Below are positions 1 to 64,000 of a stretch of DNA of 64,000 nt, in pieces. The notes under the pieces are model-generated. The model made no database searches and was not told where the DNA came from. It saw nothing but the letters and a program-made list of their open reading frames with translations. Positions within the stretch are counted from its first letter, which is position 1, and each line of letters begins with the position of its first letter. Where the stretch lies: assembly GCF_003952425.1 (NCBI RefSeq), contig NZ_CP034449.1, positions 4,216,001 to 4,280,000 of the forward strand, written 5' to 3'. The position numbers and the translations under genes were made by a program. The stretch comes from Mesorhizobium sp. M2A.F.Ca.ET.046.03.2.1 (GTDB taxonomy: Bacteria; Pseudomonadota; Alphaproteobacteria; Rhizobiales; Rhizobiaceae).

Positions 1-22
1 TGTTCAGTCAGGATAATTCGCT

Positions 23-433
23 CTAATTATGCGTCCTCTTTTCGCAGACCGGATTCTCCAACCTGTAGATCAAGCCTGGTTCGACGATCCATTCACCCTG
101 GGCAAGGGACTCGATGTCATAACGCCCGTCAGAAAGGCGTGGGGCGAGACCCACATAGTGATATCGATCGCCGGAGGTGTCTGTGACCGTCTCGAAGATC
201 GGCCGATCTGCGAAGTAGCCGATAACGGCACTCTCGCCACAGATTTGTTCAACGGCGGGTGCGAGGACCCGGAGCGTGTAGTATTCGATAGGGATGCTTC
301 GTACGCCGAATCGCACCACCTTGTTCCCCGAAAAGGAACGTTGGCCACAGTATGCTCCCGAGATTTCAATAAATCCATCGAATTGAATGGTCCGCACACA
401 GCTGAGACCGTGTCCGCATCGCCCGACCTTCAC
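23..433 (-). CDS. hypothetical protein, start uncertain
   Basis: The frame read leftwards from about 433 to the TAG at 23 has coding-like codon use: GC-rich third positions and varied amino acids such as IPIEYYTLRVLAP and EWIVEPGLIYRL. The overlapping plus-strand reading is poorer. No family is recognised. The open frame continues upstream to 706, but there it runs into nhaA and its composition becomes arginine/serine-rich noise. I therefore chose the GTG at 433 (V-G-R-C-G-H follows), which has a weak AGGT about 8 nt upstream and gives 136 residues. No signal peptide or membrane segment is evident. It is divergent from nhaA. It could be the 3' part of a longer, frameshifted gene. Confidence 0.45.
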   Translation of the reverse strand: MKVGRCGHGLSCVRTIQFDGFIEISGAYCGQRSFSGNKVVRFGVRSIPIEYYTLRVLAPAVEQICGESAVIGYFADRPIFETVTDTSGDRYHYVGLAPRLSDGRYDIESLAQGEWIVEPGLIYRLENPVCEKRTHN

Positions 434-605
434 TGCCGAAGACCTATGGCAGATATTGCGACGAACACGCTCCGGTATCAGGAAATCGCGGAAGCTTGTT
501 TCCAAAGTCTCGCTGTTATGTTTGTCCGATGGCGTGTGCTGCGTGCGCCCGGGCTCGCCCCGACTACGGAGAACGTGACAATCCGTTTTCCATAGGAGCT
601 CAGCA

Positions 606-1798
606 ATGCCCCGGTCCAAATCAATCCCTCGCGAATTCCTCGACGGTGAGACGGCCGGCGGCATCATCCTGATGGTGGCCGCGGCCCTGGCGCTGATAGT
701 CGCCAACTCGCCTTTGGCCGAAACTTATTTCGCCGTGCTTCACGCCTATCTCGGGCCGCTCAGCGTTTCGCATTGGATCAATGACGGGCTGATGGCGGTG
801 TTCTTCCTGCTGGTCGGGCTCGAGATCAAGCGCGAGATGCTGGACGGGCAGCTCTCGACCTGGCCGCGCCGGGTGCTGCCCGGCATCGCCGCCGCCGGCG
901 GCATGGTGGTGCCGGCGCTGGTTTATGTCCTGATCAATCGCAGCAATCCGGCCGCGCTTTCCGGCTGGGCGATCCCGACCGCTACCGACATCGCCTTCGC
1001 GCTCGGTGTGCTGTCGCTGCTCGGCAGCCGCGTGCCCGGCCTCGCTGAAGGTCTTCCTCACCGCTCTGGCCATCATCGACGATCTCGGCGCCGTCATCAT
1101 CATCGCGCTGTTCTACACCAGCGGCCTGTCGCTTGCTTATCTGGCCGCCGCCTTCGCCGTCATCGCCCTGCTGGTGGTGCTCAACCGCATGCGGGCCATG
1201 AAGCTCTGGCCGTATCTGCTGCTCGGCGCCGTGCTGTGGGTTCTGGTGCTGAAGTCGGGCGTGCATGCCACGCTGGCCGGCGTGGCGCTGGCGCTCACCA
1301 TCCCGCTGGAGCGGTCTTCCGGCATCAGCCACGATAAAGAACATTCGCCGCTGCACCGGCTGGAGCACGGCCTGCACAAGCTGGTGCCCTTCCTGGTCAT
1401 CCCGATCTTCGGCTTCGTCAATGCCGGCGTCTCGCTAGGCTGCCTGAGCTTTGCCGCCCTTGTCGAGCCGCTGACGCTGGGCGTCGCCGCTGGGCTTGGT
1501 TCTGGGCAAGCTGGTCGGCGTTTTCGGCTCCTCGGCGCTGGCCATCCGCTTCGGCCTGGCCGACCTGCCGGTCAATGCCGGCTGGCTGCACATGCTGGGC
1601 ATTTCGCTGCTCTGCGGCATCGGCTTCACCATGAGCCTGTTCATGGGCCTGCTCGCCTTCGCCAATGACGCCGCCCTTCAGGAGGCGGTGAAGGTCGGCA
1701 TCCTCGCGGGCTCGCTAGTTGTCGCGCTGCTGGGAGCCGCCGTGCTGTCGTCGATTGCTTCGGAAAAAGCTCGCTCGTCTTCGCCGGCCACACGTTGA
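606..1798 (+). pseudogene. nhaA: NhaA Na+/H+ antiporter, two frameshifts
   Basis: NhaA is an inner-membrane antiporter that exports Na+ in exchange for H+. The family pattern is clear but lies in three successive frames. Frame 1 covers 606 to about 1038 (start ATG with AGGAG 7 nt upstream; [44 protein letters not shown]). Frame 2 covers about 1040-1495 ([21 protein letters not shown], with the paired aspartates; FVNAGVSL). Frame 3 runs from about 1496 to the stop at 1798 ([21 protein letters not shown]). Removing one G at 1038/1039 and one T near 1495/1496 restores a protein of about 396 residues, the normal length. Either this is a recent pseudogene or the bases are sequencing errors. All functional residues I can see are otherwise kept. 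Confidence 0.9.
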
Positions 1799-2034
1799 TG
1801 ACTTAGCCCCAAATCACTCAGTGCCTTCACTAGCCGATCATTGCTGCGATTAGCCACGGTGCGGCCATCGAGGTTCCCTATCCAAAACTCGACATCCGAG
1901 GCATCTGAAATGTCATCACCTTAATCGTTGACCTCGCTCTTGGGGCAGATTTTGTTCTCGATTGCGCGGGCAATCATCTGTGTTAAGAGACGCCGCGGAG
2001 CTGGATCAAAGGTCTGCCGCGGCACAAGAAAGCA

Positions 2035-2430
2035 ATGACACTTGAACTCAAGATGCTCGCCCTCAGCATCGTGCTGGGACTGCTGCAAATCGTACTTGCC
2101 TCCCACGCTTCAAGCCTGCAACGCGGTTATGTCTGGACGGCGAGCTCTCGAGACGAGCCTGTGCCCGCGTTGACCGGAGTAGCAGGTCGCCTGGCGAGGG
2201 CGCTGCAGAATTTCGTCGAAACGTTTCCGCTGTTTGTTGCAGCCGTCCTGATAGCCCATGTTGCGGGCACGCACGGCTGGATGACCGAATGGGGTGTGCA
2301 GCTCTATTTTTGGGGTCGGGTCATATATGTCGCATTCTACGCGTGGGGGATTTTCTTGTTGCGCTCCCTTGTATGGAACGTCGCGACGTTCGGTATCGTC
2401 TTGATCCTTTTGTCGCTGGGATGGCCTTAA
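2035..2430 (+). CDS. MAPEG family membrane protein
   Basis: This 131-residue protein fits the MAPEG superfamily (membrane-associated proteins in eicosanoid and glutathione metabolism). There is an N-terminal helix at about 5-25, a loop with the family-like pattern R-L-x-R-A-L-Q-N-F-x-E-T-F-P at about residues 58-72, then three further hydrophobic helices. The NF-E segment is the typical glutathione-side motif. Bacterial members are of mostly unknown function; some have glutathione transferase or peroxidase activity. It stands alone, 236 nt after the broken nhaA and 450 nt before the CPA1 antiporter. The only ribosome-site candidate is a weak AAGAAAG before the ATG. Confidence 0.8.
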   Translation: MTLELKMLALSIVLGLLQIVLASHASSLQRGYVWTASSRDEPVPALTGVAGRLARALQNFVETFPLFVAAVLIAHVAGTHGWMTEWGVQLYFWGRVIYVAFYAWGIFLLRSLVWNVATFGIVLILLSLGWP

Positions 2431-2550
2431 TCTACCCTGCCTTTTCAGCCTTTGGCCCGGCTGCTTTGGCATCTCCCGATGGTTGGCAGCCGGGCAGGCG
2501 CTAACGTCCATTGAATTGTCCTTTTGGCCGCAGATGTTACTTCCAGCTAG

Positions 2551-2655
2551 AATGACCAGCTCCCGAAAATCGTGCTCTTCATCGTATTAACAGGGATCGT
2601 TGCGATTATCCTGGCCACCTGGCTGTTCGAACCGCCGAATTGGGGCCACTTCTGA
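2551..2655 (+). other. remnant of a small membrane protein
   Basis: In the 450-nt stretch between the MAPEG gene and the antiporter, one short frame after the TAG at 2548 reads as one hydrophobic helix (IVLFIVLTGIVAIILATWLF) followed by EPPNWGHF and a TGA at 2653. The helix and polar tail look like a real protein C-terminus. No ATG exists in this frame; a GTG at 2572 is the only near start. It may be a 28-residue membrane peptide or the tail of a decayed gene. I see nothing else recognisable from 2431 to 2880. Confidence 0.3.
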
Positions 2656-2880
2656 TCACCTTGATCTGAACTTTAGGCCTCGCTATCACTGCGATGCGAT
2701 AGGCATTCTGAGGCTTGTGGCCGAGCCCCATCCGGTCACGTTCGGCGTTATAGAAAAATCGAATGGTCCCACGCACGCGGCCATCCAAACTGAGCCTCTC
2801 GAAATTTGCTGTCTGCGGATGCCACCGCATTTCACGAAGAGGCCAACGGTCAGGCCGTCGCTGATTGACCCGGAGACGCA

Positions 2881-4107
2881 ATGGACGAGCTCTCGATCCC
2901 CACCTTGGGAATGATTCTGCTTACCGCCTCGCTGGTCGCCATGATCTCAAGGCGCCTCCGGCTCCCGTACAGCGTGGGGCTGGTTGCGGCTGGTATTGCG
3001 CTCAGTTTCCTACCAGGCGGGGTTGAACTTCCTCTCAGCCGGGATCTGATATTCACGGTATTCCTTCCTCCGCTGATTTTTCAGGCAGCGTTGGAAATAG
3101 AGTGGCGTCACTTTCGGATAAACCTGCCGGTGACAACGTTGCTTGCCTTTCCCGGTGTCGCGGTCGCCGCTGCCGCGGTAGCCGCCGGCATGCATCTGCT
3201 GCTTGGTTGGAGCTGGATCGGCGCGAGCCTGTTCGGTGTGCTGATCGCTGCCACTGACCCGGTGTCCGTTCTGGCTGCCTTCAAGGAGATGAAGGTGCAA
3301 CCTCGTCTGGGGCTTCTGGTCGAATCCGAAAGTCTACTCAACGATGGCGCAGCGGCGGTCGGCTTCGCGATCCTGGTCGCGATCGCCGCAGGCGGCAGCG
3401 CCACGCCTCTTGCAATAGGCTATTCGTTTGCGTGGACGGTTGCGGGCGGCGTTGCCGTCGGTGCAGCCGTGGCAGGTGTGCTGCTTTTCATAGCGGGACG
3501 AACCGAAGATCACCTGGTGGAAATCACGCTGACAACGATTGCCGCTTACGGCTCATTCCTGATCGCGGAGAAGTTCGGCATGTCGGGCGTTCTCGCAACG
3601 CTCACCGCCGGTTTGCTGGTCGGAAACGTTGGCTGGCAGGGGGCAATATCGACCAATGCACGGAGCCATGTACTCGCGTTTTGGGGATATGCGGCCTTCC
3701 TTGCCAACTCCATCGTGTTCATTCTGATCGGCGGCCATGAAGCGCACCAGCCGCTCGGACTCTTTGCTGGAACATCGGCGATTGCCGTGGTGCTCGTGCT
3801 GCTCGGCAGGGTGCTGGCGATTTATCCGCTTTGCGTCCTGCTCAACGGGACTTCCTTGAAGGTCGACCTCAAATATCAGCACATACTGGTCTGGGGAGGT
3901 CTGCGAGGCTCGCTGGCACTGGCATTGGCTCTTGCCCTACCTCAGACCATCGCCGAGCGCGGCGTGATCATCGTCACGGCATTTGCCGTAGTCGCATTCT
4001 CGGTATTCATTCAAGGTCTGACGATGCCGTGGCTGATCCGACGGATGGGCCTGATCGCCGGGCAAGCCCACCAATTTGGCACGAAATCAGCTCGGCAGAA
4101 TCGGTAG
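2881..4107 (+). CDS. Na+/H+ antiporter, CPA1 family (NhaP/YjcE type)
   Basis: This is a 408-residue cation:proton antiporter with about 11-12 hydrophobic helices. Family motifs are present: FLPPLIFQAALEI near residue 63, ATDPVSV near 124-130 (the Asp of the ion-binding ND/DP motif), and ESESLLNDGAAAVGF near 149. The C-terminus has the usual WGGLRGSLALALALALP motif (starting near 339), with the conserved arginine. The cytoplasmic C-terminal tail of larger CPA1 members is absent, so this is the short form. The ATG has GGAG 6 nt upstream. It is predicted to extrude Na+ or K+ and could compensate for the disrupted nhaA 2 kb upstream. It converges on the ABC operon at 4265. Confidence 0.88.
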   Translation: MDELSIPTLGMILLTASLVAMISRRLRLPYSVGLVAAGIALSFLPGGVELPLSRDLIFTVFLPPLIFQAALEIEWRHFRINLPVTTLLAFPGVAVAAAAVAAGMHLLLGWSWIGASLFGVLIAATDPVSVLAAFKEMKVQPRLGLLVESESLLNDGAAAVGFAILVAIAAGGSATPLAIGYSFAWTVAGGVAVGAAVAGVLLFIAGRTEDHLVEITLTTIAAYGSFLIAEKFGMSGVLATLTAGLLVGNVGWQGAISTNARSHVLAFWGYAAFLANSIVFILIGGHEAHQPLGLFAGTSAIAVVLVLLGRVLAIYPLCVLLNGTSLKVDLKYQHILVWGGLRGSLALALALALPQTIAERGVIIVTAFAVVAFSVFIQGLTMPWLIRRMGLIAGQAHQFGTKSARQNR

Positions 4108-4264
4108 GAGCCGTTTGGTGCCACGCGGCGATGGATTTGCTTCGTGTCGCTGCTGCAGCAGTTCTGATGGACCATCACGTTCCGGCCATGCACAATGGAT
4201 GGTCTGCGGTTAGACTTGATGCTTTCAGCAATCCGGCCAAAGCCCCAGTCTAACAGCAAGGCCT

Positions 4265-4936
4265 TCATTCTATCTTGCCATCCACCATTTGGATCCGGCG
4301 GTCCATGCGCCCTGCCATCTCCAGGTCATGCGTCACCGCAACGACCGTTTTCCCGCGCTCGCGCACCAAATTCTCCAAGATCGCGAAGACCTGTTCCGAA
4401 CTCTTCGAATCGAGACTTCCGGTAGGCTCGTCCGCCAGGATCAGGGGCGGATCATTGGCAAGCGAACGGGCCACGGCCACACGCTGGCGCTGACCTCCCG
4501 AGAGCTGGTCCGGCCGTTTGTCGAGATGCTCGCCAAGCCCCAGCGATGCCAGCAATTCGCCGGACCGCTCATGCATGGCTGACGGCGCAAGCCGGCCGAG
4601 CTTGCGCATCGGTATCTCGACATTCTCGCGCGCGGTGAATTCTGGCAGTAGAAAGTGGAACTGGAACACGAAGCCAAGCATCGACAGCCGCGTTGCCGCG
4701 CGTTCCCGCTCGTCCATCGGATCGGTATCACGCCCGCCGATGGTGAGCCTTCCGCCAGTCGGACGGTCAAGCAGTCCGAGCAGATAAAGCAGTGATGATT
4801 TGCCCGAGCCCGAGGGCCCGGTGATGGCGACGAACTCCCTCTCCTCGATCGACACCGTGACGTCCTTCACCAGGGTGACGGGAATGGTCTCCGGCAGCAC
4901 GCGCGTAAGACTCTCGGTCTTGATGAGCATGCTCAT
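4265..4936 (-). CDS. ABC transporter ATP-binding protein (MacB/LolD type)
   Basis: A 223-residue nucleotide-binding domain. Walker A is GPSGSGKSS at residues 40-48, the Q-loop is in FVFQFHFLLPEFTARENVEIP, the signature LSGGQRQRVAVARSLAND precedes Walker B LILADEPTGSLD, and the H-loop is in VVAVTHDLEMAG. QFHFLLPEFTARENV and EPTGSLD are typical of the LolD/MacB branch, which drives mechanotransmission rather than classical import. It is the last gene of a three-gene operon and overlaps the permease stop by ATGA. It is predicted to power the permease/adaptor complex encoded upstream. Confidence 0.93.
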   Translation of the reverse strand: MSMLIKTESLTRVLPETIPVTLVKDVTVSIEEREFVAITGPSGSGKSSLLYLLGLLDRPTGGRLTIGGRDTDPMDERERAATRLSMLGFVFQFHFLLPEFTARENVEIPMRKLGRLAPSAMHERSGELLASLGLGEHLDKRPDQLSGGQRQRVAVARSLANDPPLILADEPTGSLDSKSSEQVFAILENLVRERGKTVVAVTHDLEMAGRMDRRIQMVDGKIE

Positions 4937-6174
4937 GACGCGCCCCTGATAATATCGACCGGGTTCTGCTGCGCCGCGCGGCGCGCCGGTAAATACCCGG
5001 CCACCGCGGCCGAGCCGATCGCGAAGGCAGACGCGATGATGTAGTGCAGCACGCTCCAGGCGATCGGCAGATGCGTCATCTCCTGCCCGGTCGCGGCGAT
5101 CTCGAACCGCACTAGGGAGAGGCCGTACACCATGGAGAAGCCAAGCAGCCAGCCGAGCGCGGAGCCGGCGCTGCCGATCGCCACGCCTTCGAGCAAGAAC
5201 AGCCGGCGCATGTCGGTTGCCGGGAACCCGAGCGACTTCATGATGGCGATGTCGCGCGCCTTCTCATGCGTGATGGTGGAAATGATGTTGTAGATGCCGA
5301 AGCCGGCGACGAGCATGATCGCTCCGACGACGGTGTACATGATGATGTTGCGGATGACGAGGGCCTGGAGAATGGATTCGTTTGCCTCCTGCCAGGCCAC
5401 CGCCTTGTAGCCTAGCTCGGCCTCGGCGCGATGCGCTACCGCCGGAGCGCGGTTCGGATCGTTTAGCTTGATGCGGATCTCGTTGATGGCGTTCGGTCGC
5501 TCCGAAAGAATCTGCGCGTTCTTCAACAGCACATACACCTCGCCTTCGTCGCGGGCGGTGGTGCCAGTGTGAAAAAGGCCGACGATCTTGAAGTTGCGCG
5601 TCAGCCCTTCCGAGGAAACAACCGTTATCGTGTCGCCGAACCCCGTGCCCAGCCGCTTTGCCATCGTGTCGCCGATGAGCACGTTGTTGCCGCCCGCCGC
5701 GAGGGCGTTGAAGCTGCCCTTAACGAAATCCTCCATGATCGGCGACACGCCCGGCTCGCGTCCGGGGTCGATGCCGATGATGGTCGCGCCAACCTCGCGG
5801 CTGGAATAGCGGATCACGCCCTGCGTCTTGAGACTCACTGCGAACCGTCCAGGGATCCAACTCGCCAGCCATGCGGTCGCGGCTGTCGGATTGATGATAC
5901 CGCGGCGGTCGTCGCGCGGACGAAGCCCCGAAATGGCCACCGCGTTGAAGACGTCTTCGGCGGGCTGGCGGCGAGCCGTGCGCTGATCATCGGTGATGTC
6001 GACATGGGGCATTGTGTCGACGAGTTGCCGAACGAAATCATCCTGTCCGCCCTGCATCAGCGCTGCCATGGCGATTGAGAATCCGACGCCGACGGCGACG
6101 CCGAGCACGGCAACAAGCGTCTGCCGGCCTCGGCCGGCGATGTGCGTGATGGCGATGTCGAGAATAAGTCGCAT
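4933..6174 (-). CDS. ABC transporter permease, FtsX/MacB-like
   Basis: A 413-residue permease with the four-helix MacB/LolC layout. There is one helix near the N-terminus (TLVAVLGVAVGVGFSIAM), a large periplasmic domain of about 220 residues, then three helices. Diagnostic segments are THEKARDIAIMKSLGF at the cytoplasmic coupling helix and PARRAAQQNPVDIIRG at the C-terminus. Such permeases work with a periplasmic adaptor to push substrates or lipoproteins outward from the periplasm. It starts 6 nt after the adaptor gene and overlaps the ATPase gene by 4 nt. There is no substrate clue, and no outer-membrane TolC gene is present in the window. Confidence 0.9.
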   Translation of the reverse strand: MRLILDIAITHIAGRGRQTLVAVLGVAVGVGFSIAMAALMQGGQDDFVRQLVDTMPHVDITDDQRTARRQPAEDVFNAVAISGLRPRDDRRGIINPTAATAWLASWIPGRFAVSLKTQGVIRYSSREVGATIIGIDPGREPGVSPIMEDFVKGSFNALAAGGNNVLIGDTMAKRLGTGFGDTITVVSSEGLTRNFKIVGLFHTGTTARDEGEVYVLLKNAQILSERPNAINEIRIKLNDPNRAPAVAHRAEAELGYKAVAWQEANESILQALVIRNIIMYTVVGAIMLVAGFGIYNIISTITHEKARDIAIMKSLGFPATDMRRLFLLEGVAIGSAGSALGWLLGFSMVYGLSLVRFEIAATGQEMTHLPIAWSVLHYIIASAFAIGSAAVAGYLPARRAAQQNPVDIIRGAS

Positions 6175-6180
6175 CGGACC

Positions 6181-7188
6181 TCACCTCTGCGCTGCCGCGA
6201 CCGTCACGCGCGCGCCGTCTGCCAGCTCAGCCGGGTAGGGCGAGATGACCTGTGCCAGTGCGTCGATGCCCGAGAGGACCTCGACGCCGTTGTTGCCGCG
6301 AATGCCGGTGTGGATTTCGCGCAGCCGCGCCGTCTCGCCCTCGACCACGACGATATTATTGCCTTCGATCGCCACCGACGGAACCAGCAGGGCATTCTTC
6401 GCGACGCGAATGACGATGTTGACGTCGGTCGACATGCCAATCCTGAGCGGCGTATTGTCCGGCAGCCGGAAATAGACGCGATAGGTCTTCGTCACCGGAT
6501 CGCCTTTCGGTGTGATGCGATTGACAACGGCCTCAAGGATCTGTCCGGGAAAGGCATCGGCCCTGAGCAGCGTGCGCTGCCCGACCTCGACCCGCGGGAT
6601 GTCCTCTTCGTTGACCTCGGCGATCACGAGCAGCGGCTTCTGCTCGCCTACCCAGAATAACACTGTGCCCAGTTCGGCAATCTCTCCCACCTTGCCGTCT
6701 TGCCTCAGCACGACGCCAGGGGTAGGGGCGCGTATAACATAGGTCTCGAGGCGCGCCTTCTGCCCAGCGACGAGCGCCTCGATCTGGGACAACTCGCTCT
6801 GCGCGCGATCGAGAGCCTGCTGGCTCGTCGCATTCTTGTCGGCGAGGACGCTTTGGCGTTGGAACTCCTGCCCTGCAAGAGCCCGCCTTGCTTCAAGCTC
6901 TCCAAGCGCTGCGCGGACCTCGCTGTCGTCGAGCCTGGCGAGCACGTCGCCTTGCGCGACCCTTGCTCCTTCGCAATTACATTGTTCAACGATCCTCTCG
7001 CGCACAACCGGAGCCACCTTGGCCCACGTATGCGGCTCGACCGAGCCGCTCGCATACACGATCTCAGCGGCGTCGCCGCGCCAGGGCGTCACGATTGAGA
7101 CAGGCGTCGCCCGCAGCAGATACCAGGCTGTGCCGCCAACCACGGCCGCTGCGACGACAATTCCGGGAATCCAGCGTCTCACCCGCAT
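6181..7188 (-). CDS. periplasmic adaptor (HlyD/RND-type membrane fusion protein)
   Basis: A 335-residue membrane fusion protein. An N-terminal membrane anchor (about 7-25, GIVVAAAVVGGTAWYLL) is followed by a split lipoyl/barrel-sandwich domain (GARVAQGDVLARLDDSEV and YVIRAPTPGVVLRQDGKVGE) flanking an alpha-helical hairpin rich in A, E and Q, and then a beta-barrel and proximal domain. It bridges the inner-membrane permease to an outer-membrane channel. It has AGGA 8 nt upstream of the ATG and is first in the operon adaptor-permease-ATPase. An odd feature is a Cys-Asn-Cys just before the first lipoyl half (EQCNCEGARV), at the position where adaptors usually have no cysteines. Confidence 0.88.
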   Translation of the reverse strand: MRVRRWIPGIVVAAAVVGGTAWYLLRATPVSIVTPWRGDAAEIVYASGSVEPHTWAKVAPVVRERIVEQCNCEGARVAQGDVLARLDDSEVRAALGELEARRALAGQEFQRQSVLADKNATSQQALDRAQSELSQIEALVAGQKARLETYVIRAPTPGVVLRQDGKVGEIAELGTVLFWVGEQKPLLVIAEVNEEDIPRVEVGQRTLLRADAFPGQILEAVVNRITPKGDPVTKTYRVYFRLPDNTPLRIGMSTDVNIVIRVAKNALLVPSVAIEGNNIVVVEGETARLREIHTGIRGNNGVEVLSGIDALAQVISPYPAELADGARVTVAAAQR

Positions 7189-7221
7189 GGAGCTATTCCT
7201 TGATGCCGGACGCCCGGCCGA

Positions 7222-7623
7222 TTAGAGCTGGCCAAGATAGCCATGCTGCCACGATTCGAACGAAGCGACCGCCACGAGCTGCGCGCGCAGCCAACGTTGC
7301 CGGCGTCGCGGTCCAATCGGCGGTGCCAGTAAATTGTGACGTCCATTGTCGGCGATTCCATGGGCGGCATGAAAACATCTAGGTAGAGATGGTCGGCCAC
7401 CAGCCGCGCAAAGTGAACCGGGATGCTGCCGAGGAGGTCGCTGGTCGACATGACAAGCGAAACGGCATGGAAATGCGGAACAGTGATGTGCACCGAGATG
7501 ACCGCAGGCTGCGACAGGCCGACCCGTTCCCGGCACGGTACTCAGCTCCAGCGTCATCGCATCGCGGACGCGCAGCAGGTTGAGATCGACCGGACCAAAA
7601 TCACGGCGCCAAATATCCCGCAC
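7222..7623 (-). pseudogene. LysR-family regulator remnant, deleted and frameshifted
   Basis: Reading right to left, three frames together spell pieces of one LysR regulator. The first is FGPVDLNLLRVRDAMTLE (usual N-terminal helix). Then, shifted by one base, comes VGLSQPAVIS (end of the recognition helix). This joins directly to VHITVPHFHAVSLVMSTSDLLGSIP and HLYLDVFMPPMESPTMDVTIYWHRR (last third of the effector domain). After another shift comes WLRAQLVAVASF with the stop at 7222. About 200 residues between the helix-turn-helix and the distal effector domain are missing. The remnant lies 34 nt before the efflux adaptor gene, in the same orientation, and may be the remains of a regulator of this locus. 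No function is expected. Confidence 0.75.
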
Positions 7624-7697
7624 AGGATCATTCGATTTCCGCCGACCGGATCATTGGGTAACGATGTAACGGCGGTGCAGCACCGAACCTAGCTGGC

Positions 7698-7898
7698 TCA
7701 ACATGGAAAAATGCGCAACAGGTCAGCTTCGTCGGTGGTGCCGTCATCGAAAAGTTGGAACAGTTCCCTAGCCAAGCATTCCCGCTGTTCACGATCTTCC
7801 ATTGCTAGGTGGCGCTCGTCGCACACGCGGTTAAACACCCGCTGGAGCATATCCAGATCAGCAGGCCAGTAGAATCCACTGCACCGCGACACTGACAT
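7698..7898 (-). CDS. small conserved-looking hypothetical protein
   Basis: A 66-residue soluble protein with an N-terminal MSVSRCSGFYWPADL segment and a helical, acidic remainder (DERHLAMEDREQRECLARELF, then QLFDDGTTDEADLLRIF). Short proteins of this pattern, with a tryptophan/proline motif and a helical DERHL-type tail, are familiar from rhizobial genomes but have no assigned function that I know of. Codon use is coding-like. It may be regulatory given its size and charge, but this is not supported by any motif. There is no partner gene: it sits between the LysR remnant and the terminator-like hairpin near 8052. Confidence 0.65.
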   Translation of the reverse strand: MSVSRCSGFYWPADLDMLQRVFNRVCDERHLAMEDREQRECLARELFQLFDDGTTDEADLLRIFPC

Positions 7899-8051
7899 GG
7901 CCGCCGCCCTCAGCGCGGCTTGTGTGGATTATGTCACAAAATGGATTCGGAGGCGAAGAAAATACCGCGCCTCTTTTGGAACGGATTCGCGGCTTGGCAA
8001 TTTAGGAGTGAGCGGTCGATCCCTCTGGGTGTAGCCGCTTCCAATCGCAGG

Positions 8052-8087
8052 AAGCCCGTCGCCTAGGCTCATAGCTGCGACGGGCTT
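8052..8087. terminator. stem-loop downstream of the TRAP operon
   Basis: Perfect 11-bp inverted repeat AAGCCCGTCGC (8052-8062) and GCGACGGGCTT (8077-8087) with a 14-nt loop. On the plus strand it is followed by TTCT. On the minus strand, where the dctM transcript arrives about 100 nt after its stop, no T-run follows the stem. It may end transcription in either direction or only stabilise a 3' end. From 7899 to 8186 I see no gene. Confidence 0.5.
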
Positions 8088-8186
8088 TTCTGGAATAAAT
8101 TCGCCGGTGCTGACTGGGGAAGTGGCCGACAGCAAACAAGAACGCGCCGAACGCGTGCCGGCGGAGAAGGATTTTCAGGTGGGGTT

Positions 8187-9557
8187 TCAATTGCCCCCGT
8201 ACATGACCTTCGGCAGCCACACGACGATCGAAGGGAACACGATGCACAAGCCCACTCCGATCGCTTGCAGACACAGGAACGGGACGGCGGATCGGAAGAT
8301 TGTCGCCATTGATATCTCCGGCGGGGCAACACTCTTCAGATAAAACAGCGAATAACCGAACGGCGGGCTCAGGAAAGCCATCTGCATGTTGACCATGAAT
8401 ATCACGCCATACCAAAGCGGAACGTCTTCGGCAGCCACGCCGGCGAACCCGAACGCGCCGCCGAACTGAAGCGACCTAAGGATGGGCAGAAAGATCGGTA
8501 CGGTCAGAAGCAGGATTCCCACCCAGTCCAGAAACATGCCCAGGACGAATAGGATCACCATCATCAGAACAAGAACGCCGTAGGGAGCGAGACCCGTTCC
8601 AAGAATGGAATCGGCGACGAAGTTCTGCCCGCCCTTCAGGATGAAGAAGCCGACGAACATGGTGGCGCCGAAAAATATCCACATGACCATCGCCGTCGCC
8701 TTCAGGGTCGCTAAGCTGGCTTCCCGTATCGTCCCCCAGGTCAGGCGACGATGCGCGGAACAAACGATGAAAGCGCCAAACGTGCCGATGCCGGCGGCCT
8801 CGACAGGCGTGGCGATGCCCATGAAAATGACCCCGAGCACAAGCAGGATCAGAAGGATCGGCATCAACGTGCGGCGCAAAAGTTTGAGCTTTTCAACAAA
8901 CGCGATGCGCTCGTGGGGGGGCAACGCTGGCCCGAGCTTCGGGTTGATATAGCAGCGAGCCGTCACGTATGCGACATACATCCCCGACAGCAGCAGCCCG
9001 GGAAAGACTGAGCCGATCAGCAACTCGCCCAGCGATTGCTGCGCGACGACGGCGTAGACGATCGCCATGACGGAAGGGGGAATGAGGATACCAAGCGTTC
9101 CGCCAGCAAGGAGCGAGCCACAAGCAAGCTTGGCATCATAGTTGCGGCGCAGCATCGCTGGAAGAGCAATCATCCCCATGGTCACTTCCGTCGCCCCGAC
9201 CACGCCAACCATGGCGGCCAGCAGAGTGCAGGAGATGACCGTCGCCGAGGCCAGTCCACCTTTCAGCCCACCCAGCCATTTGTAGACGACGTCGAACAAC
9301 TCCTCGATGATGCCTGCCTTCTCAAGAATCGCCGCCATGAAGATGAAAAGCGGCACTGCCGACAGCTGATAATCCGTCATGAACGGGAAGACCCGCGACG
9401 GCAGCATGTTCAGCATGGCAGAGTTGCCGAACAGAAAGAGGAAGAGCACGGCAAGGCTGCCGGTGCAGAAGGCCATCGGCAGCCCAAGCAGCAGAAGTAC
9501 GCCCAGGCCTCCGAACATCAATATGCTGAGCCACAGGATCGGGAGTTCGAGACCCAT
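8187..9557 (-). CDS. dctM: TRAP transporter large permease
   Basis: A 456-residue DctM-type permease of about 12 helices. It forms the Na+-coupled translocation channel of a TRAP importer. Family signatures are GLPMAFCTGSLAVLFLF near the N-terminus, VVGATEVTMGMIALPAMLRRNYD near 115-135, then LACGSLLAGGTLGILIPPSVMAIVYAVV, which carries the classic G-x-L-G-I-L-I-P-P-S motif. The C-terminal half repeats the fold (MFLDWVGILLLTVPIFLPIL). It follows dctQ with a 3-nt gap and ends the operon dctP-dctQ-dctM. Confidence 0.95.
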   Translation of the reverse strand: MGLELPILWLSILMFGGLGVLLLLGLPMAFCTGSLAVLFLFLFGNSAMLNMLPSRVFPFMTDYQLSAVPLFIFMAAILEKAGIIEELFDVVYKWLGGLKGGLASATVISCTLLAAMVGVVGATEVTMGMIALPAMLRRNYDAKLACGSLLAGGTLGILIPPSVMAIVYAVVAQQSLGELLIGSVFPGLLLSGMYVAYVTARCYINPKLGPALPPHERIAFVEKLKLLRRTLMPILLILLVLGVIFMGIATPVEAAGIGTFGAFIVCSAHRRLTWGTIREASLATLKATAMVMWIFFGATMFVGFFILKGGQNFVADSILGTGLAPYGVLVLMMVILFVLGMFLDWVGILLLTVPIFLPILRSLQFGGAFGFAGVAAEDVPLWYGVIFMVNMQMAFLSPPFGYSLFYLKSVAPPEISMATIFRSAVPFLCLQAIGVGLCIVFPSIVVWLPKVMYGGN

Positions 9558-9560
9558 GGA

Positions 9561-10664
9561 TCAATTGAACCTTTTGGTTGCAGTGACGATATCGCGCAGT
9601 AGCCGTGACAACCCCTGAAGCAGCAGAAGTGCTGCCCCGATGGGGATCGCGAGCTTTACCGGCCAGTATTGGATGCCCCACTCGGTGAACGAGCGCTCGC
9701 CAACTGCCATCGAATCGCTGGCAAAACGCCAGCCGGTAACAAGCATGGTTCCCGTGAACAGGAAAAAGAATGCAGAGGTGATGATATCGCAGATCGCGCG
9801 GCCACGTTCCGAAAGGTGGCTATAAACGATGTCAACTCTGACATGAGTTTCGTCGCGATAGGCATAGGCCCCGGCCAGCATATACTGCATGCCAAACATG
9901 AGGAACATGCTTTCATGCACCCAGTTGGTCGGTGAGTTGAAGACATACCGAGCCACCACTTCGTAGTAATAGGCAATCACCGCGAGCACGGCCCAGTAGG
10001 CAACGAGTTCGCCCGTCACCCTTACCAGCCGGTCGACGGGCCGGAACAGGGCCAGCGGTCGCTTGATAGGCGTGACGGGCACATCGGTCACAATCGGATG
10101 CAGGTCGGGTGTATCGGGCCGCGCTTCACGCCTGCGGGCGCGACGCACAAGGCCGGGCATCAGAAAAGCGTCGCCGACAAGCACCAGACCGAGGAGTATT
10201 CCGGCGATTCGGGCGAGGCTGTTGGAGCGAGCGAGCGTCTCGAGGCTGGCAGTGTGATTGCCGTGCGCGGCCGCCGCATCCGCCTCTGCCTTCGCAAGGC
10301 GATCGGCGGCACCGTCCTTGCGTGACGCAACATCTGCCCTGGCATGCGTCAACACCCTTTCGGCATGCTCGGCTTCGGACCGCGACAGCGACACTGCCTC
10401 GCGTTCGTCGCGCACCTGAGCGCTCGTCCAGATCACCGCGATGAAGAACGGGATGAACAAGAACCCCCAGCGGCTTTTCAGATAGAAGCGGTGCATGCCG
10501 AGAAATCCGGCGGTGATCAGGAAGAAATAGGCGAGGAAGAGGTTAGCCCGGCCGGCATCCGGTCTGCTCCGCTCACGATAGACAAGGAAGACCGCAGCAA
10601 GCGGAAAAAGCACGAGGCTCGACCAGTAGAGCCAGTGCGGCAGCACAAAGGTGAGTGAAGGCAT
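9561..10664 (-). CDS. dctQ: TRAP small permease fused to an N-terminal TM2-like module
   Basis: At 367 residues it is about twice the usual DctQ length. Residues from about 205 to the end are a normal four-helix DctQ domain (YEVVARYVFNSPTNWVHE; AYAYRDETHVRVDIVY; WPVKLAIPIGAALLLLQG). The N-terminal half holds a TM2-like hairpin with GFLGMHRFYL near residue 53, a charged helical stretch (about 87-145, rich in A, E, R, K) probably forming a coiled coil, and another helix before the DctQ part. DctQ supports DctM in TRAP uptake. The extra module could tether or sense, but its role is unknown. It sits between dctP (58-nt spacer) and dctM. Confidence 0.9.
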   Translation of the reverse strand: MPSLTFVLPHWLYWSSLVLFPLAAVFLVYRERSRPDAGRANLFLAYFFLITAGFLGMHRFYLKSRWGFLFIPFFIAVIWTSAQVRDEREAVSLSRSEAEHAERVLTHARADVASRKDGAADRLAKAEADAAAAHGNHTASLETLARSNSLARIAGILLGLVLVGDAFLMPGLVRRARRREARPDTPDLHPIVTDVPVTPIKRPLALFRPVDRLVRVTGELVAYWAVLAVIAYYYEVVARYVFNSPTNWVHESMFLMFGMQYMLAGAYAYRDETHVRVDIVYSHLSERGRAICDIITSAFFFLFTGTMLVTGWRFASDSMAVGERSFTEWGIQYWPVKLAIPIGAALLLLQGLSRLLRDIVTATKRFN

Positions 10665-10722
10665 TGGCGAACGCCCATTGATGGAAGAGCGCCCGTCCCG
10701 GCCAGGACGGGCACGGAGGGCC

Positions 10723-11841
10723 TCAGAGGTTGATCGTCAGCCCCTTGTACATGTCCGGCGTGACGTAGCCGACGGTCGGGTTTTCCATCACCTCGAGCTG
10801 CAGCTTGAAGATGCGGGCTGCGTCTTTGTCTTTGTTGGCCCATTCAAACCAGATCGGCACCGCTATCTCCTGGAATTTCTGCAGATCGTCCGGGCCGAGC
10901 CGGTTGATTTCTATGCCGGCATCGATGAATTTCTGCCAGGCTTCCATATCGGCCTTCTGGATCGCGCCGAAATGCGTGTTCGAATAGACCTGGATTTCGT
11001 CTTCCACGAACTTCTTCAGATTGTCCGGAAGCTGGTTCCAGACATTCATGTTGACGGCAAAGTCCATGAGGTCGACAGGCTGGTAAACCGACATAAGTCC
11101 GGGTGGCCCCATCGAAATGTACTTGGTCACCTGCTGGAATCCCAGCGCCCAATTGACCGCTGGCCCAGTGTAGTCGGCGGCATCGATCGTGCCTTTCTCC
11201 AGCGCGGAGAAGACCTCGCCGCCCGGCAGCAGCGTTGTTTTGGCGCCAGCCTTGGCGAACGTCTCGGCGATCATGCCGCCGGGCACGCGCAGCTTCAGGT
11301 CGCGGAAGTCCTCGATCGAACGGATCGGCGTCTTCGAGTGGATGATGTTGGGGCCATGATGGATGCGATTGACGTAATAAAGGCCCTGGGCGGCATAAAG
11401 GTCGCGCGCAGCCTGCAGGCCGCCCTTGGAATAGAAAAAGATGTCCCACTCATGGGGATAGCGCAGCCCCATCGTGTAAGATGAAAGAAAGGCCGTAGCC
11501 GGGAGCTTGCCAGCCCAGTAGAGCGAGAACGAGTTCATGGCCTCGAGGACGCCGTTCTTCACGCCGTCGAAGAGCTCGAAATCGCCAACGATGTCTTTAG
11601 CCTTGAAGGGCTGGAAGGCGAGCTGGCCTCCCGTCTTGTCCTTGATGGTCCCGCACCAGGTCTGGAAGGTCTCAAGTCCGACGCCAGCTGGCCACGATGT
11701 CTGCACTTTCCAGGTGATCGTATCCGCCGCCCCGGCTCTTTGAACCCAGGGCGCCGCAACCGCCGTCGCCGAGAGCCCGGCGACGAGCCCGCCGGTCTTT
11801 AGAAAGCTTCGCCGTGATTTGGAATGCGTGTCTTCGTCCAT
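10723..11841 (-). CDS. dctP: TRAP transporter substrate-binding protein, TakP-like
   Basis: A 372-residue periplasmic binding protein. I start it at the ATG at 11841, giving MDEDTHSKSRRSFLKTGGL, a twin-arginine (Tat) signal with cleavage expected after about residue 38 (AGA-AD). The body fits the DctP family: WKVQTSWPAG at the mature N-terminus, LKLRVPGGMIAETF with the conserved ligand-binding arginine, then GGEVFSALEKGTIDAADYTGP and LGFQQVTKYI. The last pattern resembles TakP-type proteins that bind 2-oxo acids or related carboxylates, so an organic acid ligand is likely but unproven. First gene of the TRAP operon. Confidence 0.9.
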   Translation of the reverse strand: MDEDTHSKSRRSFLKTGGLVAGLSATAVAAPWVQRAGAADTITWKVQTSWPAGVGLETFQTWCGTIKDKTGGQLAFQPFKAKDIVGDFELFDGVKNGVLEAMNSFSLYWAGKLPATAFLSSYTMGLRYPHEWDIFFYSKGGLQAARDLYAAQGLYYVNRIHHGPNIIHSKTPIRSIEDFRDLKLRVPGGMIAETFAKAGAKTTLLPGGEVFSALEKGTIDAADYTGPAVNWALGFQQVTKYISMGPPGLMSVYQPVDLMDFAVNMNVWNQLPDNLKKFVEDEIQVYSNTHFGAIQKADMEAWQKFIDAGIEINRLGPDDLQKFQEIAVPIWFEWANKDKDAARIFKLQLEVMENPTVGYVTPDMYKGLTINL

Positions 11842-12326
11842 TGTTTCCTCCCTATTCGACAGGCGGACATATGATGGGCACACCGCGGCATCAAAAACTC
11901 ATAGCGATTTGTAGGTTAGGTCTGCCTTTCCGTCATCGTTTCCGGCCGAGTTGCCAGCGCCACCAAGCATTGCAAAAGGAACCATAGCCTGCAGGTAAGA
12001 TAGCGCGGCTCGAATATCTTCCACCACTAGGCGCAGTATGCTCGCGCGATTTCCATAAATCCATTCATTTAAGCGGGTTGGCGCCTGTCGAGCCGGTGTT
12101 CCCTTCTGTGAACATTCGCAGGGGCGCGGAAGCCGCCGCAGCCTGCGATGTCGAACAATCGGATCGCCATGAACTGAGCAAGATTGGCCAGTGATCTCCA
12201 CAGGGGCGCTGCAAGCGCATGGCGCATCGGTAACGTTGCCGTGAGCCTGTAACGATTACCCTTAGCGGCACGAAGAACGAAACGTGGCCGTCTGCCGGCC
12301 TCCGCCGTCCGCCACGCACCAGGAGT
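11842..12326. other. gene-free spacer between divergent operons
   Basis: 485 nt between the divergent dctP and thioredoxin genes. It must hold the promoters of both. I find no convincing gene, repeat or RNA. Only a CAGGAG ribosome site just before the ATG at 12327 is clear. Confidence 0.5.
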
Positions 12327-12728
12327 ATGAAAATGCTCGACCGCCGTTTGTTTCTCATCGCCCTGACTGCCTTATCAAGCTTCGCCTGCGCCTTGGCGGC
12401 GACAGCTGGCGACCGCATGCCCTATACACAGCAGGCGTTCGAGGACGCCCAGAAGGCGGGCAGGCCGATCCTGGTCGATATCCGTGCATCGTGGTGCCCG
12501 ATCTGCAAGGCGCAGAAGCAGGTCCTGGCCAAGCTGCTGCCGTCGGCCGAACACGCGGACATAATCGTATTCGAGGTCGATTTCGATACGCAGAAGGATG
12601 TCGTGCGTGCCTTCGGCGCCCAGATGCAGAGCACGCTGATCACCTTCAAGGGCAAAAAGGAGGTCGGCCGGCTCGTCGCCGTCACCAGAGCGGACGCCAT
12701 CAAGCGGTTGCTCGACAGCACAGGCTGA
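12327..12728 (+). CDS. exported thioredoxin-like protein
   Basis: A 133-residue protein with an N-terminal signal sequence (LFLIALTALSSFACALAATA, cleavage after about residue 25) and a thioredoxin fold whose active site is WCPICKAQ near residue 60. The C-P-I-C dithiol suggests a periplasmic reductase or DsbD-gamma-like electron donor. The cis-proline region reads MQSTLITFKGKKEVGRL; the residue before the cis-proline position is unusual because threonine-leucine replaces the common T-P. CAGGAG lies upstream of the ATG. The ccdA-like gene begins 5 nt after its stop. Together they look like a split DsbD system that moves electrons from cytoplasmic thioredoxin to periplasmic substrates. Confidence 0.85.
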   Translation: MKMLDRRLFLIALTALSSFACALAATAGDRMPYTQQAFEDAQKAGRPILVDIRASWCPICKAQKQVLAKLLPSAEHADIIVFEVDFDTQKDVVRAFGAQMQSTLITFKGKKEVGRLVAVTRADAIKRLLDSTG

Positions 12729-12733
12729 GCGCG

Positions 12734-13453
12734 ATGCTGCTCGGTTTCGGTTTTTCGTTTCTGGCAGGGCTGTTGTCGACGCTGTCGCCATGCGTGCTGC
12801 CACTGATCCCGGTCGTGCTGGGCGCTGCGGTCGCCCAGCATCGCTACGGACCCGCCGCGCTGGCGGCCGGACTGGCGATATCCTTCACGGCGATCGGACT
12901 TTTCGTCGCCACGATCGGGTTTTCCATAGGACTGGACAATGCGGTCTTTCGCAGCGCCGCCTCGGTCCTGATGCTTGTTCTCGGCGCAGTGCTGGTCTTG
13001 CCGGCCCTGCAAACACGGGTGGCGCTTGCCGCCGGTCCCGCTGGCAACTGGGTCGACCAGCGTTTTGGCCGGTTTTCGTCCATAGGCCTCTGGGGCCAGT
13101 TCGGCGTCGGCCTGCTGCTTGGCGCCGTGTGGAGCCCTTGCGTCGGCCCGACGCTCGGCGCGGCTTCCGTCCTGGCCGCTCAGGGCCGGAACCTCGGCCA
13201 GGTTGCCGCAACCATGGTCCTGTTCGGCATTGGTGCTGCTGTGCCGCTACTGATCTTCGGCATGCTGTCGCGTGAGACTTTGCTGCGCTGGCGCGGCCGC
13301 ATCGCCGAAGCCGGCGGCGGCTTCAAGATCGCGCTCGGCGGGGTGCTGATCCTGACCGGCGTAGCGATCCTTTCCGGTTTCGACAAGCGGCTGGAGACGG
13401 TGCTGGTCGACATCTCGCCCGAATGGCTGACCGTGCTGACGACGCAATTTTGA
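12734..13453 (+). CDS. CcdA/DsbD-type membrane electron-transfer protein
   Basis: A 239-residue, six-helix protein. The start is the ATG at 12734, five bases after the thioredoxin stop; longer upstream readings cross that gene and lack coding character. The family's two cysteine helices are visible: LSTLSPCVLPLIPVVLG near residue 18 and GAVWSPCVGPTLGAAS near residue 135, each with the P-C pair. CcdA-family proteins carry reducing equivalents across the inner membrane for cytochrome c maturation or periplasmic thiol reduction. With no cytochrome c gene nearby, the partner is probably the preceding thioredoxin. A weak 7-bp inverted repeat (13507-13527, CAGAAAT/ATTTCTG) lies 54 nt after the stop. 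Confidence 0.87.
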   Translation: MLLGFGFSFLAGLLSTLSPCVLPLIPVVLGAAVAQHRYGPAALAAGLAISFTAIGLFVATIGFSIGLDNAVFRSAASVLMLVLGAVLVLPALQTRVALAAGPAGNWVDQRFGRFSSIGLWGQFGVGLLLGAVWSPCVGPTLGAASVLAAQGRNLGQVAATMVLFGIGAAVPLLIFGMLSRETLLRWRGRIAEAGGGFKIALGGVLILTGVAILSGFDKRLETVLVDISPEWLTVLTTQF

Positions 13454-13709
13454 ATTGTCTGTGCCAAGGCCATCGGACTCGTGCTGCTGAGCGTCTGATC
13501 TATTGTCAGAAATTTTTGATATTTCTGCCAATTCATGGCGCGCGGATCACCCAACGTGACGTCTTGTTCGCAGTACCCGTTCGGTTCTACGCGACGGAAG
13601 GTGTCAAAACGTGGTAGAAGAAGGGACGGCAGCAAACACGCTGATCGTTGCCATTTCTGACAGCACGTTCTCGCCGCTCGCCAAGTCCGCCTCGGCGCCT
13701 ACAAATCGC

Positions 13710-14153
13710 CTACAAGCGCGTGGTCAACGTCGAGAGCTGGTCGGTCGTAGCGGTTTCGCAGATGGGCGAGTGCTTTTGGATCGGCGCACCTTGTGCCGCA
13801 AGTTTGGCGAGATTTTCGAAATAATGCTCGTGACCAGCGGGACACGGTCATTAGCACGCAGGCCGGTTTCTCGCTGACGTCGTGATGTTGTGCGGCACTT
13901 CCGGCGGGATGAAAAGATAGGTTCCGGGCGTTGCGCGGACCATCCTCTCGCCGACATGCCATTCGCACTCGCCGTCGAGCACGTAGAAGTCTCGTCCTGC
14001 ACCCGATGAACATGCCGCCCGGTGGCGAACCCCGGAGGGACCGTCCAGTCTCGCGTGCCTGCTATTTTCGCCGGTGACGAGGAAGACCATGGGATGACCA
14101 CGCAGCATAACGCCCCTTTTTCGGGGCATGCGAATGACGGCATCGGCGCACAT
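13710..14153 (-). pseudogene. cupin-domain protein, frameshifted
   Basis: Pieces of one small cupin occur in different frames. They are MVFLVTGENSRHA, WTVPPGFATGRHVHRVQDE (with the metal-ligand histidines), FYVLDGECEWHVGE then ATPGTYLFIPPEVPHN (cupin motif 2), and finally PAGHEHYFENLAKLAAQGAP ending TTRL with TAG at 13710. At least three shifts are needed to join them, so this is decayed rather than a single sequencing slip. The intact ancestor would be about 145 residues. It resembles quercetin-2,3-dioxygenase-like small cupins of rhizobia. It is divergent from the winged-helix fragment at 14251. Confidence 0.7.
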
Positions 14154-14250
14154 GTGACCCTATGACTAGCGATTTGCTCCTGTAAGCACTGGTGCAACAT
14201 CGGCTGCCCACGCCGGAAATCCGTCGCCAAAAATTTGCTAAAAGTCTCGA

Positions 14251-14490
14251 ATGTTCGCTAGGGGCGACCTCTATCAGTTCGGCCGGTTCCGCCTCGATCC
14301 AGAGGTGGGAATTCTCTTTTACGGCGCCGAGCCGACCATGCTTGGGCAACGCGCCGTTGCGTTGTTGCGCCTGTTGATCCAAAACGCCGGCGCACCCGTG
14401 TCCAAGGACGCTTATTTGCGCAGAATGACATTGCGACGCAGCCCTCAAAGGAGCAGGTCAATTGCCATTGGGCGGGGGTGGAAACAATGA
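14251..14490 (+). pseudogene. truncated winged-helix (Trans_reg_C) domain
   Basis: A 79-residue frame. Residues 6-55 match the first two-thirds of an OmpR/CadC-type winged helix: YQFGRFRLDPEVGILF, GQRAVALLRLLIQNAGAPVSKD. In an intact protein this is followed by the recognition helix and wing. Here the sequence turns abruptly into arginine/serine-rich noise after KDAYL and stops. Proteins with this N-terminus in rhizobia often carry a TolB-like/TPR or adenylate cyclase-type C-terminal half, and a cyclase-TPR gene lies 227 nt away on the other strand. It is probably a remnant of a signalling regulator. Confidence 0.55.
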
Positions 14491-14533
14491 CCGTTTGGGC
14501 TCACGACCTGGCAGTTTGAATGTCGGATATCGT

Positions 14534-14578
14534 CGTTTTGGGGCCGGAAGCCGTCATTCCGCTTCCGGCCCCAAGACG
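14534..14578. terminator. strong symmetric hairpin
   Basis: TTGGGGCCGGAAGC (14538-14551) and GCTTCCGGCCCCAA (14561-14574) form a perfect 14-bp stem with a 9-nt loop. With one wobble it extends to about 18 bp (14534-14578). It lies between the winged-helix fragment (+) and the cyclase-TPR gene (-), which converge here, so it could terminate both. It has no long T-run. From 14491 to 14716 nothing else is seen. Confidence 0.55.
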
Positions 14579-14716
14579 TCATGAGAGCTTTGCGCAGCAT
14601 GTTCGGACGTTGAAGTCAGCTTCGCCAATGTCTCAAAGCGGACATAACCGGCGACCTCGCTAGAAATCGTGGTTCGCCGAGAGCCGCCGTTGGCGTATTT
14701 CCGACCGGCACACTTG

Positions 14717-16462
14717 TCAGTCAGGCAGCCCGGCCTTGCGCATCCCCTCGACGAAGTATTGGACCACGACCAAATGGCGCGCCGGCTGGGAGGCAGCCCA
14801 CCGTCCCAGGGAAAACTGGGGGTTATTGGCTATAAAGATGTTCGCTTCTCGACGAGCTTCGCGGTCGCGGTCCACCATTGCAAGCGCGGCTGCAAGCACC
14901 TTCCTTGATCCCGAGCGATAGGTCGCCTCATTGCGCAGGGTGTCGATTGCCGCATCATATCGGCCGGCAGCGTAATGGACCATTCCCAAGATCCAGAAAT
15001 ACCAGCCGGCTGGGTGCGGATTAAGCCGAAAAGCTCTGAGGATCATGTCCCTGGCCTCAACGATACGGCCGTCCCACATCAGCATTTCGGCACTCATAAC
15101 AAGGGTATCCGCGTGGTTGGGGTCGAGCGCCAGAGCGGCGGCGAAAGCGGCTTCCGACTCTGCCCAACGACGCTCATAGGCCTGCAGGTAACCAACCACC
15201 CAGTGATTGCCAGCGTCGTTCGGGTCGAGTTCTACGGAACGAAGCGCAAACTCGATCGACTCCGGCCTCTTGGTTTCCGGCGAGCCTATGCTGTGAGCCC
15301 AATACGACCAAAGCGTGAAGGCCAGCCAGCGCATGGCCTCAGCATAATCCGGCTCGATCGTGACCGCTTCTCTCAGCAGGATCTCGCACTCGCGGATTGC
15401 TTCGGCGGATCCGGCAAGGTGGGCGATGAGTGGACGCGCTCGCAAGCAGAGTTCATAGGCCTCGAGATTTTTCGGGCGGCTGCGCGCAGGCAAAGTGGTA
15501 AGTCGGCCGACAAGGGCCTCGACAATTTTGCCCGTTACCTCGTCCTGCACCGAGAATATGTCTTCGACGCTGCGGTCGAACCGCTCAGCCCAGAGGTGAT
15601 CGCCGCCGGTCGCGTCGATAAGCTGGACGTTAATCCGAACGCGTCCGTCGAGGCGGCGCGCACTGCCTTCCAACACATAACGGACGCCAAGCTCGCGGGC
15701 GATCTGGCGGACGTCTATCGCCTTGGCTTTGTAAGCAAACGTGGAGTGTCGCGCGATGACGAACAACCCCTCATTTCTAGACAGGTCGGTGATTAGGTCT
15801 TCAGTCAGCCCATCCGCGAAGACGTCCTGCTCGCGATCGCCGCTCATGTTGGTGAACGGAAGAACCGCCAAAGAAGGCTTGGCGGGAAGCCTCGGCGGGG
15901 TCGGTTCGATGACACTTTCGATATGACCGCCCGGCGGCGGCCGCAGACGATACACGCGCACGGGTTCAGCAATATTCTTTAGTGCTTGCTCTCCCAAATC
16001 GTCAAAGGTGGCGTCGAGCTTGCGCTTTACCTGGTCGAACACGCTCGCGGAAATGCACACTTCGCCAGGCTCCGCGACGGTTTCGAGCCGCACCGCAACA
16101 TTGACACCATCGCCATAGATATCACTCCCCTCGACGATGACGTCACCGAGGTTGACCCCAATGCGCAAAGTTATGCGCTTGGGCTCAGGCAGTGGCCCAT
16201 TCGCCTTTGCTGTTTCGTGCTGCAGATCAAGCGCGCATTGGGCGGCGTTCACCGCGCTTGCGAACTCCACCAGAACCCCATCGCCCATTACCTTTACGAG
16301 ACGCCCATGGTATTTGGCGATGAGAGGTGCCAGGACTTCGCTGCGCCGCTGCTTGAGCGCTTTGAGAGTTCCCACTTCGTCGAGCCCCATCAGGCGCGAA
16401 TACCCCACGACGTCCGCGCTCATTATCGCGGCGAGACGTCGCGGCGCGCTTTGCTTGGCCAT
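14717..16462 (-). CDS. class III adenylate/guanylate cyclase with TolB-like and TPR regions
   Basis: A 581-residue signalling protein, started at the ATG at 16462 (MAKQSAPRRLAAIMSADVVG). Residues about 10-175 are a class III nucleotidyl cyclase domain. Metal aspartates lie in SADVVGYSRLM and KVMGDGVLVEF, and the catalytic Asn/Arg pair in GVNVAVRLE. Next is a TolB/FlgO-like domain (LAVLPFTNMSGDREQDVFADGL to HLWAERFDR), then tetratricopeptide-like helices (about 340-575, for example DYAEAMRWLAFTLW and DPNDAGNHWVVGYLQAYERR). It is probably cytosolic, making a cyclic nucleotide under control of the TPR sensor part. Such genes are abundant in Mesorhizobium. Whether cAMP or cGMP is made cannot be told here. 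Confidence 0.88.
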   Translation of the reverse strand: MAKQSAPRRLAAIMSADVVGYSRLMGLDEVGTLKALKQRRSEVLAPLIAKYHGRLVKVMGDGVLVEFASAVNAAQCALDLQHETAKANGPLPEPKRITLRIGVNLGDVIVEGSDIYGDGVNVAVRLETVAEPGEVCISASVFDQVKRKLDATFDDLGEQALKNIAEPVRVYRLRPPPGGHIESVIEPTPPRLPAKPSLAVLPFTNMSGDREQDVFADGLTEDLITDLSRNEGLFVIARHSTFAYKAKAIDVRQIARELGVRYVLEGSARRLDGRVRINVQLIDATGGDHLWAERFDRSVEDIFSVQDEVTGKIVEALVGRLTTLPARSRPKNLEAYELCLRARPLIAHLAGSAEAIRECEILLREAVTIEPDYAEAMRWLAFTLWSYWAHSIGSPETKRPESIEFALRSVELDPNDAGNHWVVGYLQAYERRWAESEAAFAAALALDPNHADTLVMSAEMLMWDGRIVEARDMILRAFRLNPHPAGWYFWILGMVHYAAGRYDAAIDTLRNEATYRSGSRKVLAAALAMVDRDREARREANIFIANNPQFSLGRWAASQPARHLVVVQYFVEGMRKAGLPD

Positions 16463-16851
16463 CCGGCACCAGAACGATCGTGACTGCTGCATCAGGATAG
16501 TCACGGCGTGCAGACAAGTCCATAAGTGTCACTGTTCCGTCGGTGAGCCTGGACCAACCGATGCTTTCCCGCCACGACAGGATCAGAAGCGCTCCGGTCT
16601 GCCGAACGTCGGCCTTGCGCTTCGGATCAGCCCTTGGCACCGCACCCGTGAGTGACTGTCAGCGGAAGACGATATCGTGATTAGAAGAGATGGCAGTCGA
16701 TAGTCGACAGAGGTTCGGGGCGGGGATGCTTTCGTCCTTTGCAATTCCCGGAAACAGCTGTTTGCAGTATGCTGCCGCATTTCCAGGGTGAGCCTGGTGT
16801 CGTTCGCCCTCACATGCAGTCGTTGTCGGCGGCACGATTTTGGCGGGGACC
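16463..16851. other. gene-free spacer
   Basis: 389 nt between the divergent cyclase and monooxygenase genes. Frames here are arginine-rich and not convincing. Apart from a GGCGGGG ribosome site just before 16852 I see nothing that can be named. Promoters of both genes must lie here. Confidence 0.45.
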
Positions 16852-18150
16852 ATGAGGGGGATTCTTGATGCGATCGTCATAGGCGCTGGCTCGGCCGGGC
16901 TTGGCGTCAGCTATTTCCTGCAACAACGTGGCTGCACGCACCAGGTTCTCGAGCGAGGCTGCATAGGCGAGACGTGGCGAACTCAGCGCTGGGACTCTTT
17001 CCGTCTGAACTCGACGAATTTACGCACCATGCTGCCCGGCGACTCCTACGACGGGCCGGACCCCTGGGGCGCGATAACGCACCACGAATTCGTCGCCTAT
17101 CTGGAAGGCTATGTTGACCGGTACCACTTGCCGGTGCGCACCAGGGTGGCGGTCGAGCGGCTGGATTCCGAGAGCGGCACCTACCGGGTCACGACTGATT
17201 GCGAGACGCTTGTGGCCCATTCGATCGTGATTGCAACGGGCAACCAGTGCCGCCAGGTCCGGCCACCCTGGTGGTCAGACCTGCCGACCATTTTTCGCCA
17301 GGTCGATTCCTCAGCCTACCGCAACCCGGCCGAGCTTGTTGAGGGCGCCGTGCTCGTCGTCGGGAGTGGTCAATCGGGTGGACAGATCGCCGAGGATCTG
17401 GTGCAAGCCGGACGTCGGGTATTTCTGGCGACCAGCCGCACTGGCCGCCTAGTGCGCCGCTACAGGGGTGGCGACTCGTTCAACTGGCTCACCATCTCCG
17501 GCTTTGCCGACGTGCCGCGCTGTCAGCTCATCGTGGAAAACGGCGGCAGGCCTCCGGCGCGCCCGCTGCTCGGCGCGACCCACACAATCAGCTTGCAGTC
17601 GCTTAGCGCCCAAGGGGTCGTATTGCTCGGGCGTTTCAATGGCATCGTGAATGGCAGCCTGGCCTTCGGGGATGACGTCGACGACCACATGCGCTTCGCA
17701 GACGAAACCTCGGCCTACGCGAAGCGGGTTATCGACGAGTACATCGAGCGCGCCGGCATCGATGCGCCGCCGGCTGAGGATGATCCTGCCGAAACGGTTG
17801 CGTCGAGCGTGCCGAGCCCGCCGATCCGATCGATCGGCTTGGCCGCAAGCGGCATCTCCTCGATCATCTGGTGCACCGGATTCTCGGGCGACTTTTCATG
17901 GGTGAAGGTTCCCGGGGCTCTCGACGAGGCCGGCCAGCCGAAGCACGAGGACGGTATAGGCACCATTCCCGGGCTCTATTTCGCCGGCCTCGATTTTGCG
18001 GTAACGCGGAAATCAGGCACCATTCCGGCCGTTGCAGAGGAGGCGGACCATCTGGTGAGCCACATCGCAACAAAAGTGAGTCGAATACTTCGGCCAATCC
18101 CGGCCGCGGAGAATCACATGGGCCATTCTCAATTCGATGATGCTAGATAG
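16852..18150 (+). CDS. FAD/NAD(P)H-dependent monooxygenase-like oxidoreductase
   Basis: A 432-residue flavoprotein. The ATG at 16852, with GGGG 7 nt upstream, is preferred over the TTG at 16840. An N-terminal FAD Rossmann motif (AIVIGAGSAGLGVSYFLQQRG) is followed by GETWRTQRWDSFRLNSTN, typical of flavin monooxygenase-type enzymes. A second Rossmann motif for NAD(P)H is AVLVVGSGQSGGQIAEDL near residue 168. The C-terminal segment GLYFAGLDF closes the FAD fold. It resembles single-component N- or S-oxygenases and indole-pyruvate-type monooxygenases, but the substrate is unknown. It is flanked by two class III cyclase genes, divergent from one and convergent with the other. Confidence 0.82.
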   Translation: MRGILDAIVIGAGSAGLGVSYFLQQRGCTHQVLERGCIGETWRTQRWDSFRLNSTNLRTMLPGDSYDGPDPWGAITHHEFVAYLEGYVDRYHLPVRTRVAVERLDSESGTYRVTTDCETLVAHSIVIATGNQCRQVRPPWWSDLPTIFRQVDSSAYRNPAELVEGAVLVVGSGQSGGQIAEDLVQAGRRVFLATSRTGRLVRRYRGGDSFNWLTISGFADVPRCQLIVENGGRPPARPLLGATHTISLQSLSAQGVVLLGRFNGIVNGSLAFGDDVDDHMRFADETSAYAKRVIDEYIERAGIDAPPAEDDPAETVASSVPSPPIRSIGLAASGISSIIWCTGFSGDFSWVKVPGALDEAGQPKHEDGIGTIPGLYFAGLDFAVTRKSGTIPAVAEEADHLVSHIATKVSRILRPIPAAENHMGHSQFDDAR

Positions 18151-18322
18151 GCGCGAGCGCGTAGCTTGGAACGTCGGAAAAAGTCGGCACCAAGCGACCG
18201 CCTCACGCAGAAGCAAGTCTGGGCAATTCGCTTTTTTCTGATCGTGAAAGACTGGAATGACTGCAATTGGCGCGACCGCGCCCGTTGAACGCGCTGCCCC
18301 TTCCACCAACAAACGGCCAGGG

Positions 18323-21300
18323 CTATTCACGCCGGGCCGAGGGTGAGCCAAATAGCGTAGCACGCTCCAGCTCGCTGAGCAGGGCCTCGGCTTCTCTGAC
18401 GTCGGCAGTTTCAAAACCCTCGGTGAACCAGTCGCGAACGTGTGTCAGAAAATCGTGGGCCTTCTCCCCGGCGCCTCGCTCCGCCCACAGGCGTGCGAGT
18501 TGCGTCGCAGTTCGCAACTCCCACCATTTGGCGGCCTGCGCCCCAGCAGTCTCTACCGATTTGCCGAAAGATTCCGCCGCCAAGTCGCCGTCGCGACCAG
18601 GCTCGCGCAAAGCAAACTCCCCTTTCAGTCGGTACAGCTCGGCATCAAACCAACGCTCGCCGGTCGAAGTCGCACGCTCGAACGCGTCGTCGAGCACGCG
18701 TCGCGCATCTTCAACGTTGCCACTACTAAGGTAAGCCTCAGCCAGAATAGACCCGTAGTACGGCATCATCACCAGGTAACCGGCGTTCACGTCGTGCTCG
18801 TAGCAGGATTTGAGGGTCTCGAGGCCTTCGGTTGCATTTCCTTCAGCGATGAGTGAGGCAGCTCGAAAGCCCCGTCCCTTGTTCAACATTGCAGGCATGG
18901 CCTTTTCGGACGCGAGAGCAATCAGGCGCTCGCTGTCGCGCCGAAGGGCGAGCCAGTCTTTGCACAAGTGGTAGTAGACGCACGTGTTGGCGAGAGCCAA
19001 CGCGATCGCGAAGGGCTGGCGCGTTTTCTCCGCAGTTTCCAGACCCTGCCGACACCGGCGGTACCCCTGCTCGGGGTAGCCCAGAATGAGCAGCGTCCGG
19101 GCAAGGTAGAGGTTCGGTCCGGCGTCGGCGATATCCGCACCGAGCAGAGGGTCCAGGACAGGTGCTCTCGTCGAGACCCGCTGTTCCAGGAAAGAGCGTG
19201 CGGTGGCAAAATCGCCCATCCAAAGGGCAACGAATCCGGCTGCGTCCGCTCCGATTGGGCCACCCTCGCCGTATGCGCGCGACGCCGCGCGCATCAGCTC
19301 GTTTTCGACTTCGCGCGCGCGGTCGAGCTCCGCGCGATTGTAGTAACAGAGAAACTCGCCATAGCAGGCACGGAGGTTCTCGTGCTCCGCTCCCGTTTGC
19401 CCTGCCAAGAATCTGGCGCGGGCATAAGCGGTGCCCGTTTCGACCGCCGCCGTGCCTTTAGCCGCCCGGAGCGCATCCCCGAGCGCAAGGCGGAGCCCGA
19501 GTTCAAGTCGGTTGCGCTCCAAGCCTTCCGGCAGCGTTTCGAGAAGCGAGAGACCGTTATTGAGCTGGCCCAACGCTTCTATTGTCGCCGAGCGCATGAT
19601 CGCCGTGCGTGCCGCAGCCTGATAATATGGCACTGCCTGCTCGACGAGCCCGGACCTGCCGTAGTGGCCGGCGACGAGTTCGGGATGAGCTGTGGCCGTG
19701 TCCTTGAATCTGTTGACCAGCGCGTCGGCAATCGCGCCGTGCAGTTCCCGGCGGCGCCTTTTGAGGAGCGATTCGTAGGCGGCGTCCTGAATGAGAGCGT
19801 GCTTGAAGATATTTGCCGGGCTGGCCGTGGTGCCGCCGCTCAAGATTAGCTCGGCTCCGATCAGTTCCGAGAGCGCCGTCTCCAATTCACCGGCAGGCAT
19901 GTCGCTGACGCTCGCCAGCAGCGCACGATCGAACTCCCGCCCAATCACGGCACCGACTTGCGCGGCATGCCTTGCGGAGGGTGGCAGGCTGTCGAGCCGA
20001 GCCATCAGCGCGTCCTGAAGTGTCACCGGAACCGTGACTGCAGGCAGCGATCCCAAGAGGTCGAAATGATCCCCTGCGTCGACAAGGACGTTGAGATCGC
20101 GCATCGCCTTGGTCAATTCCTCGATGAACAGCGGAACGCCGTCGGCGTGCGCGACGATCTCGTTCAAGACTTCCTGCGGAAGACGCTTGCCTGCAACGGC
20201 CTCGGCCACTGCGGCCGCCTCAATCGGATCGAGCCGTTCGAGCACGATACAGTCAACGTGTGCGCCGCTCCAGGTCGGCTTGAACTCCGGCCGAAAAGTG
20301 ATGAGCAGCAGCAGGGGCAATTGGGCGATCCGATTGTTGATCCGATCGACCAGTTCCAGCGTCGTCGGGTCGAGCCATTGTGCATCTTCGACGACCATGA
20401 GCAGCGGATGCCGCGTCGCGAGCCCCTCAACCCAGTTCAGCAGCACTTCAAAAGTTATGGTCTTCCTCTGCTGAGGGGTCAGATCACGTAACGAATGCTG
20501 CTCGCCGGTTCGAACGCCGAGCAGATCGGCGATGACAGGGATGGCGCCAGTGGTATCGGGCAAAGCCCTTCCGAGAAGAAGCTCGAGCTTCCTGAACGGT
20601 GTTTTGTCCGGGTCAATGTTTGCAAACTCCGCAGAGCGCCGGATTTCCGAGATGACGGGCCGTAGCGCCGAGTTCGTGTAGTACGGCGAGGCGTCGAAAT
20701 GGATTGCCTGGAGCCGGTCCCCTCTCAGTCGATCCACGAAAAAGCGCACCAGTCTCGATTTTCCGATCCCGGGCTCCCCGGCTACGAGGACAACCTGGCC
20801 CATCGTTCGCCTGACCCGCCCCCAGCGCTCGAGCAGCAGATCGATCTCGCGGTCTCGGCCGACGAACGGCGTGAGTATCGTGCCGTGAAGTCCCTCGAAC
20901 CGACTTTCACTGCGCCCGATGCCGTGGACCCGCCAGAGGGCTACCGAGGGGCCGATCCCCTTGATCGGCTGCCTTCCCAGGTCCTCCAGGTCGAAAATCC
21001 CTCCGACGAGGTGCCGGGTGGTTTCGGAAATCACAACCTGGTCCGGCCCTGCCGCCTGCTGCAGCCGTGCTGCGAGGTTCGGCGTCTCCCCGACGATCTC
21101 GTCCGGGCGCTCTGCCTCCCCTTCCCCTAGGCTTCCGATGACCACCAACCCTGTGGCAATACCGATGCGTGCACGAAGGTGAGGAACCTCTTGCGTCTTG
21201 ATTCCACCGGTTGCTGCCACAATGCGAAGGGCAGCCTTGACCGCCCGTTCAGCCGCGTCCTCCTGTGCCTTCGGCCAGCCGAAATATGCAAGAATGCCAT

Positions 21301-21718
21301 CGCCCAAGAACTTGGCGACGTGCCCTCCCAAACGGTCCACTTCTTCGGTTACCGCGCTTCGGTAGCGCCGCATCACCGCCCGCAGTTCTTCGGGGTCGAG
21401 CTGTCGGCTTAGCTCGGTCGATCCGACGAGGTCGACGAACATCACCGTGAGCTGCCGCCGCTCCGCCTCTGTCGGGGCAGAAAAAGGCAGCGCCGTCTTC
21501 AGCGATATGGATGCGCCAACGGGCGGCGACCTCGAAACAGGGGCCAGTGAGGCAATCGCATCGAGCAGCTTGCGCCGGTGTCCGACCGAGGTCACGCCGA
21601 GTCTCGCCAGATCCTCGGCCCTCAGGTGGGCAAGAACCTCTCCACTAACATCGTTGTCGCGAAAGGCCTTCTCGTATTGTCCCAGGCCGATACCGCGAAG
21701 CCAGGTGGCGACGTTCAC
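18323..21718 (-). CDS. SAM-domain class III cyclase with AAA/STAND ATPase and TPR
   Basis: A signalling protein of about 1131 residues. I prefer the GTG at 21718, preceded by AGGAGG, giving VNVATWLRGIGLGQYEKAF; an ATG at 21754 would add 12 residues. Domains in order are a SAM (sterile alpha motif) domain (about 3-65); a class III cyclase (about 85-255; LTVMFVDLVGSTELS, HVAKFLGDGILAYFGWPK, GETPNLAARLQ); an AAA/STAND ATPase (about 280-600; Walker A AGEPGIGKSRLVR, Walker B LLMVVEDAQWLD); and TPR-like helices to the end. The layout is that of large soluble sensors in which ATPase/TPR modules control cyclic nucleotide production. The trigger is unknown. It converges on the monooxygenase gene, with 172 nt between. 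Confidence 0.9.
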   Translation of the reverse strand: MNVATWLRGIGLGQYEKAFRDNDVSGEVLAHLRAEDLARLGVTSVGHRRKLLDAIASLAPVSRSPPVGASISLKTALPFSAPTEAERRQLTVMFVDLVGSTELSRQLDPEELRAVMRRYRSAVTEEVDRLGGHVAKFLGDGILAYFGWPKAQEDAAERAVKAALRIVAATGGIKTQEVPHLRARIGIATGLVVIGSLGEGEAERPDEIVGETPNLAARLQQAAGPDQVVISETTRHLVGGIFDLEDLGRQPIKGIGPSVALWRVHGIGRSESRFEGLHGTILTPFVGRDREIDLLLERWGRVRRTMGQVVLVAGEPGIGKSRLVRFFVDRLRGDRLQAIHFDASPYYTNSALRPVISEIRRSAEFANIDPDKTPFRKLELLLGRALPDTTGAIPVIADLLGVRTGEQHSLRDLTPQQRKTITFEVLLNWVEGLATRHPLLMVVEDAQWLDPTTLELVDRINNRIAQLPLLLLITFRPEFKPTWSGAHVDCIVLERLDPIEAAAVAEAVAGKRLPQEVLNEIVAHADGVPLFIEELTKAMRDLNVLVDAGDHFDLLGSLPAVTVPVTLQDALMARLDSLPPSARHAAQVGAVIGREFDRALLASVSDMPAGELETALSELIGAELILSGGTTASPANIFKHALIQDAAYESLLKRRRRELHGAIADALVNRFKDTATAHPELVAGHYGRSGLVEQAVPYYQAAARTAIMRSATIEALGQLNNGLSLLETLPEGLERNRLELGLRLALGDALRAAKGTAAVETGTAYARARFLAGQTGAEHENLRACYGEFLCYYNRAELDRAREVENELMRAASRAYGEGGPIGADAAGFVALWMGDFATARSFLEQRVSTRAPVLDPLLGADIADAGPNLYLARTLLILGYPEQGYRRCRQGLETAEKTRQPFAIALALANTCVYYHLCKDWLALRRDSERLIALASEKAMPAMLNKGRGFRAASLIAEGNATEGLETLKSCYEHDVNAGYLVMMPYYGSILAEAYLSSGNVEDARRVLDDAFERATSTGERWFDAELYRLKGEFALREPGRDGDLAAESFGKSVETAGAQAAKWWELRTATQLARLWAERGAGEKAHDFLTHVRDWFTEGFETADVREAEALLSELERATLFGSPSARRE

Positions 21719-22149
21719 CTCCCCCTCCTGAATGAAAGTGCAATAATACACCAAAAGGCCCTCATGGATGCGTGAAAACGGGTCCGAGAGAGTCGATTCG
21801 GCCTCAGCCTGAAGGTCCCCTTAATAGGACCAGAAATGTCTGCAAGTGGCGGCGCAAGAATGTCCTTCCGGAACCGGAACTGATGACCCAAGTCGGCCGA
21901 GACGTCGCGACAGCGTCAAACGCCGCCTTCGACTAAGCAGATCGCTATTGCCGGAATCGGGTCGACTGCAGAAGGGCTACTGAAGCAACGACAGGCGAGA
22001 CCTGACGGTCCGGCTTCGGCCCATTTCAGCCGTTCACCGACAACTGTAGGAAGGTCGCTCACGGCCTAAAGTTTAAAGGTTTGCATAATTTGCCGTACTT
22101 TTCGAGCAAAAATAGTACGGCGACTTCAGAGCCAAGCCATTGAAATTCA
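21719..22149. other. gene-free spacer with an inverted repeat
   Basis: 431 nt between the large cyclase gene and the tRNA. No coding frame is convincing. An 8-bp inverted repeat GCCGTACT (22092-22099) / AGTACGGC (22114-22121) with an A/T-rich 14-nt loop lies 29 nt past the 3' end of the tRNA. It may help end or process the tRNA transcript, although no T-run follows. This spacer is also where the accessory-looking left part of the window meets the conserved right part. Confidence 0.45.
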
Positions 22150-22226
22150 TGGTGATCCCGACAGGAATCGAACCTGTGACCTACAGATTAGGAATCTGCC
22201 GCTCTATCCTACTGAGCTACGGGACC
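22150..22226 (-). tRNA. tRNA-Arg (anticodon CCT)
   Basis: A 77-nt cloverleaf on the minus strand with an encoded CCA end (22150-22152). The acceptor arm GGTCCCG/CGGGATC pairs over 7 bp with one G-T. The D arm is GCTC/GAGC, the anticodon stem GCAGA/TCTGT has loop TTCCTAA giving CCT (22190-22192), and the T arm contains GGTTCGATTCC. It decodes AGG arginine codons, which are rare in this GC-rich genome. tRNA genes of this kind are common integration sites. Its 3' end faces the accessory-looking region. Confidence 0.97.
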
Positions 22227-22336
22227 ACGCGGCCCGACACATAAACGCTTCGGGCCGGTTCGCCAAGAGGAGTCTGAAAGCCGATCAGGCGGCCGTCTGC
22301 GATGGGCGGCCGCCTCCTCTTGCCAAGCCAGTGCCG

Positions 22337-23500
22337 TCAGGCCGCCAAGGCCGTCTCGGCCAGCTTCACCCAGTAGCTCATGCCGTGCGGGATGACCTCG
22401 TCGTTGAAGTCGTAGGCAGGGTGATGCAGGCCGGCCGAGTCGCCGTTGCCGATGAAGATGAAGGCGCCGGGTCGGGCTTCCAGCATATAGGAGAAATCCT
22501 CGCCGCCCATCACCGGCTGGATGGTGCGATGGACATGCGCGTCGCCGGCGACGTCGGCGGCGACATCGCTGGCGAAGACCGTCTCTTGCGCATGATTGAA
22601 GGTGACGGGATAGTTGGCGTCGTAATCGACCTCGATCGTGGCGCCGAAGGCGGTCGCGATGCCGGCGCAGATGGCGCGCATGCGCTCTTCCGATTTCTTG
22701 GCCACTTCCTTCTTCAGCGTGCGGACGGTGCCGGCGATCTCGGCGCTTTCGGGGATGACGTTATAGGCGTCGCCGGCGTGGAACTTCGTGACCGACACCA
22801 CCACGGCCTCGACGGGGTCGGTGCTGCGCGAGGCGATGGTCTGCAGCGCGCCCACCAGCTGGCTGGCGATGACGATGGGATCGATCGTGCCGTGCGGCAT
22901 CGCGGCATGGCCGCCACGGCCCTTGACGGTGATGGTGAACTCGGCCGTCGCGGCCATGATCGGACCGGGCTTGATGGCGAACTGGCCGACCGGCAGGCCC
23001 GGCATATTGTGCATGCCGAACACCTTCTCGATGTCGAAGCGTTCCATCATGCCGTCCTTGACCATCTCGTTGCCGCCGCCGCCGCCTTCCTCGGCCGGCT
23101 GGAAGATCACCGCCACGGTGCCGGCGAAATTGCGCGTCTCCGCAAGATATTTGGCGGCGCCCAGGAGCATCGCGGTATGGCCATCATGGCCGCAGGCATG
23201 CATCCTGCCGCGCACGGTCGAGGCCCATGGCTTGCCGGTGATTTCGTCGATCGGCAGCGCGTCCATGTCGGCGCGCAGCCCGATCGTCGGGCCATCGCCC
23301 TTGCGGCCGCGGATGATGCCGACGACGCCGGTCTTGCCCAATCCCGTCACCACTTCGTCACAGCCGAAGGCCTTCAGCTTCTCGGTGACGAAGCCGGCGG
23401 TCTGGAAGACGTCGAAATTCAGCTCCGGCGTCTGGTGGAGATGTCGTCGCCAGCCGGCGACTTCTTCCTGCATTTGTGCGGCGCGGTTGAGAATAGGCAT
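22337..23500 (-). CDS. M20-family amidohydrolase (hippurate hydrolase-like)
   Basis: A 387-residue metal-dependent amidohydrolase; start ATG at 23500 (MPILNRAAQMQEEVAGWRR). Family marks are RRHLHQTPELNFD at the N-terminus, LRADMDALPI (first metal Asp), MHACGHDGHTAMLLGAA (His ligands and catalytic region), QPAEEGGGGGNEMVKDG (catalytic Glu and ligand Glu), and the dimerisation domain from about 180. Members hydrolyse N-acyl amino acids such as hippurate or N-acetyl amino acids. No signal peptide is seen, so it should be cytosolic. It sits alone, divergent from the carboxypeptidase gene and 110 nt from the tRNA. Confidence 0.9.
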   Translation of the reverse strand: MPILNRAAQMQEEVAGWRRHLHQTPELNFDVFQTAGFVTEKLKAFGCDEVVTGLGKTGVVGIIRGRKGDGPTIGLRADMDALPIDEITGKPWASTVRGRMHACGHDGHTAMLLGAAKYLAETRNFAGTVAVIFQPAEEGGGGGNEMVKDGMMERFDIEKVFGMHNMPGLPVGQFAIKPGPIMAATAEFTITVKGRGGHAAMPHGTIDPIVIASQLVGALQTIASRSTDPVEAVVVSVTKFHAGDAYNVIPESAEIAGTVRTLKKEVAKKSEERMRAICAGIATAFGATIEVDYDANYPVTFNHAQETVFASDVAADVAGDAHVHRTIQPVMGGEDFSYMLEARPGAFIFIGNGDSAGLHHPAYDFNDEVIPHGMSYWVKLAETALAA

Positions 23501-23721
23501 GATCGGTCCATCTCTCGGTTGATTGGCGGCGGTCGGTTCAGAACCGATGCTCAGCAATTGTGATTGTGTTGAACTTTGCCATTTTGGCGTCACATAGGGT
23601 AAATAGCACCGCAACAATGGGGTCCGGGTCGAGGGGCCGGGCCGCATTTATGCTGGCGATGGGTAACGAAATCTTACGGACCCAGTGGCGATTACGGCAA
23701 GAGGCGATTTCGGATTTGATC

Positions 23722-24891
23722 ATGCGGCAGAGGCATTTCCTCAACCTGTTGCTGGCGGGCGCGCTGGCGCTTCCGGCGTTTGCCGGCGTTGCGCGCGCCA
23801 ATCCGGTGGTCCTGTTCGACCTCAAGAGCGGCTCCATTCTGGAGCATCAGGACGCGTTCAAGCGCTGGTATCCGGCCTCGCTCAGCAAGCTGATGACGGC
23901 CTATGTCGCCTTCCGCGCCATTCAGGCCGGCGAGGTGGCGCTCGATTCGCCGATCAAGGTGACCAAGCATTCGGCCGGCGAGCCGCCGAGCAAGATGGGC
24001 TTCAAGCCCGGCTCGGTGATGCGTCTCGACAATGCGCTGAAGATGATGCTGGTCAAATCGGCCAACGACATCGCCATGGCCGTGGGCGAGAATATCGGCG
24101 GGTCGCAGGCGGCCTTCGCCGACCGCATGAACGCCGAGGCGGCCCGGCTCGGCATGGTCGGAACGCATTTCGTCAACCCGAACGGGCTCTATTCGCCGGA
24201 ACAATACACCACAGCGCGCGACCTCGCCGTGCTGGTGACGGCGCTGCGCAATGATTTTCCACAGTATGCGCCCTGGTTCTCAATCGAAGGCCTTGCCGTC
24301 GGCAAGAAGGCGCTCCCGAACTATAATCTGCTCATCGGCCGCTATCCCGGCGCCGACGGCATGAAGACCGGCTTCGTCTGCTCTTCCGGCTTCAACATGA
24401 TCGGCTCGGCGACGCGCAACGGCCGCACGCTGGTCGCCGTGGTGCTTGGCGAGAAATCGGCTGTCAGCCGCGCCGAGGCGGCCGCAAAGCTGCTCGACCA
24501 GGGTTTCGATACGCCGGCGGAGAGTTCGACGACGCTGGCCGCTCTCAAGCCCTATGGCGACACCCTGTCGCCCAACGACATGCATGACGAGATCTGCAAG
24601 AAGAAGCCGAAGGAAGAGCAATCCGAGGCGGCCCCCGAGGTCGCTGCCAAGGATAAGCCCAAGTCGCCCTATCAGGTGAAGCTCGACCACCCGACGCTGA
24701 TCGCGGTCGGCCTCGGGGGCGCAACCGGACCGGCGCCCAAGGCATTCGTCGACCAGGCCGATCAGAACTATGCCGATGTGCCGGTGCCGAGCTGGCGGCC
24801 CGACAGGCCGGCGCCGGCCGACGCCGAGCCGGCGGCGACCGGAACGGCAGCCGCCGCGGCGCAAGGCGACCAGCCCGCCAAGGCGAACTAG
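23722..24891 (+). CDS. D-alanyl-D-alanine carboxypeptidase (DacF-like, S11)
   Basis: A 389-residue penicillin-binding protein. The chosen ATG at 23722 gives MRQRHFLNLLLAGALALP, a signal peptide cleaved after about residue 26; longer upstream frames lack this. The three active-site motifs are S-L-S-K (PASLSKLMTAYVAF), S-A-N (VKSANDIAMAVGE) and K-T-G (GMKTGFVCSSGFNM). It trims the terminal D-Ala from peptidoglycan stem peptides in the periplasm. The C-terminal 140 residues are low complexity, rich in Ala, Pro and Lys, without the usual C-terminal amphipathic anchor. A CobW GTPase gene begins 5 nt after its stop, so the two are probably cotranscribed. Confidence 0.92.
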   Translation: MRQRHFLNLLLAGALALPAFAGVARANPVVLFDLKSGSILEHQDAFKRWYPASLSKLMTAYVAFRAIQAGEVALDSPIKVTKHSAGEPPSKMGFKPGSVMRLDNALKMMLVKSANDIAMAVGENIGGSQAAFADRMNAEAARLGMVGTHFVNPNGLYSPEQYTTARDLAVLVTALRNDFPQYAPWFSIEGLAVGKKALPNYNLLIGRYPGADGMKTGFVCSSGFNMIGSATRNGRTLVAVVLGEKSAVSRAEAAAKLLDQGFDTPAESSTTLAALKPYGDTLSPNDMHDEICKKKPKEEQSEAAPEVAAKDKPKSPYQVKLDHPTLIAVGLGGATGPAPKAFVDQADQNYADVPVPSWRPDRPAPADAEPAATGTAAAAAQGDQPAKAN

Positions 24892-24896
24892 CCATC

Positions 24897-26033
24897 ATGA
24901 AGGGCGGCTTTCCCATCCCCGTCTCCGTTCTCACCGGCTTTCTCGGCGCCGGCAAGACGACGCTGCTCAATCGGCTGCTCAAGGATCCGGCGCTTGCCGA
25001 TACGGCGGCGATCATCAACGAGTTCGGCGAGGTGGCGATCGACCACCTTTTGGTCGAGCAGGCATCCGACGGCATCATCCAGCTCTCCGACGGCTGCCTC
25101 TGCTGCACGGTGCGCGGCGACCTGGTCGACACGCTTGCCGATCTCGTCGACCGGCTGCAGACCGGCCGCATCGCGAAACTCGCCCGCGTCGTCGTCGAGA
25201 CGACGGGTCTCGCCGATCCTGCGCCGGTGCTGCAGTCGATCATGGCGCATCCTGCGCTGGTGCAGGCCTTCCGGCTCGACGGCGTCATCACGCTGGTCGA
25301 CGCCGTCAATAGCGAGGCGACGCTCGACGCCCATGTCGAGGCGGTGAAACAGGCGGCGGTGGCCGATCGCATCGTGCTGACCAAGACGGACCTTGCCGAT
25401 GCGGCCGAGGTCGAGGCGTTGCTGGCAAGGCTGAAGCAGGTCAATCCGGGCGCCGTCGTGCTCGACGTCAACGAGGCCGGCGCCGCGGCGCTGTTCAATT
25501 GCGGGCTTTATGATCCCGAAACCAAGTCCGCCGACGTGCGGCGCTGGCTTGGCGAAGAGGCTGCGCATGATCAAGATCATCACCATGATCAGGATCATCA
25601 CCAAGATCATCGCCATCATCACCATGACGGCGATCATGATCACCACCATCACGAGCACCGCCACGATAGGCGCGTGCGCACGCACTCGCTCGTCCATGAT
25701 GGGCCGGTGCCGTTCTCGGCGATCGAGATGTTCCTCGACCTTCTGCGCTCGACACATGGCGAGAAGCTGCTGCGCATGAAGGGCGTCATCGAGCTCGCGG
25801 AGGATCCGTCGCGACCGCTTGTCATTCACGGCGTGCAGAAGATCCTGCATCCGCCGGCAAGGCTGCCGGCCTGGCCCGACGGTCAGCGCGGCACCAGGCT
25901 GGTGCTGATCACGCTGGACATGCCGGAAGATTATATCCAGCGCCTGTTCGCGGCCTTCACCAACAAACCGTCGATCGACACGCCGGACCGGGCCGCGCTC
26001 GAGTCCAATCCGCTGGCAATAGCCGGGCTATAA
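24897..26033 (+). CDS. CobW/ZNG-type metal-chaperone GTPase
   Basis: A 378-residue G3E GTPase. P-loop GFLGAGKTTLLNRLL is near residue 14, followed by the metal-binding GCLCCTVRGDL (C-x-C-C, about 64-74), the G3E segment VVETTGLADP, base recognition LTKTDLAD, and a CobW C-terminal domain (about 270-365). Between the two domains (about 222-255) is a stretch of alternating histidine and aspartate with about 17 His, a metal reservoir. Such proteins deliver zinc (or cobalt) to client enzymes under scarcity. The 5-nt spacing after the DD-carboxypeptidase suggests cotranscription. No Zur box was identified. Confidence 0.9.
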   Translation: MKGGFPIPVSVLTGFLGAGKTTLLNRLLKDPALADTAAIINEFGEVAIDHLLVEQASDGIIQLSDGCLCCTVRGDLVDTLADLVDRLQTGRIAKLARVVVETTGLADPAPVLQSIMAHPALVQAFRLDGVITLVDAVNSEATLDAHVEAVKQAAVADRIVLTKTDLADAAEVEALLARLKQVNPGAVVLDVNEAGAAALFNCGLYDPETKSADVRRWLGEEAAHDQDHHHDQDHHQDHRHHHHDGDHDHHHHEHRHDRRVRTHSLVHDGPVPFSAIEMFLDLLRSTHGEKLLRMKGVIELAEDPSRPLVIHGVQKILHPPARLPAWPDGQRGTRLVLITLDMPEDYIQRLFAAFTNKPSIDTPDRAALESNPLAIAGL

Positions 26034-26052
26034 GCAAAAAAACGACGCCGGC

Positions 26053-26304
26053 TCAGGCCGCGCTGCCGCGCTCGACCAGGAAACGATGACCGCCAGTGAC
26101 CGCGGCCGTTTCGACCAATTGGTGACCGGCATCGGCGCAGAAGGCCGGGATATCGATGACCGCGAGCGGATCGGTGGTTTCCAGCCAAAGCCGGCTGCCC
26201 GGCCGCATGGCCGCCAACCGCTTGCGGGCTTTCAGCACCGGCAACGGACAGTTCAGTCCCTTGAGATCGTAGATGGCGGGCGGCTTTGCCCTTTGTTCAT
26301 GCAT
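26053..26304 (-). CDS. TusA-family sulfur carrier
   Basis: An 83-residue SirA/TusA-like protein. The hallmark is YDLKGLNCPLPVLKARK near residues 12-28, with the C-P-L-P cysteine that carries persulfide sulfur, followed by LETTDPLAVIDIPAFC, the second strand-helix of the fold. The second cysteine in IPAFCADAG is common in this alphaproteobacterial subgroup. It acts in the cytosol in sulfur relay to tRNA thiolation or molybdenum-cofactor enzymes; which one is not shown. It converges on the CobW gene (19-nt gap) and follows the L,D-transpeptidase on the same strand across a hairpin. Confidence 0.9.
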   Translation of the reverse strand: MHEQRAKPPAIYDLKGLNCPLPVLKARKRLAAMRPGSRLWLETTDPLAVIDIPAFCADAGHQLVETAAVTGGHRFLVERGSAA

Positions 26305-26312
26305 GTCGTTAT

Positions 26313-26363
26313 CCCAAAACCGCCTTACACCCTCGGGTCAATGCCCGAGGGCATGCTTTTGGG
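26313..26363. terminator. two-tier hairpin between L,D-transpeptidase and tusA
   Basis: Inner stem CCCTCGGG (26330-26337) / CCCGAGGG (26344-26351) with a 6-nt loop, nested inside an outer stem CCCAAAA (26313-26319) / TTTTGGG (26357-26363). It lies after the L,D-transpeptidase stop and before tusA on the same strand. It may separate the two transcripts or act as a terminator. No long T-run follows on either strand. Confidence 0.5.
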
Positions 26364-26379
26364 CGACACGCATTGGGTC

Positions 26380-27669
26380 TCAGCCGCCGAACATGCCGAG
26401 CAGCTTCTTCTTCAGCTTCGACACGGTGCCCTGGTCGGCGTCGGCGGCCTGCTGGGTTTCCTGCGCGGGCGCTGGCTCCACGCCGGCGGTGACGACCGGC
26501 TGCTGCGCGGCCTGCTTGGCGGCTTCCTTCTCGGCCAGCGCTTGCGCCTTGGCCTGTTCCTTGGCGGCCTTGGCCGCCTCGATCGCCGCCAGGCGCTGCT
26601 CTTCCGCCTTGCGCTTGGCCTCCTTCTCCGCGTCGAGCGCGGCCATCTTGCGGCCGGCCGGCGAATCGATACGGCCCATGCGGGTCGTTTCCGTCACCGA
26701 GCCATCCGCATTCATCGACGGCGGCTCGATCGGCACGCGCTCGCCGCGGGCGCGGCGCTTCGACCAGTCGGAGACGATGCTGGCTTCCTTGATGCCGGCA
26801 ATGGTCGGCTTCGGCGGCGGGTTGCTGGAATTCACCGCCGAATTGAAGGCCGCGTCGTAGCTCTTCTCGTAACTGGCGAAGGCGGTCTTCAGCGAATCCG
26901 GCTGCGTCGTCGGGGGGCAGGGGCCAGTCGGGTCGAAGGTCGTGCCTTCCGGCGCGACCTGATTGAAGACGTAGCGCTTCTCGCAGACGTCGACCTTCGG
27001 CGGCACCTTGGTGATCTCGAAATTGTCGTATCCGACCTTCAGCATCTTCCAGAACTCGTAGTTCGGGTCGTTGCGGTAGCGCGCCATGTTGGCGGCGGTC
27101 ATGCGGAAGGGGAAGGCCTGGATCTGGAACTCGGTCTGGCCGCCCTGGAAAGCGTCGCGGCCGAAGGCATAGATCTGCTCGATCTGCGCGTCGGTCATCG
27201 AATAGCAGCCGGAGGACGAGCAGGCGCCGTGCACCATCAGGTTCTGGCCGGTGCGGCCATTGGCGCGGTCATAGGCGTTGGGGAAGCCGATGTTGAAGGA
27301 CAGATGATAGTTCGAGCGCGGATTCATCTGCGAGGGACGCACCGTGTAGAAGCCTTCCGGCGCCTGGCGGTCGCCCTCGGTGTATTTGGGGCCGAGCTTC
27401 CCCGACCATTTGCAGATGTCGTAGCTGGCGACGAGATCGTAGCGGCCGTTGGTCTTGGCCTTCCAAATCTCGAGCTTGCCTTCTTCCTTGAAGATGCGCG
27501 CCATCACCGAGGAGGTGCGCACCATGCCCTTGGCCTTCATGTCGGCGAGGATCTTGTCCGGCAGCGGCTTGTTGGCCTCCGGCGCGAAATCCTTCATCGA
27601 CGAATCATTGCAGCCGGCGACGCCGATGGCGGCGATCAGGACTCCGGTGCGGGCAAGCTTGGCAAACAT
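26380..27669 (-). CDS. L,D-transpeptidase (YkuD domain) lipoprotein
   Basis: A 429-residue envelope protein. The N-terminus MFAKLARTGVLIAAIGVAGC is a lipoprotein signal with lipobox V-A-G-C, so Cys20 should be lipidated. The YkuD catalytic domain lies at about 60-230: GRYDLVASYDICKWSGKLGP, then EGFYTV, and the active site HGACSSSGCYSM with the catalytic His and Cys. This resembles murein L,D-transpeptidases of the YafK type, which make 3-3 cross-links or attach or release outer-membrane proteins. The last 110 residues form an Ala/Lys/Glu-rich coiled-coil-like stretch (KEAKRKAEEQRLAAIEAAKA) of unknown role. Confidence 0.88.
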   Translation of the reverse strand: MFAKLARTGVLIAAIGVAGCNDSSMKDFAPEANKPLPDKILADMKAKGMVRTSSVMARIFKEEGKLEIWKAKTNGRYDLVASYDICKWSGKLGPKYTEGDRQAPEGFYTVRPSQMNPRSNYHLSFNIGFPNAYDRANGRTGQNLMVHGACSSSGCYSMTDAQIEQIYAFGRDAFQGGQTEFQIQAFPFRMTAANMARYRNDPNYEFWKMLKVGYDNFEITKVPPKVDVCEKRYVFNQVAPEGTTFDPTGPCPPTTQPDSLKTAFASYEKSYDAAFNSAVNSSNPPPKPTIAGIKEASIVSDWSKRRARGERVPIEPPSMNADGSVTETTRMGRIDSPAGRKMAALDAEKEAKRKAEEQRLAAIEAAKAAKEQAKAQALAEKEAAKQAAQQPVVTAGVEPAPAQETQQAADADQGTVSKLKKKLLGMFGG

Positions 27670-27891
27670 CGGTGCGGCTACGTCTCTTCTCTCGGGCCAA
27701 CGACTCTCGGCATAGCCGGGCCCGCAGGCTGAACACCAGTGGACCGTAAGCCCGTTAACCTTGAAAATTCCTTACCGCAAGCCTTCGTCACAAATCTGGG
27801 CAAACCCCTCACGGCAAATCCCATTGAGCCGGATCCGGCGGCATTTTTGTGGCGAAATTGCTCATCTTGCCACAGTTGAACGGTAGGCGGG

Positions 27892-28842
27892 TCAGAGGCT
27901 GCGGCCCATCGCCAGATATTTCTCGCGGCGCTGCTCGCGGAAATCGGTGTTGGCGCCGGCAAAGTCCTTCATCGTCCTGGCGATGAGGTCACCGGTGGAG
28001 GCAATCACCGTTTCCGGCGCGCGCTGGGCGCCGCCCATCGGCTCGGGAATGATGGCGTCAATGATCTTCATCTCGAGCAGATCCTGCGCCGTGATCTTCA
28101 TATTGGTCGCCGCGTCCTTGGAGCGGGTGGTGTCACGCCACAGGATCGAAGCGGCACCCTCCGGCGAGATCACCGAATAGATGGCGTGCTCCAGCATATA
28201 GACCCGGTTGGCGGTGGCGATCGCGATGGCCCCGCCGGAACCGCCTTCGCCGATGACCACCGAGATCGACGGCACTTTCAGCGAAAGGCAGGCGGAAGTC
28301 GAACGTGCGATCGCTTCGGCCTGGCCGCGCTCCTCGGCGCCGACGCCGGGATAGGCGCCGGCGGTGTCGACCAGCGTCAGAAGCGGGATCTTGAAACGGT
28401 CGGCCAGTTCCATGAGGCGCACCGCCTTGCGGTAGCCCTCCGGCCGCACCGAACCGAAATTGTGCTTGATGCGGCTTGCCGTGTCCGAACCCTTTTCCTG
28501 GCCGATCACCGCCACCGGCTCGCCGCGGAAGCGGGCGAAGCCGCCGACGATCGCCTGGTCGTCGCCGAAATTGCGGTCGCCGGCCAAGGGCGTGAAATCG
28601 GTGAACAGCCCTTTGATGTAGTCGACGCAATGCGGGCGGTCGGGATGGCGCGCGACCTGCACCTTCTGCCAGGGGGTGAGCGCCTTGTAGAGGTCGCGCA
28701 ACGCGTCGCGCGAACGCTTTTCCAGCCGGCTGATCTCTTCGGCGACATCGACCGCCTCGCCGTTCTCGGCAAGCTTCTTCAGCTCGAGGATCTTGAGCTC
28801 CAGATCCTGCACCGGCTTTTCGAAGTCGAGGTAGTTGTACAT
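27892..28842 (-). CDS. accA: acetyl-CoA carboxylase carboxyltransferase subunit alpha
   Basis: A 316-residue subunit of normal length. It forms the carboxyltransferase with AccD and transfers the carboxyl from biotin to acetyl-CoA, the first step of fatty-acid synthesis. Seen here are [18 protein letters not shown] (N-terminal helix), [52 protein letters not shown] (oxyanion/CoA site) and [20 protein letters not shown]. It is preceded by xerD on the same strand with a 101-nt gap, the usual rhizobial order. A 188-nt stretch separates its stop from the L,D-transpeptidase start region downstream. Confidence 0.97.
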
Positions 28843-28943
28843 GCTTGAGCGGACCGATCCGTCGGAAGGCGAAATGGCTGGCGGAACCGCTGAAATGCCG
28901 GCTCCGGGCGGTGGAACGTCGCCCTCACATAGCGATATGAGGC

Positions 28944-29858
28944 CTAGTCGGCAAGCGGATGATGATCGTTGACCAGCCGCACCAGCCGCTCCTCCAGCAC
29001 ATGGGTGTAGATCTGCGTGGTCGAGATGTCGGCATGGCCAAGGAGTTGCTGAACGGCTCTGAGATCGGCGCCGTTCTGCAGGAGATGGCTGGCAAAAGCA
29101 TGGCGAAGCACATGCGGCGAGATTTTCGCCGCAGCTATCCCCGACCGAGCCGCCAAGTCCTTGAGATCGCGGGCGAAAACCTGCCGGGAAAGATGGCCGC
29201 TGTCGGAGGAGGCGGGAAACAGGAACGGGCTCTCGGCAAAGGCCGGGCGCTCGGCCCTTGCGGCAAGCCAGGCGCGCATGGCCGTGCGCGCCTTGGCCGA
29301 CAGCGGCACCATGCGTTCCTTGTCGCCCTTGCCGCGCACCATGAAGAAGCGGTCGTCACGCAGCGCCACCGTCACCGGGAGGCCGACCAGCTCCGACACG
29401 CGCAGGCCCGTGGCGTAGAGCACCTCGACCAGCGCGTGCAGGCGCAAGGCGGCCATCCGGTCGCCATCCGGACCAGCTTCGCCGGCTTCGTGCGCCGCCC
29501 GGTCGAGCAGGCGGCCGGTCTCGGCCTCGCTCATCGTCTTCGGCAGCGGCCGGCCCTTGCGAGGGCTGTCCAGCGTGCCGGTCGGGTCGTCGCCGCGCAG
29601 GCCCTCGGCGTAGAGGAATTTGAAGAACTGGCGGATCGCCGACAATTTGCGCGCCTGCGATGTCGGCGCGAAGCCACGCGCGGCAATGTCGTCGAGATAG
29701 GCGCGGATGTCGGCCGATCCGGCGCCCGCAAGTCCGCCCTTGATCGCTTCGGAAGCGTCCTCGAGATCGCGGCGGTAGGAGGCAAGCGTGTTCTCGGCCG
29801 CCCCCCGTTCGGCGCTCATCATTTCGAGGAAGGCTTCGATGCGGGCGGCGCTGTTCAT
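28944..29858 (-). CDS. xerD: site-specific tyrosine recombinase XerD
   Basis: A 304-residue tyrosine recombinase with XerC resolves chromosome dimers at dif during division. The SAM-like core-binding domain is at about 1-95 ([20 protein letters not shown]). The catalytic domain holds Arg in [15 protein letters not shown]-x-x-R in [19 protein letters not shown], His in [16 protein letters not shown], and the Tyr nucleophile in IYTHV. The position upstream of accA, away from any mobile element, supports housekeeping XerD rather than a phage integrase. A 13-nt gap follows the small membrane protein upstream. Confidence 0.94.
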
Positions 29859-29871
29859 CGGGCCGGGTTTG

Positions 29872-30024
29872 TCAATTCTTCTTGGGGTTGAGCTTCTCGG
29901 CGGGAATGCGGATGCTCATTTCCGCTTTTTTGGGCTCCACGAACATCGCCAGCGCGAACATCGCGCCATAGGCAATACCCGCAAGAACCGCCAGCGTCAC
30001 GACGAAGCGAAACAAAGTCGGCAT
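29872..30024 (-). CDS. 50-residue single-pass membrane protein
   Basis: A short frame starting at ATG 30024 and ending with TGA at 29872. It encodes one hydrophobic helix (about residues 5-28, [19 protein letters not shown]) followed by a basic, polar tail ([20 protein letters not shown]). The helix-plus-tail layout and the tight 13-nt spacing to xerD support a real gene. It lies upstream of xerD in the same direction, divergent from aroK (about 190 nt). Small proteins of this type between xerD and aroK are familiar from rhizobia but have no known function. Confidence 0.75.
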
Positions 30025-30214
30025 TCAAATTTCGCCCGTCTTGTTGTTCTGCGTTTCCAAAGCCCTGTGCCCTTATGGGACGCCAAACTGGGCAATTCAA
30101 GGACGAAGGATTCCGGTCGCCGCAGGTTTTTGCCGGAAAGGCTTCGGACCCGTTCGTGCACCCGCGCTTGACGCAAACAGGCTTTTGATGTCGATACGGC
30201 GCAAAGAGGCCCCG

Positions 30215-30844
30215 ATGAACGCTGTGCCACCAAATCCGACGGACGAAGGCTGTGCCGCGCTGGTCGAACGGCTCGGCAGCCGTTCGATCGTCTTCGTCGG
30301 ACTGATGGGGGCTGGCAAGACGGCGATCGGCCGCAAGGTGGCGACGATGCTGTCGCTGCCCTTCATGGACAGCGACCAGGAGATCGAAAGCGTCTCGCGC
30401 ATGACGGTGCCGGAACTGTTCGAGCGCTATGGCGAGCCGGAATTCCGTGCGCTGGAGCAGCGCGTGATCCTGCGCCTGCTGGAGAACGGCCCGCAGGTGC
30501 TGTCGACCGGCGGCGGCGCCTTCATGAACGCGCAGACGCGCGAGGCTATATCGGCGCATGGCGTGTCGGTCTGGCTGAAGGCCGATCTGGACCTCTTGAT
30601 GGAGCGCGTCTCCAAGAAGCAGAACCGGCCGCTGTTGAAGAACCCCGATCCGCGCGCCGTGCTGGAAAAGCTGATGGGCGAGCGTTATCCGGTCTATGCC
30701 GCCGCCGACCTGACCGTGCCGACGCGCGACGACCGCAAGGAGATCATCGCCGGCGAAGTCGTCGCGGCGCTCTGCGCCCATCTCGGCGTCGAGGCGATCG
30801 CGACGGGCGCTACAGGCGCCACAAATGACGAGGGGCAGCCGTGA
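30215..30844 (+). CDS. aroK: shikimate kinase
   Basis: A 209-residue kinase that phosphorylates shikimate in aromatic amino acid synthesis. P-loop [11 protein letters not shown] is near residue 33. The shikimate-binding region is MDSDQEIE and [14 protein letters not shown], the glycine motif STGGGAFM precedes it in the fold, and the lid is [13 protein letters not shown]. Start choice: the ATG at 30215 has AAAGAGG 5-6 nt upstream; another in-frame ATG at 30188 would add 9 residues. The C-terminus ([14 protein letters not shown]) is a short low-complexity tail. Its stop overlaps the aroB GTG start, so the two are translationally coupled. Confidence 0.94.
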
Positions 30845-32010
30845 GCCATGCCGAACCGGTAAAGGTCGAGGTCGGGCTTGGCGACCGCGCCTATGACATC
30901 CTTATCGGTTCCGGATTGCTGGCGCGCTCCGGCGAGGAGGTCGCGCGCCGGCTTCCTGGCACCCGCGCGGCCATCGTCACCGACGAGAACGTCGCCGCCG
31001 CGCATCTCGACACGCTGAAGGCGGGATTGGAGAAAGGCGGCATCCAGTCCGCCGTCATCACATTGCCCGCCGGGGAGAAGACCAAGAGCTTCGCCCATCT
31101 CGAGGAGGTGGTCGACGGCGTGCTCGCCGCCAAGCTCGAACGCCGCGACGTGGTGATCGCGCTCGGCGGCGGCGTCATCGGCGACCTCGCCGGCTTTGCG
31201 TCCGGCATCGTGCGGCGCGGCATGAATTTCGTGCAGATCCCGACCTCGCTCTTGGCGCAGGTCGATTCCTCCGTCGGCGGCAAGACCGGCATCAACAGCC
31301 CGCGCGGCAAGAACCTGGTCGGCGTCTTCCACCAGCCCAGGCTGGTGCTGGCCGACACCCAAGTGCTCGACACGCTGCCCATCCGCGAGTTCCGCGCCGG
31401 CTATGCCGAGCTTGCCAAATACGGGCTGATCGATCGCCCGGCCTTCTTCGCCTGGCTGGAGCAGAACTGGGGGCAGGTCTTTGCCGGCGGCCCGGCGCGC
31501 GTCGAGGCGATCGCCGAGGCCTGCCGCGCCAAGGCCGACGTTGTCGCCCGGGACGAGTTCGAGACCGGCGATCGCGCCCTGCTCAATCTCGGCCACACAT
31601 TCGGCCATGCCCTGGAAGCCGCCACGCAATATGACGGCGCGCGCCTCGTCCATGGCGAGGGCGTCGCCATCGGCATGGCGCTGGCGCATCGCTTTTCGGC
31701 GCGGCTCAACCTGGCGAGCCCGGACGACGCGGAACGCGTCGAGGCGCATCTCAGCGCCGTCGGCCTCCCTTGGCGCATGGCCGATATTCCCGGGGAGTTG
31801 CCGGACGCTGAGGCGCTGCTTTCCTTCATCACTCAGGACAAGAAGGTCTCGCGCGGCGCGCTGACCTTCATCCTCACACACGGCATCGGCCAGGCCTTCA
31901 TCGCCAAGGACGTGCCGCCCTCGGAAGTGCTTTCCTTCCTCAAGATGAGCCATCCCGCAGCGCTCAAGATGAGCCATCCCGAACGGTCCAAGAGGAACCG
32001 TTCCGGATGA
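30841..32010 (+). CDS. aroB: 3-dehydroquinate synthase
   Basis: A 389-residue enzyme converting DAHP to 3-dehydroquinate in the shikimate pathway, NAD- and metal-dependent. It starts at a GTG overlapping the aroK stop. Motifs are [33 protein letters not shown] (NAD site), [20 protein letters not shown], and metal-ligand region [12 protein letters not shown]. Near the C-terminus, KMSHP appears twice (about residues 369 and 377), from a direct DNA repeat, giving a longer tail than usual. The last codons overlap the next gene by 4 nt. Confidence 0.95.
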
Positions 32011-32903
32011 TCGACGCCGGTTGGATCGTCGCCGCCGTCCTCGCCGCCATCATGATCGTGGCGCTTCTGTTCCGCGCCCGCTTGCTTGCCGCTTTCGGCT
32101 ACGCGCTGCGGCCGATCGAGCCGCAGCAGCGATCCGAGCGCAACGGCAAGGATCATGACAGCGACGATTCCCGTCGTGACGGCGAAGCCGACCGCGAGGA
32201 GCGCGACCGGCTCGAGGGCCTCTTCGAGCTTGACGAGCTCGAAGTGTCGGACGTCATGGTCCACCGCACCAATATGCGCTCCGTCAATGCCGACAATGCG
32301 CCCGAGGCAGTGGTGCGCGAGATCCTCACGAGTCCGCACACCCGCATGCCGCTGTGGAAGGGCTCGCTCGACAACATCGTCGGCGTCCTGCACGCGAAAG
32401 ACCTGCTGAGGGCCCTCAACGAGGTCGGCAACGATTTTTCGCGGATCGACGTGATGAAGATCGCGGCGAAGCCCTGGTTCGTGCCGGACACCACCACCTT
32501 GCAGGAACAGCTCAACGCCTTCCTGCGGCGCAAGACGCATTTCGCCATCGTCGTCGACGAGTATGGCGAGGTCGAAGGGCTGGTGACGCTGGAAGACATC
32601 ATCGAGGAGATCGTCGGCGAGATCGCCGACGAGCACGATGTCGACATGCAGGGCGTCAAGAAAGAAGCCGATGGCTCGGTCGTCGTCGACGGCACCGTGC
32701 CGATCCGCGACTTGAACCGCGCTCTCGACTGGGACCTGCCCGACGAGGAGGCGACGACGATCGCCGGTCTCGTCATCCATGAGACGCAGTCGATCCCGGA
32801 GGAGAAGCAGGCCTTCACCTTCCACGGCAAGCGTTTCGTGGTGATGAAGCGCGACAAGAACCGCATTGCGAGGTTGAGGATCAGGCCCGCCGGGGAAAGC
32901 TGA
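32007..32903 (+). CDS. CorC/HlyC-type CBS protein lacking the DUF21 membrane domain
   Basis: A 298-residue protein. From about residue 75 onward it is the normal cytoplasmic half of a CNNM/CorC family ion transporter: a pair of CBS domains ([35 protein letters not shown]) and the C-terminal CorC_HlyC domain ([20 protein letters not shown]). Full-length relatives have about 430 residues with a four-helix DUF21 domain first. Here only one hydrophobic helix (about 6-23) and a basic linker precede the CBS pair. Overlap with aroB by ATGA fixes the start. The protein may be a regulatory or defective form; transport by itself seems unlikely. Confidence 0.88.
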
Positions 32904-32930
32904 CGCGCTCCGCGATTCAAGCCATGTCGC

Positions 32931-34475
32931 TCAGAGTTCCTTCGTCCAGCGCTCGCTGAGCGTCGCGCCGGTCCCGGCGTCGATTGCCGCCAGGCTGACC
33001 TCGTAGCCCCAGAGGTTGCGGATATGGCGCAGGGTTGCGTCGCGGCTCTGGCCCTCGAGCATGATGCCGTCCTTGACCTTGTGCTGCAGCCGCAGATGCC
33101 GGTCGCCCAGCAGGTCCACGTCGACCACCTGGATGTCGGGGCGGCTGGCACCGATATCGTAGCTTTGCGCCAGCGCCGACCGTATCCTGGCATAGCCGCG
33201 CTCATTGTGGATCGAGGCCACCTCGTAATGCGGCTCGTCGGCGCCGTCGGCCAGCGCGAAGAGCCGCCATTTGCGGATCAGCGCCGGGCTCAGATACTGG
33301 CGGATGAAGGATTCGTCGCGGTGGTTGGCCCAGGCGTCGAGCAGGGTGTCGCGCCAGTCGCCGCGGCCGGCGATGTCCGGGAACCAGTCGCGGTCCTCGG
33401 CGGTGGGCGCGGTCGAGATGCGCTGGATATCCTGCATCATGTCGAGGCCAAGCGCGTAGGGATTGATGCCGGAGTAGCGCGGATCGTCATAGGCCGGCTG
33501 GAAGACCACGTTGGAGTGGTTGCGCAGGATCTCGAGCATGGCGCCTTCGCTGATGCGGCCGCGATCGAACAGCGTGTTCATGATCGTGTAGTGCACGAAG
33601 GTGGCGCAGCCTTCGTTCATCACCTGGGTCTGCCGCTGCGGATAGAAATATTGCGCGATGACGCGCACGATCCTGACGATCTCGCGCTGCCAGGGCTCGA
33701 GGACGAGGCTGTTCTTCTCGAGGAAATAGAGCAGGTTCTCCTCCGGCAGCTTGAGCGATTTCTTCCGCTCGGCAAGCATTTCGTCCCCCGCTTCCGGCTT
33801 GCTCTTTCCCTGCGAGGGCGGCAGCGTTCGCCACAGATCGTTGAAGGAGCGCTCCTCGTATTCGAGACGTTCGCGCAGCCCCTCGCGCTGCTGCTCGGAC
33901 GACAGTTTCGGCGGCCGATGGTAGCGGAAGACGCCCTGTTCCATCAGCGCGTGCGCGGAATCCAGGATCGCTTCCACGGCCGCCAGGCCATGCCGTTCCT
34001 CGCATCGGGCAATGTAGCCCTTGGCAAAATCCAGATAGCTCAGAATGCCGCCGGCATCGGTCCATTGCCGGAAAAGATGATTGTTCTTGAAGAAATGGTT
34101 GTGCCCGAGCGCGGCATGCGCGGTCACCAGGGCCTGCAGGGCCATGGTGTTCTCTTCCATCAGATAGACGATGCAGGGGTTGGAGTTGATGACCAGCTCA
34201 TAGGCCAGGCCGCGTGCGCCCTTGCGGTAGAGAAACTCGTCGTAGAGGAAACGCTTGCCGAACGACCAATGCCGGTACATCAGCGGCATGCCGACCGAGG
34301 AATAGGCGTCGAGCATCTGCTCGGAAGAGATGACCTCCATCTGCACAGGATAGATGTCGAGGCCCAGATCTTCGGTCCCGAGCGCCTCGATCTCGTCATA
34401 GACGCGGGACAGCTTCGCAAAATTCCAGTCCGAGCCGGAAAACAGCAGTTCGGATTTGCGCGCCTGGCTGACCAT
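32931..34475 (-). CDS. spoVR: SpoVR family protein (YcgB)
   Basis: A 514-residue protein, start ATG at 34475 (MVSQARKSELLFSGSDWNF). It matches the SpoVR/YcgB family by LFSGSDWNFAKLSRVYDEIEA, YSSVGMPLMYRHWSFGKRF, INSNPCIVYLMEENTMA, HAALGHNHFFKNN, and NEGCATFVHYTIMNTLFDRG. The last contains an E-x-x-x-x-x-H pattern like a metal-site motif. In Bacillus the namesake acts in spore cortex formation; in proteobacteria the family is stress-linked with YeaG and YeaH, mechanism unknown. Last gene of the prkA-yeaH-spoVR operon, 13 nt after yeaH. Confidence 0.95.
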   Translation of the reverse strand: MVSQARKSELLFSGSDWNFAKLSRVYDEIEALGTEDLGLDIYPVQMEVISSEQMLDAYSSVGMPLMYRHWSFGKRFLYDEFLYRKGARGLAYELVINSNPCIVYLMEENTMALQALVTAHAALGHNHFFKNNHLFRQWTDAGGILSYLDFAKGYIARCEERHGLAAVEAILDSAHALMEQGVFRYHRPPKLSSEQQREGLRERLEYEERSFNDLWRTLPPSQGKSKPEAGDEMLAERKKSLKLPEENLLYFLEKNSLVLEPWQREIVRIVRVIAQYFYPQRQTQVMNEGCATFVHYTIMNTLFDRGRISEGAMLEILRNHSNVVFQPAYDDPRYSGINPYALGLDMMQDIQRISTAPTAEDRDWFPDIAGRGDWRDTLLDAWANHRDESFIRQYLSPALIRKWRLFALADGADEPHYEVASIHNERGYARIRSALAQSYDIGASRPDIQVVDVDLLGDRHLRLQHKVKDGIMLEGQSRDATLRHIRNLWGYEVSLAAIDAGTGATLSERWTKEL

Positions 34476-34488
34476 TTGCAGAAGCCCC

Positions 34489-35799
34489 TCAAGCGCTCTT
34501 GCGCAGGGCGGGTTGCCTGGCGAAGAGCTCGCGGAAGACCGGGTAAATATCGGCCGGCGCGGCAATGCGCCTCATCTGGAAGTTCGGCCATTTGCCGTCG
34601 ACGGCGTTGTAGGCGCGCCAAAGCGACGTGCCGTTCTCGGTCGAGCCGAAGATATGGCTTTCCCGCTCGTCGATGATCTCCACATAGGCGAAATACTGGC
34701 AAAGCCGCATGAGCTTGCGGTCGAGCAGTTCGATGCAGCGCTCGGAGTCGGTGGCGAAGTTGTCGCCGTCTGAGGCCTGGGCGGCGTAGATGTTCCACTG
34801 GGCGACCGGATAGCGTTCTTCGATGATGCGGTGCATTTCCTCGAGCGCGGTGGAGACGACCGTGCCGCCGCTTTCGGTGTGGTAGAAGAACGTCTGCTCG
34901 TCCACCTCCTTGGCCTGGTGGGTATGGCGGATGAAGACGACCTCGATGCGGTCGTAGCGGCGCGTCAGGAAGAGATGCAGCAGCACGAAGAAGCGTTTGG
35001 CCAGATCCTTCTCGCGCTCTCCCATCGAACCTGAGACGTCCATCAGGCAGAACATGACCGCGTTCGCATTGGGCACGGGCTGGGGATCGAAGCGGTTGAA
35101 ACGGATGTCGACCGGGTCGACATAGGCAATCCGCCTGCGCCGGCGTTCGAGCCGATCAAGCTCTTCGCGCAGCGCCGTGATGCGTTCGCGCACAGCGGCG
35201 CTTGCCGGCTTCGCTTCCAGCTCGGCGATCTGCCGGGCGATTTCGTCCAGCTCCGCCTGCTTGGGTCGTCTCAGCGCGATGCGGCGGCCGTGGCTGTTGC
35301 GCATTGTGCGTCCGACATTGATGTTGGTCGGCGCCCCGCTCGCGGCGAAGCCTGCCCGCCTCGGCTTGAAGCTCAATATCTGCTTGAGGTTGAGCTTGAC
35401 CAGATCCGGCAGTTCGAGGTCCTCGAAGAAAAGGTCGAGCACCTCTTCGCGCGACAGCACGAAGCGGAAGTCGTCTTCGGATTCCGTAGTCCCCGGAGCC
35501 GATCCGTAGCCTCCGCCGCCGCCAGGCTTGTCGATGAGATCGCCAGGGCTGAACGTCTTGTTGCCGGGCAGGATGTGCTGGCGCCGGCCGCTTTGCCTGT
35601 CGTCGCCGAAGCTCGGTTCGTCGGTGCCCTTGCGCGGCATCGGCACGGCGTGTTCGCGGTCGAGATCGGCGATGCCGCCGGTGCGGACCTTGTCGCGGAT
35701 GCTGCGCTTGAGATCCTCGCGGGCGCGCCTGAGGAAGCGCTGGCGATTGCCAAGGCTCTTGTCTTTCGGGTTCAGACGGCGGTCGATGAAGATCGGCAT
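34489..35799 (-). CDS. yeaH: YeaH/YhbH family protein (DUF444, VWA-like)
   Basis: A 436-residue protein of the DUF444 family. N-terminal IDRRLNPKDKSLGNRQRFLRR and GDLIDKPGGGGG are typical. The C-terminal half carries a von Willebrand A-like fold: VMFCLMDVSGSMGEREKDLAKRF (D-x-S-x-S metal site), FIRHTHQAKEVDEQTFFYHTESGGT. It is an obligate neighbour of the PrkA kinase in many bacteria, where the pair works in nitrogen starvation and other stress responses; YeaH is a candidate substrate or partner of the kinase. It lies 19 nt after prkA and 13 nt before spoVR. Confidence 0.95.
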   Translation of the reverse strand: MPIFIDRRLNPKDKSLGNRQRFLRRAREDLKRSIRDKVRTGGIADLDREHAVPMPRKGTDEPSFGDDRQSGRRQHILPGNKTFSPGDLIDKPGGGGGYGSAPGTTESEDDFRFVLSREEVLDLFFEDLELPDLVKLNLKQILSFKPRRAGFAASGAPTNINVGRTMRNSHGRRIALRRPKQAELDEIARQIAELEAKPASAAVRERITALREELDRLERRRRRIAYVDPVDIRFNRFDPQPVPNANAVMFCLMDVSGSMGEREKDLAKRFFVLLHLFLTRRYDRIEVVFIRHTHQAKEVDEQTFFYHTESGGTVVSTALEEMHRIIEERYPVAQWNIYAAQASDGDNFATDSERCIELLDRKLMRLCQYFAYVEIIDERESHIFGSTENGTSLWRAYNAVDGKWPNFQMRRIAAPADIYPVFRELFARQPALRKSA

Positions 35800-35818
35800 G
35801 GCACCGTTCCGGCGTTCC

Positions 35819-37768
35819 TCAACCCGCCTTGTTCACGCGCATGTACCAGTCGACCAATCGGCGCACCTGCCGCTGGGTATAGCCGCGCTCCACCATGCGC
35901 TGCACGAATTCATTGTGCCGCTTCTCCGTGACGCTGTCCTGCTTGGAGCCGAAGCTGATCACCGGCAACAGGTCCTCGACCTGGCCGAACATGCGCTTCT
36001 CGATAACCTCGCGGAGCTTTTCGTAGCTCGTCCAGGAAGGATTGCGGCCATGGTTGCGCGCCCGGGCGCGCAAGGTGAATTTGACCACTTCGTTGCGGAA
36101 GTCCTTGGGGTTGGCGATGCCGGCCGGCTTTTCGACCTGCGACAGCTCCTTCTCAAGAACCTCGCGGTTGAGGATCTGGCCGGTGTCGGGGTCCTTGTAG
36201 TCCTGATCCTCGATCCAGGCATCGGCATAAGCGATGTAGCGGTCGAAGAGGTTCTGGCCATATTCGCTGTAGGATTCCAGATAGGCTTTCTGGATCTCGT
36301 GGCCGATGAACTCGGCATAGCGGCTGGCGAGTTCCGACTTGATGAACTCGAGATAGGCAGCCTCCGTTTCCTTCGGGAATTGCTCGCGCTTGATCGCCTC
36401 TTCGAGGATGTACATCAGGTGGACGGGATCGGCGGCCACTTCCTTGGTGTCGTAGTTGAAGGTCTGCGACAGGATCTTGAAGGCGAAACGCGTGCTGACC
36501 CCGGTCATGCCCTCGTCGACGCCGGCGGCATCGCGATATTCCTGGACGGACTTCGCCTTCGGGTCGATCTCCTTGAGGTTCTCGCCGTCATAGGCGCGCA
36601 TCTTGGTGTAGAGCGGCGAGTTCTCGTGCTCGGCAAGGCGCGTCGAGACGGTGAAGCGGCTGAGGATGTCCAGCACCTCGGGCGCGCAAGGACTGTTCGC
36701 CAGCTCGCTTTCGCGCAGCAGCTTCTCGTAGATCTGCCGCTCCTCTGTGATGCGCAGGCAATAGGGCACCTTGACCACGAGGATGCGGTCGAGGAACGCC
36801 TCATTGTTCTTGTTGTTCTTGAACTGCTGCCATTCCGATTCATTGGAATGGGCGACGACGATGCCCTGATAGGGGAAGGCGCCGAAATTCTCGGTGCCGT
36901 TGTAGCTGCCTTCCTGGGTGGCGGTCAGCAGCGGGTGCAGGACCTTGATCGGCGCCTTGAACATCTCGACGAATTCGAGCAGGCCTTGCGTCGTCCGGTT
37001 CAGGCCGCCGCTGTAGGAATAAGCGTCCGGGTCGGACTGGCTGAAGTGCTCCAACTGCCTGATGTCGACCTTGCCTACCAGCGCCGAGACATCCTGATTG
37101 TTCTCGTCGCCGGGCTCGGTCTTGGCGATGGAGATCTGGCGCAGCCGCGACGGCATCAGCTTGACGACGCTGAATTTCGAGATGTCGCCCTTCAGCTCAT
37201 CCAGGCGCTTGGCCGCCCAGGGCGAGATCAGTCCGTTCAGGCGGCGGCGGGCGATGCCGTATTTGTCCTCCAGCAGATCGCCCATCCGGTCGGGATGAAA
37301 GAGGCCCAGCGGCGATTCGAAGATCGGGCTGATCTGGTTGCCGACCTTGAGCGTGTAGATCGGCCGCTCTTCCATCAGCTTCTTCAGCCGTTCGGCTAGC
37401 GAGGATTTGCCGCCGCCGACCGGGCCGAGAAGATAGAGGATCTGCTTGCGCTCCTCGAGGCCTTGCGAGGCGTAGCGGAAATATCCGGCGATGCGCTCGA
37501 TCGTATCCTCCATTCCGTAGAAGTCGGAAAAGGAAGGATAGATCTTGATGGTGCGGTTGGAGAAAATGCGGCCGAGCCGCTCGTCCTTGCTGGTGTCGAC
37601 CAGATTCGGCTCGCCGATCGCCTCGACCATGCGCTCCGGCGCCGAGGCGTACATGGATTTGTCCTCGCGGCAGGCCAGCAGATATTGCTGAAGGCTGATC
37701 TCTTCCTGTGCCGCATTGGAATAGATCTCCGAAAACAGATCGAAGACGTCGGATTGGTTCTCGCGCAT
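35819..37768 (-). CDS. prkA: PrkA/YeaG family serine protein kinase
   Basis: A 649-residue protein, normal for PrkA/YeaG. The N-terminal AAA+-like module has P-loop LLGPVGGGKSSLAERLKKLME near residue 105. The C-terminal PrkA domain (about 420-640) carries the part compared with eukaryotic kinases. YeaG in E. coli is a stress-induced kinase that acts with YeaH in nitrogen starvation. ATG at 37768 heads the operon prkA-yeaH-spoVR. An EcfG-like promoter and a nested dyad lie 50-105 nt upstream, which would place the operon under the general stress response. Confidence 0.96.
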   Translation of the reverse strand: MRENQSDVFDLFSEIYSNAAQEEISLQQYLLACREDKSMYASAPERMVEAIGEPNLVDTSKDERLGRIFSNRTIKIYPSFSDFYGMEDTIERIAGYFRYASQGLEERKQILYLLGPVGGGKSSLAERLKKLMEERPIYTLKVGNQISPIFESPLGLFHPDRMGDLLEDKYGIARRRLNGLISPWAAKRLDELKGDISKFSVVKLMPSRLRQISIAKTEPGDENNQDVSALVGKVDIRQLEHFSQSDPDAYSYSGGLNRTTQGLLEFVEMFKAPIKVLHPLLTATQEGSYNGTENFGAFPYQGIVVAHSNESEWQQFKNNKNNEAFLDRILVVKVPYCLRITEERQIYEKLLRESELANSPCAPEVLDILSRFTVSTRLAEHENSPLYTKMRAYDGENLKEIDPKAKSVQEYRDAAGVDEGMTGVSTRFAFKILSQTFNYDTKEVAADPVHLMYILEEAIKREQFPKETEAAYLEFIKSELASRYAEFIGHEIQKAYLESYSEYGQNLFDRYIAYADAWIEDQDYKDPDTGQILNREVLEKELSQVEKPAGIANPKDFRNEVVKFTLRARARNHGRNPSWTSYEKLREVIEKRMFGQVEDLLPVISFGSKQDSVTEKRHNEFVQRMVERGYTQRQVRRLVDWYMRVNKAG

Positions 37769-37818
37769 GATGCTTTGCCTCGGAGCCGATAGGCTGCCAA
37801 TCGGCTCATCGCTTCATC

Positions 37819-37843
37819 AACCACCGGAAAGCATTGTGGTTCC
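37819..37843 (-). promoter_or_regulatory. EcfG (general-stress sigma) type promoter for prkA
   Basis: Minus-strand GGAAC (37843-37839) and GGTT (37822-37819) are separated by exactly 16 nt. The consensus for the alphaproteobacterial stress sigma factor EcfG/RpoE2 is GGAAC-N16/17-CGTT, so one base differs. The -10 element lies 50 nt before the prkA ATG. The match is by eye and needs a regulon comparison. Confidence 0.55.
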
Positions 37844-37871
37844 CTTCACGTGAAGGAAGAGCGCACAATGC
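37831..37871. promoter_or_regulatory. nested dyad overlapping the prkA promoter
   Basis: Outer arms GCATTGTG (37831-37838) and CACAATGC (37864-37871) enclose a perfect 14-bp palindrome CCTTCACGTGAAGG (37843-37856). The inner palindrome touches the -35 element of the putative EcfG promoter. It looks like an operator for a dimeric regulator, or a hairpin in an upstream transcript. From 37872 to 38061 I see no gene. Confidence 0.4.
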
Positions 37872-38061
37872 ACCCCGACATTAGCCTTCGGGACACCCCG
37901 ATTCGGCCTTAAATGCTCGCCTATGAACATACGTGGTGATTGCCAGCGGACGGTCAAGGAGTGGATTTGGTTTCGCACCGAAAGTTGTCATTTTTGGTTC
38001 GTAAACGAGGCGCGTGGCGAGCATCCGTGCCCGCCGCGACAGAACCTGGCCGGAGATGACG

Positions 38062-38868
38062 ATGATCAATCGACGCAGCTTCATCGTGGCAGCCATGGCG
38101 GCGCTGTTGCCGCCGGGCGCGTCAGCCGCTGGGCGTCCGGGCCAGCCGGAACCGCGAACCATCGATTACGGTCCGGCCAAGCTCGACATCTACGCGCCGG
38201 CCGGCGCGAAGAACCTGCCGGTGGTCTTCTTCGTCCATGGCGGCGCCTGGCGGTTCGGCAAGCGCAGCCAGGTCGGCTCAAAGCCGGACTTCCTGCTCGC
38301 CAATGGCTTCTTGTTCGTCTCGATCGACTACCGCATGCTGCCGGAAGCGGATGTCGCCACCCAGGCCGGCGATGTCGAAAAGGCCTATGCCTATGTGCGC
38401 GCGAACATCGCCCGATATGGCGGCGATCCGGACCGCATCGTCGGCATGGGCCATTCGGCCGGCTGCCATCTGGTTGCGCTGACCGGCATGCGCGGAGGGT
38501 TGCCGGGCGTCGCCGCGCTGATCCTGGACGACACAAGGGCCTACGATCTTGCCGCGCTTTCGAGAAATGGCGGCATGGTGCGCGCCTATGCGCGTGTCTT
38601 CTCCGACCCGAAACAATGGGCGGCGCTGTCGCCGTCGAGCTATGTCGACGGCAGGAAGCATCCGCCGACCTTCATCGCCTATTCGCGCGCGCCCGGGCGA
38701 GGCGAGGAGTCGAAAGCTTTCGCCGAGCGCCTGCGCGCCACTGGCACCGAGGTCACGCTGTTCGACGGCAGCGCCTATACGCATATGTCGATCAATGGCG
38801 ATTTCGGCGAGGATGGCGACGCCTTGACCGCGGCGGTGCTGGCCTTCCTGAAGGCGACGGTGGCCTGA
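38062..38868 (+). CDS. exported alpha/beta hydrolase (carboxylesterase-like)
   Basis: A 268-residue hydrolase. The ATG at 38062 has GGAG 6 nt upstream; the ATG at 38056 is too close to it. MINRRSFIVAAMAALLPPG is a signal sequence with RRSF, possibly Tat-dependent. Motifs of the carboxylesterase branch: VVFFVHGGAWRFG (oxyanion HGGAW), SIDYRMLPEA, and nucleophile GMGHSAGCHLVALTG (G-H-S-A-G). The catalytic His is probably in GSAYTHMSING. It may act on esters in the periplasm; the substrate is unknown. It abuts the convergent bolA stop with no gap. Confidence 0.87.
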   Translation: MINRRSFIVAAMAALLPPGASAAGRPGQPEPRTIDYGPAKLDIYAPAGAKNLPVVFFVHGGAWRFGKRSQVGSKPDFLLANGFLFVSIDYRMLPEADVATQAGDVEKAYAYVRANIARYGGDPDRIVGMGHSAGCHLVALTGMRGGLPGVAALILDDTRAYDLAALSRNGGMVRAYARVFSDPKQWAALSPSSYVDGRKHPPTFIAYSRAPGRGEESKAFAERLRATGTEVTLFDGSAYTHMSINGDFGEDGDALTAAVLAFLKATVA

Positions 38869-39171
38869 TTACCAGCGCGTCTTCTCGCCGGGTGCGGCCG
38901 GCTCGATCGCCAGCGCGTGCACGCCTGCCTTCAGTTCGTCGGCAAGCAGTTGGTTGACGGCGCGGTGGCGGTCGATGCGGCTCATGCCGGCAAAACTCGG
39001 CGAGACAATGCGGACGCGGAAATGTGTCTCGCCGGTGCCGTCGAACGTCCCGTGATGGCCGGACTCGACATGGTGATGGCCTGCATGAAGGTGGCTTTCA
39101 TTGATGACGGCGAGCCGTTCGGGCGAAAATGCCGCTTTCAGCTTGTCTTCCATCTTGGCCTGTATGGACAT
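38869..39171 (-). CDS. BolA family protein
   Basis: A 100-residue BolA-like protein. Seen are LKAAFSPERLAVINESHLHAGH (helix-strand with histidines), HFRVRIVSPSFAGMSRIDRHR and the C-terminal helix LADELKAGVHALAIEP, the usual BolA fold. BolA proteins pair with monothiol glutaredoxins in iron-sulfur trafficking and can influence morphology and stress transcription. The His-rich segment HLHAGHHHVESGHHG (11-residue core) is more His-dense than typical and may bind metal. It is divergent from the J-domain gene 136 nt away, the usual arrangement in rhizobia. Confidence 0.93.
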   Translation of the reverse strand: MSIQAKMEDKLKAAFSPERLAVINESHLHAGHHHVESGHHGTFDGTGETHFRVRIVSPSFAGMSRIDRHRAVNQLLADELKAGVHALAIEPAAPGEKTRW

Positions 39172-39280
39172 CAGGGCTTCCCTTCACCACATATGCGGCA
39201 CAGCCGCAAAATCTTGTATTTCGACCGCTTTTAAGCCGCGATTCAGCGGTTAGGGCGATCATCGGCGAAATGTCAATTCT

Positions 39281-39299
39281 TGTTTCGCACATGCGAACA
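39281..39299. promoter_or_regulatory. short dyad before the J-domain gene
   Basis: TGTTTCGCACATGCGAACA is an inverted repeat (arms TGTT-CGCA and TGCG-AACA, one extra T in the left arm) between the divergent bolA and J-domain genes, 9 nt before the latter's first ATG. It could be an operator or part of a leader hairpin; evidence is symmetry only. Confidence 0.3.
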
Positions 39300-39307
39300 G
39301 CCCATAA

Positions 39308-39931
39308 ATGGGTGAGATGAAAGCGTATCCCAAATATTTCGAGAAAATCCGGATCCGGCCGGAAAAGGACGCGGAGCTGAAGTCGCGCGCGCCGGTCTGC
39401 CAGTGGGACGGCTGCAACGAGGCCGGCACGCACCGGGCGCCGGTCGGGCGGCTCAAGGAGGGCGAGTATTTCCGCTTCTGCTTCGATCATGTGCGCGAAT
39501 ACAACAAGGGCTTCAACTACTTCTCCGGCGTGTCGGACAGCGAGATCGCCCGCTTCCAGAAAGAGGCGCTGACCGGTCACAGGCCGACCTGGCGCATGGG
39601 CGCCAATGGCGGCGGGACGCGCTCGGCGCCGGATTTCGCGCAGCAGCGCTCGGGACGCGCCGGCTACTACAACCGCATGCGCGACCCGTTCAACCTGTTC
39701 GGCTCAGGCGCGCGCGAGCCGCGCGAACGCAAGGCAAAACCGCTTGAGGCCAAGGCGCTGGAAACGCTTGGCCTTGATACAAAGGCGACTGGTCAGGACA
39801 TCAAGGCGCGTTATAAGGAACTGGTTAAGCGCCACCATCCGGATGCGAATGGCGGAGACAGAGGTTCGGAAGACCGGTTCCGCGATGTGCTGCAGGCCTA
39901 TCGCGTGCTCAAGCAGGCAGGATTGTGCTGA
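39308..39931 (+). CDS. J-domain protein
   Basis: A 207-residue protein with a C-terminal J domain (about 140-205) containing ETLGLDTKATGQDIKARYK and the essential H-P-D (KRHHPDANGG), ending AYRVLKQAG. J domains stimulate DnaK ATPase. The N-terminal 130 residues have four cysteines in CQWDGCNEAG and FCFDHV, a possible zinc site, and KYFEKIRIRPEKD, a common start of this rhizobial family. No signal peptide. The first ATG (39308) and the ATG at 39317 are both possible. cobS follows after 123 nt containing a hairpin. Confidence 0.87.
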   Translation: MGEMKAYPKYFEKIRIRPEKDAELKSRAPVCQWDGCNEAGTHRAPVGRLKEGEYFRFCFDHVREYNKGFNYFSGVSDSEIARFQKEALTGHRPTWRMGANGGGTRSAPDFAQQRSGRAGYYNRMRDPFNLFGSGAREPRERKAKPLEAKALETLGLDTKATGQDIKARYKELVKRHHPDANGGDRGSEDRFRDVLQAYRVLKQAGLC

Positions 39932-39951
39932 GCGGCCCTACGGTCCCAAGT

Positions 39952-39980
39952 CTTTTCCAACTTTCATAACGTTGGAAAAG
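39952..39980. repeat. hairpin between the J-domain gene and cobS
   Basis: Perfect 10-bp stem CTTTTCCAAC (39952-39961) / GTTGGAAAAG (39971-39980) with a 9-nt loop, flanked by weaker matching GGTC/GACC. No T-run follows. It is about 75 nt before the cobS ATG and resembles dispersed rhizobial palindromes. It could also stop read-through from the J-domain gene. Confidence 0.45.
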
Positions 39981-40054
39981 GCTCTAAGACCGCCCCCGGA
40001 CAAAATCGATTGCCGGCGAAACGCGGCGTTTCGCCCGTGGAGACGTTGATAGAG

Positions 40055-41041
40055 ATGAACAAGGTCGATCGCGACATCGCCAACCTGCCCGACACGACGG
40101 TGTCGGTGAAGGAGAAATTCGGTTTCGAGTCCAAGATGGTCGTTCCCGCCTATTCGGCGGCGACAGAGCATGTCCCGGACATCGACCCGGACTATCTGTT
40201 CGACAAGGCGACGACATTGGCGATCCTCGCCGGCTTTGCTTACAACCGCCGCGTGATGGTGTCGGGCTATCACGGCACCGGCAAGTCGACGCATATCGAG
40301 CAGGTGGCGGCGCGGCTCAACTGGCCCTGCGTGCGCGTCAACCTCGACAGCCATGTCAGCCGTATCGACCTCGTCGGCAAGGACGCCATCGTGGTCAAGG
40401 AAGGCCTGCAGGTCACCGAGTTCCGCGACGGCATCCTGCCCTGGGCCTATCAGCACAATGTCGCGCTCTGCTTCGACGAGTATGACGCCGGGCGACCGGA
40501 CGTGATGTTCGTTATCCAGCGCGTGCTGGAATCGTCGGGGCGGCTCACTCTGCTCGACCAGAGCCGCGTCATCCGCCCACATCCGGCTTTCCGGCTGTTC
40601 GCCACCGCCAACACGGTCGGTCTCGGCGACACCACCGGCCTCTATCACGGCACGCAGCAGATCAACCAGGCGCAGATGGACCGCTGGTCGATCGTCACCA
40701 CGCTCAACTACCTGCCGCACGACAATGAGGTGAACATCGTGCTGGCCAAGGCCAAGCACTACCGCGACAACAAGGGCAGGGACATCGTCAACAAGATGGT
40801 GCGCGTCGCCGACATGACGCGCTCGGCCTTCATCAATGGCGACCTGTCGACCGTGATGAGCCCGCGCACCGTCATCACCTGGGCCGAGAACGCCGAGATC
40901 TTCGGCGATATCGGCATGGCGTTCCGGCTGACCTTCCTCAACAAATGCGACGAGCTGGAGCGTTCGGTGGTGGCCGAGTTCTACCAGCGCGCCTTCGGCG
41001 AGGACCTGCCGGAGAGCGCTGCCAACGTGGTGCTGGGCTAG
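40055..41041 (+). CDS. cobS: cobaltochelatase subunit CobS
   Basis: A 328-residue AAA+ ATPase of the aerobic (CobNST) cobaltochelatase. It inserts cobalt into hydrogenobyrinic acid diamide in vitamin B12 synthesis. The ATG at 40055 gives [17 protein letters not shown]; the TTG at 40010 is less likely. P-loop is [17 protein letters not shown], Walker B region [16 protein letters not shown], and sensor segment [12 protein letters not shown]. cobT follows 56 nt later. No cobalamin riboswitch was seen in the upstream 120 nt. Confidence 0.96.
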
Positions 41042-41097
41042 GCGCGCAGCTGAAAGGCCTCCGGCCGTTCAGCACGAAAACGCGCAGGGAATGATCA

Positions 41098-42996
41098 ATG
41101 GCGGGTCCGGGCGACAACACGCGCAACAAGCCGAAGAACGGGTCTGAAGCGGACAGCTTCAAGCGCGCCGTGACGGTCTGCATGCGCGCCGTCGCCGGCG
41201 ACAAGGATCTCGAGGTCGGCTTCGCCAAGGACCGGCCGGCGCTGGCCGGCAACCGAGCCCGGCTGCCCGAGCTGCCGAAGAAGGCCTCCCGCAACGACAT
41301 CGCGATCACCCGCGGCATCGGCGATTCCATGGCGCTGAAGCGCGCCTGCCACGATCAGCGCATCCACAACAAGCTGGCGCCGGAAGGCAAGCTGGCGCGG
41401 TCCATCTTCGACGCCGTCGAGCAGGCGCGCGTCGAGGCGATCGGCAGCCGCGCCATGCAGGGCGTGGCCGACAATATCGGCTCGATGCTCGAGGACAAAT
41501 ACGCCAAGGCCAACCTCGTCGACGTCAGGGACAAGGCCGACGCGCCGCTGGAGGAAGCGATCGCGCTGATCGTGCGCGAAAAACTCACCGGCCGCGCGAT
41601 CCCGAAGAGCGCCGAGCGGCTCGTCGATCTCTGGCGCCCCTGGGTCGAGGAAAAGGCGGGCGGCGACCTCGACGGCCTGTCGGCCAAGCTGGAGGACCAG
41701 CAGGCCTTTGCCCGCGTCGTGCGCGACATGCTGGTTTCCATGGAGATGGCCGAGGAACTCGGCGACGACCAGGTAACCGACGACTCCGAGGAAAACGAAG
41801 AGAACGAGCAGCAGGGAGACGAACAGAGCGAGGAAGGCGGCGAGGAGGATTCAGGCTCCGAGCAGTCGCAGTCGGAAGAGGCCGAAGCTTCAGCCGACGA
41901 GGAAGAGTCGGCCGAGACGGAAGCGACCGACGCCACATCGGACGACCTCTCGGACGAGGACGATTCCGACGCTGAGACGCCCGGCGAGGCCAAGCGCAAC
42001 GACAACCCGTTCCTCAACCTGCCGAAGGAGATCGACTACAAGGTCTTCACCACCGCCTTCGACGAGACGGTGGGGGCCGAGGACCTTTGCGAGGAAGAGG
42101 AGCTCGACCGGCTGCGCGCCTTCCTTGACAAGCAGCTTGCCAACCTGTCCGGCGTTGTCGGGCGGTTGGCCAACCGGCTGCAGCGCCGGCTGATGGCGCA
42201 GCAGAACCGCTCCTGGGATTTCGATCTTGAGGAAGGCTATCTCGATCCGGCGCGCCTCGTGCGTGTCGTCATCGATCCGATGCAGCCGCTGTCCTTCAAG
42301 CAGGAGCGCGACACCAAGTTCCGTGACACGGTGGTGTCGCTGGTGCTCGACAATTCGGGTTCGATGCGCGGCCGGCCGATCACCGTCGCGGCGACCTGCG
42401 CCGACATCCTGGCGCGCACGCTGGAGCGCTGCGGCGTCTCGGTCGAGATCCTCGGCTTCACCACCCGCGCTTGGAAGGGCGGGCAAGCGCGCGAGAAATG
42501 GCTGAAGGACGGCAAGCCGCCGAATCCCGGCCGGCTTAACGACCTGCGCCACATCATCTACAAGTCCGCCGATCATCCATGGCGGCGCGCCCGGCGCAAT
42601 CTCGGGCTGATGATGCGTGAGGGCCTGCTCAAGGAAAACATCGACGGCGAGGCGCTGCTTTGGGCGCATAACCGGCTGATCGGCCGGCCCGAGCAGCGCA
42701 AGATCCTGATGATGATCTCGGACGGCGCGCCGGTCGACGATTCCACCCTCTCGGTCAATCCGGGCAATTATCTGGAGCGGCATCTGCGGGCGGTCATCGA
42801 GCTGATCGAGACGCGTTCGCCGGTCGAGCTTTTGGCCATCGGCATCGGCCACGACGTCACGCGCTACTACCGCCGCGCCGTCACCATCGTCGACGCCGAG
42901 GAACTGGCCGGGGCCATGACCGAGCAGCTCGCCTCGCTGTTCGGCGAGGAAAGCGCGCGCGACACGCGCCGCGGCGGGTTGCGGCGCGCCGGATGA
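41098..42996 (+). CDS. cobT: cobaltochelatase subunit CobT
   Basis: A 632-residue partner of CobS. The N-terminal half is helical; a strongly acidic stretch (about 222-300, mainly E, D, S) links to a C-terminal von Willebrand A domain with [20 protein letters not shown] (metal-site D-x-S-x-S) and [16 protein letters not shown]. The CobS-CobT ring drives the CobN catalytic subunit, whose gene is not in this window. Length is normal. The last 4 nt overlap the next gene. Confidence 0.96.
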
Positions 42997-44009
42997 TGTT
43001 TTCGGGGCGGCGTGCGCGGCGGACGCTCTTCGCCTGCGTGCTGATCTGCGCCTCGCCGGCCATTGCCGCCCAGAGAGCTCCCGTCGAGACCGTCGAGATT
43101 TCAGCGCGGCCGATCACCCAGTTCCAAATCGGCCATGACGAGACGCGGTTCGGGCCGTTCGAATTCGTCGGCGGGCTGGAGATGACCTCGCCGGCGCGCG
43201 ATTTCGGCGCGCTGTCGGCGCTTCGTTTCTTGAAGCCGGGCAGCGACTTCATCGGGGTCGCCGACACCGGCTTCTGGTTCTTCGGCACGATCGCGCATGA
43301 CGCCGGCAAGCGACCCTCGGGTGTCAAGAATTTCCGCATGCAGCAGATGGTCGACGCTTCGGGGCGGCCGATCGACCGGAAATGGAAGGTCGACGCGGAA
43401 GGGCTCGCGGTGAAGGACGGCATCGCAACCGTCGGCTTCGAGCGCGACCAGCGCGTCGCCCAGTTCAAGATCGACCCCGACAATATGAAAGCGCCGATCC
43501 GGCAGCTCGACTATCTGGTTCCCGCCCACGAGTTGCGCCAGAACCGCGGCTTCGAGACCGTCGCCCATGCCAACCCTTACGGTCAGCATGCGGGCGGGCT
43601 GGTCGTGGTTTCGGAGAGGAGCCTCGACAAGGCGGGCAACGTCTACGCCGCCATTATCGAAGGGCCGCACAAAGGCGTCTTCACCATCAAGCGCAATGGC
43701 GATTTCGACATAACCGACGGAGCCTTCCTGCCGGACGGCGACCTGCTGCTTCTGGAACGCAGTTTCTCGATCGCGCGCGGGGTGAAGATGCGGCTGCGGC
43801 GCATCTATGGCGAGAGCGTCGAGAAGGGCGCGGTCGCCGACGGGCCGGTGCTGATGGAGGCCGATCTGGGCTACCAGATCGACAATATGGAAGGGCTCGA
43901 CGTCTGGACCCGCGACGATGGCGCGCTGATGGTGTCGCTGGTATCCGACGACAACCATTCGATCCTGCAGCGCAACCTCTATTTGGAATTCATCCTGCAT
44001 CAGGACTGA
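42993..44009 (+). CDS. esterase-like activity of phytase family protein
   Basis: A 338-residue exported protein. Signal peptide [17 protein letters not shown] is cleaved after about residue 25. The body is a beta-propeller-like phytase/esterase fold (PF13449 type): [58 protein letters not shown], and [15 protein letters not shown]. The last matches the conserved L-E-R motif. Family members hydrolyse phosphate esters or other esters; substrate unknown. It starts inside the cobT stop (ATGA) and is probably cotranscribed with cobST, a pairing seen in rhizobia without clear functional link. Confidence 0.88.
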
Positions 44010-44031
44010 ACAAGACACGAGCGCTGGGAGA

Positions 44032-44841
44032 TTACCGGCCGACGTGGCGGACTTCGTTCATCGCGAAATTGGCGGCGCGCTTGCTCCGGTTGCGGATCTT
44101 GAGTGTCGCTGTGTTGTCGACGAAATAGGTGTGAAGGATGCTGTCGCGGGTGCGGACTTCCGGCCCGACAGTGTCGACCGCGTGCCAGGTGTCGGTGCCG
44201 ACCGCAAAGGCGTAGCCCGTGTTCGGCGAAAACGACATCCGGTGCGAATTCTCGAAACGCCCGTCCGGCATGCGCTCGGCGAAGCGGGTGCCGATATGGT
44301 TGATCGAGTCGTCCTCCGGCAAATAGAACTGGACCGTGATGCCCTTCCATTTCGTGTCGGTGTGGAAGCCAATCTTGTAGCCCGCCACGTCTCGCGTCAG
44401 CATCGGCACCGGATACATGCCGACCTTCATGAAATCCGAGCCGAACCGGCGCTCCAGGCCCGGGGCAAGGCGGCGCATGAAGGCATCCTTCAGTTCCGGC
44501 GCGTGCAATGCCTTGCCGACCAAGGCCCAGACGGCCCGTTTCTCAGCTGGCAGATGGCGGATATATTCGGGATAAAGGTCGATCTTGATCCGCGTCGCGG
44601 TGCCGTCGGCCTTGATGTTCACATTGTGGCGGCCCTTGAGCGCGCGATATTCGCGCGCCTCCGGCATGGCTGCGCGCATGCGCTGGTAGAGGTCCGCCGG
44701 AAAGATATCCGTCATCTCAAGATGCCAGAACGGCTTTTCCACGAAGGTGGCGCGGTTCACCGCCTCCACCATGTGGGAGACAACATGCTGCAGCGTTTGT
44801 CTGGCTGATGCTGGCGCCGCCGCGCCGTCTATGACCGACAT
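44032..44841 (-). CDS. 2-oxoglutarate/Fe(II) oxygenase-like protein
   Basis: A 269-residue soluble protein, start ATG at 44841 (MSVIDGAAAPASARQT). A jelly-roll-like core has H-x-D in GFHTDTKWKGITVQFYLP (near residue 156) and a distal His/Arg in TDTWHAVDTVGPEVRTRD (about 224-241), the layout of an Fe(II)/2OG dioxygenase facial triad. FWHLEMTDIFPADLYQRM at the N-terminus is typical of prolyl-hydroxylase-like proteins found near polysaccharide and modification genes. Substrate unknown. It is on the minus strand, upstream of nothing in its own direction, and convergent with the phytase-like gene. Confidence 0.7.
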   Translation of the reverse strand: MSVIDGAAAPASARQTLQHVVSHMVEAVNRATFVEKPFWHLEMTDIFPADLYQRMRAAMPEAREYRALKGRHNVNIKADGTATRIKIDLYPEYIRHLPAEKRAVWALVGKALHAPELKDAFMRRLAPGLERRFGSDFMKVGMYPVPMLTRDVAGYKIGFHTDTKWKGITVQFYLPEDDSINHIGTRFAERMPDGRFENSHRMSFSPNTGYAFAVGTDTWHAVDTVGPEVRTRDSILHTYFVDNTATLKIRNRSKRAANFAMNEVRHVGR

Positions 44842-45059
44842 GGATAACCTTCCCCAATCCGAAGAACCCCGAACCCAAATTTCTTGAATAGATATATCGC
44901 CGACCGTGCGGAATGCTAACCAAAGCACAGGCTGGATTGCAATGATCCACGGACTGACTTCAATCGCGGCTTCCAATCACGAGGTGATGTTGCATCGGCG
45001 CAAAGCAAGGGCGTTGCGAGGCACCCGGCGACGGTGCTGATTTGGCCGCAAGCCGATAT

Positions 45060-46835
45060 TCAACGGACCTTGTAGATCTCGATCGGCTTGCCCGCGGTCG
45101 ACTGGTCCAGTTCAAGCCATGCCGGCAGGTCGCCCCGCAGCAATGCCGCGGCAAGGCCCTTGGGCGCGTCCAAGCCCAGCGATATCTCTTCCGTGTTGCC
45201 TCGACAGATCGCGACCAATGCCACCTGCTCGCGCTGGATGACGGCGCGGGCTGCTTCCGGCGTTCCCATGAAAGCATCGAGCATGGCGAGATTGCCGGCG
45301 ACATTGCGGTGGTAAGGGCCAGCCAGCGCCCGGTGTTCGGTGAACATCAATATCCCCGAGCCGAGATTGGACGAAGCAAGCACCGTCGTCGCCGGCATGA
45401 CGGCCAGATCGAGGAAGTCGGCCGGCTTGCCGCAGGTCAAGGCATGGTCGGGATCGGAATTCACCCGCTGCGGTGCCTTCTGGACCACGGATTGCGCCGC
45501 CACCGCTACCCCGGCCCAGGTCGCATTGAGCGAGACCAGCCACGCCATGACGATGGCGGTGGAGATCCGCCAAGAGGGCGCGGCGCTGGCCCTGAGGCGG
45601 ATTTGCGTGATCCAGGCCGAGAGCGGCAGCACGGCGAAGGCGACGGAAAAGGTCGAGCCGCGCACCTGCCAGAGGCTGACGCCGAAGGCGACGACAAGCA
45701 GGATGGCGGCAAGCATCTCCTCGCGGCGCAGGCGACGGCTTCGCAGCTGAAAGCCGATCAGAAGGATCGCGATGAAGGGCGTCACATAGCGCGCCGCCAT
45801 CAGCTTGGGCTGGTGGATGGCGACGCTCCAGAAGGGCTGCGCTTCGACCACGTCGGCCAGCCAAAAGGTGCGGATGCGCTCGTCCATGCCCGCATAGGGC
45901 GATGCCAGGCATTGCGGGAAGGCCGCTATCACAGTCACCGCGACCACCGCGGCCAGCGCCAGCATCGAAACGAACCGTTCCCGAACCGTCGATGCGGTCA
46001 ATGTCGAGGCGATCGCGAGGCCAAATCCGGAAAGCGCCGCTACGGCGAACTGGAAGGATGAGAAGGCGTCGCATTGGGCGACGCGCCAGTCGGAAGGCCG
46101 GATGGTCGCCACGAAGACCAGCAAGGCGACACCGGCAAATCCAAGGCCGAAGCCTCGCGCGGTGGCGTGCTCCTTATCGTCGAGGATGAACAGGACCGCA
46201 GCGCAGATGCCGAGCGTCGCCACATAGGGAGCGGTTTCCATGCCGACAGCGAGCGTCAGGCCGGCGCAAATGCCCGACAGCAGGGCGGCAGGCCGCCAGA
46301 AGGGCGCTTCCATCAGAAGCCAAAGGCTGGCCGCCGTCAGCAGCAGCTGGACATTGTGGTGATCGATCACGCCGGGGCTGTAGACCATCAGGAAGAAAAG
46401 CGCGGCCGTCGACAGGATGAGCGATGGCATCGCGACGTCGGCGCCGGCGAAGCGCCGCGAGGCGCGCATGAGCACGAATATGGTCAGTCCGTAGAGCGTG
46501 GTCGGCCAGATGATCCGCGCTGCCCGTTCGGCGGTGGCGGCGCCGGCGCCCAGCGCGTCGAAGACCATGACAAGCAATGCGAGCGGCGCGTCCACCAGCC
46601 GGGACCAGTGCATGACGAAACCGCCTGCCGTGCCCATCCTGTATTGATGGAGATCGAACCAGCCCTGCCCGGCGAGCAGGTCGCGGACCTCGACCAGCCG
46701 CAGCATGCTGTCATTGTCCGCGCCATTATTCGCAAGGGTTGGGAAGCCGGAAACCGCGTTGACGGTCAACACCACCAGCGTGGCGCATGCCGCAAGCAGG
46801 AGATGATTTTTCCAACCGGTGCCTTGCACGGTCAT
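45060..46835 (-). CDS. multi-pass membrane protein, GT-C glycosyltransferase-like
   Basis: A 591-residue protein, start ATG at 46835 (MTVQGTGWKNHLL). It has about 11-12 hydrophobic helices and a soluble C-terminal domain of about 150 residues. After the first helix, GADNDSMLRLVEVRDLLAGQ gives a D-N-D motif in the first external loop. In GT-C enzymes (STT3, ArnT, PMT types) this loop holds the catalytic acidic pair. HWSRLVDAPLALLVMVFD follows. The substrate would be a polyprenyl-linked sugar; no lipid-sugar genes lie next to it. The last residues (IEIYKVR) end the C-terminal domain. Family assignment is by architecture, not by strong motif. Confidence 0.6.
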   Translation of the reverse strand: MTVQGTGWKNHLLLAACATLVVLTVNAVSGFPTLANNGADNDSMLRLVEVRDLLAGQGWFDLHQYRMGTAGGFVMHWSRLVDAPLALLVMVFDALGAGAATAERAARIIWPTTLYGLTIFVLMRASRRFAGADVAMPSLILSTAALFFLMVYSPGVIDHHNVQLLLTAASLWLLMEAPFWRPAALLSGICAGLTLAVGMETAPYVATLGICAAVLFILDDKEHATARGFGLGFAGVALLVFVATIRPSDWRVAQCDAFSSFQFAVAALSGFGLAIASTLTASTVRERFVSMLALAAVVAVTVIAAFPQCLASPYAGMDERIRTFWLADVVEAQPFWSVAIHQPKLMAARYVTPFIAILLIGFQLRSRRLRREEMLAAILLVVAFGVSLWQVRGSTFSVAFAVLPLSAWITQIRLRASAAPSWRISTAIVMAWLVSLNATWAGVAVAAQSVVQKAPQRVNSDPDHALTCGKPADFLDLAVMPATTVLASSNLGSGILMFTEHRALAGPYHRNVAGNLAMLDAFMGTPEAARAVIQREQVALVAICRGNTEEISLGLDAPKGLAAALLRGDLPAWLELDQSTAGKPIEIYKVR

Positions 46836-46923
46836 GGTGGTTGCGAAGCCTTGGAGAATTTTCGCGATCCTGCACGATCGGCCGTAACAAAGCGTAAATC
46901 CGCCGCAGCTGTGACGGAAAGCG

Positions 46924-47598
46924 TCAGGGCCGGTTGGTCGCAACCCAGATAACATGGCGGGCGCCGCGCTTGCCGTGGGCGCGCGTGTTGACCTCTTCGA
47001 CCGCGAAGCCTGCCTGCTTCAGCCGCCAGGTGAAGCCGCCGTCCGGTCCCTGCGACCAGACCGCCAGCACGCCGCCTGGCTTCAAGGCGGCGCTAGCGGC
47101 AGCCAGCCCGGCCGCGTCATAGAGCGAGTCATTGCCCTTGTAGACGATGCCCTCGGGACCATTGTCGACGTCGAGCAGGATGGCGTCCCAAGCGGCTTTC
47201 CGCACCCTTATCAGCTGACCGACATCAGCCTCGCGAATGCTGACTCGAGGATCCTCGAGGCAGCCGCCGAAGATCGTCGACATCGGCCCACGCGCCCAGC
47301 CAACGACCGCGGGGACAAGCTCGGCGACAGTGACGGCGGCATCGCCATCGAGCGCGGCGAGAGCGGCGCGCAAGGTGAAGCCCATGCCGAGCCCGCCGAT
47401 GAGGATCTCCGGCCGCTTGCGGCCGGCGATCCGCTCGCAGGAAAGCCTGGCGAGCGCCTCCTCGGAGCCGCTGAGGCGGCTGTTCATCAGCTCGTTGGTG
47501 CCGAGCATGATCGAGAATTCAGTGCCGCGCTGCTTCAGGCGCAGTTCCTGGCCGCCATCGGGCGTGCGGGCGGAATCAAGCTGAACCCAGGGGATCAC
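46924..47598 (-). CDS. spermidine synthase-like methyltransferase-fold protein
   Basis: A 224-residue Rossmann-fold protein. Key parts are QRGTEFSIMLGTNELMNSR (the polyamine synthase-like N-terminal strand region), ILIGGLGMGFTLRAALAAL (the glycine-rich nucleotide site), VTVAELVPAVVGWAR (acidic residue after strand 2), and ILLDVDNGPEGIV (D-x-D-N aspartates). ALKPGGVLAVWSQGPD ends the core. It is shorter than true SpeE (about 285) and lacks clear catalytic lysine/tyrosine positions, so it may aminopropylate or methylate another substrate. It lies 88 nt before the GT-C-like gene on the same strand. Confidence 0.75.
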   Translation of the reverse strand: MIPWVQLDSARTPDGGQELRLKQRGTEFSIMLGTNELMNSRLSGSEEALARLSCERIAGRKRPEILIGGLGMGFTLRAALAALDGDAAVTVAELVPAVVGWARGPMSTIFGGCLEDPRVSIREADVGQLIRVRKAAWDAILLDVDNGPEGIVYKGNDSLYDAAGLAAASAALKPGGVLAVWSQGPDGGFTWRLKQAGFAVEEVNTRAHGKRGARHVIWVATNRP

Positions 47599-47615
47599 GG
47601 CCTGTCTTTTGGCTT

Positions 47616-47664
47616 GAGCATGATCTTTTCCAAAAACCGAGTCCCACTTTTTGGGATCATGCTC
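47616..47664. repeat. rhizobial palindromic repeat overlapping the yhhQ stop
   Basis: GAGCATGATC (47616-47625) and GATCATGCTC (47655-47664) form the outer arms; CCAAAAA and TTTTTGG pair inside, with CCGAGTCCCAC as the loop. Palindromes with GCATGATC ends are widely dispersed in Rhizobiales. The right arm supplies the last codons and TGA of yhhQ (47657-47659), so the element also shapes that protein's C-terminus and may act as terminator. Confidence 0.75.
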
Positions 47665-48343
47665 CGACGGCGACCGCCGGCTGGCTCCAGCGCGCGGCGA
47701 GCAGCCGGTAGGGGATCAGCGCCACGACGGCGATGATGAGCTTGACCGAAAGGTCGCCAAGCGCCCAGGAGACCCAGCGCATCGTCTCGACCGGCAGCAT
47801 GCCCATTAGCGGCGCGGCCTCCAGCGCGAAACTGTCATTGGGGCCGGCAAAGGCGAAGGCGGCGGAAAAGGCGACGCCGAAGAAGACGAGCGTGTCGAAC
47901 ACCGAGCCGACCAGCGTGCCGACGATCGGCGCGCGCCACCAGCTCTGCCGGCGCAGCTGGTTGAAGACGGTGACGTCGAGCAATTGCGCGGTGAGGAAGG
48001 CGGCGCCGGAAGCGGCCGCGATGCGCACCAACCGATCGGCGGCGGTCTCGAACTCGATCAGGCCATGACGGAACAGGAAGGGCGGGACCAGGATCGAGCA
48101 GGTCACCGCAGTCATGAAACCCACGAACACCACCTTGCGCGCCACGGCCGGGCCGTAGCGGCGGTTGGCTAGGTCGGTGACCAGGAAGGAGAAGGGATAG
48201 GTGAAGGCGCCCCAGGTCAGCAGGTCTGCCAGCGACAGGCCGCCGACCTGGCCCTGCATCGGGAACTGCACGAGGATATTCGACGCCACGACGACAAGCG
48301 CCATGGCGGCCACGAAGGGCAGGTATCGCGTCAGGAAATTCAT
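47657..48343 (-). CDS. yhhQ: queuosine precursor transporter (VUT/YhhQ family)
   Basis: A 228-residue, six-helix importer for the queuosine precursors preQ0/preQ1. Family marks: SNILVQFPMQG, TWGAFTYPFSFLVTDLANRRYG (conserved P-F-x-x-T-D-L), then FLTAQLLDVTVFNQLRRQSWWRAP, and VGSVFDTLVFFGVAF. Length is normal. The stop lies within a palindromic repeat. A preQ1-I-like RNA fold directly abuts the ATG, so uptake would be shut off when the precursor is abundant. It follows rpmB on the same strand, 107 nt after its stop. Confidence 0.93.
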   Translation of the reverse strand: MNFLTRYLPFVAAMALVVVASNILVQFPMQGQVGGLSLADLLTWGAFTYPFSFLVTDLANRRYGPAVARKVVFVGFMTAVTCSILVPPFLFRHGLIEFETAADRLVRIAAASGAAFLTAQLLDVTVFNQLRRQSWWRAPIVGTLVGSVFDTLVFFGVAFSAAFAFAGPNDSFALEAAPLMGMLPVETMRWVSWALGDLSVKLIIAVVALIPYRLLAARWSQPAVAVGA

Positions 48344-48370
48344 TTTTTTATCCTGGGTAATGGAACCAGC
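48341..48370 (-). promoter_or_regulatory. probable preQ1-I riboswitch before yhhQ
   Basis: Minus-strand CTGGTTC (from 48369) is followed by CATTACCCAGGATA and then seven A's running into the start codon. The pattern is a CTGG/CCAG stem, a GGTTC...ACCC core, and an A-rich tail that would lie in the stem groove as an H-type pseudoknot: the layout of preQ1-I aptamers. The candidate ribosome site AGGA overlaps the 3' side of the stem and lies 7 nt before the ATG, so ligand binding would hide it. The downstream gene is a queuosine precursor transporter. Matched by eye. Confidence 0.6.
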
Positions 48371-48421
48371 CGAGCGTCAAGGCGACGCTCGCTCATATCC
48401 GAGCACCGGTCTGGCCGGTGC
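48371..48421. terminator. two tandem hairpins between rpmB and the yhhQ riboswitch
   Basis: CGAGCGTC/GACGCTCG (48371-48378, 48384-48391; 5-nt loop) and GCACCGG/CCGGTGC (48403-48409, 48415-48421; 5-nt loop). They follow the rpmB stop by 30 and 60 nt on the minus strand. Neither has a T-run. They may end the rpmB transcript or insulate the downstream aptamer. Confidence 0.4.
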
Positions 48422-48450
48422 CCGAGGCGGTCGTCGTGCCCGAAAGCTAC

Positions 48451-48747
48451 TTAAGCGGCGGACTGCTCGGCAAGCTTCTTGGCGATCTGCTTCTTCAGCA
48501 GACGAGCGCGCTGCGACAATTCCTTGACGTCCGCCTTCACCAGGAAGGCGTCGAGGCCACCGCGATGCTCGACCGAACGCAGCGCGTTGGCCGAAATGCG
48601 CAGCCGAACGTTCTGGTTCAGCGCTTCGGAAATCAGCGTCACATTGACCAGGTTCGGCAGGAAGCGACGCTTGGTCTTGTTGTTGGCGTGGCTCACATTG
48701 TTGCCGGTCTGGACTGCCTTGGCAGTGAGTTCGCAGGTGCGGGACAT
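48451..48747 (-). CDS. rpmB: 50S ribosomal protein L28
   Basis: A 98-residue ribosomal protein, the longer alphaproteobacterial form. [33 protein letters not shown] is the diagnostic N-terminus (broken here at 20 residues: [20 protein letters not shown], then [13 protein letters not shown]). It ends with a lysine-rich helix ([13 protein letters not shown]). It is part of the large subunit. It lies alone, divergent from the DUF3108 gene. Downstream are the tandem hairpins and yhhQ. Confidence 0.98.
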
Positions 48748-49004
48748 TTGTCTAACCTTCAGTTTCTAAACCTGCCAAACCATTCTGCCCGCGCCAGGCG
48801 GCGCGCGGTCTCAGTCAGGCGGCCTTTGGAAAAGTTGGCGTTCCATAGTGGCATTTCGCCATTGCGTCAAGCTCCGGCACGTCGCCTGCCGTCGGGCGCG
48901 CTCCATATAAAGGCCGGATTTCATACTATAAGCCGTTCGCGAAGGGACACGCCAGGCTGGAGCCGTTGCGTTCTGGCCGAACCGCCAGGGATTCGCCAGC
49001 CGCC

Positions 49005-49796
49005 ATGCTCCGTCCATCTCATGCATTCGCCACCCTTCTTGCCCTTGCCGTGCCGGCAACAAGCTTCGCCGCCCCCTCGCCACAGTCCTTCAAGGGCGAA
49101 TATACGGTGTCCTACCTCGGCCTTTCGATCGCCAGGGCCACCTTTTCCAGCCGCTATGTGGGCGATACCTACGCCATCAACGGCACTGTCTCCGCCGCCG
49201 GGCTCGGCAGGCTGTTCGACGACACGAAAGGCACGATTTCGTCGAAAGGCATCATTTCCGACAAGCGGATGACGCCGCAGGTGTTCAGGGCCGATTATAC
49301 GTCCGGTAAGAAGTCCTCCATGGTCGACATCCGCTTCAGCAACGGGGCGGTCTCCTCCACGCAAGTCGTTCCCGCTCCAGGCAAGCGCGATCCGAAGAGC
49401 TGGGTGCCGATCGGCGACGGAGACCTGAAATCGGTGCTCGATCCGATGGCCGCGACCGTCATCCATGCCGACAGCCTGGACAAGGTCTGCGGACGCACGG
49501 TCAAGTTCTATGATGGCGAGATGCGCGCCGACCTGACACTGACCTATGCCTCCAGGGGCTCGATCGCGGTGCCGGGCTACAAGGGCGACACGGTGACCTG
49601 CAAGATGGGATTCGAGCCGGTGGCGGGCTATCGCAAGGGACGCAAGGCACTGAACTACCTCAAGAACAAGAGCCGCATGCTGGTGACGTTTGCACCGGTC
49701 GGTCAATCCGGCGTATATGCCCCGATCCGCGCCACGGTCGGGACCCAGATCGGTCCGCTGACCATCAGCGCCGGACGGTTCGAAGCGGTAAATTAA
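49005..49796 (+). CDS. exported DUF3108 protein
   Basis: A 263-residue protein, start ATG at 49005 (MLRPSHAFATLLALAVPATS), with a signal peptide cleaved after about residue 22 (FAA-AP). DUF3108 pattern: FKGEYTVSYLGLSIARATFSS, GTVSAAGLGRLFDDTKGTIS, IRFSNGAVSSTQVVP, and FYDGEMRADLTLTY. Predicted beta-rich periplasmic or outer-membrane-associated protein; function is unknown in the family. Its place next to rpmB and downstream of cobST is common in rhizobia. The DMT exporter starts 87 nt later. Confidence 0.88.
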   Translation: MLRPSHAFATLLALAVPATSFAAPSPQSFKGEYTVSYLGLSIARATFSSRYVGDTYAINGTVSAAGLGRLFDDTKGTISSKGIISDKRMTPQVFRADYTSGKKSSMVDIRFSNGAVSSTQVVPAPGKRDPKSWVPIGDGDLKSVLDPMAATVIHADSLDKVCGRTVKFYDGEMRADLTLTYASRGSIAVPGYKGDTVTCKMGFEPVAGYRKGRKALNYLKNKSRMLVTFAPVGQSGVYAPIRATVGTQIGPLTISAGRFEAVN

Positions 49797-49883
49797 CTCA
49801 GTTTTACGCAATTCCGGACGGAAAACCGCAAGGCACTTTTCCTGGAATTGCTAGAGGCGCCGCCGCGCGCCGGCGGGGGAGAT

Positions 49884-50771
49884 ATGGGGCGCGCAACATT
49901 GATCGGGTTTTCGGCGGTCGCCATGTGGGCGCTGTTGGCGCTGCTCACCGACGCCTCGGGGCAGGTGCCGCCATTCCTGCTGTCGGCCATCACCTTCGCC
50001 ATCGGCACCTGCGTCGGGCTGGCGGCCCGGCTAGTGATGCCGGCGCCCGACCGCAGTGAGAAGATCCCGCCACAGGTCTGGGTGATCGGCATAGCTGGCC
50101 TGTTCGGCTACCATTTCTTCTACTTCACGGCGCTGCGCAACGCGCCGGCGGTCGAGGCGAGCCTGATCGCCTATCTGTGGCCGCTGCTGATCGTGCTGGG
50201 TTCCGCGCTGATGCCGGGCGAGCGGCTGGCCTGGAACCATGTCGTCGGCGCGCTGCTCGGCCTTGCCGGTACCTTCCTGATCGTCACCAAGGGCGGCGGG
50301 CTGGCCTTCGATGCGCGCTATGCCTTCGGCTACGCGATGGCCGCCGTCTGCGCGCTGCTGTGGTCGTCCTATTCGCTTCTGTCGCGGCGCTTCCCATCGG
50401 TGCCGACCTCCATCGTCACCTGGTTCTGTTTGGCGACGTCGGTGCTGTCGCTGGTCTGCCATTTTCTGCTTGAGGAGACCGTGCTGCCCGACGGCCCCGG
50501 ACAGTGGCTGGCCGTCATCGGGCTCGGCCTGATGCCGGTTGGCGCGGCCTTCTATGCCTGGGACATCGGCGTCAAGCGCGGCAACATACAGGTCCTGGGC
50601 GCCGCGAGCTATGCCGCGCCGCTGTTGTCGACGCTGGTGCTGATCGCCGCCGGCGTCGCCGAGCCGTCGCTGCGCATCCTCGCGGCCTGCCTGCTCATCA
50701 CCGGGGGTGCTGCGCTGGCCGCGAAGTCTCTGCTGATGCGCAAGCCGGCGGTCAAGGAGGTGAACGCATGA
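49884..50771 (+). CDS. EamA/DMT-family exporter
   Basis: A 295-residue membrane protein with ten helices and two EamA repeats (about 1-140 and 150-290). Start ATG at 49884 with GGGGGAG just upstream. Segments YHFFYFTALRNAPAVEASLIAYLWPLL, which carries the conserved A-x-x-A-x-x-I motif near helix 4, and SRRFPSVPTSIVTWFCLATS match the branch near YddG/RhtA (amino acid or aromatic exporters). Substrate unknown. It overlaps the lysoplasmalogenase-type gene by ATGA. Confidence 0.87.
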   Translation: MGRATLIGFSAVAMWALLALLTDASGQVPPFLLSAITFAIGTCVGLAARLVMPAPDRSEKIPPQVWVIGIAGLFGYHFFYFTALRNAPAVEASLIAYLWPLLIVLGSALMPGERLAWNHVVGALLGLAGTFLIVTKGGGLAFDARYAFGYAMAAVCALLWSSYSLLSRRFPSVPTSIVTWFCLATSVLSLVCHFLLEETVLPDGPGQWLAVIGLGLMPVGAAFYAWDIGVKRGNIQVLGAASYAAPLLSTLVLIAAGVAEPSLRILAACLLITGGAALAAKSLLMRKPAVKEVNA

Positions 50772-51439
50772 TGCCGTTTCCCGGCGGCATCGAGGCCAAC
50801 GCCAACGCGACGCTTCTGTTCTCGTTCGTCGCGGCCGTGATCTACGCCTTTGCGCTCGACATGCCGGCGAAATGGACGCGCACGGCGGCAAAGACGCTTG
50901 CAGTCGCCTTGCTGGCCGTGCTTGCCGTCATGCAGGGCGGTCCGCTGCTGCTCGTCGCAGCGCTGGGCTTGAGCGCCATCGGCGACGCCTTCCTGTCGCG
51001 CGACGGCGAAAAGGCCTTCCTCGGCGGGCTGGCGAGCTTCCTCGCCGGCCATGTCGCCTATGTCGCGCTGTTCTCGCAGGCGGGTGGCGGGCTCCGACTG
51101 TTGAGCGCCGAATCCTGGCGGGGCGCGATCGCGCTCGCCATGGCCGCATTCAGCATCGTCATGCTTGCAGCGCTCTGGCGCCGCGTCGGCCCGCAACTGC
51201 GCATCCCGATCGCCGTCTATGTCGCGGCGATCCTCGCCATGGGCATTTCGGCGCTCACCACCGGCAGCGCATGGGTCATCGCCGGCGCGGTGCTGTTCAT
51301 CGCTTCGGACGGGTTGCTGGCGACCGAGCGCTTCCTGCTCGCGGCGATCTCGCCGCAGCGCCTGTGGATGCGCTACGCGGTCTGGGTGCTTTATTACGCC
51401 GCCCAGCTGGCGATCACGCTGGGGTTTCTGCTGGCCTAG
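50768..51439 (+). CDS. YhhN-type lysoplasmalogenase-like membrane protein
   Basis: A 223-residue, eight-helix protein. The ATG at 50768 overlaps the exporter's stop (ATGA), which decides the start. It shows the YhhN/TMEM86 pattern: ALGLSAIGDAFLSRDGEKAFLGGLASFLAGH (conserved G-D and F-L-x-G-x-x-x-F-x-x-G-H), VIAGAVLFIASDGLLATERF (second conserved D), and VWVLYYAAQLAITLG. Members cleave the vinyl ether of lysoplasmalogens or related ether lipids. In bacteria the natural substrate is unclear. It overlaps the convergent cupin gene by 4 nt. Confidence 0.85.
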   Translation: MMPFPGGIEANANATLLFSFVAAVIYAFALDMPAKWTRTAAKTLAVALLAVLAVMQGGPLLLVAALGLSAIGDAFLSRDGEKAFLGGLASFLAGHVAYVALFSQAGGGLRLLSAESWRGAIALAMAAFSIVMLAALWRRVGPQLRIPIAVYVAAILAMGISALTTGSAWVIAGAVLFIASDGLLATERFLLAAISPQRLWMRYAVWVLYYAAQLAITLGFLLA

Positions 51440-51861
51440 ACCGGCCGCCAGCCGGGCTCAGCCAGCTCGAAAGCGGCGAAATCGAAGCCCGGCGCCACGG
51501 TGCAGCCGACCAGCGTCCATTCACCTAAGCTGCGCGCCGACTGCCACCAGCCGGCCGGTACGACGACCTGCGGCCGCTCGCCCGCGGCAAGGGCCGTGCC
51601 AAGCACCTGCTCGATGACCACGCCTGCGCCCTCCTCATGCATCGACAGCTCCAGCGGCGCGCCGGCATAAAAATGCCAGACCTCGGCCGCGTCCTTCACC
51701 CGATGCCATGCTGAAAGCTGGCCTTGCTCGAGGAGGAAGTAGATCGCGGTGGAATGACCGCGTGGGCCGCCTGCGGCGTCGCGAAACGTCTCGGCAAACC
51801 AGCCGCCCTCGGGATGCGGCTCAAGGCCTAGCGTTGCGATGATCTCGGCGGCGCTGGTCAT
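51436..51861 (-). CDS. cupin protein, DUF985 family
   Basis: A 141-residue single-domain cupin. Characteristic: LGLEPHPEGGWFAETFRD, HSTAIYFLLEQGQLSAWHRV, AAEVWHFYAGAPLEL, and VVPAGWWQSARS. The metal-ligand histidines are in WHRV and WHFY. DUF985 members are sugar-isomerase-like cupins of unknown role. Cytosolic; no signal. Convergent with the YhhN gene, overlapping by 4 nt, and downstream of gloB on the same strand (42-nt gap). Confidence 0.9.
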   Translation of the reverse strand: MTSAAEIIATLGLEPHPEGGWFAETFRDAAGGPRGHSTAIYFLLEQGQLSAWHRVKDAAEVWHFYAGAPLELSMHEEGAGVVIEQVLGTALAAGERPQVVVPAGWWQSARSLGEWTLVGCTVAPGFDFAAFELAEPGWRPV

Positions 51862-51903
51862 TGGCGGTCTTTGGTTCGACGCATGTCGCTTTATGCGGTG
51901 GAG

Positions 51904-52671
51904 TTAGAAATTATCTTTGCGCTTGCGGATCTCGGCAAACACCTCGGCGTCGCCGGCTTTCTCCATGCCGAGATGCTTGCGGATCGCCGGGTCGTGCCAG
52001 CGCAGGAACGGGTTGGTCGACAGTTCCTCGCCGATGGTCGTCGGCAGCGTCGGCTTGTTGTCGGCGCGCAGCGCCTCGATCCTTGCCGCGCGCTGCCTCA
52101 GCAGCGGATTGCCCGGGTCGACCGTCACCGCGAAGCGGGCATTGGCAAGTGTGTATTCGTGGCCGCAATAGATGGCGGTTTCCGCAGGCAGCGCCGCCAG
52201 CTTCTTCAACGATTCATACATCACCGGCGGCTTGCATTCGAACAGGCGGCCGCAACCCAGCGCGAACAAAGTGTCGGCGGTGAAGGCCACTTTCGAGGCC
52301 GGCAGGTGGTAGGAGACATGGCCGGCGGTATGGCCGGGCGTCTCGATGACCTCGATCCGTTCCTCGCCAAGGCGCACGACCGAGCCCTGGCTGACCGTCT
52401 CGTCGATGCCGGGAATCTTTGCCTTCTCGGCTTCCGGGCCAATAATGCGCAGCTTGAAGCGCTCCTTGAGCGCCAGATTGGCCTCGACGTGATCGGCATG
52501 ATGGTGCGTGGTGAGGATCAATGTCGGCGTCCAGCCGGTGCGCTTGATCGCCGCAAGGATCGGCACTTCTTCCGGCGCGTCGATGATCGCCGTCTCGCCG
52601 CTTTTGGGATCGTGGACCAGCACGCCAAAATTGTCCGTGCGGCACATGAACTGCTCGATCTCTACGGCCAT
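51904..52671 (-). CDS. gloB: hydroxyacylglutathione hydrolase (glyoxalase II)
   Basis: A 255-residue metallo-beta-lactamase-fold enzyme that hydrolyses S-lactoylglutathione, the second step of methylglyoxal detoxification. Binuclear metal site T-H-H-H-A-D-H near residue 54, third ligand in ETPGHTAGHVSYHL, and Asp in FTADTLFALGCGRLFEC, followed by the C-terminal HAGH domain with YCGHEYTLANARFA. The start at 52671 (MAVEIEQFMCRTDNF) matches the family; an ATG at 52677 would add two residues. It is divergent from the methyltransferase gene, a standard rhizobial neighbour. Confidence 0.95.
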   Translation of the reverse strand: MAVEIEQFMCRTDNFGVLVHDPKSGETAIIDAPEEVPILAAIKRTGWTPTLILTTHHHADHVEANLALKERFKLRIIGPEAEKAKIPGIDETVSQGSVVRLGEERIEVIETPGHTAGHVSYHLPASKVAFTADTLFALGCGRLFECKPPVMYESLKKLAALPAETAIYCGHEYTLANARFAVTVDPGNPLLRQRAARIEALRADNKPTLPTTIGEELSTNPFLRWHDPAIRKHLGMEKAGDAEVFAEIRKRKDNF

Positions 52672-52731
52672 CGGCATCTTTCTCCATTATCGCCGCAGAC
52701 ATAGGGCGACCGGCCGCCGATGTCATCCGGG

Positions 52732-52785
52732 TTTATCGAACTTGGCGCGTTTATCGAACTTGCGCCTTTGTTGAACTTGGCAGGC
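52732..52785. repeat. three imperfect 18-nt tandem units
   Basis: TTTATCGAACTTGGCGCG, TTTATCGAACTTGCGCCT and TTGTTGAACTTGGCAGGC follow each other in the 135-nt gap between the divergent gloB and methyltransferase genes. They would also be read in frame as part of a longer methyltransferase N-terminus. They may be a regulator binding array or simple slippage repeats. Confidence 0.45.
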
Positions 52786-52806
52786 TTCACGGCTACCGTC
52801 CCGCGC

Positions 52807-53583
52807 ATGCATTCGGACATCGTCGACCTGCGTTCCTTCTACTCGTCCACGCTCGGGCGTCTCGCCGAGCGCTCGATCACCATGGCGCTGTCGTCCATCT
52901 GGGCAACTGTCCCCAACGAGCGGCTGGTCGGCCTCGGCTACGCGCTGCCATGGCTGGAACGCTTCGGCACCGATGCCGAGCGTGTCTTCGCTTTCATGCC
53001 GGCAACGCAGGGCGCTGTGGTATGGCCGGCGTCAGGACCGACGGCGACGGCGCTGGTCTTCGACGAGGAACTGCCGCTGGTCGATTCCTGCATCGATCGC
53101 GTGCTCCTGGTGCATTCGCTCGAGCACGCCGAAAACCCGCGCGAGACGCTGAACGAAATCTGGCGCGTGCTGTCGCCGGCGGGCAGAGTCGTCATCGTCG
53201 TGCCCAACCGGCGCGGCGTCTGGGCGCGCTTCGAGCACACGCCCTTCGGCAACGGCCGGCCGTTCTCGCGCGGCCAGCTGACCGAGTTGCTGCGCGAGGC
53301 GAACTTCACCCCGGCGACCTGGAGCGATGCGCTGTTCTTCCCGCCGTCGCCGCGGCGTTTCATGATGCGGTTCCACAATGTGCTGGAGCGGGCCGGCCGC
53401 CGGTTCTGGCCGATCTTTTCGGGCGTCATCGTCGTCGAGGCGCAGAAGCGGCTCTACCAGGGCGTGCCGGTCGCCCAGCGCGCCTCGCGCCGCGTCTTCG
53501 TGCCAGTCTTCTCGCCACAGGGCGCGACGCGGCTCGGACGCAAGGCGGCGGACGTCGCCGCCCGACGGGTGACGCGTTCGTGA
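52807..53583 (+). CDS. SAM-dependent methyltransferase, class I
   Basis: A 258-residue protein, start ATG at 52807 (MHSDIVDLRSFYSSTLGR). It has LGYALPWLERFG (an atypical SAM motif I lacking the full glycine run), DSCIDRVLLVHSLEHAENPRETLNEIWRVLSP (motifs II-III with the usual H-S-L-E-H), and GRVVIVVPNRRGVWARFEHTPFG. The C-terminal 60 residues are basic. Homologues next to gloB are standard in Rhizobiales; substrate unknown. Weak motif I means activity should be tested before it is assumed. Confidence 0.85.
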   Translation: MHSDIVDLRSFYSSTLGRLAERSITMALSSIWATVPNERLVGLGYALPWLERFGTDAERVFAFMPATQGAVVWPASGPTATALVFDEELPLVDSCIDRVLLVHSLEHAENPRETLNEIWRVLSPAGRVVIVVPNRRGVWARFEHTPFGNGRPFSRGQLTELLREANFTPATWSDALFFPPSPRRFMMRFHNVLERAGRRFWPIFSGVIVVEAQKRLYQGVPVAQRASRRVFVPVFSPQGATRLGRKAADVAARRVTRS

Positions 53584-53684
53584 TCGGTGTCGCGCCTTGT
53601 CCTTTACCCCCATCGCCACCCTATCTGAGGGAAAGCTTCGCGGCGCGGCTCCGTTGATCGCGCCCGAAATCAGGGATGTCCTTT

Positions 53685-55508
53685 ATGGCTGACCAAATGG
53701 ACTACAAGCCAGGCGCCGAGCAGGCTGCGTTCTCGATCGAGACCAGCAGCCTTTCCGACCAGCTGGCCACGATACGCATGGCGCTGAAGACCTCGCCGGT
53801 GCGCCGGCCGCTTGCCTGGGTCAGTGTCGGCATCGTCGCCGTCATCATCGCGACCTCGATCGGGCAGGTTCTGCTCAACCGATGGAACCAGCCTTTCTAC
53901 GATGCGCTGGCGCGGCGCGACCTCGGGGGCTTCCTGCACCAACTGATGATCTTTGTGGAAATCGCCGGCAGCCTGCTGGTGCTCAATATCGGCCAGACGT
54001 GGCTCAACCAGATGATCCGGCTGAAGCTGCGCGAGGCGCTGACGCTCGACCTCATCGATGAATGGATGGCGCCGGCCCGGGCCTTCCGGCTCGCCCATGC
54101 CGGCGCCATCGGCGTCAATCCCGATCAGCGCATGCAGCAGGATGCCGCCCATCTGTCGGATCTGTCGACCGACCTTGGCGTCGGCCTATTGCAGTCCTTC
54201 ATCCTGCTGGCGTCCTTCGTCGGCGTGCTCTGGCAGCTCTCTTCCGGCTTCGTCTTCCATATCGGCGGCCATTCGATCACCATACCGGGCTACATGGTCT
54301 GGGCTGCGGTCCTTTATGCCGGCATCGCGTCCTGGCTGAGCTGGCTGGTGGGCCGGCCGCTGATACGCTTCAACAGCGACCGCTACACCCGCGAGGCGGA
54401 GCTGCGCTCCTCGATGGTCCGGGTCAACGAGAATGTCGATGCGATCGCTCTGGCCCATGGCGAGGCCGATGCCAGGCGCCAGCTGGAGCTCGACCTCGGC
54501 ACCGTGCTTGGCGCTATGCGGCGTATCTACAGCGCCCAGATCAACCTTTCCTGGGTCACCGATGCCTATGGCTGGATCACCGTGGTAGCCCCGATCCTGG
54601 TGGCCGCGCCCGTCTATTTCGCGGGCGACATCAGCTTCGGCGGCTTGATGATGGCGGTGGGCGCTTTCAACCAGGTGAATTCCTCGCTGCGCTGGTTCAT
54701 CAACAATATCGGCGCCATCGCCGACTGGCGGGCAACGCTGATGCGCGTCGCCGACTTCCGCATCGCGCTTGGCGAAACGGACATCCTGCACGACAAGGAA
54801 AAGCGAATCGAGGTCGGCGAGAATCCGGACGGCAAGCTGACATTCGACGAGCTCGAAGTCGCCTCGCCCGACGGCTGCACCCGGCTTGCCGAGACGAGCG
54901 TCGAAGTCCATCCGGGCGAGCATGTCATGATCACTGGCGATCCGCGCGCCGGCAAGACGCTGTTCTTCCGCGCCCTTGCCGGCCTGTGGCCCTGGGGAGG
55001 GGGCCGCATCGGCATGCCCGACGGGGAGAAGCCGTTCTTCGTACCGCGCACGCCCTATTTCCCGCTCGGTTCGCTGCGCGATGTGCTGAACCACGCCGAG
55101 GGCGTCAAGATCGACGACGCCGAGATCAAGGCCGTGCTCGGCGAGGTCGGGCTGGAGCGCCTGTCGTCCCAGCTCGACCGCTCGGCGCGCTGGGAGCGTG
55201 AGCTGGCGGACGACGAGCAGCGCCTGCTGGCGTTTGCCCGGCTGGCGCTGCGGAAGCCGAAATGGGTCATCATCGACGAGGCGCTGGACACGTTGGACGG
55301 CGCGACGCTGCGGCGCGTGCTGGCGATGCTGCAGGCCAGGCTCCCGGATGCAGCAATCCTCAATATCGGGCGCGGCCTGCACAACAACCAGTTCTTCCCG
55401 AGGGCCTTCACCATCGTCAAGGACGTCTGCGGCCCGGCGCTCAAGCCGGCGCGCGTCCGCGCCGGAGCGATCGAGCCGCCGCCCCAGGCGGCGCGCCGCA
55501 AGAAATAG
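53685..55508 (+). CDS. SbmA/YddA-type ABC half-transporter with degenerate ATPase domain
   Basis: A 607-residue protein; start ATG at 53685 with AGGGA 8-9 nt upstream (an ATG at 53676 lacks spacing). The membrane part (about 35-350) fits the YddA/SbmA group: LNRWNQPFYDALARRD, NPDQRMQQDAAHLSDLSTDLGVG. The nucleotide-binding domain keeps Walker A (GDPRAGKTLFF) and Walker B (WVIIDEALDTLD). It has lost three motifs: the Q-loop Gln is Arg (FFVPRTPYFPLG), the signature is LADDEQ instead of LSGGEQ, and the H-loop His is Arg (LNIGRGLHN). ATP binding may remain but hydrolysis is doubtful. Its substrate could be peptide-like, as for SbmA. Confidence 0.9.
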   Translation: MADQMDYKPGAEQAAFSIETSSLSDQLATIRMALKTSPVRRPLAWVSVGIVAVIIATSIGQVLLNRWNQPFYDALARRDLGGFLHQLMIFVEIAGSLLVLNIGQTWLNQMIRLKLREALTLDLIDEWMAPARAFRLAHAGAIGVNPDQRMQQDAAHLSDLSTDLGVGLLQSFILLASFVGVLWQLSSGFVFHIGGHSITIPGYMVWAAVLYAGIASWLSWLVGRPLIRFNSDRYTREAELRSSMVRVNENVDAIALAHGEADARRQLELDLGTVLGAMRRIYSAQINLSWVTDAYGWITVVAPILVAAPVYFAGDISFGGLMMAVGAFNQVNSSLRWFINNIGAIADWRATLMRVADFRIALGETDILHDKEKRIEVGENPDGKLTFDELEVASPDGCTRLAETSVEVHPGEHVMITGDPRAGKTLFFRALAGLWPWGGGRIGMPDGEKPFFVPRTPYFPLGSLRDVLNHAEGVKIDDAEIKAVLGEVGLERLSSQLDRSARWERELADDEQRLLAFARLALRKPKWVIIDEALDTLDGATLRRVLAMLQARLPDAAILNIGRGLHNNQFFPRAFTIVKDVCGPALKPARVRAGAIEPPPQAARRKK

Positions 55509-55566
55509 CTTTATTTTGCCGCGATCGCCGGGAAGAATCGCCGGCGTCGACAGAACGCCTGCAGCC

Positions 55567-56367
55567 ATGCTCGAGATGCTCAGCCTGCTTGCCTGTTTCG
55601 CCTGCGCCGAGGCGGCTTCGTTGCCCGCGCCTGGCGGCGGCACGCCGGTCGATGTGGAGCTGGTGCTTGCCGTCGACATTTCGCAGTCGATGGATGAGGA
55701 GGAGTTCGCGCTGCAGCGCGCCGGTTATGTCGAGGCGCTGCGTCATCGCGATTTCATCAACGCGGTTCGTTCGGGAACGAACGGGCGCATCGCGCTTGCC
55801 TATTTCGAATGGGCAGGGGTGGTTCGCGACGACGGCGTCATCGCCTGGCAGGTCATTGACGGCGAGGGCAGCGCCAACGCCTTCGCCGACAAGATCGCCT
55901 CCCGGCCGTTCCGGAGCTTTCGCGGCACCTCGATCTCGGGCGCGCTGGGCTTCGGCACCGGGCTCCTGGAGAAAAGCGCCTTTTCGGCGCCGCGCAGGGT
56001 CATCGATATATCGGGCGACGGCCCCAACAATACCGGACGGCCTGTCGCCGCGATCCGCGATGCCGCCGTTGCCGAGGGTATCGTTATCAACGGCCTGCCC
56101 ATACTCATCAGGCCGTCGCCGAGCGTCAGCCGCCTCGACCGATACTATGCCGATTGCGTGACCGGAGGAGACGGTTCCTTCGTGCTGCCGATCTACGCGG
56201 CGTCCGAATTCTCGACCGCCATCCGCCGCAAGCTGATCCAGGAGGTGAGCGGCCTCGCCGACGCCAGATCCATTCGCGTCCAGGATGCAGCGCCCGTCGA
56301 TTGCCTGCTGGGCGAGCGCCTGCGGCAGCGGTTCTCCGATCCGTATTTTCCGGAACTCGACCGATAG
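55567..56367 (+). CDS. exported DUF1194 (VWA-like) protein
   Basis: A 266-residue protein; start ATG at 55567 (MLEMLSLLACFACAEAASLP), signal peptide cleaved near residue 17. The body is a von Willebrand A-type domain of the DUF1194 family: VELVLAVDISQSMDEEEFALQ (metal-site D-x-S-x-S), FRSFRGTSISGALGFGTGLL (conserved T), and RVIDISGDGPNNTGRP (conserved D). A cysteine pair (DCV and DCL) lies in the C-terminal part. Its role is unknown, perhaps a periplasmic adhesion or assembly protein. It follows the ABC gene by 58 nt. Confidence 0.87.
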   Translation: MLEMLSLLACFACAEAASLPAPGGGTPVDVELVLAVDISQSMDEEEFALQRAGYVEALRHRDFINAVRSGTNGRIALAYFEWAGVVRDDGVIAWQVIDGEGSANAFADKIASRPFRSFRGTSISGALGFGTGLLEKSAFSAPRRVIDISGDGPNNTGRPVAAIRDAAVAEGIVINGLPILIRPSPSVSRLDRYYADCVTGGDGSFVLPIYAASEFSTAIRRKLIQEVSGLADARSIRVQDAAPVDCLLGERLRQRFSDPYFPELDR

Positions 56368-56383
56368 CGGTCTTGCGGCCGCA

Positions 56384-57313
56384 TCAGACCGCGCGGGGGC
56401 CGTATTTGGCGCGGAACTCGTCGTAACAGTCGCGCCGCCAGCGGCGGCCGATGACATAGCCGCGCAGCAGTTGCGGCAGCGAATAGCCGAGCGCGTTTGA
56501 CGAGCGGTTGGCTAGGTAGCCGGAAAAGGCCTGCTGCAGCCGGCCCTTCAATGTGTCGGCGATGATCTGGCGAGCGATCATAAAGGGCGGGACATCGGGA
56601 TAGCGGTCGGCGATATAGGGATGCTTGTCGATCAGGTTGGCATAGGCCGCGACATAGCCGTCGCGCCGGCGGGAGATCGAGTTCTCCGAATTGTACTTCT
56701 TCCAGTCGATGTCTTCGGACAGCTGGGCGCCGCCGCGGCGGGCAAAGCGCAGCAGAAGGTCGAGATCCTGCATGCGCGTGATGTCGCTGTCATAGCCGCC
56801 GATCGCCAGCAGCGATACGTGCCTGGCGGTGATTGCCGAGCCGGCGATGAAAATAGTCTGCGAGACCAGGGCGCGCTGCAGCGCGCTTTTATCAAGAAAG
56901 GCCTCGCGGTTGATGCATTTGGTGCTGCGGCTGCCCTTCAGCGACAGGAACGAGCTGATCAGGACCTCGAGCGAGGGATTCTGGTCGAAGCGCGCCAGCG
57001 TCCGCTCCAGCCGGTCCGGCAGATAGACGTCGTCCGAATCGAGGAAGGTCACCACGGGCGCCCGCGCGCGCTCGATGCCCGCGTTGCGGGCGGCATTGGC
57101 GCCGCGCCATTTGGCGCCGACATAGATCAGCCTCGGGTCACGGATCTCGGCCAGCGCGGCGGCCGTCCCGTCGGTCGAACCGTCGTCGACCACGATGTGC
57201 TCGAAGCGGGTAAGTGTCTGCACCAGAACGCTTTTCACCGCACGTACGACCTGACTGCGCCGGTTATGGGTCGGCGTGATCACTGAGATCAGCGGAACGT
57301 CCTGGTTCGACAT
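56384..57313 (-). CDS. glycosyltransferase family 2
   Basis: A 309-residue GT-A enzyme, start ATG at 57313 (MSNQDVPLISVITPTHNRR). Motifs are SVITPTHNR, VVDDGSTDGTAAALAEI, NAARNAGIERARAPVVTFLDSDD (metal-binding D-x-D), and a C-terminal ISRRRDGYVAAYANLIDKHPY. Predicted to transfer a sugar from a nucleotide donor in the cytosol, acceptor unknown. No transmembrane helix. It is separated from metW by 257 nt with hairpins and converges on the DUF1194 gene. The upstream 120 residues of the open frame (to 57703) lack coding character. Confidence 0.9.
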   Translation of the reverse strand: MSNQDVPLISVITPTHNRRSQVVRAVKSVLVQTLTRFEHIVVDDGSTDGTAAALAEIRDPRLIYVGAKWRGANAARNAGIERARAPVVTFLDSDDVYLPDRLERTLARFDQNPSLEVLISSFLSLKGSRSTKCINREAFLDKSALQRALVSQTIFIAGSAITARHVSLLAIGGYDSDITRMQDLDLLLRFARRGGAQLSEDIDWKKYNSENSISRRRDGYVAAYANLIDKHPYIADRYPDVPPFMIARQIIADTLKGRLQQAFSGYLANRSSNALGYSLPQLLRGYVIGRRWRRDCYDEFRAKYGPRAV

Positions 57314-57511
57314 CGGGCTGCCACCGGTCGGATCTGGCGCGTGTCGGATGGGTTTGATGGCTATGTTTCCCACCTGTGATTTGCGGTCGACGCTACAAAA
57401 AAGCCACCTGTGTGTCACGCCGAGCCGGCCGAGAAATGCGAAACGGGGGGCTTTTCCGCAACGTTGCGGTTTGATGGCAACACAATCGGCCTTCCGGTCC
57501 GCGGAGGCCGT

Positions 57512-57531
57512 CCGCCGGCAAGAGCCGGCGG
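57512..57531 (-). terminator. GC-rich hairpin after metW
   Basis: Perfect 8-bp stem CCGCCGGC (57512-57519) / GCCGGCGG (57524-57531) with a 4-nt loop, 39 nt past the metW stop on the minus strand. No T-run follows, so it is a stem-loop end rather than a full intrinsic terminator. A second palindrome CCGCAACGTTGCGG lies at 57456-57469. Confidence 0.4.
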
Positions 57532-57570
57532 TGAGAATCATGCGTTCATGGAACCGATCGCGCGGCGGCG

Positions 57571-58185
57571 TCAGCGCCTGAGCAGAAACACCGCTTGCTG
57601 GCCGAAGAAGTTCCAGAACCACCACGGCATCGACAGGCCGATCTTCTGGCCGTTGGCGTCGAGCGCGGTCGCCTTCTCGACGGTCGCGCCAAGCTCTTCG
57701 CACAGGTTGACGAAGTCGCGTATGGTGCAGAAGTGGATATTGGGCGTGTCATACCAGGAATAGGGCAGGTCCTTGGTGACCGGCATCCTGCCTTTGGTCA
57801 GCAGCGAAAAGCGCACGCGCCAGTGACCGAAATTGGGAAAGGAGACGATGGCGCGGTTACCGATCCGAAGCAGCTCATCGAGCACCACCTTCGGGTTGCG
57901 CGTCGCCTGCAGCGTCTGCGACAGCACGACGAAATCGAAGCCCTTGTCGGCATAGAATTTCAGATCCGTGTCGGCGTCGCCCTGGATCACGGAGAGGCCG
58001 CGCGCCACGCATTCGTTGACGCCACGCTGCGACAGTTCCAGCCCGCGGCCATCGACCTGCTTGGTCTCCTGCAGCAGTTCCAGGAGGACGCCGTCGCCCG
58101 AGCCGACGTCGAGCACGCGCGACTTGGCCGGAATGAGATCGGTGACGACTTCGAGGTCGACACGCTGGGCGCGGTTGACGCTCAT
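57571..58185 (-). CDS. metW: methionine biosynthesis protein MetW
   Basis: A 204-residue class I methyltransferase-fold protein. Motif I is [18 protein letters not shown], then [41 protein letters not shown], and [20 protein letters not shown], typical of MetW. MetW is required with MetX for homoserine O-acetylation in many proteobacteria, probably by activating MetX. It starts inside the metX stop (4-nt overlap), so the pair is coupled. SAM control from the upstream riboswitch would cover both. Confidence 0.96.
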
Positions 58186-59351
58186 AGGCTGAGCCCCCTT
58201 GCGCGTGCTGCCGAACCGATGAAGCCGTTGATGGCCGCGAACAGCTCCGGCTCGTCGAGCAGGAAAGCGTCGTGGCCGCGATCCGTCTCGATCTCGACGA
58301 AGGAGACGGAAGCGCCCGCCGCGTTCAAGGCATGCACGATCGAGCGGCTCTCCTCGGTCGGGAACAGCCAGTCGCTGGTGAAGGAAATCAGGCAGAAGCG
58401 CGTCCTGGTCCCGGCGAAGGCATCGGCGAGGCGCCCGCCGTGATCGGCGGCAAGATCGAAATAGTCCATCGCGCGGGTCAGATAGAGATAGGAATTGGCA
58501 TCGAAGCGGTCGACGAAGGTCATGCCCTGGTGGCGCAGATAGCTCTCGATCTGGAAATCGGCGTCGAAGCCGAAGGTGAGCGCCTCGCGGTCCTGCAGGT
58601 TGCGGCCGAACTTGCGGTGGAGCGCCGCTTCCGAAAGATAGGTGATGTGGGCGGCCATGCGCGCGACGGCGAGCCCCTTTTCCGGGCGCTTGCCGAACTC
58701 GAGATATTTGCCGCCATGCCAGTCCGGATCGGCCATGACCGCCTGCCGGCCGACCTCGTGGAAGGCGATGTTCTGCGAGGAATGGCGGGCGCCGGTGGCG
58801 ATCGGCAGCGCCGAGAAGACCCGCTCCGGATAGCTCGCCGCCCATTCCAGCACCTGCATGCCGCCCATCGAGCCGCCGAGCACGCAAAATAGCTTTTCGA
58901 TGCCGAAATGATCGACCAGCATCGCCTGCGCGCGCACCATGTCGCGTATGGTGATGATCGGCAGGTCCAGGCCGTAAGGCTTGCCGGTCGCTGGATTGGT
59001 CGAGGCCGGGCCGGTCGAGCCGAGGCAGCCGCCGATGACGTTTGCGCAGATGACGAAGAAGCGGTTGGTGTCGATGATCCTGCCGGGACCGATCAGCACT
59101 TCCCACCAGCCCGGCTTGCCGGTCACCGGATTGGTGTTGGCGACGTGCTGGTCGCCAGTCAGGGCATGGCAGACGAGAATGGCGTTGGAGCGCGCGTCGT
59201 TCAAGCTGCCGTAGGTCTGGTAGGCGATCTGGAAAGGCGAGAGCAGCGTGCCGGCGTCGAGCTTCAGCGGCTTGTCGGGGCCGAACTGCAGCACCGGGCT
59301 CGACGGATGGTCGGCCTCGTCGTTGGTTCTTGCAGCGCGCTGAGCGGCCAT
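58182..59351 (-). CDS. metX: homoserine O-acetyltransferase
   Basis: A 389-residue alpha/beta hydrolase-fold acyltransferase making O-acetylhomoserine for methionine synthesis. Start ATG at 59351 ([17 protein letters not shown]); upstream frames are noise. Motifs are [40 protein letters not shown], nucleophile [15 protein letters not shown], and the Asp/His of the triad in the C-terminal third ([19 protein letters not shown]). Members of this family may instead use succinyl-CoA; the sequence alone does not decide here. A SAM-II riboswitch and a terminator precede it. Confidence 0.95.
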
Positions 59352-59412
59352 GTCCGTCCTCGATCCTGTCCCGCATCGGTCTCGACACGACGCAGTGTCC
59401 GGCCGGCGGCGG

Positions 59413-59448
59413 ACAACAAAAAACCGGCTTGCCGTCGCAAAGCCGGTT
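59413..59448 (-). terminator. intrinsic terminator in the metX leader
   Basis: Minus-strand stem AACCGGCTT (59448-59440) and AAGCCGGTT (59430-59422), 9-nt loop, followed by T-run TTTTGTTG. It lies 14 nt after the riboswitch aptamer and 60 nt before the metX ATG, so it can end transcription before metX. Its 5' arm contains ACCGGC, which can pair with GCCGGT in the aptamer. Confidence 0.75.
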
Positions 59449-59461
59449 ACAGGTTGCAAAC

Positions 59462-59518
59462 GGCCCTTTAGCGAGTTGTTTAACGTGGCTGCAAGCCGAC
59501 CGGCCAAATCACCACGGA
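59462..59518 (-). promoter_or_regulatory. SAM-II riboswitch before metX
   Basis: Minus-strand CGTGGTGATTTGG (from 59516) continues to TTGCAGCCACGTT and GCTAAAGGG. These are the SAM-II (metA motif) elements: the stem CGTGG/CCACG, the TGATTT loop that forms the pseudoknot, TTGCAGCC, and the 3' GCTAAA. SAM-II aptamers control metX/metA genes in Alphaproteobacteria. The match was made by eye; a covariance search would confirm it. Confidence 0.9.
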
Positions 59519-59670
59519 AGTCTGGCTGACCTTCTAGGACCGGAGCCGCTGTTCGTCAACGGGGGTAGCCTCTATGCCGACAGGGGCTGCCGCAGCGCCA
59601 GCACTCGACATTGCAGCCCGTGGCCTGTATTTCCGCTGCGGCCTTGAGGCCTTCTCGACGGATTTGTGAC

Positions 59671-60774
59671 ATGAAGCAGGATCAGCCCCGTCCGACGCCC
59701 CGCGTGGGCATCATGGACATCGAGGCCTATGTGCCGGGAAAAAGCAGCGCGCCGGCCGGCGTGACGAAAGTCTACAAGCTGTCGTCGAACGAAAATCCCC
59801 TGGGGCCTTCGCCGAAGGCGATCGAGGCCGCGCGCGAGGTGGCGGCGAAGCTCGACGTCTATCCCGACGGCACCGCGCGGCGGCTGCGCGAGGCGATCGG
59901 CGAGGTGCATGGGCTGAACCCTGCGAACATCATCTGCTCCAACGGCTCGGACGAGATCCTGGGGCTTCTGGCGCAGACCTATCTCGCGCCGGGCGACGAG
60001 GCCGTGTTCACCGAACACGCCTTCATGGTCTACAAGATCTACATCCAGGCGACGGGCGCCAAGCCGGTGGCGGTGAAGGAAACCGACGAGCGCGCCGATG
60101 TCGACGCGATCCTCGCCGCGGTTACGCCCAAGACGCGTATCGTGTTCCTTGCCAATCCGAACAATCCGACCGGCACCTACCTGCCGTTCAGCGAGGTGCG
60201 GCGGCTGCATGCCGGCCTGCCGAAGAACGTGCTTCTGGTGCTTGATGCGGCTTACGCCGAATATGTGCGGCGCAACGACTATGAAGCCGGCATCGAGCTT
60301 GCCGGCAGCGCCGAGAACGTGGTGATGACACGCACCTTCTCCAAGCTCGGCCTCGGCGGGGCGCGCGTGGGCTGGATGTACGGGCCGGCGCATATCGTCG
60401 ATGCCATCAACCGTATTCGCGGCCCCTTCAACGTCAACGCCACCGCGATCGAGGCTGGCATCGCCTCCATCCGCGACCGCGCCCATATTGAGCGCAGCGT
60501 GACGCATAACGAGAAATGGCTGACATGGCTCAGCGCGGAGCTGACCGGGCTCGGCCTGCGCGTCACGCCCAGCGTCGGCAATTTCGTGCTGATCCATTTT
60601 CCCGACGACAAGGAACATTCGGCGGCGGCCGCGGACGATTACCTGAGCGCGCGCGGCTATATCCTGCGCCGCGTCACCGGCTACGGCTTTCCCAACGCGC
60701 TGCGCATGAGCGTCGGCACCGAGGAAGCCAACCGCGGCGTCATTGACGCGCTGAAGACCTTCCTGAAAAGCTAG
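59671..60774 (+). CDS. hisC: histidinol-phosphate aminotransferase
   Basis: A 367-residue PLP enzyme, start ATG at 59671 ([20 protein letters not shown]). Motifs of class II aminotransferases: [55 protein letters not shown], and the PLP lysine in [15 protein letters not shown]. HisC acts in histidine synthesis. Next to tyrC, it may also transaminate aromatic precursors, as some rhizobial HisC/AroAT enzymes do. It is divergent from metX, sharing the 319-nt gap with the riboswitch. tyrC starts 5 nt later. Confidence 0.94.
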
Positions 60775-60779
60775 ACACC

Positions 60780-61715
60780 ATGGCATCACCGATGTTCGAG
60801 AAAATAGCGCTGGTCGGCATCGGCCTGATCGGCTCGTCGCTCGCCCGCGTCATCCGCCGTGAAGGCCTGGCGCGTCATATCGCCATCGCGACGCGCAGCG
60901 CATCGACGCTGAAGCGCGCCGAGGAGTTGGGCCTTGGCGATTCCTACACGACGGAGGCAAAAGAAGCGGTGGGCGATGCCGATCTCATCATCGTCTCGGT
61001 CCCGGTCGGCTCGTCCGGCGAGGTCGCGGCCGAGATCGCGCCGGCGCTGAAGAAGGGCGCCATCCTCACCGATGTCGGCTCGACCAAGGCTTCCGTCATC
61101 GCGCAGATCGAGCCGCACGTGCCGGAAGGCGTGCACTTCATTCCCGGTCATCCGCTGGCCGGCACCGAAAAGTCCGGACCCGATGCGGGCTTTGCCGATC
61201 TCTTCGAGAACCGCTGGTGCATCTTCACGCCGCTGCCGGGCACCGATCCCGCCGCGCTCGAGACGCTCTCGGAATTCTGGCGGCGCTGCGGCTCCAACAT
61301 CGATACGATGGACCCGCAGCATCACGACATGACCTTGGCGATCGTGTCGCACCTGCCGCATATCATCGCCTACAACATCGTCGGCACGGCGGACGATCTG
61401 GAAGCGGTGACCAAGAGCGAGGTCATCAAATATTCCGCCTCCGGTTTCCGCGATTTCACCCGCCTTGCTGCCTCCGATCCGACGATGTGGCGGGACGTGT
61501 GCCTGCACAACAAGGACGCGATCCTGGAGATGCTGGCGCGGTTCTCGGAAGATCTGGCCTCGCTGCAGCGGGCGATCCGCTGGGGCGACGGCGAGAAGCT
61601 GTTCGATCTCTTCACCCGCACGCGCGCCATCCGCCGCTCGATCATCGAGGCCGGCCAGGATATCGATGTGCCGGATTTTGGCCGGCAGGCGGTCGAGCAT
61701 CCCAAAGGGAACTGA
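60780..61715 (+). CDS. tyrC: prephenate/arogenate dehydrogenase
   Basis: A 311-residue NAD(P)-dependent TyrA-family enzyme in tyrosine synthesis (cyclohexadienyl dehydrogenase type). Rossmann motif ALVGIGLIGSSLARVI is at residues 9-24. ATRSASTLKRAEELGL suggests R/S contacts for NAD(P). The substrate domain has GVHFIPGHPLAGTEKSGPDAG, with the catalytic His, and SHLPHIIAYNIVGT. The protein ends in KGN, with its TGA inside the large dyad at 61706. Its nearness to hisC supports aromatic amino acid synthesis; prephenate versus arogenate preference is not resolvable. Confidence 0.92.
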   Translation: MASPMFEKIALVGIGLIGSSLARVIRREGLARHIAIATRSASTLKRAEELGLGDSYTTEAKEAVGDADLIIVSVPVGSSGEVAAEIAPALKKGAILTDVGSTKASVIAQIEPHVPEGVHFIPGHPLAGTEKSGPDAGFADLFENRWCIFTPLPGTDPAALETLSEFWRRCGSNIDTMDPQHHDMTLAIVSHLPHIIAYNIVGTADDLEAVTKSEVIKYSASGFRDFTRLAASDPTMWRDVCLHNKDAILEMLARFSEDLASLQRAIRWGDGEKLFDLFTRTRAIRRSIIEAGQDIDVPDFGRQAVEHPKGN

Positions 61716-61843
61716 TATTCAGGTGAGGCCGGCCTGCGAATGCCGGCTTCCTGCGCTTCCGGTGCTCACGTATTAAAGTACGCTCCGCTCCGGTTCTCGG
61801 AAGCCACCATTCTCGACTCGGCCTGACCTGATCTCAGCTCCCT
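61706..61843. repeat. 138-nt imperfect dyad carrying both stop codons
   Basis: The arms AGGGAACTGA...AGGCCG...GAATG...GGCTTCC...CCGG...ACGTA (61706 on) and its reverse complement at the right end pair over most of 65 bases, with the centre TTAAAG. They include tyrC's AACTGA on the left and the kinase's AGCTGA on the right, so each convergent gene ends within an arm. It probably serves as a two-way terminator; similar long palindromes are common in rhizobia. Confidence 0.75.
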
Positions 61844-62778
61844 TTGCCTCTTCGGACTGGCGGCCAGTGCGCCGCCATCATGGCGAGCGTCTCGGCTCTG
61901 TCCGGCGCGCCCAGCCTGCCGCCGAAGCGCAGGCATTTGAGCGCGGCTGCGGCGCTGGCGAAGCGCAGGGCCTCTTCCATCGGCATGGCCTCGGCGAGGC
62001 CGACGGCAAAGGCGCCGTGGAAAACGTCGCCGGCGGCGAGCGTATCCACCGCCTTGACCTTCGGTGCCTCGACATGGCGTACGCGTCCGGTCGCCCGGTC
62101 GTGCCACCAGGTTCCAGCGGCGCCGCCGGTCACCGCGACAAAGGCATCGGTGCGCGAGGCGAGGTCGGCGCAAGCGCTTTCCGGGTCGAGCGCATGGCCG
62201 CAGACGATGCGCGCCGCAGGCTCGGACGCGACGATATGCGAGGCCGACGGCAGAAGCTGCTCCAGCACCTCGACGGGTGCTGTATCGGCATCCAGGATCG
62301 CCGGACGGCCGATCGATCGGGCAGCGCTCAGAGCGAGCGCCGCGGCGCCCGGCCAGCGGACATCGACCAGAACGGCGTCGAAGCCGGAGAGGTCGGCGAG
62401 CGGCAGCGTTTCAGGATCGGCCTGCGCCTTCTTGTCGTAGAAGGGGACGATGATGCGCTCGCCATACGCATCGACCACGATCGCGGCCAGCGCCGAACGC
62501 GCGCCGGGAACCCGGCGGATAAGGCTGCAGTCGATGCCTTCGGCCTTGATGTCGGCGATCAGCTGGTCGCCGACCGGATCGTCCCCCGCGCTTGCCCATA
62601 GCGAGACCTCGGCGCCGAGGCGATGCGCGGCGCAGGCGGCGCTCGTCGCCATGCCGGAAGCGATCTGGACGCCGTCGCTGGCGATGAACTTGCCCTGGTG
62701 CGCGGGCAGCGTCTCGACTCGGAGAATGGTGTCGAGGGTGAAGGCTCCGACGCTGAGCAGTCTGACCGGCTTCGCCAT
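61834..62778 (-). CDS. PfkB-family carbohydrate kinase
   Basis: A 314-residue ribokinase-like kinase. N-terminal VGAFTLDTILRVETLPAHQGK, the glycine pair in IASGMATSAACAAHRLG, and the C-terminal signature KAVDTLAAGDVFHGAFAVGL with catalytic Asp in A-A-G-D. The G-A-G-D of the family is A-A-G-D here. The sugar is unknown; the pattern DTLAAGDVFHGAF is near that of sulfofructose-kinase-like and other non-ribose members. It begins 7 nt after the DUF2125 gene on the same strand. Its last codons come from the dyad. Confidence 0.9.
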   Translation of the reverse strand: MAKPVRLLSVGAFTLDTILRVETLPAHQGKFIASDGVQIASGMATSAACAAHRLGAEVSLWASAGDDPVGDQLIADIKAEGIDCSLIRRVPGARSALAAIVVDAYGERIIVPFYDKKAQADPETLPLADLSGFDAVLVDVRWPGAAALALSAARSIGRPAILDADTAPVEVLEQLLPSASHIVASEPAARIVCGHALDPESACADLASRTDAFVAVTGGAAGTWWHDRATGRVRHVEAPKVKAVDTLAAGDVFHGAFAVGLAEAMPMEEALRFASAAAALKCLRFGGRLGAPDRAETLAMMAAHWPPVRRGKGS

Positions 62779-62785
62779 CGTCGTG

Positions 62786-63784
62786 TTACTCGAGCGGCTT
62801 GATCTTGCCGAGCGGAATGAAGCCGAGCGAAGCCTTACCCTTGACGATCTTCAGCGGCATCGACGGTTCCTTCCCGAGCATGGCCAGGGCGGCAAAACCC
62901 TGCTCGATTTCGCTTTTATGCTCGGGAACGGCCCCGGCGAGGATGGCCGCCACCGCTTTCGGGTCCTTGAGCTTGATCATCAGGTCCCCGTCGACCAGCC
63001 CTTCCGCATCGACGGAGACCGGTCCGGATACGGTGATGCGCGCGGTTCCCGACGACAGGTCGAGTTTGGTAATGTCGATCGACTGGCCGCGCAGGCTTTT
63101 CGGCGGGGCCGAGATCAACGCCACGCCGTTCTTCAGCGTCACGTCGCCGGTGCCGTCCAGCGCCGGCAGCACGCGTCCCTCGATAGCGTCCGCATTGATC
63201 TCCAGATCGCCGAAGCTGCCGACATAGTTGATGTCCTGGCCGGCCGGCTGCAATTGCCCGGCCGCCTTGCCGGCGCTAAACAGCTGCATCGGATCCGTGT
63301 CGTCCTGGGGGTCGGTCTGACCGTTCAGGCCCTCAGCCTGCAGCGAGACACTGCGCGGCAGCGGCCACCACACTTTGACCTTGGCCTGCAACTGGTCCCA
63401 GTCGATCCAGAGCGGCGGCATGCCGGGCGCGATCGTGCGCAGCGGCCCGCGCAGATCGGCGACCGGCGACAAGGGGCCGGTGATCGCGGCGACGGCGTTG
63501 AAGCTCCCGGTAGACGCAGCGACTTTCCGGGCGTCGTCCTCATAGGCGATGTTGTCGCAGGAGACCGTGAAGCTCATCGGAAAACCGCTGACGGTGAGGT
63601 TGGCGCAGCCGGCGGCGATCCCCTTGCTGCCCAGCCGCGCCACCGCCTGGTCGGCTTCGGTCTTGAGCCTTTCGGCGAGATAGAACCAGCCGCCGCTGTA
63701 GAAGGCGAATAGCACGGCGATGAACGCCGCGAGCCAAAGCAGCCGGCGGCGGGGTTTGGGCGATCGCTCGTCACTTGACGTCAT
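62786..63784 (-). CDS. DUF2125 membrane-anchored protein
   Basis: A 332-residue protein with one N-terminal transmembrane helix (about 14-32, LLWLAAFIAVLFAFYSGGW) and a periplasmic beta-rich body matching DUF2125: GCANLTVSGFPMSFTVSCDN (conserved cysteines), DRLGSLRGPLR-like region LRGPLRTIAPG, and VSGPVSVDAEGLVDGDLMIKL. The family is unstudied and occurs in Rhizobiales next to tyrC/hisC. It is divergent from the ChaC-like gene, 117 nt away, and starts the unit with the PfkB kinase. Confidence 0.87.
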   Translation of the reverse strand: MTSSDERSPKPRRRLLWLAAFIAVLFAFYSGGWFYLAERLKTEADQAVARLGSKGIAAGCANLTVSGFPMSFTVSCDNIAYEDDARKVAASTGSFNAVAAITGPLSPVADLRGPLRTIAPGMPPLWIDWDQLQAKVKVWWPLPRSVSLQAEGLNGQTDPQDDTDPMQLFSAGKAAGQLQPAGQDINYVGSFGDLEINADAIEGRVLPALDGTGDVTLKNGVALISAPPKSLRGQSIDITKLDLSSGTARITVSGPVSVDAEGLVDGDLMIKLKDPKAVAAILAGAVPEHKSEIEQGFAALAMLGKEPSMPLKIVKGKASLGFIPLGKIKPLE

Positions 63785-63901
63785 GCTGCGGCTCTCGTTA
63801 ACCCCGGCGTGCAGGCGTTTGCTTCACGCAAACAAGCGGGGGACAGAAGAAGCACTCTCCGGTGCGGTGTCGTTCACTCGAATGCGATCAGGCTTGGCGA
63901 T

Positions 63902-64000
63902 ATGGGCGATTTTTGGGTTTTTGGCTATGGCTCGCTGATCTGGCGGCCCGGATTCGCCCATGTCGAGACGCGCCGCGCCCGGCTTTACGGCTACCGCCGC
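63902..64000 (+). CDS. ChaC-like gamma-glutamylcyclotransferase, partial
   Basis: The first 33 residues of a gene cut by the window end. MGDFWVFGYGSLIWRPGF contains the hallmark GYGSL glycine loop of glutathione-specific gamma-glutamylcyclotransferases (ChaC type), then HVETRRARLYGYRR. These enzymes cleave glutathione to 5-oxoproline and Cys-Gly in the cytosol. The start ATG at 63902 has TTGGCG before it and no strong ribosome site. Confidence 0.9.
   Translation, partial: MGDFWVFGYGSLIWRPGFAHVETRRARLYGYRR

What the first reader, a model, noticed from the sequence alone, without database searches (positions are those of the whole stretch)
59413..59518. SAM-II riboswitch with a terminator and a possible antiterminator
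The aptamer is followed after 14 nt by a strong intrinsic terminator. GCCGGT in the aptamer (plus strand 59499-59504) is complementary to ACCGGC in the terminator's 5' arm (59442-59447). Without SAM the two could pair and allow read-through into metX-metW. SAM-II is mostly described as acting on translation.
Basis: partly seen in the sequence, partly recalled or inferred. Interest (0 to 1): 0.75.

Follow-up and report, generated by a model that had tools for sequence, protein, structure and literature searches.

The report
SAM-II riboswitch controlling transcription of metX-metW
In this Mesorhizobium-like genome an RNA sensor for S-adenosylmethionine sits before methionine-synthesis genes and most likely stops their transcription when the metabolite is plentiful, using a switch hairpin that relatives preserve by matched mutations; this is a known kind of switch, but the switching strand probably differs from the one first proposed.

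Summary
In detail: a full SAM-II aptamer (RF00521, 78.9 bits, window 59525-59448, minus strand) is followed by a strong terminator (59448-59422) and metX-metW; GCCGGT and ACCGGC are complementary as stated.

The novelty claim fails: SAM-II with terminators was reported in 2005 and 2007, and 238 of 272 related loci examined have such a hairpin.

The proposed antiterminator is right in logic but probably wrong in partner. The L1:terminator match follows from the near-palindromic GGCC/CCGG of P2 and shows no compensatory change. Better supported is a local 12-pair hairpin (59467-59439, -12.3 kcal/mol) in which the P2 3' strand, held in the pseudoknot when SAM binds, pairs with the terminator's 5' arm. 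Its key pair moves between G-C, G-U and A-U: 33 of 33 scored GACCG loci carry U, and tree simulations matched this in 0 of 5000 runs. One further pair covaries within the genus. Folding of 88-92 and 100 nt transcripts switches as expected, though the finished terminator wins either way, so control would be kinetic.

Nothing was tested experimentally. A weaker candidate antiterminator also appears before metA, where a published study could not predict one.

The parts
59531..59559 (-). Putative promoter: -35 TTGACG (59559-59554), 17-nt spacer, -10 TAGAAG (59536-59531); start site near 59524 (assumed)
   Evidence: Sequence; in the 20 metX rows of the window's genus that I picked to display, TTGACG in 20 and TAGAAG in 19. 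The generic scan found none, so this rests on conservation.
59448..59525 (-). SAM-II aptamer (RF00521)
   Evidence: cmscan 78.9 bits, E 4.2e-16, complete model
59484..59517 (-). P1 hairpin (CCGTGG 59517-59512 with CCACG 59488-59484) enclosing L1
   Evidence: Rfam alignment, coordinates
59498..59502 (-).
   Evidence: The two variable P2 positions form standard pairs in 221 of 221 loci
59461..59466 (-). P2 3' strand GGGCCG: proposed switching strand shared by the P2 pseudoknot and the antiterminator
59439..59467 (-). Proposed antiterminator hairpin: AGGGCCGTTTGCA (59467-59455), loop ACC, TGTAACCGGCTTT (59451-59439); 12 pairs and one mismatch, -12.3 kcal/mol
   Evidence: (all cells paired in 26 distinct genus sequences; A-U 16 / G-C 10 at the top pair)
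59422..59448 (-). Intrinsic terminator hairpin, -16.5 kcal/mol
59414..59423 (-). U-run TTTTTTGTTG
58182..59351 (-). metX, homoserine O-acyltransferase (389 aa), start ATG 59351
   Evidence: NCBIfam NF001209 552.9 bits, cut-off 331
57571..58185 (-). metW, overlaps the end of metX
   Evidence: NCBIfam TIGR02081 295.3 bits, cut-off 189.5

Best explanation
A SAM-II riboswitch that works as a transcriptional OFF switch for metX-metW. Transcription starts just before P1. When SAM is scarce, the P2 3' strand (GGGCCG) is free and, as soon as the terminator's 5' arm is made, pairs with it in a local hairpin (the antiterminator); RNA polymerase then reads through. When SAM is bound, that strand is held in the P2 pseudoknot with L1, the 5' arm stays free, the terminator forms, and transcription stops roughly 105-110 nt after the start. 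Shown here: aptamer, terminator, the alternative hairpin, and its conservation and covariation. Inferred: start site, SAM binding at this locus, direction and size of the effect, and kinetic control.
For: Aptamer; terminator. Pair between the P2 3' base and the base after CCGG in the terminator arm: GACCG with U 33, C 0; GGCCG with U 52, C 117 (Fisher 5e-15). With the terminator's 3' partner fixed to G: 16/0 against 30/113. With L1 fixed to GCCGGTCGG: 32/0 against 14/76, so neither terminator pairing nor L1 explains it. On a metZ protein tree (127 tips): 10 parsimony changes at the P2 base; 11 maximal GACCG clades, all U; the non-GACCG sister tips printed carry G with C or the wobble G with U. 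0 of 5000 simulations of the arm base reach the observed correlation 0.558 (maximum 0.471). Register test over 221 loci: P2 3' core pairs with the arm 96% (weighted) in this register, 59% in the next best. Own arm beats swapped arms (-11.33 against -10.63, better in 145 of 228, p 1e-5). In predicted folds the P2 3' core pairs with the arm in 225 of 232 loci, 145 expected from shuffles, 6 loci skipped. Within the genus all 12 pairs hold in 26 distinct sequences, with A-U/G-C exchange at the top pair. Growing transcripts: antiterminator probability 0.92 at 88-92 nt when free, 0.01-0.19 when the P2 strands are blocked; at 100 nt terminator 0.01 free, 0.85 blocked.
Against: From 103 nt on the terminator wins in both states (0.84-0.86), and at 98 nt the antiterminator falls to 0.16 even when free, so read-through needs kinetic trapping, which was not modelled. 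RNAalifold on the genus alignment returns the terminator, not the antiterminator. Within the genus 11 of 12 antiterminator pairs never vary; the count of pairs with changes on both sides (1) is reached in 485 of 500 shuffles, though the cell count and covariation score are not (0 of 500). In the mutual-information list of 221 loci the P2 3':arm pair ranks only 11th among pairs between segments; several higher couplings are not pairings and look lineage-driven. Several tree nodes have low support. As a bare duplex L1:T5' is predicted stronger than P2 3':T5' (-13.0 against -11.3 on average). No expression or binding data for this locus.
Confidence: 0.75

Rival explanations
1. One reading: L1 GCCGGT pairs with the terminator arm ACCGGC when SAM is absent (a second pseudoknot), and P2 frees the arm when SAM binds.
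For: Exact complementarity at the stated places; predicted duplex -12.8 kcal/mol here, -13.0 on average over 228 loci. Same OFF logic.
Against: No compensatory change; the sixth pair forms in 37% of weighted sequences; L1 C is met by A or C, rarely G. Swapped arms fit equally well. Six loci with L1 GCCGAC break a pair. The match follows from the palindromic GGCC/CCGG core.
Confidence: 0.12
2. Unregulated attenuation: the terminator forms regardless of SAM and makes a short RNA; SAM acts on RNA stability or not at all.
For: Equilibrium folding favours the terminator in both states at full length. In S. meliloti the metA terminator strongly limits expression in both media tested (Scheuer 2022).
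Against: Does not explain the covariation between the P2 3' strand and the terminator arm.
Confidence: 0.1
3. Translational control by hiding the ribosome site in P2, as in the Sargasso Sea metX SAM-II.
For: The SAM-II mechanism described in the review passages that I saw.
Against: Here the last P2 base is 110 positions before the A of the metX ATG, and a terminator lies between.
Confidence: 0.03

Closest known systems
SAM-II riboswitches followed by putative intrinsic terminators (Corbino et al. 2005, PMC1273637; Barrick and Breaker 2007, PMC2258182)
   Same: Aptamer, terminator between P2 and the ORF, promoter just before P1, OFF logic; [quoted passage not shown])
   Different: What I read of them names no antiterminator partner for SAM-II and no covariation for one
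S. meliloti metZ SAM-II riboswitch (Scheuer et al. 2022, PMC9373788)
   Same: Predicted SAM-induced termination giving sRNA RZ; the window genome has a SAM-II with a terminator before metZ (L002)
   Different: The alternative structure is in Fig. S1, which I could not see; it may already show the same hairpin
S. meliloti metA SAM-II riboswitch (same paper)
   Same: SAM-II aptamer and a validated terminator downstream
   Different: The authors could not predict a SAM-II-driven antiterminator; metA-like leaders fetched here show a candidate
SAM_alpha before metXW in Bradyrhizobiaceae (Leyn et al. 2014, PMC4239095)
   Same: Same class before metXW, reported in five genomes (passages read)
   Different: Mechanism not analysed in the passages read; here the host is Mesorhizobium-like

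Membership tests
SAM-II riboswitch (RF00521) | Conserved aptamer sequence and P1 | tested here: met
   78.9 bits, gathering 36, full model
SAM-II riboswitch (RF00521) | P2 pseudoknot between L1 and the 3' tail | tested here: met
   CGGTC with GGCCG, one G-U; the two variable positions form standard pairs (G-C, G-U, A-U types) in 221 of 221 loci
SAM-II riboswitch (RF00521) | Lies before a methionine or SAM biosynthesis gene | tested here: met
   metX-metW
SAM-II riboswitch (RF00521) | Binds SAM | not testable with these tools
   No binding assay
Transcription-terminating riboswitch | Intrinsic terminator between aptamer and ORF | tested here: met
   -16.5 kcal/mol plus U-run
Transcription-terminating riboswitch | Antiterminator mutually exclusive with both ligand-bound aptamer and terminator | tested here: met
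   By prediction and comparison only: shares GGGCCG with P2 and the 5' arm with the terminator; covariation
Transcription-terminating riboswitch | Ligand changes termination | not testable with these tools
   Needs in vitro transcription
Translational SAM-II (Sargasso metX type) | Ribosome site within or next to P2 | tested here: not met
   metX ATG is 110 positions beyond P2

The most novel reading that the evidence does not exclude
Across the order the SAM-II P2 3' strand is a shared switch strand: it pairs with L1 when SAM is bound and with the terminator's 5' arm when not, before metZ, metX and many metA genes alike. In metA leaders of the type I take to be Sinorhizobium that strand also holds GAGG, the Shine-Dalgarno sequence named for S. 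meliloti metA, so one strand would set both transcription and translation, which would answer the point left open in that study.
Probability: 0.5. Interest if true: 0.5.

Novelty: new member of a known kind. Interest (0 to 1): 0.4.

Why it matters
SAM-II is best known from a translational example, yet most copies sampled here (238 of 272) look transcriptional. Comparative evidence for the antiterminator turns an expression mechanism that the 2007 survey called not experimentally established into a specific mutation test. It also offers one possible reason why a SAM-pocket mutation raised the level of a metA reporter mRNA in S. meliloti.

Tried and rejected
Generic terminator and promoter scan: found neither. 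L1:T5' as antiterminator: tested by pair tables, register test and swap test, not favoured. Unbiased mutual information: dominated by terminator pairs and lineage effects; the P2 3':arm pair ranks 11th, so I rely on the direct test of that pair instead. RNAalifold on the genus alignment returned the terminator only. Terminator covariation within the genus: no pair with changes on both sides. My terminator finder takes the lowest-energy hairpin and misplaces some arms (for example L005, L015, L092). The single GACCG locus scored as G rather than U (L120) is such a misplacement; its printed sequence reads ACCGGTC, that is U. Rows dropped before the Fisher test: of 238 loci with a terminator, 5 had no CCGG in the arm, 15 were of the GGTCG type and 16 had A or G at the position (L120 among them), leaving 202. 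The 272 loci are not a random sample: they are mostly the best-scoring matches, partly picked by me from capped lists. The metA-type alignment (A2) was hand-picked: 13 of 58 loci with such a start within 200 nt, and one of the 13 (L026) has no terminator by my finder. Its signal is weaker: 84.8% of cells paired (shuffles 81.9, reached by 5 of 500), two pairs with changes on both sides (reached by 55 of 500). Searches for a published SAM-II antiterminator; only open-licence PMC papers are held and supplements could not be opened.

Full report
Observation. On the minus strand the window holds a complete SAM-II aptamer at 59525-59448 (RF00521, 78.9 bits, E 4.2e-16). After it comes AACCGGCTTTGCGACGGCAAGCCGGTT (59448-59422, -16.5 kcal/mol) with a U-run, then metX from ATG 59351 and metW (NCBIfam). 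A putative promoter, TTGACG-17-TAGAAG, ends at 59531; in the 20 genus metX rows that I picked to display, TTGACG is in 20 and TAGAAG in 19. An exact-match pattern of this expression platform hits 94 stretches in named genomes; of the 80 listed, 76 are labelled Mesorhizobium and 4 bear only higher names, so the window is Mesorhizobium or very close. The same genome has a second SAM-II before metZ.

Prior knowledge. Corbino et al. [quoted passage not shown] Scheuer et al. 2022 (abstract, passages and the first of two parts of the discussion) predict SAM-induced termination for S. meliloti metZ, validate a terminator after the metA aptamer, and say they could not predict a SAM-II-driven antiterminator there. 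The terminator as such is therefore not new.

Relatives. Searching genomes for RF00521, 227 of 297 in the order sample, 234 of 247 in the family sample and 99 of 99 in the genus sample have it. I used 272 loci (aptamer core found in each), mostly best-scoring matches rather than a random draw. By tblastn 166 precede metZ and 57 metX; of the other 49 most begin MPIKIP or MPIRIP, which I take from memory as MetA. A terminator-like hairpin is found in 238 of 272, against 23 of 120 shuffled stretches. Of the 34 without, 18 are among the 49 others, 9 metZ and 7 metX.

Which strand pairs with the terminator's 5' arm? Both L1 and the P2 3' strand can, because P2 is nearly palindromic (GGCC/CCGG). The informative position is the base after CCGG in the arm. 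Its possible partners are the second base of the P2 3' pentamer (GGCCG or GACCG), the first G of L1 GCCGG (invariant), and the terminator's 3' arm. GACCG goes with U in 33 and C in 0; GGCCG with U in 52 and C in 117 (Fisher 5e-15; 202 of 238 loci after the exclusions listed elsewhere). The association stays when the terminator's 3' base is fixed to G (16/0 against 30/113) or L1 is fixed (32/0 against 14/76). One further GACCG locus scored as G was a misplaced arm and reads U. On a tree of metZ proteins (127 tips) the P2 base changes 10 times by parsimony; all 11 maximal GACCG clades carry U, and the non-GACCG sister tips printed are G with C or the wobble G with U; several nodes have low support. 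Simulating the arm base along the tree never reaches the observed correlation of 0.558 in 5000 runs (maximum 0.471). In the unbiased mutual-information list the pair ranks 11th among pairs between segments, below terminator pairs and couplings that are not pairings. For L1 the position that varies (U or C) is not followed by A or G in the arm: L1 U meets A 116, C 8, G 3; L1 C meets A 34, C 55, G 4, T 4; six loci with L1 AC meet A 3, G 3. Own arms fit the P2 3' strand better than swapped arms (145 of 228, p 1e-5), but fit L1 no better (99 of 228, p 0.86). Against this, bare L1:T5' duplexes are predicted stronger on average (-13.0 against -11.3), so the L1 pairing is not excluded.

The hairpin here. 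AGGGCCGTTTGCA-ACC-TGTAACCGGCTTT (59467-59439) gives 12 pairs around one mismatch, -12.3 kcal/mol. In 26 distinct sequences (44 loci) all cells pair, 100.0% against 98.0% in shuffles and at most 55.7% in slid registers; the top pair is A-U in 16 and G-C in 10. Eleven pairs never vary, so this is one covarying pair, probably few events, and the count of covarying pairs is reached in 485 of 500 shuffles. The terminator stem has no pair with changes on both sides in this set, and RNAalifold returns the terminator, as expected for the final state.

Folding of growing transcripts. With the start assumed at 59524, the antiterminator has probability 0.92 at 88-92 nt, and 0.01-0.19 when P2 and L1 bases are blocked to mimic SAM. 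At 94 and 96 nt it is 0.73 and 0.66 (blocked 0.03, 0.04), at 98 nt only 0.16, at 100 nt 0.50. At 80 nt, when only part of the hairpin is made, the measure is 0.14 free and 0.58 blocked. The terminator has 0.01 (free) against 0.85 (blocked) at 100 nt, and from 103 nt on it wins in both (0.84-0.86). The switch would therefore have to be kinetic, which these calculations cannot show.

metA leaders. In leaders that I take to be of Sinorhizobium and Rhizobium type, the P2 3' strand GGGCCG pairs with an arm holding GGACC (GGGCC in L026) across a stem that varies. In a hand-picked set of 13 (12 distinct), 84.8% of cells pair (shuffles 81.9; slid registers at most 47.7), and two pairs change on both sides (reached by 55 of 500 shuffles). 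This is weaker than the metZ evidence, but it is a candidate antiterminator where the published study found none. My fetched loci do not demonstrably include S. meliloti 2011 itself.

Verdict. A real SAM-II riboswitch with a terminator, of a known kind. I did not find this antiterminator in print in the searches and in the passages read, but the library holds only open-licence papers and I could not open supplements, in particular Fig. S1 of Scheuer 2022.

Noticed in passing
L065, L066, L069, L082 (window's genus): The same leader type (GGGCCGTTTGCG...CGTAAACCGGC plus terminator) stands before a MetA-like ORF (MPIKIP or VPIKIP) instead of metX: the gene behind a conserved riboswitch was apparently exchanged.
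   Followed up: partly
window 59396-59415 (-): A second short hairpin TGTCCG...CGGACA between terminator and metX, without a U-run. Of the 20 genus metX rows displayed, 15 have GTCCG and CGGAC exactly, two (L068, L200) with one change, L070 and L090 lack it, and L092's stretch is not shown there. Role unknown.
   Followed up: no
L146 (G299 contig 15): A copy with promoter-like sequence, SAM-II aptamer, antiterminator-like hairpin and terminator but no metX or metZ match and no MPIKIP start seen in the roughly 850 nt downstream: perhaps a stand-alone SAM-controlled small RNA or a relic.
   Followed up: partly
L130 (G365 contig 1): A third SAM-II copy in its genome with neither terminator nor recognised met ORF behind it.
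   Followed up: partly
window 59662-61715 (+): hisC and a prephenate/arogenate dehydrogenase gene run divergently from the riboswitch promoter.
   Followed up: no
34 of 272 SAM-II loci: No terminator by my finder; 18 of these are among the 49 loci without a metX or metZ match, mostly MetA-like (for example L055, L060, L207, L223), and may work on translation.
   Followed up: partly
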